Shown here one piece after another: positions 1 to 38,428 of a stretch of DNA of 38,428 bases; the first letter of the stretch is position 1, and each line of letters opens with the position of its first letter. The stretch is from the NCBI GenBank assembly GCA_026996805.1, contig JALWKB010000190.1, forward strand, positions 1 to 38,428, read 5' to 3'. Both the position numbers and the translations under genes were made by a program. Below the pieces are notes generated by a model. It had not been told where the DNA came from and did no database searches. It saw only the letters and a program-made list of their open reading frames with translations. The stretch comes from Saprospiraceae bacterium (lineage in GTDB: Bacteria; Bacteroidota; Bacteroidia; Chitinophagales; Saprospiraceae).

Positions 1-40
1 TACGCTTTTGCTATTGCAAGATGGAGTGCGGCGTGAAGTA

Positions 41-1402
41 TTAATTGCAGCCCAGCTCTTCGCGGGACAAGCTATCCCCATTGGGGAAGCAAGCACCCGA
101 ATAGACCGTCATCGGTCGAAAGCGCATCATGTAGGGATCATATAGGGCATTTTCGATAAAATCTTGCAGATAATCGAGCTCTTCCTCGGAGAGGTGGAGG
201 GGAATGAAGAGCGGTGAAAGCCGCTCGGGCGGTACGTTGGGATTTTCAGAGACGGCCCGGTTTTTGTATTCCAGCACCTCGCGAATGGTCTTCTTGCTGG
301 CGCCGTGGAAGAAGTAGTGGCCGTATTTCAGGTTGTAGAGCTGCGGTACTTTGAATTTGTACATGTCTTCGTCGCGTTCGGTAAACCACCCCCTGCCGAG
401 ATTGCGATCCAGGTCGTTGGGCCCTGTAGCGACAGATAGTGGGTTTTCCCACATGTCTTTTACGCCGATGGCGTGAAACTCCATCGAGTTAAACACGGGG
501 CTCTTGTGGCAGAGATAACAGCGCGCCTTGCTGAAAAACAGCATTGCGCCTTTTTTCTGGCTGAGGGTCATGGCATCTTTTTCGCCCCTGAGCCAGCGCT
601 GGAATGGCGCATAATAGGGCATGATGGTGCGCAAGAACGCTGAGATGGCCAGGCTTGCCGTCTGTGGCGTGTAGCGCACGGATTCTGGAAATTCGGGGAA
701 AGCCTTGTCAAAGAGCTCTACGTAATTGCCCAGCACACTGATATTTTGCAAGTGCTCTTTGTTGATGACCATGCGGTGGAGGTGCAACCCCTCGATGTTT
801 TGCGCTTCCAGTCCCTGATATCCCAGTTTGTTGACGTGTTCGACGCCCTTTTTTGCCCAGAGATGTTCGGTACCCTCGTTGACACCACCGGCGCCAAAGC
901 GACCGTTCCACAAGGTGTTGGTGGTGTATGCTGCTCCGATGAGCGCCAGTGGTCGGGCACCTTGTACATCGGCCTCACTGGGTTTGTAATCGGGATCGAG
1001 ATGGCGCTGCTCACCGTAGCCGATGCCGCCATCGGCGATGCCCTGTGGCGTGCCCGGCCGAAAGCCAAGCTCGGGCAAGTGACAGGTAGCACAGGAATAC
1101 GTCTGCTTGCCCTTTTCTTTGAACGCATCCATGCCCAGAGCGGTCTCATAAAACAACATTTTCCCCAGCTTAACCTTGTAGGGATTTAAGGGATTTTTTG
1201 GGTCCTGGGGAATTTTGTCAAGATCCGTCTCCTTGGGCACTTGAAAGGCCTGCAGACTTCCGGCTACTTCTATAATTCGAGCTTCGAGATTTTGGTCAAT
1301 GACGGAGGATTCGTCAATGCGCTCTACAGAACAACTGCTCATCACCAGGCCTAACACAGCAATGGCGAAAAACAGTACAAATTTGTTGCTCTTGTCGTTC
1401 AT
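41..1402 (-). CDS. Diheme cytochrome c peroxidase family lipoprotein
   Basis: The 453-aa product starts with a lipoprotein signal peptide (hydrophobic residues 8-20, lipobox ending SSC with Cys24). Two c-type heme motifs are visible: CATCH at 104-108 and CYLCH at 295-299. Their wide spacing is that of the two-domain CcpA/MauG family. Such proteins reduce hydrogen peroxide in the periplasm with electrons from small cytochromes, or act as MauG-like oxidases. A C-terminal pair, Cys438 and Cys452, could form a disulfide. The start is ATG at 1402, preceded by TAAAATT (1410-1416) 7 nt upstream and a TAACTTTG promoter element at 1429-1436. A membrane-anchored peroxidase is the best reading; the physiological substrate cannot be told from sequence. 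Confidence 0.9.
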   Translation of the reverse strand: MNDKSNKFVLFFAIAVLGLVMSSCSVERIDESSVIDQNLEARIIEVAGSLQAFQVPKETDLDKIPQDPKNPLNPYKVKLGKMLFYETALGMDAFKEKGKQTYSCATCHLPELGFRPGTPQGIADGGIGYGEQRHLDPDYKPSEADVQGARPLALIGAAYTTNTLWNGRFGAGGVNEGTEHLWAKKGVEHVNKLGYQGLEAQNIEGLHLHRMVINKEHLQNISVLGNYVELFDKAFPEFPESVRYTPQTASLAISAFLRTIMPYYAPFQRWLRGEKDAMTLSQKKGAMLFFSKARCYLCHKSPVFNSMEFHAIGVKDMWENPLSVATGPNDLDRNLGRGWFTERDEDMYKFKVPQLYNLKYGHYFFHGASKKTIREVLEYKNRAVSENPNVPPERLSPLFIPLHLSEEELDYLQDFIENALYDPYMMRFRPMTVYSGACFPNGDSLSREELGCN

Positions 1403-1428
1403 GGGATGTAATTTTAACAGCGCAGTTG

Positions 1429-1436
1429 CAAAGTTA
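1429..1436 (-). promoter_or_regulatory. Bacteroidota -7 promoter element (TAACTTTG) for the peroxidase gene
   Basis: Read on the minus strand, TAACTTTG matches the Bacteroidota TAnnTTTG consensus exactly. It lies 26 nt upstream of the ATG at 1402. No convincing TTTG -33 box sits at the usual spacing. Confidence 0.55.
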
Positions 1437-1487
1437 CGAACTAATGCGGTCTTCGATGGGCCTGGCTATTATCAAATTGTTGACAGA

Positions 1488-1507
1488 AAAAACCAATGGA
1501 GGTTTTT
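1488..1507 (-). terminator. Probable intrinsic terminator downstream of the DUF983 gene
   Basis: A 7-bp stem (AAAAACC / GGTTTTT) with a 6-nt loop is followed on the minus strand by a further T. It sits about 70 bp past the DUF983 stop codon and before the peroxidase promoter. The stem is AT-rich and so weak. Its symmetry would let it work on either strand. Confidence 0.4.
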
Positions 1508-1577
1508 CACACTCGCATGTTAGCAAATTGATTAACAGCGATGAATGTATTATCAAAAAAATTAATATGATGGATTT

Positions 1578-1961
1578 TTACTTTTTGCAACAGCTTTCGT
1601 GGGCCTCGGGGCTGTACTTGAAGTTGATGGCCAACCACGCGGCACGTCCGAGGCGGAAGAAGAACAGATAGAGGGGAATGGCTCCGATGACGACGATTCC
1701 CAATGCCAGGTCGACATCGACATGCCCCAGGTAGATCAGGGCAAAGGCGGCGAGCACAAACAGCCAGCCTGTGATGATATAGGAGATAAACATGGCGCCG
1801 AAATAGAAACCCGGCTCGGGGTTGAAATCCAGCCCGCAGCAGGAACATCGGTCGTGCATTTGAAAGGCGGTCTTTAGGCTAAAGGGGCGGATGAAGAGAT
1901 CTCCGCAATGACAACGGGGGCATTTGTGCCGCAGCAGTACGTTCCACAAGATGGAAATCAT
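1578..1961 (-). CDS. DUF983 family membrane protein
   Basis: The 127-aa protein has an N-terminal zinc-ribbon-like part, with CPRC near residues 14-17 and CSCC followed by GLDFNPEPGFYFGAMFISY. Two transmembrane helices then span roughly residues 55-105. This arrangement is diagnostic of DUF983, a small Bacteroidota and alphaproteobacterial membrane family of unknown function. The last residues contain a CCKK tail. The start is ATG at 1961 with TAAAATC (1969-1975) 7 nt upstream. It lies 84 bp downstream of the glycyl-tRNA synthetase gene on the same strand and may be partly read through from it. No reaction can be assigned. Confidence 0.85.
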   Translation of the reverse strand: MISILWNVLLRHKCPRCHCGDLFIRPFSLKTAFQMHDRCSCCGLDFNPEPGFYFGAMFISYIITGWLFVLAAFALIYLGHVDVDLALGIVVIGAIPLYLFFFRLGRAAWLAINFKYSPEAHESCCKK

Positions 1962-2045
1962 GGCGTGCGATTTTATCAGGTAATTGTGTAACCCAAAAAC
2001 TGTTGTATTGTTGAAGGGAGCGAGGTGGGCGTGATGCGCATCACA

Positions 2046-3632
2046 TTATGGGGTGGCAGGGAGATTTTGAAGTGCATGGTGAAAGGCCTTGAGGAGGGTG
2101 AGCAGCTCGGTTTTTTTGAGGATGGTGGATCGCACTTGGTCGAGGGGGATGCGTTCTTGCTGCAGGGTATCGCGGTGGCGGATGGTGACGGTGTGGTCTT
2201 CGAGGGTTTGGAAATCAACAGTGATGCAGTAGGGGGTACCAATGGCATCCTGGCGGCGATAGCGACGGCCGATGGTGTCTTTTTCTTCGTAGTGGCATTG
2301 GGTATAGAGCTTGAGTTCGTCGAAGAGCGAATGCGCAATACGAGTGAGTCGCTCGTCGGTACGCACTAAGGGCAATACCGCGCATTTTATCGGTGCCAAT
2401 GGAGCCGGGAGCTTTAGCACGGTGCGCGGCGTGGGTTTACCTTCGGCATCGGGGACGGTTTCTTCGGTGTACGCGTGGCTCAGTACGGCGAGGAAGGTGC
2501 GATCCAGGCCAATGGAGGTTTCGATGACGTACGGAAGGACGTGTTCCTGGCGATCGGGGTCGTAATAGCGAAGTTTTTTGCCGCTGTAGTGTTCGTGTTG
2601 TTTGAGGTCGAAATCTGTGCGCGAGTGGATGCCTTCGATTTCTTTGAAGCCGAAGGGGAATCGGTATTCGATATCGACGGCGGCATTGGCGTAATGTGCG
2701 AGATTTTCGTGTGTATGAAATTGTAGATCTTCGGCGGGGAATCCCAATACCTGGTGCCAGCGCATGCGCTCTTCTTTCCAGTGTTCGAACCACTGCATTT
2801 CGGTGCCGGGATGGACAAAAAACTGCATTTCCATTTGTTCGAACTCGCGCATGCGAAAGATAAACTGGCGTGCGACGATTTCATTGCGAAAGGCCTTGCC
2901 CACTTGTGCGATGCCGAAGGGGAGTTTTTGACGGGTGGTCTTCAGCACGTTGGAGAAGTTGACGAAGATGCCTTGGGCGGTTTCGGGGCGCAGGTAGAGG
3001 GTGCCGCGCTCATCGGCGATATTGCTCAATTGGGTGGAAAACATGAGGTTGAATTGGCGGACTTCTGTCCAATTGCGCGAGCCGCTGACGGGATCGGCGA
3101 TGTCGAGTTCGAGGATGAGGGCATGCAGGTCTTTCCAATCTTGGTTTTGCAAGGCGGTGTGCAGGCGCTGTCGGATCTGCTCGATTTGGGCCTGGTACTT
3201 TTGGACTCTGGGGGATTCGCTGCGGAATTTGACTTCGTCGAAGGCCTCTTTAAAGCGCTTCCGCGCCTTTTGCACTTCGCGTTCGATTTTTTGTTGGAGC
3301 TTTTCGATGTGCATTTCGACGAGCTGGTCGGCTCGGTAGCGCTTCTTGGAATCCTTATTGTCGATGAGGGGGTCGTGAAAGGCGTCGACGTGGCCGGAGG
3401 CCTTCCATGTAGTGGGGTGCATGAAGATGGCGGCGTCGATGCCGACGATGTTTTCGTGCAGTTGGACCATCGATTTCCACCAAAAGTCGCGGATGTTTTG
3501 CTTGAGCAATACGCCCCACGGCCCGTAGTCGTAGGTGGCAGCCAGGCCGTCGTAGATTTCCGAAGAGGGAAAGATAAATCCGTATTCTTTACAGTGTGCA
3601 GTGATCTTTTTCAAGCTCGCCTCTTCGCCCAT
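2046..3632 (-). CDS. glyS: Glycyl-tRNA synthetase, homodimeric class II type
   Basis: This 528-aa enzyme charges tRNA-Gly. It is the single-chain alpha2 form, not the bacterial GlyQ/GlyS tetramer. Visible features are the N-terminal YGFIFPSSEIYDGLAATYDYGP block, class II motif 2 (AFRNEI followed by RMREFEQMEMQFF), motif 3 (ETSIGLDRTF) and a C-terminal anticodon-binding domain beginning near PLAPIKCAVLPL. A charged helical segment at about residues 95-175 is the insertion normal for Bacteroidota GlyRS. The start is ATG at 3632, with an A-rich stretch (GAAAAAACC) 8 nt upstream. A TACCTTTG promoter element lies at 3686-3693, so transcription is probably independent of the anti-sigma gene upstream. 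Confidence 0.96.
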   Translation of the reverse strand: MGEEASLKKITAHCKEYGFIFPSSEIYDGLAATYDYGPWGVLLKQNIRDFWWKSMVQLHENIVGIDAAIFMHPTTWKASGHVDAFHDPLIDNKDSKKRYRADQLVEMHIEKLQQKIEREVQKARKRFKEAFDEVKFRSESPRVQKYQAQIEQIRQRLHTALQNQDWKDLHALILELDIADPVSGSRNWTEVRQFNLMFSTQLSNIADERGTLYLRPETAQGIFVNFSNVLKTTRQKLPFGIAQVGKAFRNEIVARQFIFRMREFEQMEMQFFVHPGTEMQWFEHWKEERMRWHQVLGFPAEDLQFHTHENLAHYANAAVDIEYRFPFGFKEIEGIHSRTDFDLKQHEHYSGKKLRYYDPDRQEHVLPYVIETSIGLDRTFLAVLSHAYTEETVPDAEGKPTPRTVLKLPAPLAPIKCAVLPLVRTDERLTRIAHSLFDELKLYTQCHYEEKDTIGRRYRRQDAIGTPYCITVDFQTLEDHTVTIRHRDTLQQERIPLDQVRSTILKKTELLTLLKAFHHALQNLPATP

Positions 3633-3685
3633 CGCTTGCAGGTTTTTTCCAAGTGTGGAAACTCCTCTCGTCAGGATTTATCCTA

Positions 3686-3693
3686 CAAAGGTA
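3686..3693 (-). promoter_or_regulatory. -7 promoter element (TACCTTTG) for glyS
   Basis: A full match to TAnnTTTG on the minus strand, in the gap between the anti-sigma-like gene and glyS, 53 nt upstream of the ATG. No clear -33 box was found. Confidence 0.45.
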
Positions 3694-3721
3694 GAGTATT
3701 TCGCCTGAAGCGCCGCAGCGA

Positions 3722-4930
3722 TTAGATCTCCACTGAGCGATAAAAGCCGATCGGACCGTAGTCAAAAGAGAGGATCAATCGATTTTGGCGCTTTCCACGC
3801 AGGAAGTTTTGGCGACTTCGCTGCAGAGACTTCCACAATTCGACGTAGGGGCGCGATATTTCTACGACGATGGGGATTTTATCCTCTCCTTCGGAAGTGG
3901 AGAGTGTGGCGATGGGCAAGGGTATGACCTCTTTCTCGCGGCTTTCTCGTGTGTCATAAATGGGAGTTAAAGGTGCACTCGGAAGAAGGGAGATCGTCGG
4001 AACGGAGGGCATCGAGCTATGTGCAAGCCCACCAATAGAGTCTTGTGCAGGTGTGAAGTGCTGTGGTTTTTCAGAGGCGTCGGAGGTCCCTTTGTGGTGG
4101 TGGGTAATTTCGGTGTTGGTAACCCTTGGAGAGGTCGATTGTCTGCCAATGGTTGGAGGGTGATTGATGTCGGGACTCGGCGCAGGGTGGGGGCGCTGTC
4201 GTGGGTATTCTGGTTGGAGTTTGGGGGCGGGTGTGGTGTGGGATATTGCCGTGTGGATGTCGGTGTGGGGTGTCGTCTGGACAATAGAGGCAGAGGGATG
4301 GCTTGGGGATGGGTAGTTGTGGTATATCCACCACCAGCCGGCACCAAGGAGTGCGGCAATGGCTGCTGCCGCGGATATTGGGTACCACAGCATTTTATTG
4401 TGCGGATGGCGCTTCAAGCGGTTTTTGTACGGATAGGTGATTTGCTCGTTGGGGCGCAGCTGGAGGGAGCGATATTGGTCTACGGCGTGTTCGATGGCGT
4501 CTTTAGACCATTTGGAATAGAGCAGTTTTTTTTCGCTCTCTGTGATGGTGCCGTCGATGAGGGCCATGATGAGCTCGTCGAAATCTTCGATGGAGCGGTA
4601 TAGGGCAGTTTTTCTCGGGAAACACTTTTGTGTGGGCGGGCTCAGACGTGCATGCTGGAGTTGGCGGTAGAGTTGTTGAAGGGATGTGGAGCGTTTTATA
4701 CGGCGGAGTATTTTTTCCCTATCGGCGGGCTCGAGGTCGCCTTCGATGAGGGCGATTAGGAGCTCTTCGTCGGAGTAATCATCAATGGGGCGATAGAGCT
4801 TCGACTTCAGCGGAAAGCTGGGTGCGGTGGATGGTTGGTCATCTGATGTACGGTGTGGGATGGAGGGGGCAGGGTGTCGATCTCCTCTGGCTTGGAGCTT
4901 ACGGATCCATATGTGTATTCGCTTGATCAT
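3722..4930 (-). CDS. Putative transmembrane anti-sigma factor with duplicated cytoplasmic module
   Basis: The 402-aa protein follows the ECF sigma gene at 4970-5455 by 39 bp on the same strand. Its N-terminal part holds two copies of one module: DEELLIALIEGDLEPADREK at about 54-73 and DELIMALIDGTITESEKK at about 118-135. This resembles the helix typical of anti-sigma domains (LIxALIDGxLxxxE) but lacks the zinc-binding Cys/His pattern. A linker of the form FPxKxxLYR recurs at 39-47, 104-112 and, degenerate, 167-175. One transmembrane helix lies near 182-203. A roughly 195-residue periplasmic tail, rich in Pro, Ser, Thr and His, ends in a more ordered C-terminus. Position and topology support an anti-sigma role; there is no FecR domain. 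The duplication is unusual. The family name is inferred, not recognised. Confidence 0.6.
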   Translation of the reverse strand: MIKRIHIWIRKLQARGDRHPAPSIPHRTSDDQPSTAPSFPLKSKLYRPIDDYSDEELLIALIEGDLEPADREKILRRIKRSTSLQQLYRQLQHARLSPPTQKCFPRKTALYRSIEDFDELIMALIDGTITESEKKLLYSKWSKDAIEHAVDQYRSLQLRPNEQITYPYKNRLKRHPHNKMLWYPISAAAAIAALLGAGWWWIYHNYPSPSHPSASIVQTTPHTDIHTAISHTTPAPKLQPEYPRQRPHPAPSPDINHPPTIGRQSTSPRVTNTEITHHHKGTSDASEKPQHFTPAQDSIGGLAHSSMPSVPTISLLPSAPLTPIYDTRESREKEVIPLPIATLSTSEGEDKIPIVVEISRPYVELWKSLQRSRQNFLRGKRQNRLILSFDYGPIGFYRSVEI

Positions 4931-4969
4931 GAGTGGTTGTTGAGTTTTTTTAGGATGGTATGAAATGGT

Positions 4970-5455
4970 TCATGCTACGTAACCCATACGCGTCAGGATG
5001 TTTTTGAGTTTTTTGCGAGCGCGGTAGATGTAGACTTTGACTTGGGAGGCATTGAGTTTGGTGATTTGTTCGATTTCCTTATAGGAGTAACCTTCGTAAT
5101 CGCGCAGGAGTAGGACGGTGCGCTGGTCTGGAGGGAGGAATTTCAGTGCGCGGTGGAGCACTTCTTGGAGATCTGTGTCGCGTGGGAGGGTAGTTTTGAG
5201 GGGTTCGTGGATGGGTTCGAGGGGTTCTTCACGTTTGGTTTTGCGCCAGCGGTCGATGATGAGGTTGTGAGCGATTTTAAACAGGTAGGTTTTGCTGGTT
5301 TCGAAGCGCACGTGTTGGCGTTTTTCCCACATTTTGGCGAAGGCATCTTGGACGATGTCTTGAGCGGCAGCCTCGTGGTGGATGGCGCTGAGGACGAATC
5401 GGTAGAGGGCATCGGCGTACATATCGACACAGGCATTGTATTCGACTGCCGTCAT
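4970..5455 (-). CDS. ECF sigma-70 family RNA polymerase sigma factor
   Basis: The 161-aa protein has region 2 (YADALYRFVLSAI, AQDIVQDAFAKMWEKR, the TYLFKIAHNLIIDRWRK helix) and region 4 (LPPDQRTVLLLRDYEGYSYKEIEQITKLN, then the helix QVKVYIYRARKKLK). It directs RNA polymerase to a specific regulon. The start was set at ATG 5455 because residues upstream are low-complexity and because TAAAACC (5463-5469) lies 7 nt before it. A TAACTTTT element at 5494-5501 may be its promoter. The downstream membrane protein at 3722-4930 is the likely cognate anti-sigma factor. The signal sensed is unknown. Confidence 0.9.
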   Translation of the reverse strand: MTAVEYNACVDMYADALYRFVLSAIHHEAAAQDIVQDAFAKMWEKRQHVRFETSKTYLFKIAHNLIIDRWRKTKREEPLEPIHEPLKTTLPRDTDLQEVLHRALKFLPPDQRTVLLLRDYEGYSYKEIEQITKLNASQVKVYIYRARKKLKNILTRMGYVA

Positions 5456-5493
5456 CCTTTGCGGTTTTAGAGTGTATACGAAGGAGGATGGAA

Positions 5494-5501
5494 AAAAGTT
5501 A
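5494..5501 (-). promoter_or_regulatory. Candidate -7 element (TAACTTTT) for the sigma/anti-sigma pair
   Basis: Seven of the eight positions fit TAnnTTTG on the minus strand, 38 nt upstream of the sigma factor ATG. No -33 match was seen, so this is tentative. Confidence 0.3.
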
Positions 5502-5546
5502 CACGGGGTGGGCGGGAATTTGGTTTGGGGGGGTGCATGGAAATTC

Positions 5547-5993
5547 TTACCCTCCCTTCCAATAGAGCTTTTCGATGCGGAGGAGGGGGCCGGGGCAGTG
5601 GTGTTGGTGGCAGGCTTGGCAGAGGCTGATGAGGCCATTGTAGGAAGCTGTGTCGGGGTGTTGTCGGAAGTGGTCGTATTGGCGGAGGAAGGCGTGGGCG
5701 TAGAGGTAGTAGGTGGAGTCTTTCATGTGGGGGTGGGTGGCTTCTGCGGTGAGTATTTTGGAGAAGTGTCGGTTGGGGAGTGGTTCTTGGAGGGTGTGGA
5801 GATGTGGGCGTATGCTGTCGAGGTAGTGGGTCATATAGCGCATATGTGCGGCCAGAGGGCTCATCGGTTGGGGGCGGTATTCGACGAATGTCGGTTCGGG
5901 GGTGGCTTTTTTATGCAAGGTGGGAAGGTATTTGCAGGCGGAGAGGAGGGTGGCGGAAAGAGCTATGGGCAATAATTGGATGAATGTTTTCAT
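5547..5993 (-). CDS. Small c-type cytochrome lipoprotein coupled to sdhB
   Basis: The 148-aa protein begins with a lipoprotein signal (lipobox LSAC, Cys20). It carries one heme motif, CQACH at 125-129, close to the C-terminus and followed by [15 protein letters not shown]-terminal CxxCH after helical sequence recalls the class II (cytochrome c'/c556) four-helix layout; Met44, Met51 or Met54 could be the second heme ligand. An extra Cys133 follows the heme site. Its ATG overlaps the sdhB stop in an ATGA, so it is probably translated with succinate dehydrogenase. The mature protein would be anchored outside the inner membrane, a place to exchange electrons with respiratory complexes. The sequence shows the heme site and the coupling; the SDH link is inference. 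Confidence 0.75.
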
Positions 5994-6742
5994 GCTTCTT
6001 CGGTTTCGATGAGGGAGGCTTTGGCAAACCATCGGTTCATTCTGGCGATGTGTTCGAGGGAGATTTCTTTGGGGCATTCGGCTTCGCAGGCGCCGATGTT
6101 GGTGCAGTTGCCGAAGCCTTCGAGGTACATGCGTTCGACCATTTTACGGGCACGGATATAGCGTTCGGGTTGGCCGTGGGGTAGTAGGCCGAGGTGGCTG
6201 ATTTTTGCGGCTACGAAGAGCATGGCGGCTCCGTTGGGGCAGGCAGCGACGCAGGCGCCGCATCCTATGCAGGCTGCTGCATCGAAGGCCTTGTCGGCGA
6301 TGGGTTTGGGTACGGGGATGGAATTGGCCTCGGGGGCGGAGCCGGTGTTGACGCTGATGTAGCCGCCGGCTTGCATGATGCGTTCGAAGGCGGAGCGGTC
6401 GACCATGAGGTCTTTGATGACGGGAAAGGCAGCGGCGCGGAAGGGTTCGACCCAGATGGTATCGCCGTCCTTGAAATGGCGCATGTGGAGCTGGCAGGTG
6501 GTTGTGCCGGGAAGGGGGCCGTGGGGTTTGCCGTTGATGACCATGCTACAGGCGCCGCAGATGCCTTCGCGGCAATCGTAGTCGAAGGCGATGGGGTCTT
6601 TTTTTTGTCGTATGAGGCGTTCGTTGAGGACGTCGAGCATTTCGAGGAAGGACATGTCCTCGTGGGCATCGACTTCGTAGGTTTCGAAGTGTCCTTTATC
6701 CTGTGCGTTTTTTTGTCGCCAGATTTTGAGTGTCAGTTTCAT
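5990..6742 (-). CDS. sdhB: Succinate dehydrogenase / fumarate reductase iron-sulfur subunit
   Basis: The 250-aa subunit carries electrons from the flavoprotein to the membrane anchor. The N-terminal 2Fe-2S ligands are Cys57, Cys62, Cys65 (CREGICGAC) and Cys83. The C-terminal ferredoxin half has [12 protein letters not shown] at 157-168 and [13 protein letters not shown] at 212-224. This layout is the Bacteroidota and epsilonproteobacterial non-classical type. The gene follows sdhA by 29 bp. Its ATG at 6742 has TAAAATC (6751-6757) 8 nt upstream and no Shine-Dalgarno. The stop overlaps the start of the cytochrome gene. Confidence 0.96.
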
Positions 6743-6771
6743 GGTGCAGCGATTTTATCTGTTACTAATAG

Positions 6772-8796
6772 CTATTTATAGCTTCGCGTGGATGGTTTGA
6801 CGTTTTCGAACACGAGGGGTTCTTTGTGGAGGATGGGGGGTTTGGATGTGTCGGTCCACTCCCAGGCGGCGACGTAGGCGTATTGGTCGTCGTTGCGGAG
6901 GGGTTCGCCGTCGGGGGTTTGGTATTCTTCGCGGAAGTGTCCTCCGCAGCTTTCGTTGCGGTGGTAGGCGTCGATAGCGATGAGTTCGCCGAGTTCGAGG
7001 AAGTCGGCTACGCGGTTGGCTTTGTCCAGTTCGGGGTTGAGTTCGTCGATTTTGCCGGGGATGAAGACGTTTTTCCAGAATTCTTCGCGGAGTGTGCGGA
7101 TGTTTTCGGCGGCTTGGAGGAGGCTTTCGGCGGTGCGGCTGATGCCGGCGTAGTTCCACATGATTTTGCCGAGTTGGCGGTGGAAGTATTCGACGGGTTG
7201 GTCGCCCTGTATGGAGAGGAGTTTTTCGAAGCGTTGGCGGGCGCGCTCTTCGGCTTCGTCGAAAGCAGGATGGTTGGTATCGGTCTTTGGGAGGCGAATT
7301 TTATCGGCGAGGTAGTGGGAGATGGTGTAGGGGATGATGAAGAATCCGTCGGCGAGGCCCTGCATGAGGGCGGAGGCGCCGAGTCGGTTGGCTCCGTGGT
7401 CGGAGAAGTTGCATTCACCAAGGGCAAACAGGCCCGGGATGTTGGTTTGCAGTTCGTAATCGACCCAGAGGCCACCCATGGTGTAGTGGACGGCGGGGTA
7501 GATGGTCATGGGTTGTTCGTAAGGGTTGACGCCTGTGATTTTTTCATACATCTGGAAGAGGTTGCCGTATTTGGCTTTGATGACTTCTTTGCCCAGCTGG
7601 CGGATGGTGTGTGGATCGGGGTTGGTGATGCCGCGCAGGGATGCTTCGGATTTGCCGTAGCGGATGATGGCGTCTTCGAAGTCGAGAAAGACGGCTCGGC
7701 TCGTAGCGTTGACGCCGCGTCCTTCGTCGCACACTTTTTTTATGGCGCGGGCGGCCACGTCGCGCGGCACGAGGTTGCCGAAGGCTGGGTACATGCGTTC
7801 GAGGAAGTAATCTCTATCTTCGGGTGGAATGTCGCGCGGATTTTTTTGTTTGTTGCGTATGGCGAGGACGTCGTCCATTTTTTTTGGTACCCATACGCGG
7901 CCGTCGTTGCGGAGGGATTCGGACATGAGGGTGAGCTTCGACTGGTATTCGCCGCTTTCGGGGATACAGGTGGGGTGGATTTGGACGAAGCAGGGGTTGG
8001 CCATCAGGGCTCCGCGGCGCACTGCTTTCCATGCTGCGGAGACGTTGGAGCCCATGGCGTTGGTGGATAGGTAATAGATGTTGCCGTAGCCGCCGGTGGC
8101 GAGGACGACGGCGTGGGCGCCGTGGCGTTCGAGTTGGCCGGTGAGGAGGTTGCGTACGATGATGCCGCGAGCCTGGCCGTCGATGATGACGATGTCGACG
8201 AGCTCGTGGCGGTTGTACATCGTCACTGTGCCGCGGGCGATCTGTCGGTTGAGGGATTGGTAGACGCCGAGGAGGAGTTGTTGACCGGTTTGGCCCTTAG
8301 CGTAGAAGGTGCGCTGTACTTGTACGCCGCCGAAGGAGCGATTGGCTAGGTAGCCGCCGTATTCGCGAGCGAAGGGTACGCCTATGGCCACGCAGTGGTC
8401 GATGATTTGGAGGCTGATTTCGGCGAGACGGTAGACATTGGCTTCGCGGGAGCGGTAGTCGCCGCCTTTGATGGTGTCGTAAAACAATCGGAAGATGGTA
8501 TCGCCGTCGTTCTGGTAGTTTTTTGCGGCGTTGATACCGCCCTGGGCTGCGATGCTATGGGCGCGCCGTGGGCTATCGTGAAAGGTAAAGCATTTGACCT
8601 GGTAGCCCAGCTCACCGAGGGCTGCCGCTGCGCTGCCTCCTGCCAAGCCCGTGCCCACTACGATGATTTCGAGCTTGCGCTTGTTATTGGGAGCGACGAG
8701 TTTTTGATGGTCTTTAAAATACTGCCATTTTTGATGAAGCGGGCCCGGTGGCACTTTGCCGTCGAGTGTCCTGCCTTCGATCCATTCGATTTTCAT
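6772..8796 (-). CDS. sdhA: Succinate dehydrogenase / fumarate reductase flavoprotein subunit
   Basis: The 674-aa subunit oxidises succinate to fumarate. It has the FAD dinucleotide fold ([19 protein letters not shown] at about 46-64) and the covalent flavin site at His80 in [14 protein letters not shown]. The substrate and active-site region is [20 protein letters not shown] with RNDGR just after. The second FAD motif is [20 protein letters not shown]. The start is ATG at 8796, which gives the short N-terminal arm usual in this family; a longer reading frame upstream overlaps sdhC and is unlikely. It lies 19 bp after sdhC in the operon. Confidence 0.96.
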
Positions 8797-8815
8797 ACGG
8801 CGATGGTGATTTAAC

Positions 8816-9475
8816 TCAGCTAAATTTAAAGTACAAGGCGATGGGAATAATGGCAAAGAGAAGAGGAACGAGAATAGAAAACCACTTTCCGAAAGCTACG
8901 ATGAATGGCGTGTATTTCGGATGGCGAATGCCGAGTGTTTGAAAGGCACTTTGAAAGCCGTGACTGAGGTGTAGACCCAGGATGATCATGCCGAGCACAT
9001 AGGCAAGGACCCAGAGGGGGTTTTGAAACGTCTGGACGACCTCGTCGTAGAGCTGGTGATGGTGGAATGTTTTGCGCACTTTCATGGGGAAGAAGAAGTC
9101 CCACAAGTGGAGGATTAGAAAAAGCAATATGCCGATGCCCAGCAAAGCCATATGCCGAGCTGACCACGAGGAGTTGTCTGTGGCGGTGACGGCATAGCGC
9201 GCGCCCTTTGCCTTGCGGTTGTACCGGTAGAGCAAGATACCTTGGACGATGTGTATGGCAAAGCCGAGGAAGAGCAATATCGAGAGGATGCGGATAATCC
9301 ACCGCGATTCCATCCAGTCGACGAAGGCAGAGAAGGTGCGGCCATTGTCGGGGAGCAGGAGTAAGATGTTGCCCGACAGATGTACGATGAGAAAGCTCAC
9401 TAAGAAGAGGCCGGTCAGGGCCATCACCCATTTTTGGCCGATTGGGGATCGTAAAAATTTTGCGATTGCATTCAT
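8816..9475 (-). CDS. sdhC: Succinate dehydrogenase cytochrome b558 subunit
   Basis: The 219-aa membrane anchor has five predicted transmembrane helices and scattered histidines suited to bind heme b, for example His32 in FLIVHLSGN, a His in helix 2 (FAIHIVQG) and later ones in [10 protein letters not shown] and [14 protein letters not shown]. It belongs to the single-chain b558 family that passes electrons to or from quinone, so no sdhD is needed. The start at ATG 9475 matches the family N-terminus ([16 protein letters not shown]) and has TAAAACG (9485-9491) 9 nt upstream. A TATCTTTG promoter element lies at 9536-9543. It is the first gene of the sdhCAB-cytochrome operon. Confidence 0.94.
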
Positions 9476-9535
9476 GTATTCATGCGTTTTACACCGCAAG
9501 ACGTACCAGCAATAAAACGGCACTACAGGGAGATG

Positions 9536-9543
9536 CAAAGATA
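9536..9543 (-). promoter_or_regulatory. -7 promoter element (TATCTTTG) for the sdh operon
   Basis: An exact TAnnTTTG match on the minus strand, 60 nt upstream of the sdhC ATG, in the 270-bp divergent gap before the TPR gene. The nearest upstream TTG is too distant (25 nt) to be a convincing -33 box. Nothing else was recognised in this gap. Confidence 0.5.
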
Positions 9544-9745
9544 CGGGAAAACCACGGGATGATGCACGCAATACTTGGTCGTGTAAACTATTGTGTCGGT
9601 CGGGTATTCGAAGGAGTTGAGGGCTATTGGCTTTGTCAAACCATTTACAAGTCGTTGCGTTTATAATTTGAATCTATTGGCGTGGCAGATTGGAACGATT
9701 TTTATGGATATAGGGGGATGAAATCGTACTAACAGACCGGATGCG

Positions 9746-10795
9746 ATGCTTTACAAAGCGATATTTCAAGGCCGGTTGGATTATGCCACAGAGCGCGCGT
9801 ATCGGCAGATGAAGGCTTTGTACATGCATCGCATCGAAAACTATTACAAGAGGGAAGCGCATTTCAAGCCCGAACAGATTTTCGACGACGAGCTATACCG
9901 GGTAGTCATCCCGCGTACGGTGGTGCAGCTGTCGGAGAAGTACTGGAAAAATACGGTCAATCTATTGAAGCTCTGTGCGGATTATGCGGTCGCCGGATAT
10001 GTTGGAGCGTGGATGGTTCAGGAGGGCAAGATTCTTCACTATGCGATGATTGAGCCGACGGGGGATAAGGTGGTGGTGCGGGAGTTTAACAAGGCCTTGT
10101 CGATAATTGGCGAGAAGGGGCGGGAGAAGGAGGCCCTTGAGCGCCTCAATAAAGCGATTTCAAAATACGACAAACATTCGATGGCGTACGAGCGTCGCGG
10201 TTACGTCAACTTTATTTTAAAGCAGTACGAGGATGCGCGGTACGACTTTGACAAGTCGATTCGTCTGGACGAAAACAATGCACTGGCCTATTTTGGAAGG
10301 GGGAATCTCAATTTCATAGAGGAGCGATGGGAAGATGCCCTGATGGATTTTACGATGGCAATGAAGAAGTCGATTGCGCTGCAGCCGCTGCATTGGCAGG
10401 CGCGATTGAAAAAGGCTGAGACCCACATGCAGCTCAAGCAATACAGTGAGGCCGAAAGGGAGCTCAAGCTCTTCATAGGGCGCCATTTCACCCCCGACAA
10501 CGTCAATTACCAAATGTACAATTACGCTGTACTCCTCCTAGCCAAAGCTCTATTGGAGCAGGAGCGGTATCACGAGGTGTTGCAGAAGCTGCGCCTCATC
10601 AATCCCGAGGAGCGCAACAAGAAGTTTGACCTCGGCGAGATGTACTTTGTCGAAGGCCTTGCACGCTATCGCGGCAATCTCGGGGCACATGTGGAGGCAT
10701 GGCAAAAGGCGGTGGAGCACGGCTATGCCCTTGCCGAGAAATGGCTGGAAGAGCGTGCCCCAGAATATCGACGCCCTAAAACCCAGACGCGATAA
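9746..10795 (+). CDS. Tetratricopeptide repeat protein of unknown function
   Basis: The 349-aa protein has no signal peptide. From about residue 130 it contains TPR-like helical pairs, seen in EALERLNKAISKYDKHSMAY, YEDARYDFDKSIRLDENNAL and WEDALMDFTMAMKK. More degenerate repeats follow (YSEAERELKLFI, YHEVLQKLRLINPEE). The N-terminal 120 residues are a separate, unrecognised domain rich in Tyr and charged residues. TPR domains mediate protein contacts; no enzyme motif is visible. It is divergent from the sdh operon and precedes an ECF sigma gene by 147 bp. The start at 9746 is the first ATG giving the full frame. Confidence 0.8.
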   Translation: MLYKAIFQGRLDYATERAYRQMKALYMHRIENYYKREAHFKPEQIFDDELYRVVIPRTVVQLSEKYWKNTVNLLKLCADYAVAGYVGAWMVQEGKILHYAMIEPTGDKVVVREFNKALSIIGEKGREKEALERLNKAISKYDKHSMAYERRGYVNFILKQYEDARYDFDKSIRLDENNALAYFGRGNLNFIEERWEDALMDFTMAMKKSIALQPLHWQARLKKAETHMQLKQYSEAERELKLFIGRHFTPDNVNYQMYNYAVLLLAKALLEQERYHEVLQKLRLINPEERNKKFDLGEMYFVEGLARYRGNLGAHVEAWQKAVEHGYALAEKWLEERAPEYRRPKTQTR

Positions 10796-10842
10796 AATTG
10801 TTAAATTAGTGTTAAAAGTGCTTTGGCAAGCCCATTGTTGAG

Positions 10843-10870
10843 TTGTATTTATAAAAAAATGCGTATCTTG
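10843..10870 (+). promoter_or_regulatory. Candidate promoter for the second ECF sigma gene
   Basis: TTG at 10843-10845 and TATCTTG at 10864-10870, 18 nt apart, approximate the Bacteroidota TTTG / TAnnTTTG pair with one base missing in the -7 box. A transcript from here would have a leader of about 65 nt containing the upstream arm of the 10908/10988 inverted repeat. Confidence 0.35.
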
Positions 10871-10907
10871 CGCGCGGAGAGAAAATAGAATGTGCCTATA
10901 GGAGAAA

Positions 10908-11000
10908 CATTACCCTGTAGTTCAAACAAAAAACTGGGTTGTATGCAGATGCAAATGTTGGATGATCAGCGCCTGATAGAGCTGTATCTACAGGGTAATG
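10908..11000 (+). repeat. 13-bp perfect inverted repeat enclosing the sigma factor start
   Basis: CATTACCCTGTAG at 10908-10920 is the exact reverse complement of CTACAGGGTAATG at 10988-11000, with 67 nt between. One arm is in the untranslated leader and the other in the coding region, so the ATG and the AAAAAAC translation signal lie in the loop. Pairing in the mRNA could control translation; a DNA-level operator pair is also possible. Confidence 0.6.
10928..10934 (+). promoter_or_regulatory. Translation initiation signal (AAAAAAC) supporting the sigma factor start
   Basis: An A-rich heptamer 8 nt before ATG 10943, matching the TAAAATC-like motif seen before many other starts here. It favours 10943 over the in-frame GTG at 10892. 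Confidence 0.4.
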
Positions 11001-11542
11001 AGCGCGCATTTGAGGAGCTCTTCAGTCGGTACAAAGACCGAATTTACACGACGATTTTTCTCTTTGTCAAGGATCACGAGATGGCGGATGACATCTTTCA
11101 AGATGTGTTTATAAAGATCATCCGCACGTTGCGCGAGGGCAAGTACCAGCACGAGGGCAAGTTTTCGCAGTGGGCGGTGCGCATTGCGTATAATCTCTGC
11201 GTAGACTACTTTCGGCGAAGCAAGCGCCGCAATATCGTCAACCCCACGGAAGATTTCGACATTTTCGACATCATCGAGGATACCGATCCCAATGGGGAGG
11301 AGCAAATCATCAAAGAGCAAGAGCACAGACAAGTGAAAAAATGGCTCGAAAAGCTCTCTCCCGAGCAGCGCGAAGTGGTCATCTTGCGGCATTATGCAGA
11401 GATGAGCTTTAAGGAGATCGCCATGCTGACAGGAGTGAGCATCAATACGGCGCTCGGTCGGATGCGCTACGCCCTGATCAATCTTCGCAAGATCATGAAA
11501 GGCGAGTCATCCAAGGCCCTCAAGCCGAGCGTTGCGGAATAA
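10943..11542 (+). CDS. ECF sigma-70 family RNA polymerase sigma factor
   Basis: The 199-aa protein has region 2 (LYLQGNERAFEELFSRYKDRIY, DDIFQDVFIKIIRTLREG, WAVRIAYNLCVDYFRRSKRR) and region 4 (LSPEQREVVILRHYAEMSFKEI, then LTGVSINTALGRMRYALINLRK). An acidic linker, DFDIFDIIEDTDPNGEE, joins them. It resembles the widely conserved Bacteroidota ECF factor that is encoded without a neighbouring anti-sigma gene, and none is adjacent here. Three in-frame ATGs (10943, 10949, 10955) are close together; 10943 has the best upstream signal. Regulation may involve the inverted repeat enclosing its start. Confidence 0.92.
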   Translation: MQMQMLDDQRLIELYLQGNERAFEELFSRYKDRIYTTIFLFVKDHEMADDIFQDVFIKIIRTLREGKYQHEGKFSQWAVRIAYNLCVDYFRRSKRRNIVNPTEDFDIFDIIEDTDPNGEEQIIKEQEHRQVKKWLEKLSPEQREVVILRHYAEMSFKEIAMLTGVSINTALGRMRYALINLRKIMKGESSKALKPSVAE

Positions 11543-11598
11543 GCTTCCTTTCGCATCTGGCGGTATTTGAGGCGAGAGCCAGCCGTAGCACTCGGAGG

Positions 11599-11630
11599 TT
11601 TGGGTATTGGTGCGGGAATGCCTAACTTTG
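11599..11630 (+). promoter_or_regulatory. Bacteroidota promoter, TTTG-N20-TAACTTTG
   Basis: TTTG at 11599-11602 and TAACTTTG at 11623-11630 are separated by 20 nt, a near-ideal Bacteroidota -33/-7 pair. The expected transcription start is about 30 nt before the ATG at 11667. This is the best-formed promoter in the window. Confidence 0.7.
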
Positions 11631-11666
11631 GGCCGTAGGCAGTAATCCAGTGTACAACGTCGGCCC

Positions 11667-12188
11667 ATGGATGCATTGCTTTGGATATCGCTCATCTTGA
11701 TCATCTTCATGGCTGTGGGAGCCATTGGGGTGATCTGGATACGGCAGTATTTCAATCAGAAAAAGCAATATGCGGCTTTTGTGCGTCGCTTTGACCGACC
11801 GCCTGCGGTGCCGGTAGAAAAACTCGCCAGTTATGAGCGTTTTGGTTTGTTGATGGAGCGCATATCTGTACCTCAATTGTTGATGCGGATGACCGACATA
11901 CGCGAAAGTCCCGAGGCACTGGTACATGCGATGGTCATGGCCATTCAGCAGGAGTTCGACTTTTTATCCTCCCAGCAGGTCTTCGTCAGCGATGAGCTGT
12001 GGAAAATACTGGTCACAGCCAAGAACCAGGTGATTGATCTCATTTACGGCACTGCTAAGGAAAAGCAATACGATTCGGTAGATGCGCTGCGCATTGCTCT
12101 GCTTCGGCAATGGGACAAGCTGGAAAAGAAGCCTACAGAAATTGCTCAATCGGCGATTCGTGCGGAAATGAAACTGTACACGGGGTGA
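11667..12188 (+). CDS. Membrane-anchored conserved hypothetical protein
   Basis: The 173-aa protein has one N-terminal transmembrane helix (about residues 4-26) followed by a soluble helical domain. The segment YERFGLLMERISVPQLLMRM, followed by an EFDFLSSQQVFVSDELWKIL block, is of a type I associate with a conserved Bacteroidota family without known function (possibly DUF7935). No catalytic motif is visible. It has a strong promoter just upstream, and its stop codon overlaps the GTG start of the nucleotidase C-domain gene, so the genes are probably co-expressed. The family name is from memory of the pattern. Confidence 0.75.
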   Translation: MDALLWISLILIIFMAVGAIGVIWIRQYFNQKKQYAAFVRRFDRPPAVPVEKLASYERFGLLMERISVPQLLMRMTDIRESPEALVHAMVMAIQQEFDFLSSQQVFVSDELWKILVTAKNQVIDLIYGTAKEKQYDSVDALRIALLRQWDKLEKKPTEIAQSAIRAEMKLYTG

Positions 12189-12949
12189 AGCGATGGATGA
12201 TATACACGGTCGTAGGATGGTCGGCATGGGTGCTGTCCTCTTGTGTGACGGTGTGGCAGCCCGTGCGGGTGGAGCGGACGAATTACCTCATCCACGCCGA
12301 TAGTCTGCCTGTCGATACTCCTATGTGGCAGATGATTCAGCCCTATCGTCAGGCTCTCGTCGAGGAGATGAGTGAAGTGCTCGTTGAGGCCGATACACCG
12401 ATGGTGAAGGCCAAGCCCGAGAGCACTTTGGGCAACTTTTTTGCCGATGCGCTGTACGAGGCAGTACGCGACAGTTTGGGGGAGGAGATCGACTTTGCGA
12501 TTCAAAATTACGGGGGTTTGCGCTTAGCGATGTTGCCCAAGGGGCCCATCACTTTGGGGCATTTGTACGAGCTCATGCCCTTTGAGAATTACATTGTCAT
12601 CATGGAGGGGGACAGTGCGCTGATACAGCGGCTGTTTGATCGGATTGCTCAAAACGGTGGCTGGCCTGTCAGCTGGCAGGTGCGGTTTCGCATTGTTGGG
12701 GAGCGCGCGGAAGATATACGCATCCAAGGCAAGCCGTTGCAATCGGGTGTAGTTTATCGCTTTGCCCTGCCCGACTACATCGCCAACGGCGGGGATCGGA
12801 TGTTTTTCTTAAGAGAGGTGCCTCGAAAGTCTACAACGCTTCTCGTGCGCGATGCCGTGATTGCCGTGTTGCGGAAGTGGCATCGTCAAGGTAGACATTT
12901 GTCCCCCAAGGTTGAGGGGCGGATTCGCATGGATAATGAAAGTAGATGA
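12185..12949 (+). CDS. 5'-nucleotidase C-terminal domain lipoprotein
   Basis: The 254-aa protein matches the substrate-binding domain of 5'-nucleotidases: STLGNFFADALYEAVRD, then DFAIQNYGGLRLAMLPKGPITLGHLYELMPFEN and, later, RFALPDYIANGGDRMFFL. This domain binds the nucleoside part of the substrate. The GTG start at 12185 overlaps the previous stop (GTGA) and gives a lipoprotein signal, VKRWMIYTVV through LSSC. An ATG four codons later is the alternative. The catalytic metallophosphatase domain is encoded separately by the next gene, with which it overlaps or nearly overlaps. The two presumably form one enzyme in the envelope. Confidence 0.85.
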   Translation: MKRWMIYTVVGWSAWVLSSCVTVWQPVRVERTNYLIHADSLPVDTPMWQMIQPYRQALVEEMSEVLVEADTPMVKAKPESTLGNFFADALYEAVRDSLGEEIDFAIQNYGGLRLAMLPKGPITLGHLYELMPFENYIVIMEGDSALIQRLFDRIAQNGGWPVSWQVRFRIVGERAEDIRIQGKPLQSGVVYRFALPDYIANGGDRMFFLREVPRKSTTLLVRDAVIAVLRKWHRQGRHLSPKVEGRIRMDNESR

Positions 12950-12955
12950 GCGGTA

Positions 12956-12962
12956 TAAAAAC
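12956..12962 (+). promoter_or_regulatory. Translation initiation signal (TAAAAAC) deciding the nucleotidase catalytic-gene start
   Basis: TAAAAAC lies 7 nt before ATG 12970, the spacing seen elsewhere in the window. It favours 12970 over the ATG at 12946 that overlaps the previous stop in an ATGA. Confidence 0.4.
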
Positions 12963-12969
12963 ACATGAA

Positions 12970-13902
12970 ATGAGCGTCACGCGGAGGCGATTTCTTCGCC
13001 AGGTGATCATGGGTGCGGCAATGGGCATTAGTGGGGTGTTTCCGTGGGGGGCCTTTGCGCGGGGGCGCGATGCTGAGGTGGTGTTGACGCTGTTGCACAC
13101 CAACGATCAACACAGTCGCATAGAGCCGTTTCCGAAGCATGGCACGCGTTATGCTGGTCTTGGGGGATTTGCACAGCGCGCATCGCTGCTGAAGCGGTTG
13201 CGCCAGCAGACCGAGCATGTGCTCTTGCTGGATGCGGGCGATGTATTTCAGGGCACGCCGTATTTCAATCTCTTTGAAGGCGAAGTGGAGATTGCGGGGA
13301 TGAATGCCATGGGATACGACGCCTGCACGATTGGCAATCACGACTTTGATGCGGGCATAGAGGTGTTGGCAGAGCGAATGCGTCAGTCACAGTTTGCGTG
13401 GCTCAACTGCAACTATCGGATAGACGATACACCACTGGAGGGGTTGGTCAAGCGATATATTATCACAGAGCGCGGACCACTGAAGATTGGAATCACCGGT
13501 GTGGGCATTGACCCCGAAGGCCTGGTGCCTGCACATTTGTGCGTGGGTGTGCGGTACGATGATCCCATTGCATCCCTCGACGAGGTAGCAGGACAGCTCA
13601 AGCGGGAGGAGAAATGCCACTTGGTCGTGGTGCTTTCGCATCTGGGATATCGCTATCGCAGAGGCGATCGCATTTCGGATGTGACATTGGCCAAGGAAAG
13701 CCGGTATATCGATCTCATCATTGGAGGTCATACCCATACGTTTATGGATGATATCGATATCGTCCAAAATCGCTGTGGCCAGCCGGTGTACATCCACCAG
13801 GTTGGGTGGGCAGGTATACGTTTGGGGCGTATCGATATTGCCTTCGATGATAAGCTACGATTACGTGGTGTGCGGCGTGCGCATTACTGTGTTGGGGCAT
13901 GA
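12970..13902 (+). CDS. Tat-exported 5'-nucleotidase catalytic (metallophosphatase) subunit
   Basis: The 310-aa protein has the calcineurin-like phosphoesterase motifs of 5'-nucleotidases: LLHTNDQHSRIEP, DAGDVFQGTPYF, TIGNHDFDAG, VVVLSHLGYR and IIGGHTHTF. These ligate two metals and hydrolyse phosphate from nucleotides or related diesters. The N-terminus SVTRRRFLRQ with a following hydrophobic stretch is a twin-arginine signal. The chain stops right after this domain; the C-terminal substrate-binding domain is the preceding gene. A start at 12946 would overlap that gene's stop, but the TAAAAAC signal and a compact Tat n-region favour 12970. Confidence 0.9.
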   Translation: MSVTRRRFLRQVIMGAAMGISGVFPWGAFARGRDAEVVLTLLHTNDQHSRIEPFPKHGTRYAGLGGFAQRASLLKRLRQQTEHVLLLDAGDVFQGTPYFNLFEGEVEIAGMNAMGYDACTIGNHDFDAGIEVLAERMRQSQFAWLNCNYRIDDTPLEGLVKRYIITERGPLKIGITGVGIDPEGLVPAHLCVGVRYDDPIASLDEVAGQLKREEKCHLVVVLSHLGYRYRRGDRISDVTLAKESRYIDLIIGGHTHTFMDDIDIVQNRCGQPVYIHQVGWAGIRLGRIDIAFDDKLRLRGVRRAHYCVGA

Positions 13903-13964
13903 ACGATTTCATACAAAAAAGAAAAATGAGTAGAGGGCACACAAAAAGTGTACTGTTGACGACA

Positions 13965-13987
13965 CAAACGCACTTGCCTTGCGTTTG
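13965..13987 (+). promoter_or_regulatory. Dyad CAAACGCA-N7-TGCGTTTG upstream of the MBL-fold gene
   Basis: A perfect 8-bp inverted repeat with a 7-nt spacer ends 19 nt before the ATG at 14007. There is no T-run, so an operator or leader hairpin is more likely than a terminator. Its right arm, TGCGTTTG, is one base from a TAnnTTTG -7 box, with a TTG 21 nt upstream, so the dyad may overlap the promoter. Confidence 0.4.
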
Positions 13988-14006
13988 AAATACGAATCGA
14001 TGCATC

Positions 14007-14654
14007 ATGAAGATACAGCTGTTTGAATGCAATCCCTTTGCGGAAAATACCTATGTGCTCTACGACGAGACGGGTGAGGCGATCATAGTCGATCCCGGCA
14101 TGTACGGAGCTGAGGAATGCGCTATGGTGGAGCGGTTTGTACAGCAGAAGGGCTTACTGGTGCGCTTTATTCTCTTGACACACGCGCATATTGATCATAT
14201 TTTGGGGCTTACGTGGGCGCAGAAGCGGTACGGGGTGGAGGTGTATTACCATCCCGACGAGCAGAGCATTATGGATACTGCCGATGATATGGCCGTGGTT
14301 TTTGGGTTGGATGGCGGTGTGCGTCCGCCGCAGGACTATTCGTACATTGGAGAGGGCACGTCGGTGGCCTTTGGCATGACGGAGCTCGAGGTGTTGCATG
14401 TGCCGGGGCACTCGCCGGGGCACTTGTGTTTTTTAGAGCGAGGGGATAAAATGGTGCTTGGCGGGGATGTGTTGTTTCGGGAGAGCATTGGTCGGACGGA
14501 CTTGCCTGGTGGGGATCACGAAACGCTGATTGCGAGCATATACGACAAGCTCCTACCGTTGGGGGACGAATGGAGGGTGTATCCGGGGCATGGGCCGGCG
14601 ACGACGATTGGACATGAGCGGAAGCACAATCCCTTTTTGCAGCAGTACCTATGA
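14007..14654 (+). CDS. Metallo-beta-lactamase-fold hydrolase, glyoxalase II-like
   Basis: The 215-aa protein begins with the family signature NPFAENTYVLYD and has the metal motif THAHIDH at 58-64 (HxHxDH). Further ligand regions are VPGHSPGHLC, GGDVLFRESIGRTDLPGGD and VYPGHGPATTIGHE, ending in NPFLQQ. This is the short hydroxyacylglutathione-hydrolase-like branch, lacking the glutathione-binding C-terminal domain of classical GloB. It is a cytoplasmic thioester or related hydrolase of uncertain substrate. Its stop overlaps the queE start (ATGA). Confidence 0.9.
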   Translation: MKIQLFECNPFAENTYVLYDETGEAIIVDPGMYGAEECAMVERFVQQKGLLVRFILLTHAHIDHILGLTWAQKRYGVEVYYHPDEQSIMDTADDMAVVFGLDGGVRPPQDYSYIGEGTSVAFGMTELEVLHVPGHSPGHLCFLERGDKMVLGGDVLFRESIGRTDLPGGDHETLIASIYDKLLPLGDEWRVYPGHGPATTIGHERKHNPFLQQYL

Positions 14655-15295
14655 AGGGCGAGAGGTACGCGGTCAAGGAGTTGTTTTACACCATTCAGGG
14701 TGAAGGATTTCACACGGGAAGGCCTGCTGTGTTTTGTCGGTTTGCTGGCTGCAATTTGTGGTCGGGGCGCGAGGAAGATCGTTCGCAGGCTGTTTGTGCC
14801 TTTTGCGACACGGATTTTGTGGGTATCGATGGGCCGGGAGGTGGGCGATATACGGCGGAGGAGTTGGCGCAGCGGGTGCGAGCGCTATGGCCCGAGGAGG
14901 TAGCGGAGCCCATCTTTGTGGTATTGACGGGTGGAGAGCCGATGTTGCAGCTCACACAAGAATTGGTCGATGCGTTGAAGGCACTACCTGCTGAAATCAG
15001 CATCGAGACCAATGGAACGATAGCGATCGACGTAGAGGGCATAGACTGGATCACGGTGAGTCCGAAAGCGGGCGCACCGCTGAGGCAACGCCGGGGCAAT
15101 GAGTTGAAATTGGTCTATCCTCAGGAAGGGCTTGATCCGCAATCTCTTGAGCATCTGCCTTTTGAACACTACTATCTTCAGCCCATGGATGGGCCGGATT
15201 TAAAGCGCAACATGCACATGGTAGTGGAATACTGCAAGCGTCGGCCGAAGTGGCGGGTGAGTTTGCAGACGCATAAGTGGATGGGGATACCGTGA
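14651..15295 (+). CDS. queE: 7-carboxy-7-deazaguanine synthase (radical SAM)
   Basis: The 214-aa enzyme converts 6-carboxytetrahydropterin to 7-carboxy-7-deazaguanine in queuosine synthesis. The iron-sulfur ligands follow the CX14CX2C pattern of this family (Cys34, Cys49, Cys52). Other signatures are the N-terminal LFYTIQGEGFHTGRPAVFCR, VLTGGEPMLQ, IETNGTI and YLQPMDGP. It overlaps the MBL-fold gene by 4 nt. Partner genes queC, queD and queF are not in the window. Confidence 0.93.
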   Translation: MKGERYAVKELFYTIQGEGFHTGRPAVFCRFAGCNLWSGREEDRSQAVCAFCDTDFVGIDGPGGGRYTAEELAQRVRALWPEEVAEPIFVVLTGGEPMLQLTQELVDALKALPAEISIETNGTIAIDVEGIDWITVSPKAGAPLRQRRGNELKLVYPQEGLDPQSLEHLPFEHYYLQPMDGPDLKRNMHMVVEYCKRRPKWRVSLQTHKWMGIP

Positions 15296-15332
15296 GATCA
15301 ACATATAATGAAATTGGGAATATGTAATGGTA

Positions 15333-15365
15333 TTGAATATGAAAGCATTTTAAATAGTAACTTTG
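15333..15365 (+). promoter_or_regulatory. Promoter, TTG-N22-TAACTTTG, for the PPIC foldase gene
   Basis: TAACTTTG at 15358-15365 is an exact -7 match, with TTG at 15333-15335. Transcription would begin near 15372, which excludes the TTG codon at 15363 and makes the ATG at 15372 unlikely, supporting ATG 15396 as the start. Confidence 0.6.
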
Positions 15366-15395
15366 CGCTCAATGGTATTGACAAAAGGCGATGCG

Positions 15396-17381
15396 ATGAA
15401 GGTATTACTTCGCTTGGTATTTGGATGGGCAATCTTGGGGGTGGCTGCTATCACCTGGGGGCAACTGCCTGACAGTGTGTTGTTTACGGTGAATGGGCGG
15501 CCAGTGACGGTGGGGGAGTTTCGCTATATTTATGAGAAGAATTACGGCGATCGGGCGGATTATCATCCCGATTCGATTGCGGAGTATTTGGATTTGTACA
15601 TCAAGTTTAAGCTCAAGGTTGAGGAGGCGTTGCAGCAGCGCATGGACACATTGCCTCATCTGGTAGCAGAGCTCAACAAGTACCGCAAGCAGTTGGCAAA
15701 GTCGTTTTTGATGGATAAGGCGGTCTTTGACACGCTGGTGGAGGAATTGTACAATCGCATGCAGTGGGATGTCGACGTGTCGCATATATTGATTGCGGTG
15801 CCGCAGGACAGCAAGGACACGGCACGTGCCTTTGCCAAGGCAAAGCAAATTCGCTCGATGTTGGAAGAGGGGGCGAGTTTTGCGCAGCTTGCGAAGAAGT
15901 TTTCCGACGACAAGAACACGGCGCGCAAGGGGGGTCGCGTCGGCTGGGTGACGGCTAAGCTGCCGGATGGATTTTATGGTGTAGAGACGGCCATTTATGA
16001 GACGCCGGTGGGAGAAATAGCGGGACCGGTGCGCAGTCGCGTGGGATATCACATCTTGCGCATCAACGGGCGGCGCCCTGCGCGGGGCATGATACACGCA
16101 GCGCATATCCTTGTGCGCAAGGCGAAGCGGGGCAAGCCGGACAGTCGTGCGAAGGCAAAGATCGATTCTATCTATGCCTTGTTGGAGGCGGGCGCATCGT
16201 TTGAGGAGCTCGCGAAGAAGTATTCGGATGACCGCACCTCCCGCCATCGGGGAGGCGATATCGGGTGGTTTGGTATCAACAAGTTTGAAGAGCCGTTTGA
16301 GGAGGCAGCTTTTTCTCTGGAGCGCGATGGGGCTTACTCCAAGCCCGTGGAGACTTCCATCGGCTGGCACATCATCAAGCGCCTGGAGAAGAAGGACATC
16401 GGACCGTTGGACCGCCTTATGCGTCTGCGGTTGGAGCGCGAGATTCGTGAAGATAGCCGCTTTGAGATTGCAAAGCGCGCCTTGATCAACAAGATTAAGC
16501 GCGACAACCATTTTATACTCCACAAAAACGCTATTGCACACTTGCGCTCCCATTTGGATAGCACGCTCTTTTCCTATCGATGGACGCCTCCGGAGCTTTC
16601 CGAAGACGAGGTGCTGATGCAGATCGGTGATAGTGTCTACACGGTACAGGACTTTTTAGAGTATCTGCAGCAGAATACTTCGCTGCGCCTGGGCTACGAT
16701 ATGGATGCGGATATCGGAGAGGCGCTGTCGGAGATGGTCGACGCGTTTGTCAACGAGAAGGTCATGGAGTACGAGGAGGCGCAGCTGGAGAAGAAGTATC
16801 CGGCTTTTCGAAATTTGATGCGCGAGTATCGCGAGGGCATTTTGTTGTTTGAGATAGCCAAGGAGAAGATTTGGGACAAAGCTGCTCAGGACACGGCGGG
16901 ACTTCGCGCCTTTTTTAAGAAGCATCGGCAGCGCTATATGCATCCAGTGCGGGCGGAGGTTACGGAGGTAGAGATTCAGGACATCGATGCAAAGACGGCG
17001 CAAAAGCTCTACAAGCGGGCGCTGAAGCGAGGGGTTGAAAAGGCTTTGCACAAATACCGAAAGCGCTATAAGGGTGTAGAGAAGACTTCGTCCCTGTATG
17101 ATGAAGAGCAATTCAAGCGGAAGTACAAGGGTTTGGAGTTTAAGAAGGGATCGGCAACGCCGTTGGAGTACGATGCCAATCGTCGTATCGCCCGCTTTGC
17201 GATGGTGACAAAGTTGGTGCCGCCGACGCCGCGGGAGCTCGACGAGGCGCGCGGGTATGTGTTGTCGGATTATCAGAATTACTTAGAAGAGCAGTGGGTG
17301 AAGGAGTTGCGAGCAAAGTATCCCGTAGAGGTCAACCGCAAGGCTCTGGAGCGCCTCATTCAGCAAGGGCGATCGAGGTAG
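15396..17381 (+). CDS. Periplasmic peptidylprolyl isomerase with two PPIC domains
   Basis: The 661-aa protein has a signal peptide (residues 1-22, ending AITWGQ) and a SurA-like N-terminal helical region. Two tandem parvulin domains follow at about 127-224 (SHILIAV to GYHILRING) and 233-332 (IHAAHILV to GWHIIKRL), each with a GGRVGW or GGDIGW turn. The remaining 330 residues are charged and helical with many Lys, Arg and Glu. Such proteins help fold outer-membrane and secreted proteins; the length fits the Bacteroidota SurA-like family. It has its own promoter and is followed after 24 bp by the AAA+ ATPase gene, so the two may be co-transcribed. Confidence 0.92.
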   Translation: MKVLLRLVFGWAILGVAAITWGQLPDSVLFTVNGRPVTVGEFRYIYEKNYGDRADYHPDSIAEYLDLYIKFKLKVEEALQQRMDTLPHLVAELNKYRKQLAKSFLMDKAVFDTLVEELYNRMQWDVDVSHILIAVPQDSKDTARAFAKAKQIRSMLEEGASFAQLAKKFSDDKNTARKGGRVGWVTAKLPDGFYGVETAIYETPVGEIAGPVRSRVGYHILRINGRRPARGMIHAAHILVRKAKRGKPDSRAKAKIDSIYALLEAGASFEELAKKYSDDRTSRHRGGDIGWFGINKFEEPFEEAAFSLERDGAYSKPVETSIGWHIIKRLEKKDIGPLDRLMRLRLEREIREDSRFEIAKRALINKIKRDNHFILHKNAIAHLRSHLDSTLFSYRWTPPELSEDEVLMQIGDSVYTVQDFLEYLQQNTSLRLGYDMDADIGEALSEMVDAFVNEKVMEYEEAQLEKKYPAFRNLMREYREGILLFEIAKEKIWDKAAQDTAGLRAFFKKHRQRYMHPVRAEVTEVEIQDIDAKTAQKLYKRALKRGVEKALHKYRKRYKGVEKTSSLYDEEQFKRKYKGLEFKKGSATPLEYDANRRIARFAMVTKLVPPTPRELDEARGYVLSDYQNYLEEQWVKELRAKYPVEVNRKALERLIQQGRSR

Positions 17382-17405
17382 TGATGCGAATGCTTATATG
17401 ATGGA

Positions 17406-18458
17406 ATGACAAAGGCCATGTCAACCTATCCGTTTGCCGCAATTGTCGGCCAAGATGAAATGCGCTTAGCGCTTGTGCTCAATGCCATCGCTCCGAAGAT
17501 TGGCGGAGTGTTGTTGATGGGACATCGCGGCACGGGCAAGAGTACGGCGGTGCGTGCATTGGCGGAGTTGCTTCCCCCGCGGAAGCGCGGAACATTTTAC
17601 ATCGAGTTGAATACGGGTGAAGGATATCGTCAAATACCCTTCAAACTTGGAGAGGAAGGTGCACGCATACCCATTGTGGATTTGCCGTTGAGTGCTACGG
17701 AAGATCGGGTGGTGGGCACCCTGGATATTGAAGCGGCGCTCACTCGTGGGGAGCGTTCGTTTGAGCCGGGATTGCTTGCCAAAGCACACGGTGGTTTTCT
17801 CTACATTGATGAAGTCAACTTGCTCGAAGATCACCTGGTCGACTTGCTGTTGGATGTGGCGGTGATGGGTGTCAACATTGTGGAGCGTGAGGGATTGAGC
17901 GTGCGCCATCCGGCGCGCTTTGTACTTGTCGGTTCGGGCAATCCGGAGGAAGGGGATTTGCGGCCGCAGCTCTTAGATCGCTTTGGACTCTTTGTCGAAG
18001 TGCGTACGCTGGAGGATCTGGCCCAACGGATGGAAATCGTCAAGCGTGCGGAAGCCTTTCGGATGGATCCAGCGGGATTTATTCGGCAGTGGGAGCCGCA
18101 GCAAGAGCGCTTGCGTCAGCGCATTGCTCGCGCTATGGAGGTGTTTAGCGAAGTGGAGCTTCCGGAAAATCTCTTAGCGAAGATTGTGGAATTGTGTTTG
18201 GTGCTCAAGATCGATGGTCATCGCGGAGAGCTGGTCATGCACACGGCCTCGCGGGCACTGGCTGCCTTTGAGAATCGCAGGGAAGTGCATGCTAGCGATG
18301 TCGCACGGGTAGCTCCAATGGCGCTCAGGCATCGCCTACGCAAAAACCCCCTCGACGATATCGACACAGGAGAGCGCATTCAGAGTGCTTTGAGAGAGCT
18401 CTTTCCCGGCGACATCGTGGATCAACCGCTGTCCGCGGTGTTTGAAATGGACAAATGA
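17406..18458 (+). CDS. Magnesium chelatase subunit I-like AAA+ ATPase (BchI/ChlI family)
   Basis: The 350-aa ATPase closely follows BchI/ChlI: Walker A GHRGTGKST at 39-47, the DLPLSATEDRVVGTLDIE segment near 92-109, Walker B FLYIDEVNLL at 131-140 and a sensor region GSGNPEEGDLRPQLLDRFG at 176-194. The Cys residues found in the N-terminal insert of photosynthetic BchI are absent. In phototrophs this subunit powers Mg insertion into protoporphyrin with BchD and BchH. Neither partner nor any chlorophyll gene is in the window, so a MoxR-like remodelling role or another chelatase is possible. The start could also be ATG 17418. It follows the PPIC gene closely. Confidence 0.88.
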   Translation: MTKAMSTYPFAAIVGQDEMRLALVLNAIAPKIGGVLLMGHRGTGKSTAVRALAELLPPRKRGTFYIELNTGEGYRQIPFKLGEEGARIPIVDLPLSATEDRVVGTLDIEAALTRGERSFEPGLLAKAHGGFLYIDEVNLLEDHLVDLLLDVAVMGVNIVEREGLSVRHPARFVLVGSGNPEEGDLRPQLLDRFGLFVEVRTLEDLAQRMEIVKRAEAFRMDPAGFIRQWEPQQERLRQRIARAMEVFSEVELPENLLAKIVELCLVLKIDGHRGELVMHTASRALAAFENRREVHASDVARVAPMALRHRLRKNPLDDIDTGERIQSALRELFPGDIVDQPLSAVFEMDK

Positions 18459-18548
18459 CGGTTGGGCAGGTCGATTTCGCTGGTCATTTTACCTATGTTT
18501 AGGTATTGGCCAAGGGGTGGGGATGCCGTTCCTTTGGTGAAAAAAACG

Positions 18549-19295
18549 ATGCAGTTTGTCAAATACTATTGGATAGGTGTAGTGGCGCTGTTGCTGGTCG
18601 GAGAGGTGTGTCATAGTCAGGTGATTCTCAACAGGAAATCGAGCGTTTTAACCCCAGGTAGTAGAGAGATCAATGTGTGGATGGCGCGCATGACATCGGG
18701 TCTCTATCGCACGGTACAGACCAGAATCGAATGGGAGGTCGGTGTACTGCGGTTTTATCAGGCATCGCTCTATCTCAATTACGATAGCAGGATACATCGT
18801 GCTGATCTCGAAATTGCACCGCACGGACATCTATCCTTTTCGCTTGCCAATCGCTTTCGCCTCTTAGATCCCAAGCATCATCGGGTAGGGATGACCTTGT
18901 ACATCGAGCCGACATGGGCGGAAGACTATACGCGATGGGAATTCAAGTGGATAGCAGACAGGCGTTGGAATCGACATATGGGCATCGTCAATTTTACTTA
19001 TGAGTATACCCGATTCTTTTACGCTTCGGTACCCAAACACGAGGGCATATGGAATTTCGGTTACATCTATTTTCCGATCGGTCAGTGGGGTGTTGGTGTT
19101 GAGGGAGCCATCGTTTGGGAGCGTCTGCTCGAGGAGCGCAAGCCTGAGCGCATTGGTATCGGCTTGGTGTGTAGTGGCAAACTCAGCGGAAAGCACTCGA
19201 TCGTGGTCGGAGCCTATCCCTACTACCACCTGGAAGATGGCCGATGGGAGAGGGTAGACATGCAGTATCGCGCCATCTTTGGCATGGATTTGTAG
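18549..19295 (+). CDS. Predicted outer-membrane beta-barrel protein, family unknown
   Basis: The 248-aa protein starts with a signal peptide (QFVKYYWIGVVALLLVGEVC, cleavage near HSQ). The mature part is dense in alternating aromatic and hydrophobic strands such as EVGVLRFYQASLYLNYDSRI, IVNFTYEYTRFFYASVP, GVGVEGAIVWERLL and HSIVVGAYPYYHLEDG. This suggests about 8-12 amphipathic strands. I do not recognise the family. The start was placed at ATG 18549 because it opens a proper signal peptide; upstream residues are not membrane-like. It ends in a convergent gap shared with the NUDIX gene. Confidence 0.6.
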   Translation: MQFVKYYWIGVVALLLVGEVCHSQVILNRKSSVLTPGSREINVWMARMTSGLYRTVQTRIEWEVGVLRFYQASLYLNYDSRIHRADLEIAPHGHLSFSLANRFRLLDPKHHRVGMTLYIEPTWAEDYTRWEFKWIADRRWNRHMGIVNFTYEYTRFFYASVPKHEGIWNFGYIYFPIGQWGVGVEGAIVWERLLEERKPERIGIGLVCSGKLSGKHSIVVGAYPYYHLEDGRWERVDMQYRAIFGMDL

Positions 19296-19312
19296 TATAA
19301 AATGGTGGGCTT

Positions 19313-19335
19313 GAGCAATAACTCAGGAATTGCTC
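19313..19335. terminator. Hairpin in the convergent gap (weak terminator candidate)
   Basis: GAGCAAT at 19313-19319 pairs with ATTGCTC at 19329-19335 across a 9-nt loop, between two converging genes. There is no T-run after it on either strand, so termination is uncertain. Confidence 0.3.
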
Positions 19336-19402
19336 TATCCAAAGATTTTAACGACCATTTGAGATGGCTCTTTGATCTGCCAAGCTGTCGATATTTCACT
19401 TG

Positions 19403-20053
19403 TCATGGGAGGGATTGTGGTGGTAACTGACGGAGGATCATTTGGAATTCGCGTAAAATCATGGCGGTAGCACCCCAGATGATGTGTCGATTGTAGCGAT
19501 AGCACGGTACGTCGATGGTGCGATCGATTGATGGAAGATAGAGGGGGTATCGGATAGGTCTGAGTGAGCTGTGCAGGGTTTTGAGGGGAAGGTTAAATGT
19601 CGAAGCCACTTCTGGGCTATTCGCTGAGTAGGAATGCTCTGTGGCTGCTACGAAGGGCAGTACCCAATATCGGCTAACGGGTATGTAGACGGGAGTGAGG
19701 TGGCCGATCAGGTGGATGTGAGAGGGTGGTATGCCGATTTCTTCGTAGATTTCACGGAGGGCTGTTGCTTTGAGGGAGGGGTCGTCAGGGTCTTTTCTGC
19801 CGCCGGGAAGGGCTATTTGGCCGGCGTGGACATCGCGATGTCGAGGGTGTTGGGCCCTGCAGACGAGTACGATGCCGTTGCTGCGGTGGATGAGAACGGT
19901 GACGGCTGCTATTTTGGCATCATAGGGGCGGTAAGGGAGGACCTGTCGACCGGGAGGAGCCATAAAGAGGTGTGCGCGATGGCCCGGAAGGGGTTGGCGT
20001 AGTATGGATTGGAGTTGGTAGATCAGGAGGTTGTCGGCTTGTGAAGAGCTCAA
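19403..20053 (-). CDS. NUDIX hydrolase, probable CoA pyrophosphatase
   Basis: The 216-aa protein has the CoA-diphosphatase signature HAGQIALPGGRKD directly before the Nudix box (TALREIYEEIGI at about 97-108). Enzymes with this combination cleave CoA to phosphopantetheine and 3',5'-ADP. The best start is a TTG at 20053, 2 nt after the hemD stop; the first ATG lies 30 codons in and would remove the conserved N-terminal part. It is the last gene of a DUF4271-hemD-nudix run. Confidence 0.88.
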   Translation of the reverse strand: MSSSQADNLLIYQLQSILRQPLPGHRAHLFMAPPGRQVLPYRPYDAKIAAVTVLIHRSNGIVLVCRAQHPRHRDVHAGQIALPGGRKDPDDPSLKATALREIYEEIGIPPSHIHLIGHLTPVYIPVSRYWVLPFVAATEHSYSANSPEVASTFNLPLKTLHSSLRPIRYPLYLPSIDRTIDVPCYRYNRHIIWGATAMILREFQMILRQLPPQSLP

Positions 20054-20055
20054 AG

Positions 20056-20829
20056 TCAGGCGTTGCTCTTTTTGAGATAGTTTTCAAGAGCTGTAATCAT
20101 CGAAGGTGCTTCGGGTGTAGGAGCTTTGATGTTGATATGGAGTTTGTGTTTTTCGGCTTCTTTGGCGGTGAGATCACCCCATACGGCGATGCGTGTATCA
20201 CCCTGTTGGAAATCGGGGAAGTTTTTAAACAGCGATACGATGCCGAGCGGGCTAAAGAAGACCAACACGTCGTACTTGACGTCTTTGAGATCGGAGAGGT
20301 CGCTTGCAACGGTGCGGTACATTTCGACTTCGGTAAACTGGATGCCCTTTTTTTTGAGATAGCTGGTCACTTTGACGGCGCGCAGGTTGGAGCAGGGGAG
20401 GAGGAATTTTTCGCTTTTAAACTTGGTAAAATATCGGTCGATGTCTTCGAGGCTTCGGTTGCCGTAGAACACTTTGCGTTTGCGGTAGACGATAAATTTT
20501 TGGAGGTAGTCGGCCACGGCTTTAGTGGTGCAAAAGTATCGCATGTCGTCGGGCATGGTGATGCGGGTGGCTTCGCAGAGGCGGAAGAAGTGTTCAATGG
20601 CGTTTTTGCTGGTAAAGATGATTGCGGTGTAATCGAGTGGGTTGACGCGTTGGCGTCTAAACTCGCGTTCGGTTACGCCTTCGACGTGAATAAAGGGTCG
20701 CCAATCGATTTTGATCCCGTATTTTTCTTCGAGTTCGAAATAGGGCGAGCGTTCTGGTCGTGGCTGGGATATCAATACTGTCTTGACGGGCTTGAATGTC
20801 TCTTCGCTGTGTTTTGGACTGCGAGCCAT
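20056..20829 (-). CDS. hemD: Uroporphyrinogen-III synthase
   Basis: The 257-aa enzyme closes hydroxymethylbilane to uroporphyrinogen III for heme synthesis. It shows the two-lobe HemD pattern: VLISQPRPERSPYFELEEKYG, PLDYTAIIFTSKNAIEHFF, CTTKAVADYL, LLPCSNLRAVKVTSYLKKKG, EVEMYRTV and VLVFFSPLGIVSLFKNF. The start is ATG 20829; a TTG two codons upstream is the alternative. It lies 18 bp downstream of the DUF4271 gene, a pairing common in Bacteroidota. It would help supply heme for the cytochromes in this window. Confidence 0.92.
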   Translation of the reverse strand: MARSPKHSEETFKPVKTVLISQPRPERSPYFELEEKYGIKIDWRPFIHVEGVTEREFRRQRVNPLDYTAIIFTSKNAIEHFFRLCEATRITMPDDMRYFCTTKAVADYLQKFIVYRKRKVFYGNRSLEDIDRYFTKFKSEKFLLPCSNLRAVKVTSYLKKKGIQFTEVEMYRTVASDLSDLKDVKYDVLVFFSPLGIVSLFKNFPDFQQGDTRIAVWGDLTAKEAEKHKLHINIKAPTPEAPSMITALENYLKKSNA

Positions 20830-20847
20830 GTACAAATATTTATCTCA

Positions 20848-21780
20848 TTAGGTCCATTGGATTCCGATATAGCTCAGTCCTCGCCCCAAGAGCAACAAAG
20901 GGGATATTTCGAAGGTGCAAAAGTATAAAATAAAGTAGAAAGTGTGGGCTATGCGCCACGGTTGAGCGATAAAAAACAGTCGATTTAGCCGTAAAATGCC
21001 GTAGAGAGCGATCATTCCAAGGCCGAGGATGATGAGCCAATGTGCTACAGAAGAGGGCAATAAAGTGGCCAGAAAGTTGATCGGTACCAGTGCGATACCG
21101 AGCACGATTTCATACAGGCGAAGATGTAATACGTAGTTTTGAGCTCTTTTGGTCAGGTTGTACAAATAGCCGATGCCCAGTAGTAGGTTTTGATAAAAAT
21201 ACACTGATACGATGAGTAGGACTACCAGGAGCATAAGAGCTTCCAGGCTGTGGATGAGCCCCCACCAATCTGCTACCAGATAGAGGAAGATGGCGATCTG
21301 GATGAGGGCGAAAAAATGATATAGGTAAAAGAGGGATCCCACCTGGAAACGTCCGGAGAAGGCGATGTGATGGGCGAGATTGGGATTCAACAGGCCTTTG
21401 CAAAGCGTGGGGAGGAGCTGGCGCCTTAGGTTGTGCAAGATAGCGAAGATGAATAAACTGATGAGGGATAGCCAGAAGATGGGTTCGGTGTCGATAAATT
21501 TTTTAGCGCGACGGAGCGTTAGGGAGGGCGGGGTGACGAAGGGGTTGTCTGCCACTTCGGTGTCGTCTACAGCGGGGCGACGGATGGTCGTAGAGGGGAG
21601 CAATTCGAAGGGATTGGTGGTGTCGAATGACGGATGTGCGGATTGAATTTGGGTGGTGTTTGGTGTAGTAGATGCGGCAGTGGGTTGAGGTGGTGGTATG
21701 ATATCGAAGGGATTGTGGTGTTGAGCGAGTACCGCGGAAGTGACCATACAGAGAAGGATGCAGTACAGAGAGGCTTTCAT
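20848..21780 (-). CDS. DUF4271 family membrane protein with NPF repeats
   Basis: The 310-aa protein has a cleavable-looking N-terminus (KASLYCILLCMVTSAVLAQ) and a low-complexity region with three NPF motifs at residues 23, 56 and 79. Six or so transmembrane helices follow from about residue 100. This layout is typical of DUF4271, a Bacteroidota family of unknown function usually next to hemD. The start is ATG 21780; an in-frame TTG nine codons upstream lies inside the promoter region and is unlikely. A TAACTTTG element sits at 21805-21812. Confidence 0.87.
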   Translation of the reverse strand: MKASLYCILLCMVTSAVLAQHHNPFDIIPPPQPTAASTTPNTTQIQSAHPSFDTTNPFELLPSTTIRRPAVDDTEVADNPFVTPPSLTLRRAKKFIDTEPIFWLSLISLFIFAILHNLRRQLLPTLCKGLLNPNLAHHIAFSGRFQVGSLFYLYHFFALIQIAIFLYLVADWWGLIHSLEALMLLVVLLIVSVYFYQNLLLGIGYLYNLTKRAQNYVLHLRLYEIVLGIALVPINFLATLLPSSVAHWLIILGLGMIALYGILRLNRLFFIAQPWRIAHTFYFILYFCTFEISPLLLLGRGLSYIGIQWT

Positions 21781-21804
21781 TCCGCGTGGGCTGCTTTGGT
21801 GGTG

Positions 21805-21812
21805 CAAAGTTA
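21805..21812 (-). promoter_or_regulatory. -7 promoter element (TAACTTTG) for the DUF4271-hemD-nudix genes
   Basis: An exact TAnnTTTG match on the minus strand, 24 nt before the ATG at 21780. Its first three bases are the stop codon of the cyclase gene, so the promoter overlaps the end of the upstream gene. Confidence 0.5.
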
Positions 21813-22580
21813 GTCAATTGGGCGCAAAGGGCAGATGATGGGACAGCTGGGGCTGACGTCGAGGTGGAAGAGGAGGGGATGTAGAAAGAGCAGGTACCAG
21901 CCATCGGGGCAGCTGTCGGGCACGTAGATGAGCTCGGTGATGGAGGCCTTGTATCGAGGAGCGTGGGGGTATTGCCAGAAGGCGCGGTGAGCGAGCAGCT
22001 TGCCGCCGTCGTGCTCGCGATCAACACTAGGCAGATCGGTGAGGAGGTGTGCAATGCCGAGCTGGGCAAAATAAGCGGTGGCTTCGGGGTCGAAATACGG
22101 TGGATTGGTGTCGCTGTAGTTTCTGTGTCTTTTGTCTTCATCATTGGGCAAGGTACGCACGATGAGGGCCTCGGGCATAGGACCCATATTGTGGAGGATT
22201 GCATGAAAGTCGGAATACTTCAACACCATATCTCCATCGGAGGTAGTATGTGGTTCGATCGAGCAGAGGTACGCCATGAAGAGACAGCGATCGAAGGTGT
22301 CTGCAATGGTGTGTGAGGTGTCGGCGATGTGTGCGAAGCATTCGGTGTGTGTGGTAGTGCCGTGTGGGTTGAGTGTGACATTGAAAAAGTTGACGGGGCC
22401 GCCTTCGGCGATGCTTCCTACGAAATCACCGTTGCGCACGGGGGAGAATTCAATGGGCGGGGCATGGAAGCATCGAAGGCGTCCGTGGTGGCGAATGGGC
22501 AAGCCAATAGGGGTAGACTGCCGCAGGTCGGCAATCCAGCGTTTGCCCTCATGGGCAAAGTGAAGGGATGCGATGTGCAT
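21810..22580 (-). CDS. Cyclase family / kynurenine formamidase-like metal-dependent hydrolase
   Basis: The 256-aa protein contains the family's metal-binding segment GTTTHTECFAHI and the later block TNPPYFDPEATAYFAQLGIAHLLTDLPSVDREHDGGKLLAHRAFW, which is conserved in Bacteroidota members of the cyclase superfamily (relatives of kynurenine formamidase). These cleave or cyclise amide and ester bonds with a divalent metal. The start is ATG 22580, one base after the stop of the aldehyde dehydrogenase gene, so the two form an operon. The substrate is unknown; a link to amino-acid catabolism is suggested only by the neighbour. Confidence 0.85.
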   Translation of the reverse strand: MHIASLHFAHEGKRWIADLRQSTPIGLPIRHHGRLRCFHAPPIEFSPVRNGDFVGSIAEGGPVNFFNVTLNPHGTTTHTECFAHIADTSHTIADTFDRCLFMAYLCSIEPHTTSDGDMVLKYSDFHAILHNMGPMPEALIVRTLPNDEDKRHRNYSDTNPPYFDPEATAYFAQLGIAHLLTDLPSVDREHDGGKLLAHRAFWQYPHAPRYKASITELIYVPDSCPDGWYLLFLHPLLFHLDVSPSCPIICPLRPID

Positions 22581-22581
22581 G

Positions 22582-24111
22582 TCAATCGATATCGAAGCGG
22601 ATTCCTTGTGCGAGGGGCAGGTCTTTGCCGTAATTGATGGTGATGGTCTGTCGGCGCATGTAGGCTTTCCAAGCGTCGGACCCGGCTTCTCTTCCTCCAC
22701 CGGTTTGTTTTTCGCCGCCGAAGGCACCTCCGATTTCTGCGCCGCTGGTCCCTATGTTGACGTTGGCGATGCCGCAATCGGAGCCGGCGTAGGAGATGAA
22801 GAGTTCGGCTTCGCGCATGTCATTGGTCATAATGGCGGAGGAGAGGCCTTGCGGTACGGAGTTGTTGATATCGATAGCTTCTTCGATGGTGCGGTATTTC
22901 ATCAGGTACAGGATGGGTGCGAAGGTTTCGGTGCAGACGATGTTGAGGGTGGGTTGGACTTCGGCAATGACGGGTTTGACGTACAGGCCGCTTTCGTAGC
23001 CGGGGCCTTCGAGGATGCCGCCGGGCAGGACGAAGGATCCGCCTTCGTCTTCGATGCGCTTGAGAGCTTGGAGGTAGATATCCACGGCTTGTTTGTCGAT
23101 GAGGGGTCCCATGTGGTTGGATGGGTCGAGGGGATTGCCGATGCGTATTTGTTTGTAGGCGTGTACGAGTTTTTCTTTGACCTGGTCGTAAATGCTTTCG
23201 TGGATGATGAGACGTCGGGTAGTAGTACAACGTTGGCCGGCGGTGCCGATGGCACCGAAGACGACTGCGCGGAGCATGAGGTCCATATCTGCGCTGGGGG
23301 TGACGATGATGGCGTTGTTGCCGCCGAGTTCGAGGATGACTTTGCCGAGGCGGGCTTTTACTTTAGAGCCGACGACCTTACCCATGCGGATACTACCTGT
23401 AGCGGAGACGAGGGGGACGCGATAGTCTTCGGAGATCCATTCGCCGACGCGGTAGTCGCCGGTGACGACATTGACGGTACCTTCAGGCACGCCGTTGGCA
23501 CGCAAGATGTCGGCGAAGATGTGCATGCAAGCGACAGCGCAAAGGGGTGTTTTTTCGGAAGGTTTCCACAGGAGGACGTCTCCACACACGAGGGCAATCA
23601 TGGCATTCCACGACCATACAGCCACGGGAAAGTTGAAGGAAGTGATGATACCGACGATGCCGAGGGGATGCCAGCGCTCGAGCATGTGGTGCATGGGGCG
23701 TTCGCTCTGAATGGTCAATCCGTAGAGTTGGCGGGAAAGCCCCACGGCGAAGTCGCACATGTCGATCATTTCCTGTACTTCGCCCATGCCCTCTTGGAGA
23801 CTTTTGCCCATTTCGTAGGAGACGAGTTTTCCGAGGGTTTCCTTGTGTTGGCGCAGGGCATTGCCGTATTGACGCACGATTTCACCGCGTTTGGGAGCGG
23901 GCCAACTGCGCCAGATTTTAAAGGCCTCTTGCGCGCGCTCGATCACGCGATCGTATTCTTCGCGTGTAGTCGTCGATACACTGCCGATTAGAGCGCCGTC
24001 GACGGGGCTAAAGGATTCGATGTAATCGCCGGAGTCCGAACTTTCCAAACCTGTCCATGTGCCGGGATTGCGCTCCTTTATTCCGAGTTGTTGTAAAAAA
24101 GACAAGTCCAT
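22582..24111 (-). CDS. Aldehyde dehydrogenase, ALDH7 (alpha-aminoadipate semialdehyde) type
   Basis: The 509-aa enzyme has the ALDH catalytic Glu motif LELGGNNAII and the Cys motif GTAGQRCTTTRR. Its C-terminus, GGAFGGEKQTGGGREAGSDAW through RRQTITINYG, is characteristic of the ALDH7/antiquitin branch. That branch oxidises alpha-aminoadipate semialdehyde in lysine breakdown with NAD, and also removes lipid-derived aldehydes. A TAACTTTA -7 element lies at 24134-24141, and an A-rich AAAAATA precedes the ATG by 9 nt. The cyclase-family gene follows after 1 nt. Confidence 0.93.
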   Translation of the reverse strand: MDLSFLQQLGIKERNPGTWTGLESSDSGDYIESFSPVDGALIGSVSTTTREEYDRVIERAQEAFKIWRSWPAPKRGEIVRQYGNALRQHKETLGKLVSYEMGKSLQEGMGEVQEMIDMCDFAVGLSRQLYGLTIQSERPMHHMLERWHPLGIVGIITSFNFPVAVWSWNAMIALVCGDVLLWKPSEKTPLCAVACMHIFADILRANGVPEGTVNVVTGDYRVGEWISEDYRVPLVSATGSIRMGKVVGSKVKARLGKVILELGGNNAIIVTPSADMDLMLRAVVFGAIGTAGQRCTTTRRLIIHESIYDQVKEKLVHAYKQIRIGNPLDPSNHMGPLIDKQAVDIYLQALKRIEDEGGSFVLPGGILEGPGYESGLYVKPVIAEVQPTLNIVCTETFAPILYLMKYRTIEEAIDINNSVPQGLSSAIMTNDMREAELFISYAGSDCGIANVNIGTSGAEIGGAFGGEKQTGGGREAGSDAWKAYMRRQTITINYGKDLPLAQGIRFDID

Positions 24112-24133
24112 AGCTTTCGATATTTTTGCCGTG

Positions 24134-24172
24134 TAAAGTTAGACAAAAATCCCTGTCTCAATTCAAAGACAG
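24134..24172 (-). promoter_or_regulatory. Promoter and overlapping dyad upstream of the ALDH gene
   Basis: On the minus strand TTTG (24164-24167) and TAACTTTA (24134-24141) are 22 nt apart. The inverted repeat CTGTCT-N8-AGACAG (24153-24158 and 24167-24172) spans the -33 box, where a repressor could bind. Confidence 0.4.
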
Positions 24173-24199
24173 ATTGTGCTTCTCGCAGAAAATCTCGTC

Positions 24200-25534
24200 A
24201 TGCGATCGGTTTGCTTCAAAATTGTAATTGTTGTGGTCGTTGGGCTCAGCGGTATTGTATGGGCGGTAGGGATGGAGGCGGAGTTCGAGCTACGCGATAC
24301 GAATTACATGGAGGAGGTAAAGGGTATAAAATTGTACAACCCTGCGCTCATCAATGATCGTCCGGTGTGGATCATGGGAGATTTGCCTCAGCGGTTGATT
24401 CTCGAATTTGACTGGCTTGGTGAAGAGGTGCGGATATTTGAATACAGTATCCACCACTGTAGGGGTGATTGGAGCGCGCTGAGTCCGTTAAGTCTTTCGG
24501 AATACAGCAGTGGGTTTGCCTATGAGGAGATCGAAGGGTATTCGTTTTCGTTTAATACGAAGGTGCCCTATGTCCATTATTCGGTCGAGTGGACGGACCA
24601 GACTGTTCCATGGACGAAGAGTGGCAATTACGTGCTTGCGGTGTGGGATGTGACGACGGGAGAGCGCAAGTTGTGTTTTACCCGAAGATTTTTTGTGGTA
24701 GAGCCACTGGTGGAAGTCGAGGCGTATAAGGTCTTGCCACGCGGGCGGGTACCTCATCATGCGTATCAGGCTTTTGAGCTCAGTATAGACCTTGAGGAGA
24801 TCGAGCTGTTTAGTCCGCTGCGGTATGTCTACATCAATGTCTATCAAAATATGCGATGGGATATGGGGATAGAGGGTCTTCGGCCCTTGACGGAGCGCGG
24901 TACGCTGTTGGTTTATGAAGGGCAGCGGCAGATTGTTTTTCCCGGACTCAAGGAATATCGACGCTTGGATATGCGGAGTATGAAATGGAGGTCGAATGAG
25001 CTTGTGCGCATCGCGGCTACGGATACGGGGTATGTGCTTGTACTGCGTCGGCAGCAGCCTCGATATTACCAGCAGAGTCGGGGTTTGCCCGACCGCAATG
25101 GCAGTTTTTTCTTTGACAATTTTGACTATCGCCACGAGGGATTTTTGCGTTTGGAATACGCGGAGGTCTATTTTAATCTCAGTGCCTGGCGCGATAGCGA
25201 TTACGATGTGTATGTCACGGGTGGGTATTGGGGTTGGAGTTTGTTGCCGGAGATGAAGATGCAATACGATGAGGGGCGGAATGCGTATTTTTTACGCACT
25301 CGGCTCAAGCAGGGGTATTACGATTACGGCTTTGTCGCTGTCGATCGCCGTACGGGGGCCAGGGATGTGATGCGCATTGATGGCTCGACGGACAAGACCG
25401 AGAATGCCTATTTTATCTTTGTGTACTATTCGGATCCGACGCAGAATTACGACCGCATCATTGCTGCGGTGCGTTACGATTACTGGTCGGGATCGATGGA
25501 TCTGTACGAGGCACGCGTGCGCATACGCCGATAG
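24200..25534 (+). CDS. Type IX secretion system plug protein (DUF5103)
   Basis: The 444-aa protein has a signal peptide (residues 1-24, hydrophobic IVIVVVVGLSGIVWAVG). It shows the DUF5103 pattern: RLILEFDWLGEEVRIFEYSI, HHCRGDWSALSPLSLSEYSSGF, YSFSFNTKVPYVHYSVEW, then SGNYVLAVW and the TRRFFVVEP strand. In Flavobacterium johnsoniae a protein of this family closes the SprA translocon channel of the type IX system. The start is ATG 24200, which opens the signal peptide directly; GTG 24176 is less likely. It is divergent from the ALDH gene and precedes the dipeptidase gene. Confidence 0.87.
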   Translation: MRSVCFKIVIVVVVGLSGIVWAVGMEAEFELRDTNYMEEVKGIKLYNPALINDRPVWIMGDLPQRLILEFDWLGEEVRIFEYSIHHCRGDWSALSPLSLSEYSSGFAYEEIEGYSFSFNTKVPYVHYSVEWTDQTVPWTKSGNYVLAVWDVTTGERKLCFTRRFFVVEPLVEVEAYKVLPRGRVPHHAYQAFELSIDLEEIELFSPLRYVYINVYQNMRWDMGIEGLRPLTERGTLLVYEGQRQIVFPGLKEYRRLDMRSMKWRSNELVRIAATDTGYVLVLRRQQPRYYQQSRGLPDRNGSFFFDNFDYRHEGFLRLEYAEVYFNLSAWRDSDYDVYVTGGYWGWSLLPEMKMQYDEGRNAYFLRTRLKQGYYDYGFVAVDRRTGARDVMRIDGSTDKTENAYFIFVYYSDPTQNYDRIIAAVRYDYWSGSMDLYEARVRIRR

Positions 25535-25539
25535 GATGG

Positions 25540-25546
25540 TAAAAAA
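25540..25546 (+). promoter_or_regulatory. Translation initiation signal (TAAAAAA) supporting the dipeptidase start
   Basis: TAAAAAA ends 9 nt before ATG 25556, the spacing of similar motifs elsewhere in the window. It favours 25556 over ATG 25565. Confidence 0.35.
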
Positions 25547-25555
25547 GCATGAGCG

Positions 25556-26188
25556 ATGGTTGGAATGAAAAAGGTCGTCATCGGTTTGGTTTGGATGGTA
25601 GGCGGTCTGTGGGTGGCAGCTCAGGTGCCTGAGGGGGAAAATTGGGTGGAGATTCGGGAGCGATGGCCGCTCTTACAGTTGGAATTGCGCTATGCCACGG
25701 ACGACAATTTTACGGACATTCCATTATATGCGTGTGGTAGGTGTTACTTGCGTCGGCCGACGGCGGAGGCGCTGTATAGGGCGCTGGAGGAGTTGGAGCA
25801 ATATGGGTATGGATTGAAGCTATGGGATTGTTATCGGCCGTCGGCTGTACAGGCGCGGCTGTGGCATTTTATGCCGGACAAGCGCTATGTGGCACCTCCT
25901 TATCAGGGCTCGATGCACAATCGGGGCATGGCGGTGGATTTGACCTTAGTGGATTTAGAGGGCAGGGAGGTGGATATGGGCACCGATTTTGACGATTTTA
26001 GCCCTCGAGCGCACACCGATGCGAGGGGTTTGAGTGAGGATGTGCGCTGTCATCGTGCGCTACTCCAGCGCGTGATGGAGCAAGCCGGATTTCGGTCGAT
26101 CAAGACGGAGTGGTGGCACTATTCATTGGTGTCGGATACGACGTATCCGCTTAGTCGATGGATGTGGCCTTGTCCGAAGGGTCGATGA
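25556..26188 (+). CDS. VanX-type D-alanyl-D-alanine dipeptidase (peptidase M15D)
   Basis: The 210-aa protein has a signal peptide (MKKVVIGLVWMVGGLWVAAQ) and the zinc-peptidase motifs of VanX/DdpX: SMHNRGMAVD (His121, Asp128), the catalytic EWWH (Glu185, His188) and the substrate-binding Arg94 in DCYRPSA. It would hydrolyse D-Ala-D-Ala in the periplasm, recycling cell-wall dipeptide. With no vanA or vanH nearby, a resistance role is not indicated. It follows the plug gene by 21 bp and is probably co-transcribed. Cys60, Cys63 and Cys92 may form disulfides. Confidence 0.9.
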   Translation: MVGMKKVVIGLVWMVGGLWVAAQVPEGENWVEIRERWPLLQLELRYATDDNFTDIPLYACGRCYLRRPTAEALYRALEELEQYGYGLKLWDCYRPSAVQARLWHFMPDKRYVAPPYQGSMHNRGMAVDLTLVDLEGREVDMGTDFDDFSPRAHTDARGLSEDVRCHRALLQRVMEQAGFRSIKTEWWHYSLVSDTTYPLSRWMWPCPKGR

Positions 26189-26242
26189 GTTATTGAGTGC
26201 CTGTGGGTTGAGTCTATTTTGTTGAAATGGTGCGTATGGGTG

Positions 26243-26605
26243 TTATTTGTCTTCTTCGGTTTGGTCGGAGGGTTCTTTGGTCAGTTTGAGGCAGTCGCGT
26301 GCGTTGATTTCGGTGATGTAGCGTGTGTTGCCGTCTTCGTCTTGGTAGCTTCGGTATTGGATTCGTCCTTGGACGAGCACCCAGTTGCCCTTGTGGTAGT
26401 TTTGGGCGATGTACTCAGCTAGGGGGCCCCAGGCAACGATGCGGTGCCATTGGGTGGTTTCGACGGTTTCGCCGTCGCCGGTGCGGTAGTACTCGTTGGT
26501 AGCGAGTCGGAAGACGGCCTTTGCACGGCCATTGTCGTAGCGGGTGATTTCTGGGTCGGCTCCCAGGTGGCCGATGAGCTGGACGTAATTGCGTTGTACT
26601 GCCAT
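26243..26605 (-). CDS. ssb: Single-stranded DNA-binding protein, short form
   Basis: The 120-aa protein is an OB-fold SSB: RNYVQLIGHLGADPEITRYDNG, AVFRLATNEYY, TQWHRIVAWGPLAEYIAQNYHKGNWVLVQGRI and YRSYQDEDGNTRYITEINA. It coats single-stranded DNA. The C-terminus ends in acidic PSDQTEEDK and lacks the hydrophobic DDDIPF-like tip that recruits partner proteins, so it may not be the only SSB. The start is ATG 26605 with TAAAATC (26614-26620) 8 nt upstream and a TATCTTTG promoter element at 26640-26647. Confidence 0.94.
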   Translation of the reverse strand: MAVQRNYVQLIGHLGADPEITRYDNGRAKAVFRLATNEYYRTGDGETVETTQWHRIVAWGPLAEYIAQNYHKGNWVLVQGRIQYRSYQDEDGNTRYITEINARDCLKLTKEPSDQTEEDK

Positions 26606-26639
26606 AACACTTGGATTTTAGGGTGAAAGTCTATATGGG

Positions 26640-26647
26640 CAAAGATA
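26640..26647 (-). promoter_or_regulatory. -7 promoter element (TATCTTTG) for ssb
   Basis: An exact match on the minus strand, 34 nt before the ssb ATG. A TTTC lies 20 nt further upstream as a possible imperfect -33 box. The TAAAATC translation signal lies between it and the ATG, inside the transcript. Confidence 0.55.
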
Positions 26648-26688
26648 CAAGTTTTTTTCTTTGTGCAGAAATGTTGAGTGGAAAAATT

Positions 26689-27768
26689 TTATTTTTTTTC
26701 GTTGGGAGAGGAAAAGTGCTGCCATCCTTGAGCGGTGATGGGTACTTTTTTGCCGCCGGTGGTGAGCAGGTGGACGCCTTCATCTTTGGGCACGATTTCG
26801 CCGATGATGGAGATATCGGGCATATAGCGGAGGAGGGGGAGTTTGTCTTCGGGGGCGGTAAAGAGGAGTTCGTAGTCTTCGCCCCCGTTCATGGCGCAGG
26901 TGATGGGGTCGTGATTGAAATCGAGTGCCATGAGGCGGATATCTTCGCGTATGGGCAATTTGCTCTCTTCGACGATGGCGCCGACCTTGGAGCGGTGGCA
27001 GATGTGGAGGAGGTCGGAGGCCAGGCCATCGGACAGATCGATGAGTGCCGACGGTATGAAGTTTTGGTGATGCCAGAGTTGGATGATGTCGGTACGTGCA
27101 TCGGGTTTGAGTTGGCGTTGGATGGCGTAGCTGTATTTTTCGGGTAGGCTGGGTTGCAGATCGGGATTTTTGAGGAAGAGTTGTTTTTCGCGTTCGAGGA
27201 GGAGGAGGCCGAGGTAGGCGGCGCCGAGGTTGCCAGTGACGCAGAGCAAATCGCCGGGTTTTGCTCCGTGGCGGTAGGCGATGCGAGAGCGTTGTTGGAT
27301 GCCAAGTGCGGAGATGCTGATCGTCAAGCCGCGTAGGGAAGAGACCGTATCACCGCCGACCAAGTCGATGTCGTACTCTTTGCAAGCCAGGTGGATGCCT
27401 CTGTACAGGGCCTGGAGGTGTTCGACATAGTACTTATTGGAGATGGCGATGGAGACGGTGATATGGCGCGGTAGGGCATTCATGGCACAGATATCCGAGA
27501 GGTTGACGACGACGGCTTTGTAGCCGATGTGTTCGAAGGAGCTGTAGATGGGATCGAAGTGGAGGGCTTCGACAAGCATGTCGGTGGAGAGGAGGACACA
27601 GTGATCGTCTTTTACCTGTATGACGGCAGCGTCGTCGCCCACCCCCTGGATGGTGTGCGGAGAGAGGGTGAGGAAATCGGAGGTGAGCAATTCGATGAGC
27701 CCGAATTCTCCCACTTTGTGGAGTGGGGTGCCGGTGGAGTCGGAGTGCTTGTGGTTTTTATCATTCAT
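26689..27768 (-). CDS. thiL: Thiamine-monophosphate kinase
   Basis: The 359-aa enzyme phosphorylates thiamine monophosphate to the diphosphate cofactor. The AIR-synthase-like fold is visible: GEFGLIELLTSDF, the metal and ATP site GVGDDAAVI, STDMLVEALHFD, KAVVVNLSDICAM, LVGGDTV, LCVTGNLGAAYLGLLLL, LIDLSDGLASDLLHI and MNGGEDYELLFTAP. The ATG at 27768 overlaps the stop of the pseudouridine synthase gene (ATGA). No other thi gene is nearby. Confidence 0.93.
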   Translation of the reverse strand: MNDKNHKHSDSTGTPLHKVGEFGLIELLTSDFLTLSPHTIQGVGDDAAVIQVKDDHCVLLSTDMLVEALHFDPIYSSFEHIGYKAVVVNLSDICAMNALPRHITVSIAISNKYYVEHLQALYRGIHLACKEYDIDLVGGDTVSSLRGLTISISALGIQQRSRIAYRHGAKPGDLLCVTGNLGAAYLGLLLLEREKQLFLKNPDLQPSLPEKYSYAIQRQLKPDARTDIIQLWHHQNFIPSALIDLSDGLASDLLHICHRSKVGAIVEESKLPIREDIRLMALDFNHDPITCAMNGGEDYELLFTAPEDKLPLLRYMPDISIIGEIVPKDEGVHLLTTGGKKVPITAQGWQHFSSPNEKK

Positions 27769-28451
27769 AGAGCGGATATGATTTTTTCAAAAGCGATCCA
27801 TTCGGGGTAGGGCGGAGGGTCGGCGGACACTTGCATGGGGCGATGGTCGGTGGGATGGGCCCATTGGAGTCGGAAGGCGTGGAGGTTGATGCCGACGTGT
27901 CGGTTGGTGCGCTTGTCGCCGTACTTGATGTCGCCGCGAATGGGGCATGACAGTGCGCCGAGTTGTGCACGCAACTGGTGAAAGCGTCCTGTCAGCGGTT
28001 GTAGCCACCACAAGTAGAGGTGCTCGCTTGCGGCAAGTACGCGGTATCGGGTGATGGCGAGGCGCGCACGCGGATGGCCTTCGTCTACGACGATGGCCTT
28101 GTGCATGCGTTCGTTTTTCACCAGCCAATGACGAAGCTCACCTGTCTCTTCCTCGGGTCGGCTACGTGTCAGGGCAAGGTAATATTTCTCTATTTTATGC
28201 TGGCGAAACAGATCGGCATACTGTGCCGTCCATTTGCGATCGCGCGCCATGAGTAGCACACCCGACACGGGCCGATCAATGCGGTGAAGCACGTACCACG
28301 CCCCTCCGTAGTGTGCGTGTAGGTATTCCACCAAGCTGTAATCCCCCGTTCGGTCGGGGTGTACAGTGACACCCGGGGGCTTGTACACTGCCGCCAAGCC
28401 TCCTTCGTCGTAGAGTATGCGCACGTCTTCGAACCCCTCGTGTTTAGTCAT
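27765..28451 (-). CDS. RluA-family RNA pseudouridine synthase
   Basis: The 228-aa enzyme isomerises uridine in rRNA or tRNA. It has the family motif HRIDRPVSGVLLMAR with the catalytic Asp, plus VYKPPGVTVHP, KYYLAL and the PLTGRFHQLRAQL helix. It lacks an S4 domain, which suits the short RluA/TruC type. The start was set at ATG 28451 because GGAGGG lies 7 nt upstream, one of the few Shine-Dalgarno-like sites here. It overlaps the last codons of the microprotein gene by 8 nt. The target RNA cannot be told. Confidence 0.9.
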   Translation of the reverse strand: MTKHEGFEDVRILYDEGGLAAVYKPPGVTVHPDRTGDYSLVEYLHAHYGGAWYVLHRIDRPVSGVLLMARDRKWTAQYADLFRQHKIEKYYLALTRSRPEEETGELRHWLVKNERMHKAIVVDEGHPRARLAITRYRVLAASEHLYLWWLQPLTGRFHQLRAQLGALSCPIRGDIKYGDKRTNRHVGINLHAFRLQWAHPTDHRPMQVSADPPPYPEWIAFEKIISAL

Positions 28452-28593
28452 CGACTTCCCTCCACTCATCATAGTCCTGATCCTTTGGCTGTTTGGGGCT
28501 GCTTTTCCCCTTGAAGAGGTGCTTGACGGGTTTGCCCGTGTAGAGGTTGTACAACAAGGCGAGCAACACGAGAATGACGAGCAATTTGATCAT
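28444..28593 (-). CDS. 49-aa single-pass membrane microprotein
   Basis: This short frame encodes a hydrophobic helix (KLLVILVLLALLYNLY at residues 3-18), a basic stretch (GKPVKHLFKGKSS) and an acidic end (QDYDEWREVDD). It begins with ATG at 28593 and ends 8 nt into the pseudouridine synthase gene. A TACCTTTA element lies at 28613-28620. The order helix, basic, acidic, together with tight coupling to rluA-type and thiL genes, supports a real gene. It resembles small Bacteroidota membrane proteins of the DUF4834 kind but is shorter. Function unknown. Confidence 0.65.
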   Translation of the reverse strand: MIKLLVILVLLALLYNLYTGKPVKHLFKGKSSPKQPKDQDYDEWREVDD

Positions 28594-28612
28594 CGGTTTC
28601 GTTTTCGGTTCC

Positions 28613-28620
28613 TAAAGGTA
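28613..28620 (-). promoter_or_regulatory. Candidate -7 element (TACCTTTA) for the microprotein-rluA-thiL genes
   Basis: Fits TAnnTTT with A at the last position, on the minus strand, 19 nt before the microprotein ATG. The rest of the 221-bp gap up to the CHU_C gene shows nothing recognisable. Confidence 0.35.
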
Positions 28621-28814
28621 TGAAATCGCGCACGATCAACTCCTATTGCACGGTATTGCCGCGCTGGGATGTGTGAGATACCGCAGAGATGGATCCTCTT
28701 GACAACGATTTCATACTGAACAATTTTATACCGAAATACCAAAAGAGCGTATTTTTAACAGCGAGGGGCAATGGCGAGATGCGCAGAAGTCTAAAAAGCG
28801 TCGCGTTAGAGCTC

Positions 28815-31064
28815 TCATCGCACGATGGTAACGGTGCCTGTGAGGGTAAACTGCTGGGTGGGGTCTATGGTGCTCTGGCACTGGATGACGTAGGTATAGA
28901 CGGCCGGGGGAAGTGGGGCATTGCGGAAGGTGCCATCCCACGGTTCGATTGCGGGAGGGTAGGCATAGAGGAGGTTGCCCCATCGGTCGAAGATGCGGAT
29001 GCTGGTGATTTGGGCATTGCGCGGATAGGGTTGCCACACGTCGTTGATGCCGTCGCCATTGGGGCTAAAGGCGTTGGGGACGAAGACGGCTACATTACAA
29101 GATCGCAGGTAGACCGTTACGGTATCGGAAAGAGTCCCGCAAGCACTCTGGATGACGACGCTGTAGATGCCGGAATCGGCGACAGTGATTTGCGCAGTGG
29201 TATCGCCCGTGTTCCAAAGATAGCGCGTGCTTGGCAATAGAGGCAAGGACAGTTGGAGCTCTGCATCATCGCATATAGTGGTGTCGCGAGGATGGATGCG
29301 CACGTCGTAGGGGCTAAACTGTTGGACTGTAAAGCTATCGCTCAACGGGCATCCAACGCTGTTTTGTGCTTCGAAGGAGTAAAGGCCTGGGGAGGTGATG
29401 ATTTTGGCATGTGCGGTATCGCCGTCGCTCCATCGGATGTTTTGAAATTTGGTGGGTAAGGCAATGTGAAGGCTGTCGTCCGGACAGAGGATGGTATCGG
29501 GTAGGTCAAAGTCGATGCCCTCATCGAAGACGCGGATGGGCAGCTGGTATTCGTAAATGCACGTGCGGTATCGAATTTGTTGGCTCACGACAAAGTATCC
29601 AGCTTTGTAGAGGGTGAGACACGGTGGACGCGGGCTGGTACTCCATGTGGTATCCACGCCAAAGTACAACAGGCTCCATTTCCACGTTTCGGCCTTGTCG
29701 TTGTCGAGGGGTATGGGCAAGGCGCACTCTCCGATGCAAAAGCGGTCTCTGTCGAGGCGAAAGCGCGGCGTGGGGACTTTATCGGTAGTAATACAGGTAG
29801 CTTGAAAAGAACCACTGGCGAGGCTTCCCGTCAACGTCAAGGAGCCGGGAGCATCGCCATCGAGCTTTTGAAACGCCTCTCCCGATTGCATTAGAATGGC
29901 AAGGGGCTCCTTCTTAAAGCAGTAGCGCAAAAAATCACATGAAGCAGGGGGATCGGAATTGTCCATGTCGATGCGCACGATCAAGCGGTCGTCGGATAAA
30001 GGATCAATGCCTTCGAGAAAAACCCACCGGCCGATGACCGTTGCGGCCAGATGTCGATGAGTCAGGATGATCAAGCCGGGGTTGATGATTCTGGAGGGTA
30101 GGAGTTCGATGACGTAAACATTCGAATCATTGGCTGGCTGCAGGAAGAGAAAGGGAGGGTTGGAAGCATCGGCCATCAGGCGCATGTCGGGGTTGATGAG
30201 GGGAGGGGTAGATCGGATTGTATAGGCCCAGCGCGGAGAAGCATTGGCCTGTAGGGGCAATTGGAGGCAGGCTGCGAAGGGATAATCATCGGTATTTACC
30301 GTACCGGCGATGTAGAGAAGCTGGCTGTCCCTTTGCAAGCTGATGGCCCGAATGTGTACACCGTTGAGATAGGTCGTTTGGAGCACGTCACCTGTAGAGA
30401 GGTCGATCTGCAGCAGGGCCGAATTGCTCTTATCTGAAGCGCAGCTGTTGACGTATAGGATTTTACCGTCGGAAGCACTCGACATGCAGTTAAAGCTATA
30501 ACCGCTGCGTCCGTAGCTGTGGCTGTAGATGAGCGTGCCGTCGCTTTGCAATGCGGTGAGGAAGAGTCGCTTTTCGCTGGTGCTGATTTGGAGGAGGTCG
30601 ACGACGACGATTTGACCATTGTTGGTGAGATAGAGAGCGCGTCGCGGATTGAAGGGCGAGTCTCCCGATTTGAGTTGATATGCCCAGGTGGGGGTCGACT
30701 GATTGGCATTCCAAGCGCTGACGAAGGTCTCTCCTCCCGGTCGGCGCCCCATGACGATGAGTTGGCCGGTGCCATCAGGGACAATGTGGGTGATGCCCGA
30801 CTGGTTGCTCACGGGCAGGGGAAAGCCAATCCTGGCGGATCGGACGGGCATCATCGTCGAGGGATCGACGATGTGAAAGGTATAATCCAATTGCTTTCGA
30901 CTAAACTCGTTAATGACCACCCCCAGGGGACTGTAGCCGAGTGTGCGCTCTTCGGCCGAACTGGCAGTGGAGAAGAAATACTGCACGGTTTGTGCGACGG
31001 TGCTCGCCACACCCCACATACAGGCAAGGAAGAAGACGAACCGCTTGAGTCGATGACACACCAC
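28815..31064 (-). CDS. Large secreted surface protein with CHU_C type IX sorting domain
   Basis: The 749-aa protein has a signal peptide (KRFVFFLACMWGVASTVAQ). A beta-rich region of about 400 residues follows, with propeller-like repeats such as ILYVNSCASD and LLYIAGTVNTDD. Then come two Ig-like segments (DTILCPDDSLHIALP and DTTICDDAELQLSLP, each leading to RWSDGDTA or LWNTGDTT). The C-terminus is the CHU_C domain: VFVPNAFSPNGDGINDVW, IRIFDRWGNLLY, WDGTFRNAPLPPAVYTYVI, TGTVTIVR. That domain directs export and surface attachment by the type IX system. The start is GTG (31064 or 31061); no ATG fits before the signal peptide. Ligand and role are unknown. Confidence 0.85.
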   Translation of the reverse strand: MVCHRLKRFVFFLACMWGVASTVAQTVQYFFSTASSAEERTLGYSPLGVVINEFSRKQLDYTFHIVDPSTMMPVRSARIGFPLPVSNQSGITHIVPDGTGQLIVMGRRPGGETFVSAWNANQSTPTWAYQLKSGDSPFNPRRALYLTNNGQIVVVDLLQISTSEKRLFLTALQSDGTLIYSHSYGRSGYSFNCMSSASDGKILYVNSCASDKSNSALLQIDLSTGDVLQTTYLNGVHIRAISLQRDSQLLYIAGTVNTDDYPFAACLQLPLQANASPRWAYTIRSTPPLINPDMRLMADASNPPFLFLQPANDSNVYVIELLPSRIINPGLIILTHRHLAATVIGRWVFLEGIDPLSDDRLIVRIDMDNSDPPASCDFLRYCFKKEPLAILMQSGEAFQKLDGDAPGSLTLTGSLASGSFQATCITTDKVPTPRFRLDRDRFCIGECALPIPLDNDKAETWKWSLLYFGVDTTWSTSPRPPCLTLYKAGYFVVSQQIRYRTCIYEYQLPIRVFDEGIDFDLPDTILCPDDSLHIALPTKFQNIRWSDGDTAHAKIITSPGLYSFEAQNSVGCPLSDSFTVQQFSPYDVRIHPRDTTICDDAELQLSLPLLPSTRYLWNTGDTTAQITVADSGIYSVVIQSACGTLSDTVTVYLRSCNVAVFVPNAFSPNGDGINDVWQPYPRNAQITSIRIFDRWGNLLYAYPPAIEPWDGTFRNAPLPPAVYTYVIQCQSTIDPTQQFTLTGTVTIVR

Positions 31065-31272
31065 TCCTGAGGTTTCGGATATATAACTGCGATTTTAGTG
31101 GTGTATTATAATAAAACTGCGTGGGTATAAAATGGTTGGCTCAATGACGAGGGTGTCCTTTTCATTTTTTTGTATGAAATCGTAGGGCATAGGATTGAGT
31201 GGTTGGTGACAATCGCTGTAGAGTGGCGGTGTAGGTGCCGAAAGAAAACCTATGCGGGCCATTGATGTTTTG

Positions 31273-31280
31273 TAAATTTG
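31273..31280 (+). promoter_or_regulatory. -7 promoter element (TAAATTTG) for uvrA
   Basis: An exact TAnnTTTG match 15 nt before ATG 31296, in the 231-bp divergent gap. Transcription would start near 31287, after the in-frame TTG at 31278, which supports the ATG start. No -33 box is clear. The rest of the gap holds nothing recognisable. Confidence 0.45.
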
Positions 31281-31295
31281 TCGTTTTGGCAGGCT

Positions 31296-34142
31296 ATGGT
31301 GAAAAATCGGGATACACGCAAGCAGAGCCACATTGAGGTCATAGGTGCACGCGTGCACAATCTCAAGGGCATCGATGTGCGCATACCGCGAGGTAAAATG
31401 ACTGTCATTACGGGTATTAGCGGGAGTGGGAAGAGTTCGCTTGCATTTGACGTCATTTACGCCGAAGGGCAGCGTCGGTACATGGAGACTTTTAGCCATT
31501 ATGCGCGGCGCTTTATCGGCCGGTTTGAGCGCCCTGAGGTCGAGGAAATTCGCGGGTTGAGCCCAGTCATATCGATCGAACAGAAGTCTGTAGGCTGGAA
31601 TCCGCGCTCTACGGTGGGCACGGTGACGGAGGTATACGATTTTTTTCGGCTCTTATACGCGCGCACGGCGGAGGCGTATTCGTACAAGAGCGGCAAGCGC
31701 ATGGTTAAGTTTACCGAAGACCAACTCGTCGACTACATAGTGGAGCAATATGGGGGCGAGGAGATCATCGTATTGGCGCCGGTGGTCGTGGGGCGCAGGG
31801 GGCACTACCGAGAGCTTTTTGACAGTTTGCGCAAGCAAGGATTTGTACGCGTGCGCGTAGACGGGGAGATGCGCGACATAGAGCGCGGTATGCAGCTCGA
31901 TCGGTACCGCATACACGATATCGATGTGTATATCGATCGCTTGAGCGTGCGCAGGGAGCGGGTCGAACGCCTACGTCACGCAGTGCGGTTGGCCTTCAAA
32001 ATGGGTGAGGGGTTTATTCGCGTGTTGCAGGTCAATACAGGACAGATTCGGGCATATAGTAAAAAGCTCATGGATCCGGAGACGGGTCTTTCGTATGAAA
32101 TCCCATCGCCGTTTAGTTTTTCATTCAACTCGCCCTATGGGTGGTGTCCGTCGTGTAAGGGTCTTGGGCGCGTCAAGGTGGTCGATGTACAAAAGCTCAT
32201 ACCCGATCCGAGCAAGAGCATCCGTCGAGGAGGGATTGTGCCTTTGAAGGAGTGGAAGGGGAGTTTTCTACTGTCGCAGATTGAGGAGATTGCCGGCGAA
32301 TACGGCTTTGACATGGATACGCCCATAGCCGACATTCCGGAGGAAGCACTTCGGTTGATTTTATACGGCAGAGGCAAAGAGGGCAGCCAGTTGTACACCC
32401 TACGCGATGAGGGCTTAGTGCAGATGTTGATGCGCATTTACGAGTCCAATCCAACGGAGCGCATCAAGGCGTATTTGGAGGATTTCATGAGCGAGATGGA
32501 CTGTGCGGAGTGTGAGGGCTACCGCATCAAGAAGGTTGCTCAGTGGTTTCGGATCGATGGGTGGCACATTGGTCAGATCAGCATGTGGCCGCTTCATGAT
32601 TTGCGTGCATGGGTAGAGGGTTTGGAAGCGAAGCTGGGGGAGGATCAATTGCGCATTGCGCGGGAGGTGTTGCGCGAAATCAAGGTGCGCTTGCAGTTTC
32701 TTCTCGATGTGGGTTTGGAGTATTTGCACTTACATCGTCCAGCACGGACGCTTTCGGGGGGAGAGAGTCAGCGTATTCGGCTGGCCACGCAGATTGGGTC
32801 GCGACTCAGTGGCATTACATACATTCTCGATGAGCCGAGCATTGGCCTTCATCAGCGTGACAACCGCCGATTGATATCATCTTTGCGCGCCTTGGTGGAT
32901 CAGGGCAATACGGTGATCGTCGTCGAGCACGATCGCGATATCATGGAGCGAGCAGACTGGATCGTCGACATGGGGCCGGGTGCTGGAGTGCACGGTGGTG
33001 AAGTGGTGGGCGAAGGACCAGTGGAGGAATTCGTCAAGCAGGATACACTTACGGCTGCGTATCTCAGTGGGCGTGCGCGCATACCGATCCCTCCACAGCG
33101 CCGGCAAGGGACGGGAAAGGAACTCGTATTGTACGGGGCAAGGGGGCACAACCTCAAGTCGGTGGATTTACGGCTTCCGTTGGGAAAGATCATCTGCGTC
33201 ACAGGGGTATCGGGCAGTGGAAAGTCGAGCTTAATTACGGAGACGCTCTACCCGCTGTTGCGTCAGCATCTGCACAAAAGTGTAGAAAAGCCTCTGCCCT
33301 ATGATCGCGTGGAAGGGCTGGAGTACATCGGAAAGGTCATTGAGGTCGACCAGTCGCCCATTGGTCGGACGCCTCGGTCGAGTCCGGCACTCTACGTCAA
33401 GGTCTTTGACGAAATACGCCAGCTCTTTTCGAAGCTGCCGGAATCTCGGATGCGCGGATACAAGCCCGGTCGATTTAGTTTTAATGTCAAGGGTGGCCGT
33501 TGCGAGCACTGCCAGGGGGCTGGTGTGCGCATCATCGAGATGCATTTTCTGCCCGATGTGCTCGTCGAATGCGAGTACTGTGGTGGAAAACGCTACAACG
33601 AAGAGACGCTCCAGGTGCGATATAAGGGCAAAAACATCAGCGATGTGCTCAACATGACAGTTGAGGAGGCCTGTCGCTTTTTTGAAAACATCCCGTCGAT
33701 ACATCGCAAGCTGCAGACCTTGCAGGAAGTCGGACTTGGATATATCCGTCTCGGGCAGCCTGCGACGACCCTTTCGGGCGGAGAGGCGCAGCGCGTCAAG
33801 CTCTCCAAAGAGCTGGCGCGTGTTTCGAAGGGCAATACCCTCTACATTTTGGATGAGCCAACCACGGGCTTGCACTTCGAAGATATCATGCATTTGCTAC
33901 ACGTACTCAATAAGCTCGCTGATCGCGGCAATACCGTTGTCATCATCGAACACAATATGGATGTGATCAAGAGCGCCGATTGGATCATCGACTTGGGGCC
34001 TGAAGGAGGCGAGCGCGGGGGCACCATCATTGCACAAGGCACTCCCGAAGAGATTATACGCAAGGGCATTGGATATACGGCAAAGTATCTGAAGGAAGTC
34101 TTTGAAAAAGAAGGCGTGCTGGAAAGCGTCGACGAAAAGTAA
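31296..34142 (+). CDS. uvrA: Excinuclease ABC subunit A (UvrA)
   Basis: The 948-aa protein is the damage-sensing ATPase of nucleotide excision repair. It has two ABC modules. The first has Walker A GISGSGKS at 40-47, signature LSGGESQRIRLATQIG and Walker B YILDEPSIGLHQRD. The second has GVSGSGKSSLITETLY, LSGGEAQRVKLSKEL and YILDEPTTGLHFED. The zinc module of the first half is WCPSCKGLG plus DCAECEGYRI, and of the second CEHCQGAG plus CEYCGGKRYNEETL. The UvrB-binding region and insertion domain appear intact. Many Bacteroidota have two UvrA copies, so this may be one of a pair. Confidence 0.95.
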   Translation: MVKNRDTRKQSHIEVIGARVHNLKGIDVRIPRGKMTVITGISGSGKSSLAFDVIYAEGQRRYMETFSHYARRFIGRFERPEVEEIRGLSPVISIEQKSVGWNPRSTVGTVTEVYDFFRLLYARTAEAYSYKSGKRMVKFTEDQLVDYIVEQYGGEEIIVLAPVVVGRRGHYRELFDSLRKQGFVRVRVDGEMRDIERGMQLDRYRIHDIDVYIDRLSVRRERVERLRHAVRLAFKMGEGFIRVLQVNTGQIRAYSKKLMDPETGLSYEIPSPFSFSFNSPYGWCPSCKGLGRVKVVDVQKLIPDPSKSIRRGGIVPLKEWKGSFLLSQIEEIAGEYGFDMDTPIADIPEEALRLILYGRGKEGSQLYTLRDEGLVQMLMRIYESNPTERIKAYLEDFMSEMDCAECEGYRIKKVAQWFRIDGWHIGQISMWPLHDLRAWVEGLEAKLGEDQLRIAREVLREIKVRLQFLLDVGLEYLHLHRPARTLSGGESQRIRLATQIGSRLSGITYILDEPSIGLHQRDNRRLISSLRALVDQGNTVIVVEHDRDIMERADWIVDMGPGAGVHGGEVVGEGPVEEFVKQDTLTAAYLSGRARIPIPPQRRQGTGKELVLYGARGHNLKSVDLRLPLGKIICVTGVSGSGKSSLITETLYPLLRQHLHKSVEKPLPYDRVEGLEYIGKVIEVDQSPIGRTPRSSPALYVKVFDEIRQLFSKLPESRMRGYKPGRFSFNVKGGRCEHCQGAGVRIIEMHFLPDVLVECEYCGGKRYNEETLQVRYKGKNISDVLNMTVEEACRFFENIPSIHRKLQTLQEVGLGYIRLGQPATTLSGGEAQRVKLSKELARVSKGNTLYILDEPTTGLHFEDIMHLLHVLNKLADRGNTVVIIEHNMDVIKSADWIIDLGPEGGERGGTIIAQGTPEEIIRKGIGYTAKYLKEVFEKEGVLESVDEK

Positions 34143-34236
34143 ATCGCTGTGATGAATCGACGGAAGACATTGGAAACACAAATAAATTTTATATTGCGGG
34201 GTCAAATGTTTTGGGTCGAATAAAATCTTTGGTCGT

Positions 34237-36111
34237 ATGAGTGTGAAAACAAAGGGTCATCCGCGGGGGTTGTACACCTTGTTTGCGACGGAAATGTGGG
34301 AGCGCTTTAGCTATTACGGCATGCGGGCGCTGTTGGTATTGTACTTGACCGCCAAGCTGGCAAAAGACGGATTTGGACTGCCGAGAGATGAGGCATTGGC
34401 TCTGTATGCGGTCTTTACGGGTCTGGTGTATTTGACTCCTATCCTCGGAGGGTGGGTTGCCGATAAGCTCTTGGGCAAGCGCAAGACGGTGTACATCGGA
34501 GGTTTGGTCATGGCGATCGGTCAATTTTTGCTTGCCACAAGTGCGTTTTTAGCACATTCGCTCGATGTCGATACGCGTCTGTTTATTTTCAATTTTGGTC
34601 TCGGCGTATTGATCTTGGGCAATGGATTTTTCAAGCCCAATATTTCCACTATTGTCGGTGATTTTTACGATGACAACGATCCGAGGAAAGACTCGGCGTT
34701 CAACATCTTTTACATGGGCATCAACCTCGGTGCCATACTCGGCCCCTTCATTGCGGGAGCTCTTGGGGAGCAAGTACATTGGGGCTATGGGTTTACAGCA
34801 GCGGGAGTGGGTATGGTCATCAGTGTGTTGTGGTTGAAGATGCAGGAGCACAACTTAGAGCGTCACGGCTTGCCTCCCAATTCGCCGGAGGACAAATACC
34901 TGCTCGATGCACGTGACTGGAGAGATATTTTTACATGGACGGTGAGCCTTGTAGTGGGGGCGGCTGTGGTCATCTTGGTTTGGAGTAGTTTGCCCGATAG
35001 CGTCACGGAGTGGTTGATGACTCTGGGCTTTTTGGCCTTGATACTGGGTATGGCCTATGTCGTCATTCGAGGAATAGATGGTGAGGAGTGGATGAAAAAG
35101 TTCACTCCCTTTGCGGCTGTGGTTGTGGGTCTGTTTGTCTTGTGGAAGGCCAATGTGCTTGAAGTGATACAAGCGATGATAGGGCTAAATTGGATCGTCG
35201 GGCTATTGTTGGTTGCGGGCTTGATTGCTGCAGTGTTGATCACCCTGATGCTCAACCCCAATGAGGAGTGGTCGCGCATGGGGGTCATCATCACATTGGC
35301 GATTTTCAATATTGCCTTTTGGGCAGGGTTTGAACAAGCGGGCGGCACGATGAATCTCTTTGCCAAAGAAAACACAGACCGCACGCTGGAAGCCGTCTGG
35401 GCGCCCGATTTTATACAGAATCTCAACATAAAATGGCTGGGTTACTTGTGCCTGATCTTTGTGCTGATGTGGATATACGATATTCTGATGCGGGTGTTTT
35501 CTGACGACGAGCAGCGCAAGGCTTTGGCGCGAAAAATCGGGGGTATAGGCATGATAGGCACTATTGTCCTCGGTGTGCTCTTGTTGTGGGCATATCTTTC
35601 GACGGGTCCGGAAATTCCGGCATCGTGGTTTCAAAACATCAACCCCTTTGCAATTTTGGTCTTTGCCCCTCTCTTTTCGATTATGTGGCTCAAACTTGAT
35701 CAGATGCGAATCAACCCTCGCACATCGATTAAGTTTGTACTTGGATTGGCCTTGGGAGGGGTGGCCTTTTGGGTGATGAGTATAGCTGATCACAAGGCAG
35801 AGACCGGTCTGGTATCGCCCATGTGGTTGGTCACGGTGTATGTCATTCTCACTTTGGGCGAGCTCATGCTTTCGCCTATCGGTCTGTCGATGATCACTAA
35901 GTTAGCTCCTACGCGCTTAGTGTCGGTCGTGATGGGACTTTGGATGGCGAGCTTTGCAGCGGGAAACTACATCGCTGGCATCCTTGAAAATGTGCTCCAT
36001 CAATATGGATTTGAGCTCTATCCCTTTATCATGTGGGTGATGTTTGGATGTGCCGTTGTACTGCTCTTATTTTCACCGCTGCTCAATCGAGCAATGCGGG
36101 GCATACACTGA
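34237..36111 (+). CDS. POT/PTR2-family proton-dependent oligopeptide transporter (copy 1)
   Basis: The 624-aa protein is a major-facilitator transporter that imports di- and tripeptides with protons. The proton-coupling motif ExxERFxYYG is intact at residues 19-28 (EMWERFSYYG). The PTR2 signatures GNGFFKPNISTIV and FNIFYMGINLGAILGP follow. About 14 hydrophobic helices can be traced, including a central extra pair near 220-300 as in bacterial DtpT-like proteins. TAAAATC (34221-34227) lies 9 nt before the ATG. It is first of three family members in a row. Confidence 0.93.
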   Translation: MSVKTKGHPRGLYTLFATEMWERFSYYGMRALLVLYLTAKLAKDGFGLPRDEALALYAVFTGLVYLTPILGGWVADKLLGKRKTVYIGGLVMAIGQFLLATSAFLAHSLDVDTRLFIFNFGLGVLILGNGFFKPNISTIVGDFYDDNDPRKDSAFNIFYMGINLGAILGPFIAGALGEQVHWGYGFTAAGVGMVISVLWLKMQEHNLERHGLPPNSPEDKYLLDARDWRDIFTWTVSLVVGAAVVILVWSSLPDSVTEWLMTLGFLALILGMAYVVIRGIDGEEWMKKFTPFAAVVVGLFVLWKANVLEVIQAMIGLNWIVGLLLVAGLIAAVLITLMLNPNEEWSRMGVIITLAIFNIAFWAGFEQAGGTMNLFAKENTDRTLEAVWAPDFIQNLNIKWLGYLCLIFVLMWIYDILMRVFSDDEQRKALARKIGGIGMIGTIVLGVLLLWAYLSTGPEIPASWFQNINPFAILVFAPLFSIMWLKLDQMRINPRTSIKFVLGLALGGVAFWVMSIADHKAETGLVSPMWLVTVYVILTLGELMLSPIGLSMITKLAPTRLVSVVMGLWMASFAAGNYIAGILENVLHQYGFELYPFIMWVMFGCAVVLLLFSPLLNRAMRGIH

Positions 36112-36184
36112 TTTTCATCGTTGGATGGGATAAAAATTTGATTCAGTAGGAGCTCCTGCTTGGAGTGTGGTAAAGTGCGTTGTG

Positions 36185-37669
36185 ATGATGGGAGTATTTA
36201 GTAAGCTGGGCACGTTTAAATCGGGGTTTTGGGTGGCGAGTGCGATGGAGCTGTTGGAGCGGTGGGCTTGGTACGGCATGTTTGCCGTATTGGCCCTGTA
36301 TTTGACGGGTTCTACTGATGAAGGAGCGCTCGGCTTGAGCCACACCGAAAAGGGCCAGATTATGGGCATAGTGACGGCCATACTGTACTTATTGCCCATT
36401 TTTACGGGTGTGGTTGCCGATATGATTGGCTTCAAGTTGAGTTTGATCATCGCTTATCTTATCTTAGCTTCGGGCTACTATTTTATGGGTGAAGTGGAAG
36501 GGTATTGGCCCGTGTTTTTGGTGTTTTTGTGGGTAGCCCTTGGGGCAGCGATGTTTAAACCCGTAGCTTCAGCGATTGTGACCAAGACCACGGATGAGAG
36601 CAATTCGACTCTTGGCTTTGGCATCTTTTACATGATGGTCAATATTGGAGGGTTTATCGGGCCGGCTTTCTCTTCTACTTTGCGCACCAAATACGGGTGG
36701 AAGATCATTTTCATCCAAGCGGCTGTGGTGATCTTGATCAATCTCGTCATTTTACTGCTGTTTTATCGGGAGAGCGATCGGGTGCAGCGTCAAAGAGAGC
36801 GCTTTGGGGAGGCTGTGATGCGTGCGTTAAAAAACATTGGTGCTGCTCTTATGGATAAAAAGCTCACCGTGCTGCTCGTCATCATGGTGGGATTCTGGAC
36901 GATGTTTAACCAACTATTTTATACCCTACCGACCTTTATCGAAGATTGGGTCGACACCGTCGAGTTAAAGGCACAGATTGCGGGATTTTCTACGTGGATA
37001 GCGGAGTTTATGAGTGGTGGAGGGGACAGGGTCAATCCCGAGATGATGATCAACATCGATGCGGGGGCTATTGTGTTGTTTCAGATCATTGTCTCTGCAT
37101 TTGTCCAGCGCATGCGCCACGTGTCGGCCATGATACGAGGATTTCTGGTTTCCATCATCGGCATAGGTTTGAGTTTTTACTTCAACGATGGACTGTACGT
37201 CATTGTCGGCATTGTGGTTTTTGCCATTGGTGAGATGATGACCAATCCGACATTTTCGTCGTTTATAGCGTTGATTTCGCCTAAGGGCAAGGAGGCCCTC
37301 TACATGGGTACGTATTTCATACCCGTCTTTCTCGGCAATTTTTTCACGGGTTTTATTTCGGGCAATCTCTATGAGGCGTGGTCGGACAAGCTCACACTCC
37401 TCCAGCGCGAGATGGCCAAGCGCGGTATCGACATGCCCGAGGTTGGTGCACAGTTTTCCAAAAATGAATATTACCAGTTAGCTGCGCAAAAGTTACAGAT
37501 GACGCAGCAACAGATGACCGATATGCTCTGGCAGACGTATCATCCCAACAAGATATGGTATGTCATTGTGGGGATAGGCGTCTTCACGCTCCTGGCACTA
37601 TATGTGTACGACTTGTTGGTGATACGGCCCAATGAGCGCAGAGAAGAGGCAGCAAAAGCGGAGCTATGA
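36185..37669 (+). CDS. POT-like MFS transporter with altered proton-coupling motif (copy 2)
   Basis: The 494-aa protein is clearly related to its neighbours, with GAAMFKPVASAIV and GFGIFYMMVNIGGFIGP in the PTR2 positions. The N-terminal motif reads ELLERWAWYG (residues 22-31): the three charged residues remain, but Phe and the first Tyr are replaced by Trp. A hydrophilic segment of about 60 residues (AWSDKLTLLQREMAKRG to MLWQTYHPNK) precedes the last helix. The start is ATG 36185; TAAAGTG lies 7 nt upstream. Substrate may differ from ordinary peptides. Its stop overlaps the next gene (ATGA). Confidence 0.85.
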   Translation: MMGVFSKLGTFKSGFWVASAMELLERWAWYGMFAVLALYLTGSTDEGALGLSHTEKGQIMGIVTAILYLLPIFTGVVADMIGFKLSLIIAYLILASGYYFMGEVEGYWPVFLVFLWVALGAAMFKPVASAIVTKTTDESNSTLGFGIFYMMVNIGGFIGPAFSSTLRTKYGWKIIFIQAAVVILINLVILLLFYRESDRVQRQRERFGEAVMRALKNIGAALMDKKLTVLLVIMVGFWTMFNQLFYTLPTFIEDWVDTVELKAQIAGFSTWIAEFMSGGGDRVNPEMMINIDAGAIVLFQIIVSAFVQRMRHVSAMIRGFLVSIIGIGLSFYFNDGLYVIVGIVVFAIGEMMTNPTFSSFIALISPKGKEALYMGTYFIPVFLGNFFTGFISGNLYEAWSDKLTLLQREMAKRGIDMPEVGAQFSKNEYYQLAAQKLQMTQQQMTDMLWQTYHPNKIWYVIVGIGVFTLLALYVYDLLVIRPNERREEAAKAEL

Positions 37670-38428
37670 CGATGAGAGAAATGCACTTTCGGCACACGGT
37701 GATGGGGCATCCCGCGGGGTTGTTTGTCCTGTTTTTTACCGAGATGTGGGAGCGTTTCAGTTATTACGGCATGCGGATTTTGCTGATGTTGTTTTTGGTG
37801 GCCAAGGTGTCGGAAGGGGGATGGGAATGGTCGCGCAAGGAAGCAGCATTGCTCTTCAGCTGGTACGTCATGCTGGTATATATCACGCCGCTCATCGGCG
37901 GTTGGCTGGCTGACAATGTGCTCGGTTATGTGCGCGCTGTCATCATCGGGTCGGTGGTGATGACCCTTGGTCACTTGTCCCTCGCACTGGCGGATTTGCC
38001 CTTGGAAGCGGATTTGCGCTTTTTCTTCTACATCGGGCTGTTGCTTTTGGTGATCGGAACGGGATTTTTTAAGCCCAATATGACCTCGATCATCAGTCAG
38101 ATGTATCCGCAAGATAGCCCGAAGAAGGACGGAGCGTACACGATTTTTTACATGGGAGTCAATGCGGGAGCCTTTATCGGTACCTTGCTCGTGGGATGGC
38201 TGGGCGAACGCGTCAACTGGAGCTACGGCTTTGGTTTGGCCGGGGTGTTTATGCTCTTTGGACTGTTGCAGTTTTACTTCGGACGCCATATCTTTGGAGA
38301 ACGCGCCAACATGCCGGCGAAGAAGTACGAAAGGCAACAAAGTCTCTCGGAAGCAGCGGATCAAGCGCGCAGGGTGCCCTTTACTCCACTTGACAAGGCC
38401 ATGGCCATCATCGGTGGGGTTGCAGCTG
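37666..38428 (+). CDS. POT/PTR2-family oligopeptide transporter (copy 3), cut by the window end
   Basis: An open frame of at least 254 codons starts at ATG 37666, overlapping the previous stop, and runs off the end of the window. It has the intact motif EMWERFSYYG at residues 26-35, GTGFFKPNMTSII and YTIFYMGVNAGAFIGTLL. About six N-terminal helices and the start of the central loop are present. It is closer to copy 1 than to copy 2. The rest of the gene lies outside the window. Confidence 0.92.
   Translation, partial: MTMREMHFRHTVMGHPAGLFVLFFTEMWERFSYYGMRILLMLFLVAKVSEGGWEWSRKEAALLFSWYVMLVYITPLIGGWLADNVLGYVRAVIIGSVVMTLGHLSLALADLPLEADLRFFFYIGLLLLVIGTGFFKPNMTSIISQMYPQDSPKKDGAYTIFYMGVNAGAFIGTLLVGWLGERVNWSYGFGLAGVFMLFGLLQFYFGRHIFGERANMPAKKYERQQSLSEAADQARRVPFTPLDKAMAIIGGVAA

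Follow-up and report, generated by a model that had tools for sequence, protein, structure and literature searches.

How is an ECF sigma factor controlled by a neighbouring membrane protein that repeats an anti-sigma-like module and ends in a long periplasmic tail? This is the question raised by a gene pair of a Saprospiraceae bacterium (GenBank assembly GCA_026996805.1, contig JALWKB010000190.1; "the window" denotes the whole stretch of 38,428 nucleotides that was analysed). The answer that we consider somewhat more probable than improbable is that the pair constitutes an autoregulated ECF sigma factor and a tandem anti-sigma array that senses the outer membrane via a detached barrel, and that it is thus a split relative of the Dma-type systems. 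The grounds for this reading lie in the sequence, namely the adjacency of the two genes, the repeat, a conserved C-terminus, a barrel encoded in trans and the type of promoter, with the fold of the first module supplied by a low-Z match of a predicted model.

The pair resides in an assembly of 2.45 Mb, and open reading frames and Pfam matches place both the ECF sigma gene and the adjacent membrane-protein gene where an earlier note, made from the DNA alone, had put them (Table 1). The sigma start at 5455 agrees with the promoter and with relatives, whereas a longer reading frame does not. The nearest curated sigma model is NF058625 (the sigma_PG0214/GFO_1088 family), against which the window sigma scores 123.7 bits, below the curated cut-off of 130 bits. 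The pair is also present in a congener (G001), with identities of 97.5% for the sigma factor and 81% for residues 1-205 of the membrane protein. In the window genome, in the congener and in G127, the closest relative beyond the genus, the pair is followed by what we take to be a glycyl-tRNA-synthetase-like gene. Upstream of the sigma gene, at 5547-6077 (-), lies a gene for a small putative lipoprotein with a CxxCH motif (CQACH), flanked on its other side by a presumably sdhB-like gene. Elsewhere in the window are a further sigma-70-like gene, judged by eye (10892-11542, +), and a gene whose product is putatively secreted and contains two CxxCH motifs (CATCH and CYLCH; 41-1402, -), a product that we assume to resemble di-haem peroxidases.

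Table 1. Features of the sigma/anti-sigma locus; positions are those of the window and residue numbers those of the 402-aa protein.
Feature	Positions	Strand	Basis
ECF-type promoter, TGTAAC-N17-CGTA, before the sigma gene (candidate)	5477-5503	-	relatives' upstream regions
ECF sigma factor, 161 aa	4970-5455	-	Pfam Sigma70_r2 (6.9e-14) and r4_2 (3.6e-17)
Membrane protein, very probably anti-sigma, 402 aa	3722-4930	-	sequence, congener conservation, adjacency to sigma
aa 1-47, Arg-rich N-terminus with orphan K-box at its end (FPLKSKLYR, 4790-4816)	4790-4930	-	
aa 54-112, putative anti-sigma module 1 with K-box	4595-4771	-	module profile; predicted model
aa 116-174, putative anti-sigma module 2 with K-box, membrane-proximal	4409-4585	-	module profile
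aa 181-205, single transmembrane helix	4316-4390	-	sequence; helix 186-205 in model
aa 206-345, Pro/Ser/Thr/His-rich periplasmic tether	3896-4315	-	low pLDDT, composition
aa 346-402, conserved C-terminal periplasmic element	3725-3895	-	congener identity, dN/dS

The repeat unit of the membrane protein is a three-helix module that closes with a short motif, FPxKxxLYR, referred to here as the K-box. Three K-boxes are present (FPLKSKLYR at aa 39-47, FPRKTALYR at aa 104-112 and YPYKNRLKR at aa 166-174), at successive distances of 65 and 62 residues, and the predicted model places three helices at aa 54-96 in module 1 and three at aa 114-157 in module 2, those of module 1 recurring in a model of a fused sigma/anti-sigma chain. 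The two modules align with z = 9.0, a score equalled by none of 1000 shuffles, and the repeat is not due to chance. Both are found by a profile seeded with the N-terminal modules of 100 relatives, excluding the window and its congener (E 2.9e-7 and 8.9e-4), so that the duplication proposed in the earlier note is borne out. Its 65-residue spacing also holds; the third, degenerate copy that it described is merely the end of module 2, since a K-box closes a module. Further observations in it were sound: C103 is the sole cysteine in aa 1-205 and the HxxxCxxC motif of ZAS domains is absent, Pfam FecR has no match up to E 10, and there is a single transmembrane helix.

The relation of these modules to those of the nearest relative outside the genus bears on the orphan K-box. 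The protein at L034 has three modules, with a full module where the window has only the K-box. Window module 2 finds its best counterpart in L034 module 3 (z = 16.5), and window module 1 is similar to all three L034 modules (z = 9.5, 6.3 and 4.9). Because window aa 1-53 have no significant similarity to L034 module 1 (658 of 1000 shuffles scored as high; against L034 module 2, 12 of 1000), we go no further than to suggest that the orphan K-box may be what is left of a gutted first module.

The membrane protein very probably serves as cognate anti-sigma factor to the adjacent sigma factor. The module was searched for in 298 genomes of the order, and every one of the 150 matches listed, which are the top of the ranking and come from 105 genomes, has this sigma gene no more than 2.5 kb away; homologues standing mostly without a sigma neighbour, which the earlier note had named as counter-evidence to its reading, are thus not what was found. 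A module match occurs in 140 genomes, and 126 of these also have the sigma factor at E <= 1e-25; in the other 14 the best module match has an E value of 4e-9 to 1e-5, and three genomes have the sigma factor and no module match at E <= 1e-5. The fold points the same way for module 1, whose five best solved matches, from 421 chains aligned, are all anti-sigma factors: RsiW (Z 5.6, 59 residues, 3.3 A), MucA twice (Z 4.7, 50 residues, 2.3 A; Z 4.5, 53 residues, 2.7 A), RseA (Z 4.3, 47 residues, 3.0 A) and RslA (Z 4.0, 56 residues, 3.9 A). These Z values of 4.0-5.6 fall short of what the tool sets as guard values for helical domains and alone prove little; the argument for a class I anti-sigma fold (a three-helix bundle) is therefore one of rank and not of Z, drawn from the fact that every one of the five top rows is an anti-sigma factor. 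The model has a mean pLDDT of 46, with values of 49-77 for the module helices in blocks of ten residues. For module 2 the best matches are mostly DNA-binding helical domains, and an anti-sigma domain, that of DdvA, appears at rank 11 with an rmsd of 10.2.

Pfam zf-HC2 matches 7 of 15 modules weakly (best E 2.3e-4); its match to the complete window protein, with an E value of 0.014, is short of the cut-off. A sequence search of the PDB with the module profile gave an unrelated best match at E 0.36, and RslA at 1.7. A model of the sigma and anti-sigma proteins as one fused chain (pTM 0.25) was uninformative on the interface; this chain, obtained by decoding the TGA stop of the sigma gene as W, the two frames being in register, and modelled with a three-row alignment, is a device that implies no readthrough. 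A scan of viral contigs with the sigma alignment, made for additional rows, found no relative, and a fold search with the fused chain aligned the sigma part only. Correlations of pairwise distances with those of the sigma factor across 41 proteins were nothing specific (module 1, r = 0.35; module 2, 0.51; barrel, 0.50; C-terminus, 0.58). An anti-sigma type for the repeat unit is nevertheless supported, for module 1 through the low-Z model match, and the "anti-sigma-like" label of the earlier note survives as regards sigma adjacency and the fold of module 1, module 2 having returned no specific fold match.

Module duplication is a regular feature of these systems and not peculiar to the window. 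Across 113 sigma loci including that of the window, the partner protein has a single module in 46 cases and two modules in 62, with three modules in three, four in one and none in one (domain E < 0.01, with the profile iterated on the same partner proteins); 66 of the 113, the window protein among them, thus have two to four, and a partner in another family of the class (L231) has five, giving a range of one to five across relatives. Start-to-start spacing is mostly 61-73 residues. The partner of a GFO_1088-like sigma factor at L167 appears by eye to have a tandem run of three units that belong to a different anti-sigma type, and tandem arrays may therefore have arisen more than once.

What the copies do admits more than one explanation. 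It is possible, though on balance improbable, that one module alone binds the sigma factor, the other being a decayed copy or a spacer, with copy number drifting by unequal exchange to no functional end. Copy number does change often (on a quick sigma tree, at least nine changes between the single and multiple states, of which well-supported branches force three), in the window genus the first module seems to have been gutted, and module 2 lacks specific anti-sigma fold matches; decay is nevertheless not what is seen between the congeners, in which the helices of both modules are conserved (84% and 88% identical), nor in 48 two-module proteins of family f20, where both modules remain recognisable (mean identities of 0.48 and 0.40, with 0.68 for the sigma factor). 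The earlier note had suggested two possibilities, a stepwise release and the binding of a separate sigma by each module; under the second, the protein would buffer two or more sigmas and set a threshold. We regard this second possibility as unlikely: the tandem order, similarity and regular spacing of the modules, and their rise to as many as five, would suit it, but in known complexes, as presented in part of PMC7406223, a single class I domain touches both sigma2 and sigma4, and tandem modules could therefore equally share one sigma. Equally doubtful is that the K-box is the fourth helix of a class I domain and that neighbouring modules clamp one sigma (sigma4 / sigma2), since the K-box does follow a three-helix bundle as class I helix 4 does in the portion of PMC7406223 available, but is of low confidence and unstructured in both models, and single-module relatives (46 of 113) manage with one. 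In the reading preferred here, the array of both modules would hold the sigma factor.

Beyond the transmembrane helix the protein has two parts of contrasting conservation. Between the congeners the tether is 58% identical with a dN/dS of 0.506, whereas the last 57 residues (aa 346-402) are 98% identical with a dN/dS of 0.046; these are two-sequence estimates, and dS is low in the C-terminal segment (0.17). The earlier note had described the entire tail as Pro/Ser/Thr/His-rich, a description that suits the tether, which is probably disordered to judge from its low pLDDT and composition, and does not extend to the strongly conserved final segment, for which selective constraint is the simplest reading. 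The L034 protein ends in a homologue of this C-terminal element (z = 16.1, a score reached by none of 1000 shuffles). A profile of class-wide C-termini (25 sequences), tried on 119 non-training proteins, matched two of them at E < 0.1 (decoys, 0 of 1440) and left the window unmatched, and no wider homology is therefore claimed. A looser regular expression that matched 29 of 144 tails (about three when shuffled) was set aside, having been devised after the tails had been viewed.

The candidate partner of the C-terminal element is an outer-membrane barrel. A same-strand gene of one barrel family follows the pair in 95 of 113 loci, and longer flanks add nine, giving 104 of 113 within about 1 kb; two of these adjacent barrels were tested and both match PF13568 (OMP_b-brl_2). 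In seven loci, those of the window, the congener, L034, L036, L062, L127 and L142, the barrel is not adjacent, and the other two of the nine without one are L141, which is outside the family, and L044, which stops at a contig edge. The barrel of the window genome is encoded on another contig (L283:1195-2277, -; 361 aa). Its own Pfam match is weak (OMP_b-brl_2, E 0.00095, short of the cut-off); the congener barrel, to which it is 92% identical, matches at E 1.2e-27 a profile whose training set lacked this genus. Searches with the barrel profile found a barrel elsewhere in the genome in 14 of 15 genomes without an adjacent one, those of the window genome (G000) and the congener (G001) being rows of that profile and hence matched by construction. 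A gene at L286:862-2280 encodes a DUF2807 (head GIN) domain and an outer-membrane barrel as one protein, and several other detached barrels have, by eye, an N-terminus similar to that of L286.

In other loci of the class, the outer-membrane domain is part of the anti-sigma protein itself. Eight class-wide loci (L201-L206, L209 and L210) have a one-module partner of 509-571 aa, and in seven of the eight long forms tested an outer-membrane domain is fused: in L201, L202, L203, L206, L209 and L210 this is a C-terminal PorP_SprF domain (a type IX secretion barrel domain), and L205:780-2306 joins the module to an OMP_b-brl_2 barrel in a single 509-aa chain, a Dma-like fusion. The C-terminal part of the L204 long form has no Pfam match. 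By eye, a further PorP/SprF-like gene lies next downstream in L201, L202, L203, L204, L206, L209 and L210. The anti-sigma module therefore occurs with an outer-membrane domain that is fused, adjacent or detached. Three or more modules are found in 8 of 16 proteins without an adjacent barrel and in 4 of 135 with one (151 loci, L141 and L044 dropped; Fisher 9e-7); no tie between module number and barrel detachment is claimed, as the excess may reflect shared descent and well-supported branches offer only three independent pairs (sign test p 1).

Control of these genes was approached through the promoter. Sites in the window alone are not beyond chance (23 of 100 shuffles gave an equal count with one mismatch allowed), and the case for the window promoter therefore rests on relatives. 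Upstream of the sigma gene, TGTAAC occurs in 104 of 109 regions (shuffled mean 4.5) and TGTAAC-N14-18-CGTA in 53 of 109 (shuffled 0.1), with a spacing of 16 in 37 cases and of 17 in 16; seven repeat entries of loci had been removed before counting, and L141, whose partner is unrelated, and three loci with less than 120 nt upstream were dropped from the 113. In 40 class-wide loci the corresponding numbers are 37 for TGTAAC, 30 for a looser form ending in CGT and two for the CGTA form. A CGT-box ECF promoter motif has been associated with T9SS genes in Flavobacterium psychrophilum, in the part of the study available (PMC9723704).

Detached barrels carry the same signal. Of 14 such barrels, counted as one copy per genome and with starts set by our own rule, 13 have TGTAAC-N14-18-CGT no more than 180 nt from the start (0.04 on average when shuffled), and in two of the 13 it takes the CGTA form; for G797 and G748, which have two strong matches each, the site-bearing copy was already known when the copy was chosen. 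Across 20 of the 21 barrel-profile matches (L306 was left out), the site is present in 13 of 15 at E <= 3.8e-43 and in none of the five weaker ones (L299 and L302-L305); the two strong matches without it are the paralogues L291 and L293. In the window genome, TGTAAC-N16-CGTA precedes the barrel start by about 55 nt, and the site is conserved in the congener. A gene for a DUF2807 lipoprotein, located away from the locus on another contig of the window genome, has TGTAAC-N17-CGTA 20-21 nt before its start in both congeners (21 nt in the window genome), and in G127 a site lies 184 nt before a DUF2807 gene. A genome-wide search for the pattern returned 12 sites against 39 in a reversed control, from which it follows that most such sites are due to chance; a regulon defined by the pattern alone was accordingly rejected, and only the sites of the sigma, barrel and DUF2807 genes were used.

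The barrel and the DUF2807 lipoprotein could belong to another ECF sigma factor, the window pair then being an independent system that has lost its barrel. Another sigma subfamily has the same type of promoter (TGTAAC in 17 of 25 loci, the CGT form in 15 of 25 and the CGTA form in 0 of 25), and the window genome has five other NF058625-like matches at E <= 1e-20. We give this alternative little credence, given that the same barrel family adjoins this very sigma in 104 of 113 loci and that one detached copy has kept the promoter in 13 of 14 genomes. Control of the barrel gene by the window sigma is likely, because the barrel adjoins this sigma in relatives, and control of the DUF2807 lipoprotein is less certain.

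From these observations we infer autoregulation, sigma binding, avidity, contact with the barrel, the signal and proteolysis as the parts of a mechanism for the detached-barrel system. In the resting cell, the two zinc-less, class I-like modules would keep the sigma factor bound at the inner membrane. Having more than one module per chain would most likely provide avidity and redundancy, which is preferred because no single module position seems to be kept in all lineages. The disordered tether would span the periplasm, placing the last 57 residues where they could monitor the outer membrane, with the OMP_b-brl_2 barrel encoded on the other contig as the probable intermediary. If the envelope were disturbed and this contact lost, the anti-sigma protein would be inactivated, probably by regulated proteolysis of the kind familiar from other anti-sigma systems. 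The freed sigma factor would then drive transcription of the operon in which it lies, of the barrel gene and of the DUF2807 lipoprotein gene until the quiet state was restored. For a fused relative in Phocaeicola, envelope stress is the signal proposed in the available part of PMC9308784, and control of vesiculation is reported for Dma2 of Bacteroides thetaiotaomicron in that of PMC13088901.

A broader proposal, offered tentatively, is that Bacteroidia possess a modular outer-membrane monitor in which an array of one to five modules tunes the tightness of the hold on the sigma factor or the number of sigma molecules held, and the tether docks in trans on a barrel that is co-regulated, the fused Dma form being one arrangement, and in which the regulatory link survives when the barrel gene moves out of the locus. 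If this were true, split systems would be the widespread general form, of which the Dma systems of gut Bacteroides are a special, fused case, and outer-membrane sensor, tether and sigma-holding array would be exchangeable parts. The copy-number range would offer a natural series for the study of tandem inhibitory domains, threshold and release, and the promoter together with the in-trans barrel would define a regulon open to testing in a lineage that assemblies alone represent here.

A search of open-licence PMC papers returned none on tandem anti-sigma domains, and none of the titles and abstract openings listed there described this arrangement; several known systems share parts of it. Cell-surface signalling of the FecI-FecR-FecA type also joins an outer-membrane protein, a membrane anti-sigma factor and an ECF sigma factor; in the window system, unlike in that one, the partner has no FecR match and the outer-membrane partner would be of OMP_b-brl_2 type and not a TonB-dependent transducer. 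Module 1 resembles the class I domains of RseA, RsiW, MucA and RslA in its fold matches and in its weak zf-HC2 similarity, and differs in its tandem copies, in the K-box after each and in lacking a zinc motif, which is also absent from some class I domains. The NF058625/GFO_1088 family has an overlapping promoter type; the window sigma falls below its cut-off, and the partners in that family have 139-264 aa in 24 of 25 cases (L157, 502 aa). The Phocaeicola vulgatus pair M0N98_03760-61 likewise combines a membrane anti-sigma factor with an outer-membrane barrel in a proposed envelope-stress response, but its barrel is fused in cis, and the sections of PMC9308784 that were available make no mention of a tandem array. 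Closest in design are the Dma proteins, which, in the available part of PMC13088901, have an N-terminal anti-sigma domain, one transmembrane helix, a long disordered tether and a link to an outer-membrane beta-barrel, with an adjacent ECF sigma factor and a Bacteroidota host. In the window, by contrast, there are two modules, the 402-aa protein has no Pfam barrel match, a gene of its own on another contig encodes the barrel, and a conserved C-terminal element takes the barrel's place in the chain; with the barrel-in-chain feature missing, the window protein is best described as one that would work like a Dma protein without being filed as one.
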